Below the pieces are notes generated by a model that saw only the letters and a program-made list of their open reading frames with translations, was not told where the DNA came from and searched no databases. The translations under genes were made by a program, and so were the position numbers. A DNA stretch of 10,867 nt, from NCBI GenBank assembly GCA_027596945.1, contig JADGJH010001295.1:1-10867 (forward strand). Direction: 5' to 3'. Below are positions 1 through 10,867 of the stretch, piece by piece (the first letter of the stretch is position 1; each line of letters begins with the position of its first letter). The stretch comes from Physocladia obscura (lineage: Eukaryota; Chytridiomycota; Chytridiomycetes; Chytridiales; Chytriomycetaceae).

Positions 1-49
1 ATAAAATAACTTTTATTTATTTATTACTTTTCTTTGCATTACTTGTTTT

Positions 50-824
50 ATTCCATTAACTCTCACCACAGAGTCACTGGAACTTCAACACACCTGGCTC
101 CCATTCTTGGGTATCTTATTGGACTCCAATTTAATGAGAGCTTCCCTTCTAGCCAATAAACTCCACTGTTCTTGCACATTAGTCACCACCATGATGGACT
201 GCCAAACATGTACTCAGCAAGAACTTCTGTAACCGATTTGCCTCCTCAGTTACACTTGCAAAGTTCTCCCTGCTGGACATCCCTTCCTCTGACGCTTTAT
301 TGAAACAGCTTACTCGGTAAAGTGGCTCTGCCACTGAGTCACGCTTACTGGACCTGTCCAAGAGGACTTAGCCTGGTGGGCTCACTTCCTGCTGCAATGA
401 AATGGCATCAGCCTAATCTCCTGGGCCCCCTGGACCGACAACTTGGATCTCAACCTCTGGACCAATGACTCTGGCTCTGTGGACTGAACTCTTTGCTGTG
501 GTGATGGCTGCAGCAACCTTTGGTCCCCACTGGAGGTCTCTAAGAATCTGGATTTTCTGCAACAACAACACTGTCCATCAGTGGATTAACAGCGCCCCAT
601 GTCGTGCTTCTCCTTCCCATCAACACCTGCTCCGCCTCCTCTCTCTCCTTTCTGTGACTCATTCCTTCCTCATCCACTCTGAATGGATCTCAACCCATGC
701 TAACTCTGTTGCTGATGCCCTCTCCCATTTCAATATGCAGCAATTCAGGCAGCTTGCACTTGAGGCCTCCCTCAGCCCAACTCTGCCTGGTACATTTCCC
801 ACCAGCACCTTCCACAAGATGTGA
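50..824 (+). pseudogene. Reverse transcriptase C-terminus and RNase H of DIRS/Ngaro element, broken
   Basis: In frame 2 (codon ttg at 118) the translation reads FLGILLDSNLM, the post-catalytic FLGIxxD block of DIRS reverse transcriptases. It is followed by QQELL, LLSYTCKVLPAGHPFL and DLAWWAHFLLQ, the usual thumb and connection sequence. RNase H begins at LWTNDSG (near 450). It continues in frame 0 from 465 with WTELFAVVMAAATFGPHW, then FCNNNTVHQW, and ends with VADALSHF, the DIRS counterpart of DNxxV and ADALSRF. Frame 2 is interrupted by taa near 230 and by tga at 290, 335, 398 and 485. Those at 290 and 335 replace expected arginine codons. The expected aspartate at 561 is Asn, since tgc-gac has become tgc-aac, a CpG-to-CpA change. 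The region between the first RNase H motif and WTELF is short, suggesting a deletion. Confidence 0.88.
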
Positions 825-1740
825 TGTATTACCCCTTCCATAAAATTGCAGCTTCAACCCGCTGCAACTACAGTTCTTCCCAAAGGCAATTCTTGGACTT
901 CTGCCACACTCGCCAGCTACTTTACTCTGACTGCAACCTCTGCAGCTGGTCAGCCGCTCTCGCACAACAGATCAACCCCAAAACAATCAAACAATACCTT
1001 TCTGCAGTATCCTCCCTCCACCTCGACAAAGGATACCCCAGCATCTTTGCCTCTGGACCTCCACTTCTCCACTGTGTTCTCCGGGGTATCTCATGAGCCC
1101 ATTGCCACCTCAATGCAAGACCATGCCTCTCTATCTCCTACAATATTATCTCTCAGCTTATCTCCCTCCTTGACTCCAGCAACCCAGACTCAGCAGTCAT
1201 TACTGCGCCTGGACCACAGCCTTCTTTGCCCTCCTTTGTTCTGGAAAATTCACCTTCAACAGCTATGCACCCTTCAACCCCACCTGGCAGATTTCCCATG
1301 GGGCTGTCCACTTCTTCTCAGCTACTAGCAAGCTGCGCCTTGTCAAACTTACCATACCAAGCTCCAAGACCAATCCCTTCTACAAAAGGGTCACCCTCAC
1401 TATTGGACTTGCCACTGACCCAGCCTGTTGCACCATGCATCTCCTCTTCAAGCTCTTCACCAGCTTCCCCATGCCAAATGTCCCCCTCTTTTCACTCCCT
1501 TCCGGTTGTCCCTTCTTGACTTCCTCATCAACTCAATCCATTTGCTTCTCCCTGCCATTGGAGAAAACCCCAACCACTATGCGGGACACAGCTTTCACAT
1601 TGGGGGTGCAACTGCAGCAGCAAATCTGGGATACACCATATGCAAAATTCAAGCGCTGGGACAATGGGCGTCCAACACATACCTGGCTTACCTCTGACTG
1701 GATATCAAACAATGCACTAGCCTGGCAGCTAGACTGAGCT
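821..1740 (+). pseudogene. Tyrosine recombinase of DIRS/Ngaro element, inactivated
   Basis: The enzyme would join element DNA to the target by tyrosine-recombinase strand exchange in the nucleus. The N-terminal core-binding domain is clear in frame 2 (821-1096): STRCNYSSSQRQFLDFC, then INPKTIKQYLSAVSSLH and LHCVLRGIS, followed by tga at 1094. The catalytic domain continues in frame 1 from about 1212 (WTTAFFALLCSGKFTF, then KLRLVKLTIPSSKTNPF) and in frame 0 from about 1490 (NPNHYAGHSFHIGGATAAA, then LGQWASNTYLAYL, tga at 1695). The box I arginine is Cys (tgt at 1237). In the HxxR box the His is kept (cac at 1587) but the Arg is His (cac at 1596). The W and the terminal tyrosines (tac at 1680 and 1689) remain. 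Both lost arginines fit CGN to TGN or CAN transitions. Physical linkage to RNase H rules out a Crypton. Confidence 0.88.
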
Positions 1741-1786
1741 TTCCTCTCTCTTGGACCCTGGTTGGACACACCTTGTAAGCTTGGTT

Positions 1787-1850
1787 GGGTGTCTTGGCAA
1801 CATCCACGTCTGCCTGCATTTTGCCCAACCTTATCCAGCCTGTTGAGCAA
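1787..1850 (+). repeat. 3' direct repeat of Ngaro-like element, copy 1
   Basis: Begins GGGTGTCTTGGCA and contains TGCCTGC, TTTTG, CCAACCTTAT and CAGCCTGTTGA in the same order as copy 2 at 2042-2116, about 255 bases downstream. Copy 1 has CCTGCATTTT where copy 2 has CCTGCGTTTT, and ACGTCTGCC where copy 2 has CTGTTTGCC, so some differences are C/T or G/A changes at CpG positions. It lies just after the recombinase, where DIRS/Ngaro elements carry split direct repeats. Confidence 0.7.
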
Positions 1851-2041
1851 GGTTTTGATTTATTAAAACCAGTTCAACAAGGCAAGGAGACTTGTCAAGA
1901 ATAAAATTTTGTTTAATCTTTTTTCTCTTTAACAACCCACGTCTAATGCTGTCATTCCCCCTACCCTCCACCCACTACACAAGCTTTGTGCCTGTTTTCT
2001 TTTGATTTTATTTTTGTGTTTCTCAATAAAATTGGCATTTA
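1851..2041 (+). other. Spacer between the Ngaro-like direct repeats
   Basis: Non-coding spacer. It contains GGTTTT/AAAACC arms around GATTTATT at 1852-1871, a possible small hairpin. AATAAAA motifs near 1900 and 2024 could be polyadenylation signals of the element transcript. No reading frame here resembles a known protein. Confidence 0.4.
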
Positions 2042-2116
2042 GGGTGTCTTGGCAGTCCCTGTTTGCCTGCGTTTTGTCCAACCTTATTCCTTGAACAATT
2101 TGACCCAGCCTGTTGA
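2042..2116 (+). repeat. 3' direct repeat of Ngaro-like element, copy 2
   Basis: Diverged second copy of the repeat at 1787-1850, sharing GGGTGTCTTGGCA, TTTGCCTGC, GTTTTG, CCAACCTTAT and CCAGCCTGTTGA, with an insertion of about 15 bases before CAGCC. I take its end as the best available right boundary of the element. The last CG dinucleotide before the long CpG-free stretch is inside it, at 2070-2071. Confidence 0.68.
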
Positions 2117-2683
2117 TCACTTCTTTTTGATGCTCTTTCCTCACATGATTTTTCTAGAAAACAAAGGGTATTGTTGGTGTTATGAGTATAATCAAAACAA
2201 GATTTATACAATTTGCAGCCAAGTTAAAAAAAAAGGTCAAGAAATTTCCTGAAAAATCAAACAAATTAGCATTCTATCAGGTTTCATTTATGCATTCAGA
2301 TCAAATAAATACCCAGAAAAACAAAAGATAAGCTAGACATCCCTTTTTTTTGTTTTTTGTTTAATCAATGGAATTCTAGACATGATTCAATGTTCATTTA
2401 AACCAAAAATAATAAATTGTTTGATGCAATTCCCAAAAAACCTCATTGTATTGTTGTTTTCACTTGAAAATGTCTTTTTTTCCAAATAATCTTCAATTTT
2501 TCTGAGTTTTCAATGGAATCACTCCAGGCTCAAATTATGTCTGTTCAAACCAGTGCAAACACACAAGTGCAAGCCCTCTAAAACTACTATTTCTATTGCA
2601 TGTCAATAGAATGGGTTTGGACAATCTTTCAAAAATCACTTTGAACAATCACCTGATGAATAAAGCAATTTGAATTGAATGCC
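2117..2683. other. AT-rich CpG-free DNA, no gene recognised
   Basis: About 570 bases between the retroelement end and the first recognisable codons of the transposase relic. It is AT-rich, has A and T homopolymer runs (for example near 2226 and 2344) and no CG dinucleotide. Short open frames on both strands do not resemble any protein I know. It probably includes the decayed left part of the downstream transposon, but I could not find its terminal inverted repeat. Confidence 0.5.
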
Positions 2684-3501
2684 ATGTTGACAAAAAAGGC
2701 ATACTTCACTGCATACTCTCTATCTTGTTTGGATGAATTTTAAGATGCATTCTGCAAACAATTCCAGAAAGTCATCAGCATATTGTATGTTTGGCAAATT
2801 CTTCATGCAACTGGATTTACATGGAAAAAAGTCTCAAAACCCAAGCAATGTTCATACAGAATTCTGAAATCATGTGGTTCACATGTAAGTTAAACTCACT
2901 TGATTGGTTGTGACACAATATTGTATTCTTGGACAAAATGTCATTTGATACTTACAAAATGCTAAGATGAACAAGGATATGCTCTGAAAGAAAAGAAGCT
3001 ATATTTAAGAGGGGAGTACTTGGGACTTTGTTGCATCTCACTTCTTTGTTCCATCCATAGTATGGGAGTACTTGAAATATACCAAACAGAAGGCACATTC
3101 AACAAGAAGAAACTCACTAATCACTGTCTAAACATGGTAACCAAGCACAAGGTGGCTGTAATTCTGTCTGGATTCTTGACAGAGCAATGATTCATCAATC
3201 TGCCAAACTGGTCCATCAACTGACATCTGCTGGAATTGTTCTAATAATTCTCCCTGCTTACTGTCCATTCTATAATCCAATAGATGTGATTTTCAGAATG
3301 CTTAAATCCAGACTTTGACAGAACTACAAGGAAGACAGAGTAAATGCAAAGAATCTTCATCTAGTCATATTGTTTGCTGTAATTAAATATCAAAATTTTG
3401 ATAAGAAGCCTGTCTTTTGACATTGTAGTTATCTGGCTGCAACTTTATTTGCTCCTCAAGCCACATATAAAAGCAGTGTATCAGGGTTTGGCTATAAATA
3501 A
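2684..3501 (+). pseudogene. Tc1/mariner-superfamily (DDE_3) transposase relic
   Basis: A cut-and-paste transposase spread over three frames. A helix-turn-helix-like N-terminal part (from the atg at 2684) ends with VWQILHATGFTWKKVSKPK near 2785-2850. The DDE catalytic domain then starts at DEQGY (gat at 2966, first Asp) with KKLYLRGEYLGL and MGVLEIYQTEGTFNKKK. After a frameshift between about 3110 and 3150 it continues as NSVWILDRAMIH (second Asp, gac at 3178) and LPAYCPFYNPIDVIF, with an Asp in the third acidic position. There are 34 residues between the last two acids. The C-terminus continues through tga at 3316 and 3418 to HCSY, matching the usual FRHCGY ending of fungal family members with the second tga at the Arg. 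Further stops lie at 2738 and 2963. The frame closes at 3499-3501, probably beyond the original end. The copy is non-functional. Confidence 0.85.
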
Positions 3502-3590
3502 AGTAATTCAAACAAATATTCAACTTTATTTAAAACTTGTATCTGTGTTTGGTTATAAAAAAAGGACAGAAATTCAACTTTATTTAAAAA
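3486..3590 (+). repeat. Imperfect short tandem duplication after the transposase
   Basis: Two units share a GTTTGG(C/T)TATAAA start (3486 and 3547) and an ATTCAACTTTATTTAAAA core (3518 and 3572), so the period is 54-61 nt with an internal indel. A third, weaker GGCTGCAACTTTATTT match lies at 3435. The block fills the gap between the two convergent relics and may be a decayed transposon end or a shared 3' region. Confidence 0.55.
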
Positions 3591-3591
3591 T

Positions 3592-4187
3592 TCACTCTTC
3601 ATTCAGACAGTCATTGTAAAATCCTAAAGAATGATCTTTATCAATAATTTCAGAATCAACATCAATATCATTTCCATTACCATCTGAAGAAGAAACTGCA
3701 GAATTGTGAAGAAGCCTGCAAACCTCTCAGCAGTTACTATTGATTCTTTTTTGTATATTTGAATCACTTTGAACAAGTTTCATAGTGTAAACCAATAGTT
3801 GCAAAGCTCTCTTGAATCTGTAGACAATTAAAGCTATGTTGTTACAAAATTGCACTTGTGCTTCAATCTGATGCATTGCTGAATTTTTAGTAGCCAAAAA
3901 AAGGCTCATATTGTTTTGGAATTGTTGGCAAGGGTCAAAAAGCTGTTCACCAAAATTTGAAACTCAAAAATGTGTTCTGAAAATTCTGACATATTTTTGA
4001 CAGTATCAAATTGGTTACTTGTGCTTATCTTTTGAATGGTATATTGAATTGCTAAGGATGTTCAATAATGGGATAAAATTTCAGCCTCATCAATTCAAAT
4101 AACAATGTTACAAGCCAAAAAGTACCATGTGCATTCTCAAGTTATAACTTGGGAATGCTGGAATTTTATAATATTTGAACCAGTTTT
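3592..4187 (-). pseudogene. Unrecognised ghost gene (about 200 codons) with four TGA interruptions
   Basis: I do not recognise this protein. Reading the minus strand from 4187, one frame runs about 93 codons with interruptions only at tga (4137-4139, 4095-4097, 4062-4064). It includes ECTWYFLACNIVI, IDEAEILSHY, NQFDTVKNMSEFSEHIFEF and ILVNSFLTLANNSK. A frameshift near 3907-3911 moves into a second frame: LFLATKNSAMHQIEAQVQF, CNNIALIVYRFKRALQLLV, a tga at 3727-3729, then an acidic tail (SSSDGNGNDIDVDSE, ending CLNEE) closed by tga at 3592-3594. Finding only TGA and no TAA or TAG in AT-rich DNA argues for former coding sequence in which CGA (Arg) became TGA. Helix-rich composition with an acidic C-terminus is visible; function is unknown. 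It converges tail-to-tail with the transposase relic and might be its partner gene or an unrelated host fragment. Confidence 0.62.
4131..4158. repeat. 28-bp near-perfect palindrome
   Basis: The arms pair at 13 of 14 positions around the centre TA at 4144/4145. The core is CAAGTTATAACTTG, flanked by GCATTCT on the left and GGAATGC on the right, and the one mismatch (T4137 with G4152) is a wobble pair. It lies inside the ghost gene, so it may be coincidental or a protein-binding or cruciform site. Confidence 0.6.
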
Positions 4188-4593
4188 TTATTTAAAGTCC
4201 CTTTTATAGTTCTCCCTAATCAGGATTAACCCCAGAGACAACTCCACCCAAAAATCTCAAAAAAGTGATATGAAAAAAGAGTGATAACAAAGGGAGACTT
4301 GTGTAGGGTGGATTAAATAATAATAGGGAAGATTAAATAAATTGTTGTTGATGAATGAAGGGGATTTTGTGAAAATTTGAGGACCAAAACAACAAAAAGA
4401 AATTATTTAATGTAAAATAATGTAATAAGGAATTGTGGTTAGTGTGCAGGGGCTATTATGCACAAGGTTCTTGATTCTTGGTGAATCCTGTTGCTGGCAC
4501 TTCTAGGGGTTGTCTTCTAACATATTATCTGGTGGAAACTTTAGCATGTAGTGCAAGTATCAGCTGCTTTGTAGAAAATGGGGCAGAGAGTGG
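4188..4593. other. AT-rich CpG-free DNA, no gene recognised
   Basis: About 400 bases upstream of the ghost gene. The sequence is purine-rich on the + strand with repeated GATTAAATAA words (4311-4320 and 4331-4340) and no CG dinucleotide. I see no conserved protein frame, no RNA gene and no convincing inverted repeat. The minus-strand frame at 4525-4707 is treated as chance. A transposon end may lie here but cannot be located by eye. Confidence 0.5.
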
Positions 4594-5092
4594 ATGACCA
4601 TTTCCAATGCCTCCGACTTCAAGTTCTCCAACCGCCCAAGTATGTATAAGAGCATTAATGATGTCCATATAGCCAGCCCAATGCCATGCAACATTGACAT
4701 ATGTCATGGAAATAGCAACAAGATTTTCACAACGTTGTTTGGAGCAATCAAGAAAATGGCCAGTGGAGTCAAGAAGAATCTGAAGTTTAATTGCATCGCG
4801 TCGGAGAAAATTGGCAACTTTGTGGATCCTCCTGTCTTGCCTACGGAAATCGAAAAAACCAAAACCGAAAACAGATCAACGAGAAACTAGAGAACTGGAT
4901 TCGCGCGCAATACATGCGTGAATGCATTCCTTACCACCCAATTGATATCGCTGGAGTCAACTGGAAGACTTACAAGGTTCCAGATGAAGTCTGACTGTCT
5001 GTCCAAAGAGTGCCATGTCTGTTATATTCATGGGCTTTGAGGTGATTGATGAGGAAATGGTTGAGCTGGGTTTGGAGGAGGTCGAAGAATGA
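4594..5092 (+). pseudogene. Unrecognised coding-like stretch in three frames, probably a broken gene
   Basis: I do not recognise the product. Frame 1 is open from atg 4594 to about 4890 (ITTLFG-like helix KIFTTLFGAIKKMASGVKKN, then EKIGNFVDPPVLPTEI). Frame 0 takes over near 4850-4890 and runs to tga at 4992 (KLENWIRAQYMRECIPYHP, then IDIAGVNWKTYKVPDEV). Frame 2 is open from 4988 to tga at 5090 (MSVIFMGFEVIDEEMVEL, ending LEEVEE, strongly acidic). CG dinucleotides reappear from 4614 and are common here, unlike the transposon block to the left, so this looks like host-type sequence. No GT-AG pair that I could find joins the frames well, so two frameshifts in a recent pseudogene are likelier than introns. 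It ends only 43 bases before the TIR start codon. Confidence 0.4.
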
Positions 5093-5135
5093 GTTGTTTT
5101 GTCACCTTTCTTCTTTCTCTTTTATTTAAACTTTA
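5093..5135 (+). promoter_or_regulatory. Pyrimidine-rich leader just upstream of the TIR gene
   Basis: Immediately before the chosen ATG is a C/T tract (CCTTTCTTCTTTCTCTTTTA) followed by TTTAAACTTTA. CT-rich stretches next to the transcription start are common in fungal promoters. This is inference from composition; no TATA box at a fixed distance is evident, and the 3' end of the upstream broken gene adjoins it. Confidence 0.3.
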
Positions 5136-5155
5136 ATGAGCGCCATAACGCTCAT
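5136..5155 (+). repeat. Inverted repeat at the TIR gene start codon
   Basis: ATGAGCG and CGCTCAT are perfect inverted arms of 7 bp around a 6-base loop. The 5' arm begins with the chosen start codon, and the 3' arm overlaps the next in-frame ATG (5154). An mRNA hairpin here could affect start choice, but a stem this short may be chance. Confidence 0.4.
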
Positions 5156-6656
5156 GGCAGCAGGCAGTCATAGCGCGTCTCGCTCTTCGTTTATTGATAC
5201 GAGTGATCTTGCTGCCACAGTTGAGGCTGTGCAGCCAAACAGCAAAGGTGAGAGATAACCTTGGCGTTCAATTTATGCCCACATCTCCTTTAAATCTATG
5301 CCTTGCCAGCCAGCACAGACGAACTTTCAGCTGTGGAAGTGGACAAGAGCGTTCCATCCCAAGCCGTCGTTGCGCCGGCGTCCTCTTATAGCGTCGCAGA
5401 AAATTGGTCGTGCTCTCGAGGCCACATCATGCACGATATCTACATTGCTTACAAGATGATCAATTCTCAGCTGTCGTTTGAAATCGCTTGCCGCCTCGAA
5501 CTAACACCCATCGTAAACCGAACCAAGAAGATTGCTGTCCACCATTACACATTATGTCTTTCTCGTGGAACCGCTGTCATGAAAGAGGCTGTTACCGAGT
5601 CTCTACCGCGCTGCAAGATGTTTGCGATTTTGGTGTGCAAAACAATGTTGGAGGGATTCAAGACTGCGAATCAAGTCAAATCGCCGCCATTGCAAGAACT
5701 GGAACGCGCGATTGAGCTTGATGGAAGACCCATGATTGTGCCAATTTTCATTGACACGGATCCGATGGACATCTTGAATGAAATCAAGGATTATCCAAAT
5801 GGTAAGAAGTCGCGTGGTTTGAATTGGAATAACCCAGTTTTGCTCAGAGCCACACTGTGACACGGAATTCAGCACCAAGAGATTAAGCATTCAAGACATG
5901 GTGAAGACGTTGTGCGACAAGGCTGGCTACTTTTGCACGAGCGGCTCCAAAGCTGACATCGAAGGTCTTGTTGCCAAAATCGCTGCAGATCTTTCTTCCC
6001 TCGAGCAAAAAGACATGAGATGGAAGTGGTTGGAGGACCGCACGCCACCCTTGTATGATGCATTCATCAGTTACAGAGTTTCCACGGAAAAGCTGTTTGC
6101 CAGACAACTGTTCCACGTTTTGAGTGGTCAATGTCAACGAATTCAAGGCATTGACAGAGGTCTCAAAGTGTACCTTGATCAAATTCGTTTGGTCAATGGT
6201 GAAAACTGGGAAACTGGATTCGTGAATGGCCTTCGCAACTCAGATGTTGTCATTTTCTTAATTTCAGAAGGATCTGTTGCTGGAATCAAAGAGGCCCACA
6301 AGAAAGCAGACTCCTATCTTCTTGAGATGGAAGTGGCATTTGACATCTTGGATCACCGTCAGAAGCAGGGAATAATTATCCAGCCTGTTTTTATTGGTGG
6401 CAAGATTCTTGATCCAAAGGATTTCCCAGATGAAATCCATTGCCACCCCTCAAGTCCCAGAATGACGACAATTTCCAATATCATCAGGAGATTGGTTCAC
6501 CTTCAAGGGATGAGAGTATCCATTTCCAAGGATGAGTTGGGCGAATTGGGAGCTTGCGAAGCTATTGTTCCGCAGATTGTGGCGAGATTAAAGGGAAAGT
6601 GGGAAAGACAGCACCAGAAGGCAATGAAAATCCTTCTGGAGCGGCTTGAAGATTGA
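5136..6656 (+). CDS. Tandem TIR-domain protein, three exons, 470 residues
   Basis: Exons 5136-5247, 5310-5801 and 5848-6656 join to one open frame. The N-terminus (about 1-75) is Ser/Ala-rich and unstructured. TIR 1 spans about 79-187: HDIYIAY strand, TESLPRCKMFAILV, then SPPLQELERA. TIR 2 spans about 269-388: LYDAFISYR, GLKVYLDQIRLVNGENWETG, NSDVVIFLIS, then DSYLLEMEVAFDI and IIIQPVFIGG. Glu167 and Glu361 align with the catalytic Glu of SARM1-type TIR NADases (the E in DWVHKE-xxx-A), so both domains may be active in NAD+ cleavage or related signalling. Each TIR is followed by a similar tail (PNEPHC versus PDEIHC, then helices), so the protein is a duplicated TIR-plus-tail unit. No signal peptide or membrane segment is seen, so it is probably cytosolic. 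TIR proteins are rare in fungi to my knowledge; role, partner and ligand are unknown. M7 is an alternative start. Confidence 0.85.
5248..5309 (+). other. Intron 1 of the tandem TIR gene (62 nt)
   Basis: Donor AAAG|GTGAGA, acceptor CCTTGCCAG|CC. Exon 1 ends one base into a codon and the join restores GCC (Ala), moving from frame 0 to the frame of exon 2. Reading through the donor would hit taa within four codons. The join is inferred from splice consensus and frame alone; no conserved domain spans it. Confidence 0.72.
5802..5847 (+). other. Intron 2 of the tandem TIR gene (46 nt)
   Basis: Donor AATG|GTAAGA, acceptor TTTTGCTCAG|AG. It is very short, but the join gives YPNEPHC, which lines up with FPDEIHC at the same place after TIR 2. 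That internal repeat supports the exact boundaries better than splice consensus alone. Without splicing, the first TIR would stop at tga 5858-5860. Confidence 0.82.
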
Positions 6657-7029
6657 ATGTATGAAGTTGTTTTGTTTTGATTTTTTTTACCCATTGTGTC
6701 TTTCTTTCCATTTATATCCTCCAGGAATGAATGTATTGTACTTACTCTTTCTTGTTCTCATTTTGTTCTGCCGTTGCGATGTGTTTTGAAAAGAGTCCAT
6801 AAACTGACAACAGACGCACTCATAATGCCCTATCCATGCACACACTGATGCCAATGCCAGCACTACTCATGATTAGTCATGGTACCATACACAACACAAT
6901 GCAGCCACTTCATTTGGGCAATTTTTGTCTCTCTAGATGTATCTGTGTTGAAATATGACACCACAACTTTCTTCATCCCTTCATAATTAAAATTTTACCT
7001 TTGTTATCTACACAAGCTGAGTCTCATGT
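6657..7029. other. 3' flank of the TIR gene and intergenic DNA
   Basis: T-rich 3' flank (TTTTGATTTTTTTTAC near 6680), with no clear AATAAA signal. CG dinucleotides end at 6815-6816; from 6817 to 7271 I found none, so the transposon-like composition starts about 160 bases beyond the stop codon. No reading frame here resembles a known protein. Confidence 0.5.
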
Positions 7030-7345
7030 ATGTATAACAAGTCCTGAGAGAGTCACTATATTATATGTTATATGACTAAATGATTCTAACTTGGAAATTT
7101 GCATGGAAAAAATGGAAAACTTGGTGCCACCAGTCTGCCCCTTACATAATATTGATTTAAGACACTGCTGGAATCACTAGAAATGAAAAATAGAGCATTT
7201 ACCTTTTAGCTAAGATACCAGGTGACCAATTAAGCCAAGATGCTACCAAGATACTGAAAAATGTATAAAAACGTTGGTTTCTTTTCTGAAATAGTCACAA
7301 CAAATCAGTAAAAATCTATCATCTCTAAAACTCCTTGTTATACAT
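7030..7345. repeat. Possible MITE-like unit with 12-bp inverted ends
   Basis: ATGTATAACAAG at 7030-7041 is the exact inverted complement of CTTGTTATACAT at 7334-7345, bounding 316 bases of AT-rich, non-coding DNA. A smaller inverted repeat lies inside at 7051-7077 (AGTCACTATA with TATATGACT). I see no convincing target-site duplication at the ends, and AT-rich words of this size can pair by chance. Confidence 0.3.
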
Positions 7346-7374
7346 GGCAAATCAACAATTTTAGCAATTTTAGT

Positions 7375-7605
7375 TTAGCCAGTAGTGCCTATAGGTCTTT
7401 CCAAACTCCACAATGTTTGTTTTTTTTTAAATGGCCAATTGATTCCCATGTCTAACACTTGTGCTCTTGATGTTGTCCCAGCTGGTATGAACACTGGAAT
7501 GGTGCTGCATTTGATGTGGTTCATGGCTATGGATCCCATAAAGTGGGTTTTGTCATGACTAACATCAAAATAAGTGACTACAATTTCTGTTGATATACTT
7601 GAGTA
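7375..7605 (-). pseudogene. Pogo/Tigger-like (DDE_1) transposase fragment
   Basis: The minus-strand frame from 7605 to the taa at 7375-7377 is open for 76 codons. It contains THFMGSIAMNHIKCSTIPVF, then IPAGTTSRAQVLDMGINWPF and a lysine run. This matches the end of the DDE_1 catalytic domain of pogo-like transposases, where a hydrophobic strand is followed by IPxGxTSxxQPLDVxxNKPFK. Pro of QPLD is Val here, and the Asp of this block is present. Upstream frames on the same strand (7606-7738) give only a weak resemblance to an N-terminal domain, so most of the gene is gone. It lies just beyond the helicase 3' end, on the same strand, in CpG-free DNA. Confidence 0.65.
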
Positions 7606-7738
7606 TCATTTCTTTACAGGACAATTTTTAGCATTTCCTTTTTTCTGTGTGCATTGCCACAACTTACAAATGTACCAATTAATACATGCAACAATTTGAT
7701 CAACAACTGCTTTTTTAAATTTTGTTTGAAATATTCCT

Positions 7739-10700
7739 TTAATATATTGCTTTCATCTTTTTCCGCGCCATTCCTCCCATCAACTTTTGAACCCCACCAT
7801 CCCCAAACTCCGATGCCGCAGAAGAAGCACTTTGCAACTGATATGCCTTCCTTTTCATACTATTTTTTTTGCCCTTGTCTTCCTCCTTTGCTGGCTTGAA
7901 GCCGCATTTTGTATGGGATGCTGTAGCTTGTCCCATTGATAGTCCTGGCGCGTCTCGCAGTGCGAATGATTTTGCAACGTGTCCGAGATGCAGGTTTTTG
8001 ATGTTGAAGAGTTGCTTTTCAGTGGAAACATGCGTGGCGTAGGCGCGAACATGGGAACGAAATGCGGTTCGAGCAAGTTCAAGATTCTAGGAAAAAAAAA
8101 AGGATAATCTCAATGTTCTTGACCAGCCAAACAATTCTTTTTTTTTATTTATACCTTTTCACTGGCCATAATGAATCGTTCAAACATCATCTGAATATCA
8201 GTTGCCCAATCCTCCAACGACTTTCTCTTTGGTTTCCGCGTTGATTTGGAGGCTATCGCTACTACAGCTTCACTAGTCCCATCTTTTCCAACCGCAGCTC
8301 CAACCAAATGCTTCAAAATCGCCATTCCATCCTCCGGAGCAACAACAACCCCCCGTTTCCTCAACATATCCACATACCCAGCCTCACTCGGCAGCAGCAT
8401 CGCAACAGCTGTCCCCTCGCGCCCTAGACGCGCCGTTCGGCCAACTCGGTGCACATAATCGCGCGCGTCTCCTGGCATATCGTACTGCACGATGCTTGAC
8501 ACGTCTGGCAAATCGAGGCCGCGCGCGGCAACGTCTGTACAAATCAGAACGGCGTGCGTCGCCGTGGTTTTGAAACCTTTGTATGCAACGGCGCGCACAG
8601 CTTGGCTGCAATTTCCGTGCAGCTTATAGATGCGGGTTGTGGGGAGGAGTGGCGATTCGAGGCCTGTGAGGAGGAGAGATGAGTCGGCCGGTGGAGCGAG
8701 GGGATCGATTTCGTCGGCAGATTCTGATCTTTCGCTTTCTTGTTTTTGGGATGCGACAGAAGTTTGCTTTATTATGGTGGTGGTGGTGGATTTCACGTCT
8801 GCTTTTGCCTTTTTCATCGCCTCGCGGTGGGCTTTCCGTTTCTCTATCATTTCCGCGTGACGCGCTTTTTCGGCATTAGAAATTGTCGGGTGGCCTTTTT
8901 TCGGAAGTTGTGTAGCAATATTTTCATCGTCGCGGCCTGGTCCGAGGTGGCCGTTTGCCAGAATGTGGTGTAAAAAATCAACGGAATCGCAAGTGTCAGT
9001 GAAAACTATTGTTTTGGTGCTGCCGCCAATGTTGCTGGAAATTTGCCGGAGGATTGCAACAAGAGTTACGAGGCGTAGCTTCGCTGGCACGATCACATAT
9101 TTTTGTTTTAATTGTTCGGGTACTTTGAAAGAGTTAGAATCGTCTATGTTATCGCAGTGTGGAGTCGCTTTTTCGTCGAAATCTGCTATCGAAATATCCT
9201 TTCCTTCCCAGAAATCGTCATCAGATTCATCGCCAGCTTTGTCATTGTCCTTTTTTTTGATAAAGTCTTTGCCTTTTGTTGCCTTCTTCGCCATTTCAAA
9301 TCCAGAATTTTCTTCGTCCGTTGCTGTAGCACTGAATTCTGCAGCTTTGATAAACACAGGTTCTCTGAGACTAGTTTCGGCAAGTCGAGCAACTGTTCCT
9401 TTGATTGTTGCAGAAGTGAGAATGATTTGCTTGTGGGATGGCCAACATCGAACGCGAAGACGTTTTCCAGCAGCATCACATATAGCACGTTTTTTATCTA
9501 TAATTGCAAGCAACTCGCGCAGTGTTTCTAAAATATTCGTTAAAATTTTATGTTAGGAAAACAAAAATTAAAAAAACCTTCAAATCCAAGCTCAAGAAAA
9601 CGATCCGCTTCGTCCAATACAAGCCACCGCAGATTTCCAATTTCAAATGCTTGGGTTGTTTTGAGATGATCAATCAACCGCCCTGGCGTGGAAACCAATA
9701 TTGTACAACCTTTTCGCAAACGCGCCTTCTCGGACTTTTTTTTGTCTCCACCAACAACAAGACCAGGAACGATCCAATGATTTGTAGGCTTATCCAAAAA
9801 CTTCGATTTATCTCGCTGTGATACATCAGCGTCTTTATCGTTGTTGTCACTATCAGAATCATTCGAATCATGTTCGAGATTTTCGACAAAAGCTTTTGAA
9901 GATGATGATAACGATGATGAGTACTTCAAAAGAAGTTCAAGAACGGATTCGATTTGTTTTGCAAGTTCGCGAGTTGGCGCAAGAATTATCGCGACGGTTC
10001 CCAAGCTTCTGTTTAACGAAAGCTTGAAAATAATAAAAACTAAATCAAAAATTTGATATTGAAAGATGATTTTTTTTAAGTGTTGGTAGTCATATTGAGG
10101 AGGAAAAAATACCTTATTCGCATCACTGCAAGTTGATTGGGCACGAATCAACGCGTCAACAATCGGCAACAAAAACGCAAGTGTTTTTCCAGAACCCGTT
10201 TGCGCTTGCACAAGCGCGTCTTTCGCCATTGCACCATCGCCTTTTATAATAAGTGACGCCAGCACAGCTTGCTGAATTAGGGTCGGAACACGTATATCCA
10301 TTTTATTTTCGAGATGCGAAATCAAAAGGTGGTTCAAACCAAGGCCTTTGAATGTTGTCGTGTCAGTAACGACTTCTGGGACCGCGTTTGAGGATTGTTT
10401 CGGGAGGTCAAATTCAGAAATCGAAGAGGTTGAGGGGTTTGTTATAACTGGGTTTCCAGAAAACAATGAGGTGACAAAGGATCCGTTAACTTTCGGTTTG
10501 TGAGAGGTGGAAGAGGATGGTTTGGAACTAGGCTTAGAGGACGGATTTTCAGTGGAATTATCGATATTTTTGTTTAAAAGGAGCGAAGATGGCGACTTTG
10601 ACAGGGCGTCAATTTTGCGATTGTCGCGTATTGCAACTTGGACACCACTTGTTCCCGGCGAACCCCACGTTTTTGCCTTTGTCTTCGTTGCGAATCCCGC

Positions 10701-10859
10701 TTTGCTCTTTGCAATTTTGGTGACAATGCGTTTCTTCTTCCAGCTGCCCTTAAAGTTTACCGAGTCGTTGTTGAACCGTGCCGCACCGCCTCCGTCTTCG
10801 ATAGGCGCCGCGCTGAAGTTGAATTGCATGCCATCATCATCCATCTCTTTGTTCTCCAT
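7739..10859 (-). CDS. DBP7: DEAD-box ATP-dependent RNA helicase, DBP7/DDX31 type, four exons
   Basis: Predicted nucleolar helicase for 60S ribosomal subunit assembly, from family knowledge. Exons 10859-10113, 10022-9578, 9527-8155 and 8086-7739 join to 970 residues. Visible motifs: [10 protein letters not shown] and PTLIQQ (Q region, about 170-197), AQTGSGKT (motif I, 219-226), PTRELA (265-270), STPGR (360-364), DEAD (386-389), SAT (436-438), IVFTDT (571-576), TDVAARGLD (728-736) and [10 protein letters not shown] (757-766). The C-terminal exon reads [11 protein letters not shown], then [17 protein letters not shown], the conserved tail that separates DBP7/DDX31 from other DEAD-box proteins. 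It is longer than yeast Dbp7 (about 740) because of a Ser/Lys-rich N-terminus and charged insertions near 297-327, 462-530 and 580-695. All motifs are intact. The start ATG lies 8 bases from the window edge, so a further upstream start cannot be excluded. Confidence 0.93.
8087..8154 (-). other. Intron 3 of DBP7-like gene (68 nt)
   Basis: Minus-strand donor GAAAAG|GTATAA and acceptor TTTTTTCCTAG|AATC with a long T tract before the AG. Joining 8155 to 8086 continues ASEK into [19 protein letters not shown], which is the conserved family C-terminus. Unspliced, translation would stop just after the donor. Confidence 0.9.
9528..9577 (-). other. Intron 2 of DBP7-like gene (50 nt)
   Basis: Minus-strand donor GAAG|GTTTTT, an internal CCTAAC that fits a branch-point sequence, and acceptor ATATTTTAG|AA. 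The join restores GAA and gives FLELGFEETLRELL, the expected sequence after the DEAD box. The donor is weak (GTTTTT) but protein continuity is strong. Confidence 0.88.
10023..10112 (-). other. Intron 1 of DBP7-like gene (90 nt, stop-free and in frame)
   Basis: Minus-strand donor AATAAG|GTATTT and acceptor TTATTTTCAAG|CTT. The 90 nt are divisible by three and contain no stop, so retention would add 30 residues ([15 protein letters not shown] and a hydrophobic run) between helicase motifs I and Ia. I call it an intron because of the T-rich, AT-rich composition, the splice signals and the unlikely insert. An acceptor 14 bases downstream (AAACAG) would break the frame. Confidence 0.8.
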
Positions 10860-10867
10860 ACAAAAAC

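Follow-up and report, generated by a model that had tools for sequence, protein, structure and literature searches.

A soluble tandem-TIR protein of the chytrid Physocladia obscura and its possible link to TIR-NACHT receptors

Work on TIR signalling spans bacteria, plants and animals, and has recently reached amoebae. A gene in Physocladia obscura that places two TIR domains in succession in one chain raises the question of whether a single protein can contain the kind of TIR dimer that has to be assembled in other systems. The gene lies on contig C1120, in a stretch of 10,867 nucleotides that was analysed as a whole and is referred to here as the window.

Results

The gene is intact and encodes a soluble protein of 470 residues

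The gene comprises three exons on the + strand. Exon 1 (5136..5247) starts with ATG and encodes a weakly conserved, probably unstructured N-terminus. Exon 2 (5310..5801) carries the bulk of the first TIR domain (TIR1) and exon 3 (5848..6656) the end of TIR1, the second domain (TIR2), a C-terminal helix and the stop codon; both were placed by splicing and genome search. Joining 5136-5247, 5310-5801 and 5848-6656 yields 470 residues with 0 internal stops, and both introns have the form GT...AG: intron 1 (5248..5309) has 62 bases, GTGAGA...TGCCAG, and intron 2 (5802..5847) has 46 bases, GTAAGA...GCTCAG. The homologue P0001 from Entophlyctis luteolus is collinear with the predicted protein across both splice junctions (83% identity over 99% of the query), and the DYPN|EPHC junction at intron 2 is identical in the two. 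A preliminary description of the locus had proposed an intact spliced gene of this length in a fungal host, and both points are borne out. A pseudogene or mis-splicing was rejected on the missing internal stops and the collinearity with P0001, and a chance resemblance on the collinear relatives together with both folds. Bacterial contamination was rejected in view of the introns, the chytrid relatives and a eukaryote-like helicase extending over two frames of the same window.

The highest 19-residue Kyte-Doolittle mean of the protein is 1.06; it thus has no transmembrane-like stretch, and a membrane protein was rejected on this profile. In a Pfam scan, TIR_2 was the only family matched at E <= 1, and a NACHT or NB-ARC domain was absent at that threshold. 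ARM, SAM, death and RCC1 domains likewise had no match in Pfam scans of this protein or of the six tandem-TIR proteins described below; besides TIR_2 and TIR, those six drew four families, each in a single member and at E 0.19-0.3. A soluble chain free of partner domains, as previously suggested, is therefore what hydropathy and Pfam indicate. A HET-domain protein was rejected, since Pfam assigns TIR_2/TIR and not HET; the HET domain is itself remotely related to TIR according to passages of two published accounts (PMC4986451, PMC10197012).

Both halves adopt a TIR fold

TIR2 (6054..6593 +, residues about 271-450) was delimited by Pfam, PDB profile search and structure matches; its residues 274-386 exceed the Pfam TIR_2 cut-off (37.4 bits against 28). 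TIR1 (5432..5993 +, residues about 79-250, split by intron 2) was delimited by profile alignment and structure matches and has no Pfam match in the window protein; in a paralog (P0005), PF01582 reaches 20.6 bits against a cut-off of 21.3. Alignment of TIR1 and TIR2 profiles gave P = 2.3e-17, the best of 30 column shuffles reaching 0.0096. The tandem protein arose when an extended TIR module was duplicated within the gene.

Structure prediction was carried out on the homologue P0001 rather than on the spliced window protein (pLDDT 69.9, pTM 0.56). In this model both halves (72-247 and 263-445) match solved TIRs, SARM1 included, and each has the five-stranded alpha/beta TIR fold; residues 1-71 have a pLDDT under 50, and the model informs little on the packing of TIR1 against TIR2. 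Pfam for TIR2, the profile alignment and both halves of the model thus agree with the two complete, successive TIR folds that had been proposed. Foldseek alone, on the first model, returned 11 matches at E <= 0.001, six TIR-bearing and five to EngA GTPase chains; the latter (rmsd 12.5 to 16.5) were set aside as two-domain alpha/beta look-alikes.

Sequence searches of the PDB with the whole protein or with profile A1 were non-significant (best E 0.16 and 0.1, to the plant L7 TIR), so that significant matches needed the wider profile A5, built from three tandem TIR2s and five other chytrid TIRs of the same genome. With A5, SARM1 ranked first (E 1.5e-13) and the best matches were the NAD hydrolases SARM1, TIR-1 and AbTIR. 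Among the matches listed, TIR1 accounted for 4 of 50 rows in one search and 15 of 50 in the structure-match search. PADLOC matched nothing but PDC-S66, to TIR2 (E 2e-4 to 6e-3), and this was given no weight.

The glutamates are conserved in an incomplete pocket

Six tandem-TIR proteins were aligned: the window protein, P0001, P0002, P0003 and the two paralogs L020 and L023. Glu361 (codon 6324..6326 +) aligns with SARM1 Glu642 in profile A5, and Glu167 (codon 5696..5698 +) aligns with Glu361. SARM1 E642 is the catalytic glutamate, in agreement with the title of PDB entry 7cm7. Glu167 is kept in all six proteins and Glu361 in five; L023 (L023:3445-3933) has Gly at the TIR2 position and retains the TIR1 Glu. 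The two acids therefore do lie at the catalytic position, as had been claimed. The D/S-x4-E-x3-A spacing given in the preliminary description is also correct, yet it skips the -4 place occupied by Trp638 in SARM1. At this place TIR2 has S, S, N, S, N and D (order as above), so the Trp of the WxxxE motif is missing from all six; TIR1 has P, L, F, W, Y and Y.

Elsewhere in TIR2, equivalents of SARM1 Arg569, Asp594 and Gly601 are present in 6/6, and R278, D312, G319 and W322 are conserved throughout; TIR2 retains Box 1 (SYR), the BB-loop D..G..W and the Glu. In TIR1 the Arg569 place is Lys and the Gly601 place Gly in every protein, while the Asp594 place is Asp only in the two paralogs (2/6). Judged by these residues, the TIR1 pocket is degenerate, with most of the BB-loop signature lost.

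Passages of the 2026 TIR atlas (PMC13142454) describe Dictyostelium TirB and TirD as sharing the putative catalytic Glu yet showing no NAD+ processing, and add that, according to their authors, they may require other stimuli; TirC is described there as a potent, self-assembling NADase. Since TirB and TirD have the Glu without NAD+ processing, a conserved Glu is no proof of NADase activity. The Trp of WxxxE is common, not universal, in NAD-cleaving TIRs. A published study reports its conservation as strong among TIRs producing cyclic ADP-ribose forms and as weaker among the rest (PMC11374754). Its absence from all six TIR2s, together with the loss of the Glu in L023, means that enzyme function is not assured. 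The earlier suggestion of an NAD+-cleaving unit thus stands for the position of the glutamates and not for activity.

A small family so far seen within Chytriomycetaceae

A search of 5.77 billion proteins (6694 candidates scored) returned three relatives at E <= 10, and profile A1 returned the same three (7996 candidates scored). These come from Entophlyctis luteolus (83% identity, 99% coverage), Rhizoclosmatium hyalinum (55%, 95%) and Podochytrium sp. (55%, 90%), all within Chytriomycetaceae. Relatives outside this group were not found in these word-based searches, whose sensitivity is limited, the 7996 candidates being those sharing most words. All members of this small family of soluble tandem-TIR proteins found to date belong to Chytriomycetaceae.

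Within P. obscura, queries P0001 and P0005 (27 and 26 candidates scored) matched the TIR1 core only at C1120, C637 and C37, giving three tandem-TIR genes. The two paralogs (C637 and C37) were modelled from four exons each, and the public P. obscura proteins P0004 and P0005 agree in sequence with these contigs: P0005 and the model differ by just two residues, at a single splice site, and the start of P0004 is later. By a simple Nei-Gojobori estimate, the two paralogs have diverged to a dS of about 0.53, and dN/dS is 0.20 for TIR1 and 0.37 for TIR2. The TIR1 value indicates that TIR1 is under constraint and is not a decaying remnant. The N-terminal 29 codons of L020 and L023 give a dN/dS of 1.35, and between the window gene and L020 the ratio is saturated. 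The C637 model (L020:2540-2800) begins with MGGVNSK and a basic stretch that are absent from the other five tandem proteins; the start resembles an N-myristoylation signal.

A tree was built from 20 rows, comprising 12 tandem TIRs and eight others and sampling only a minor share of the 33 contigs with TIR-like matches described below; C433 and C571 were excluded, as the joining of their second halves was uncertain. The six TIR1s form one group (96/96) with a long stem. The six TIR2s did not group together, and the tree left without resolution whether TIR2 is closer to NACHT TIRs or to other chytrid TIRs.

The genome is rich in TIR and TIR-NACHT genes

Genome-wide, TIR_2 gave 25 matches on 23 contigs at E <= 1e-3, while PF01582 gave nothing at that threshold. 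A search with P0001 added 10 contigs at E <= 1e-3, bringing TIR-like matches to 33 contigs; the matches are at exon level and do not count genes; some contain stops, and C605 matches the C-terminal extension only. The preliminary description held TIR proteins to be uncommon in fungi. This agrees with passages of the 2026 atlas, in which EukProt yields next to no fungal TIRs, those that it does yield coming from one chytrid species, Rhizoclosmatium globosum, and the InterPro STIR clan had no fungal sequence on the atlas date, earlier-reported fungal TIRs not being included (PMC13142454); it does not hold for P. obscura.

NPHP3_N gave 27 matches at E <= 1e-3, and on 13 contigs it had a TIR-family match on the same strand no more than about 2.2 kb away: C752, C916, C146, C870, C24, C503, C22, C790, C936, C433, C32, C605 and C863, the NPHP3_N match on C863 being below the cut-off. 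A single frame of L014 (C790) contains both TIR_2 and NPHP3_N; elsewhere the two are paired by adjacency, because most of the genes have not been spliced. Scans of open reading frames returned NPHP3_N or NACHT, WD40, ankyrin, TPR and tectonin, with NB-ARC at 23.4 bits against a cut-off of 23.5. Receptor-like TIR-NACHT (NPHP3_N) genes include L034 (839-5000), L035, L030, L024, L021, L017, L016 and L014, some with WD40 or ankyrin repeats. Passages of earlier reports already describe TIRs in NLRs of Chytridiomycota (PMC9815663) and, among fungi, a small set of TIR-NLRs (PMC10197012), so chytrid TIR-NLRs have precedents.

An extended TIR module whose last segment is HCHP/SP...TI is common to the tandem proteins and to C916, C146 and C433, and a D/N-x-LLLE motif occurs in both the tandem proteins and the TIR-NACHT genes. 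The tandem proteins differ from these genes in having neither a nucleotide-binding nor a repeat domain.

Other TIR arrangements were also observed. A domain of about 90 residues, PB1-like by eye and with no Pfam match, precedes the TIR of C916 (L034:839-1183); C146, C433, C863 and C605 have it too, and C434 shows a weak match. On C499 (L010:2011-3922), two successive TIR_2 matches form a second double-TIR layout, preceded by a helical stretch that is HEAT/ARM-like by eye (no Pfam ARM match). L012:3753-4967 and L015:2502-4470 are TIR genes with propeller-like downstream regions by eye, a tectonin Pfam match being found in L015 only.

Discussion

From the module that it shares with TIR-NACHT genes, and from the abundance of TIR-NLRs in the genome, we infer that the tandem protein may act as a signalling partner of the TIR-NACHT receptors of the same genome through TIR-TIR contact, possibly in an immune role. 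We put the partnership forward tentatively, rating it the foremost of several readings and somewhat below an even chance. Receptor TIRs would cluster and recruit the tandem protein through TIR-TIR contacts. TIR1, its BB-loop signature mostly lost, would be mainly the assembly or regulation half; TIR2 would be the likelier enzyme; NAD+ processing, if there is any, would fall to it, and the products might differ from those of TIRs that have the Trp. Among the 10 window open reading frames scanned, of 70 listed, no NLR was found beside the tandem gene.

As the pocket falls short of what is known from other TIR enzymes, an inert adaptor or decoy is nearly as likely: in the manner of MyD88 or TIRAP, the protein might bridge or dampen receptor TIR assemblies, the glutamates being kept for structure. 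Against this, Glu167 and Glu361 persist in 6/6 and 5/6 proteins, TIR2 keeps its R278, D312, G319 and W322 in 6/6, and the best PDB matches of the profile combining three tandem TIR2s with five other chytrid TIRs are NAD hydrolases. MyD88-type adaptors themselves pair TIR with a death domain, for which the tandem protein has no Pfam match. NAD+-depleting TIR killers usually need a restraint domain. In Pfam and in the homologue model no such domain is recognisable except the unstructured N-terminus, which counts against the preliminary description's proposal that the tethered pair self-assembles, depletes NAD+ and kills the cell. That proposal draws on a fold and Glu position identical to those of SARM1, but the replaced Trp638 and the degenerate TIR1 set the pocket apart, and we consider it unlikely. 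It has a precedent in the self-assembling NADase TirC, as described in part of the atlas (PMC13142454).

Alternatively, the chain may be a covalent asymmetric TIR dimer with a composite site, formed by the BB loop and Box 1 of TIR2 and the Glu pocket of TIR1, and may act as an amplifying enzyme downstream of TIR-NACHT receptors. The TIR1 -4 place is aromatic in 4/6 proteins. We consider this version improbable; if true, fungi, a kingdom regarded as almost TIR-free, would prove to have an immune pathway of the TIR-NLR kind. We give least credence to a non-immune, house-keeping or developmental function, for instance in sporangia or zoospores. It would suit the presence, in three other species, of at least one relative each that is collinear and well conserved (83, 54 and 52% identity), but two diverged paralogs, one without the Glu, and no relative outside one family at the limited sensitivity of the search look more like turnover.

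SARM1 and C. elegans TIR-1 are among the nearest known counterparts of the tandem protein, as the best PDB profile match, structurally similar to both halves, with Glu361 at Glu642 and the R569, D594 and G601 equivalents in TIR2. SARM1, however, has ARM and SAM domains before its TIR; the tandem protein matches neither in Pfam, Trp638 is replaced and the TIR1 pocket is degenerate. Toll receptors are membrane proteins with LRRs. In molluscs, Toll receptors with a TIR duplicated in tandem are reported (PMC4929906), whereas the chytrid protein is soluble by prediction. Dictyostelium TirE, compared by description only, likewise has two diverged tandem TIRs per chain but carries RCC1 repeats, according to passages of the atlas (PMC13142454), whereas the tandem protein has no RCC1 match. 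The two-TIR layout, previously thought undescribed, is therefore published with other partner domains; a literature search with partial coverage of titles and abstracts found no fungal tandem TIR and no two-TIR-only protein, and to that extent the claim stands.

With TIR matches on 33 contigs, TIR-NACHT genes and a conserved two-TIR protein, P. obscura is a test case for TIR-based, NAD+-linked immunity in fungi, and the paralog L023, without the TIR2 Glu, provides a natural control.

Other features of the window

An Rfam scan of the window gave no match. At 417-1737 lies a remnant with RNase H-like (RVT_3) and integrase SAM-like pieces, both under the cut-off, which is DIRS/tyrosine-recombinase-like by eye, and at 3121-3318 a piece of a Tc1/mariner-type transposase (Pfam DDE_3). 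Overlapping open pieces at 4552-5090, immediately upstream of the tandem gene, are possibly a decayed gene; two were scanned and had no Pfam match. The minus strand at 8149-10865 carries a gene for a DEAD-box RNA helicase (Pfam DEAD and Helicase_C), presumably Dbp7/DDX31-like.
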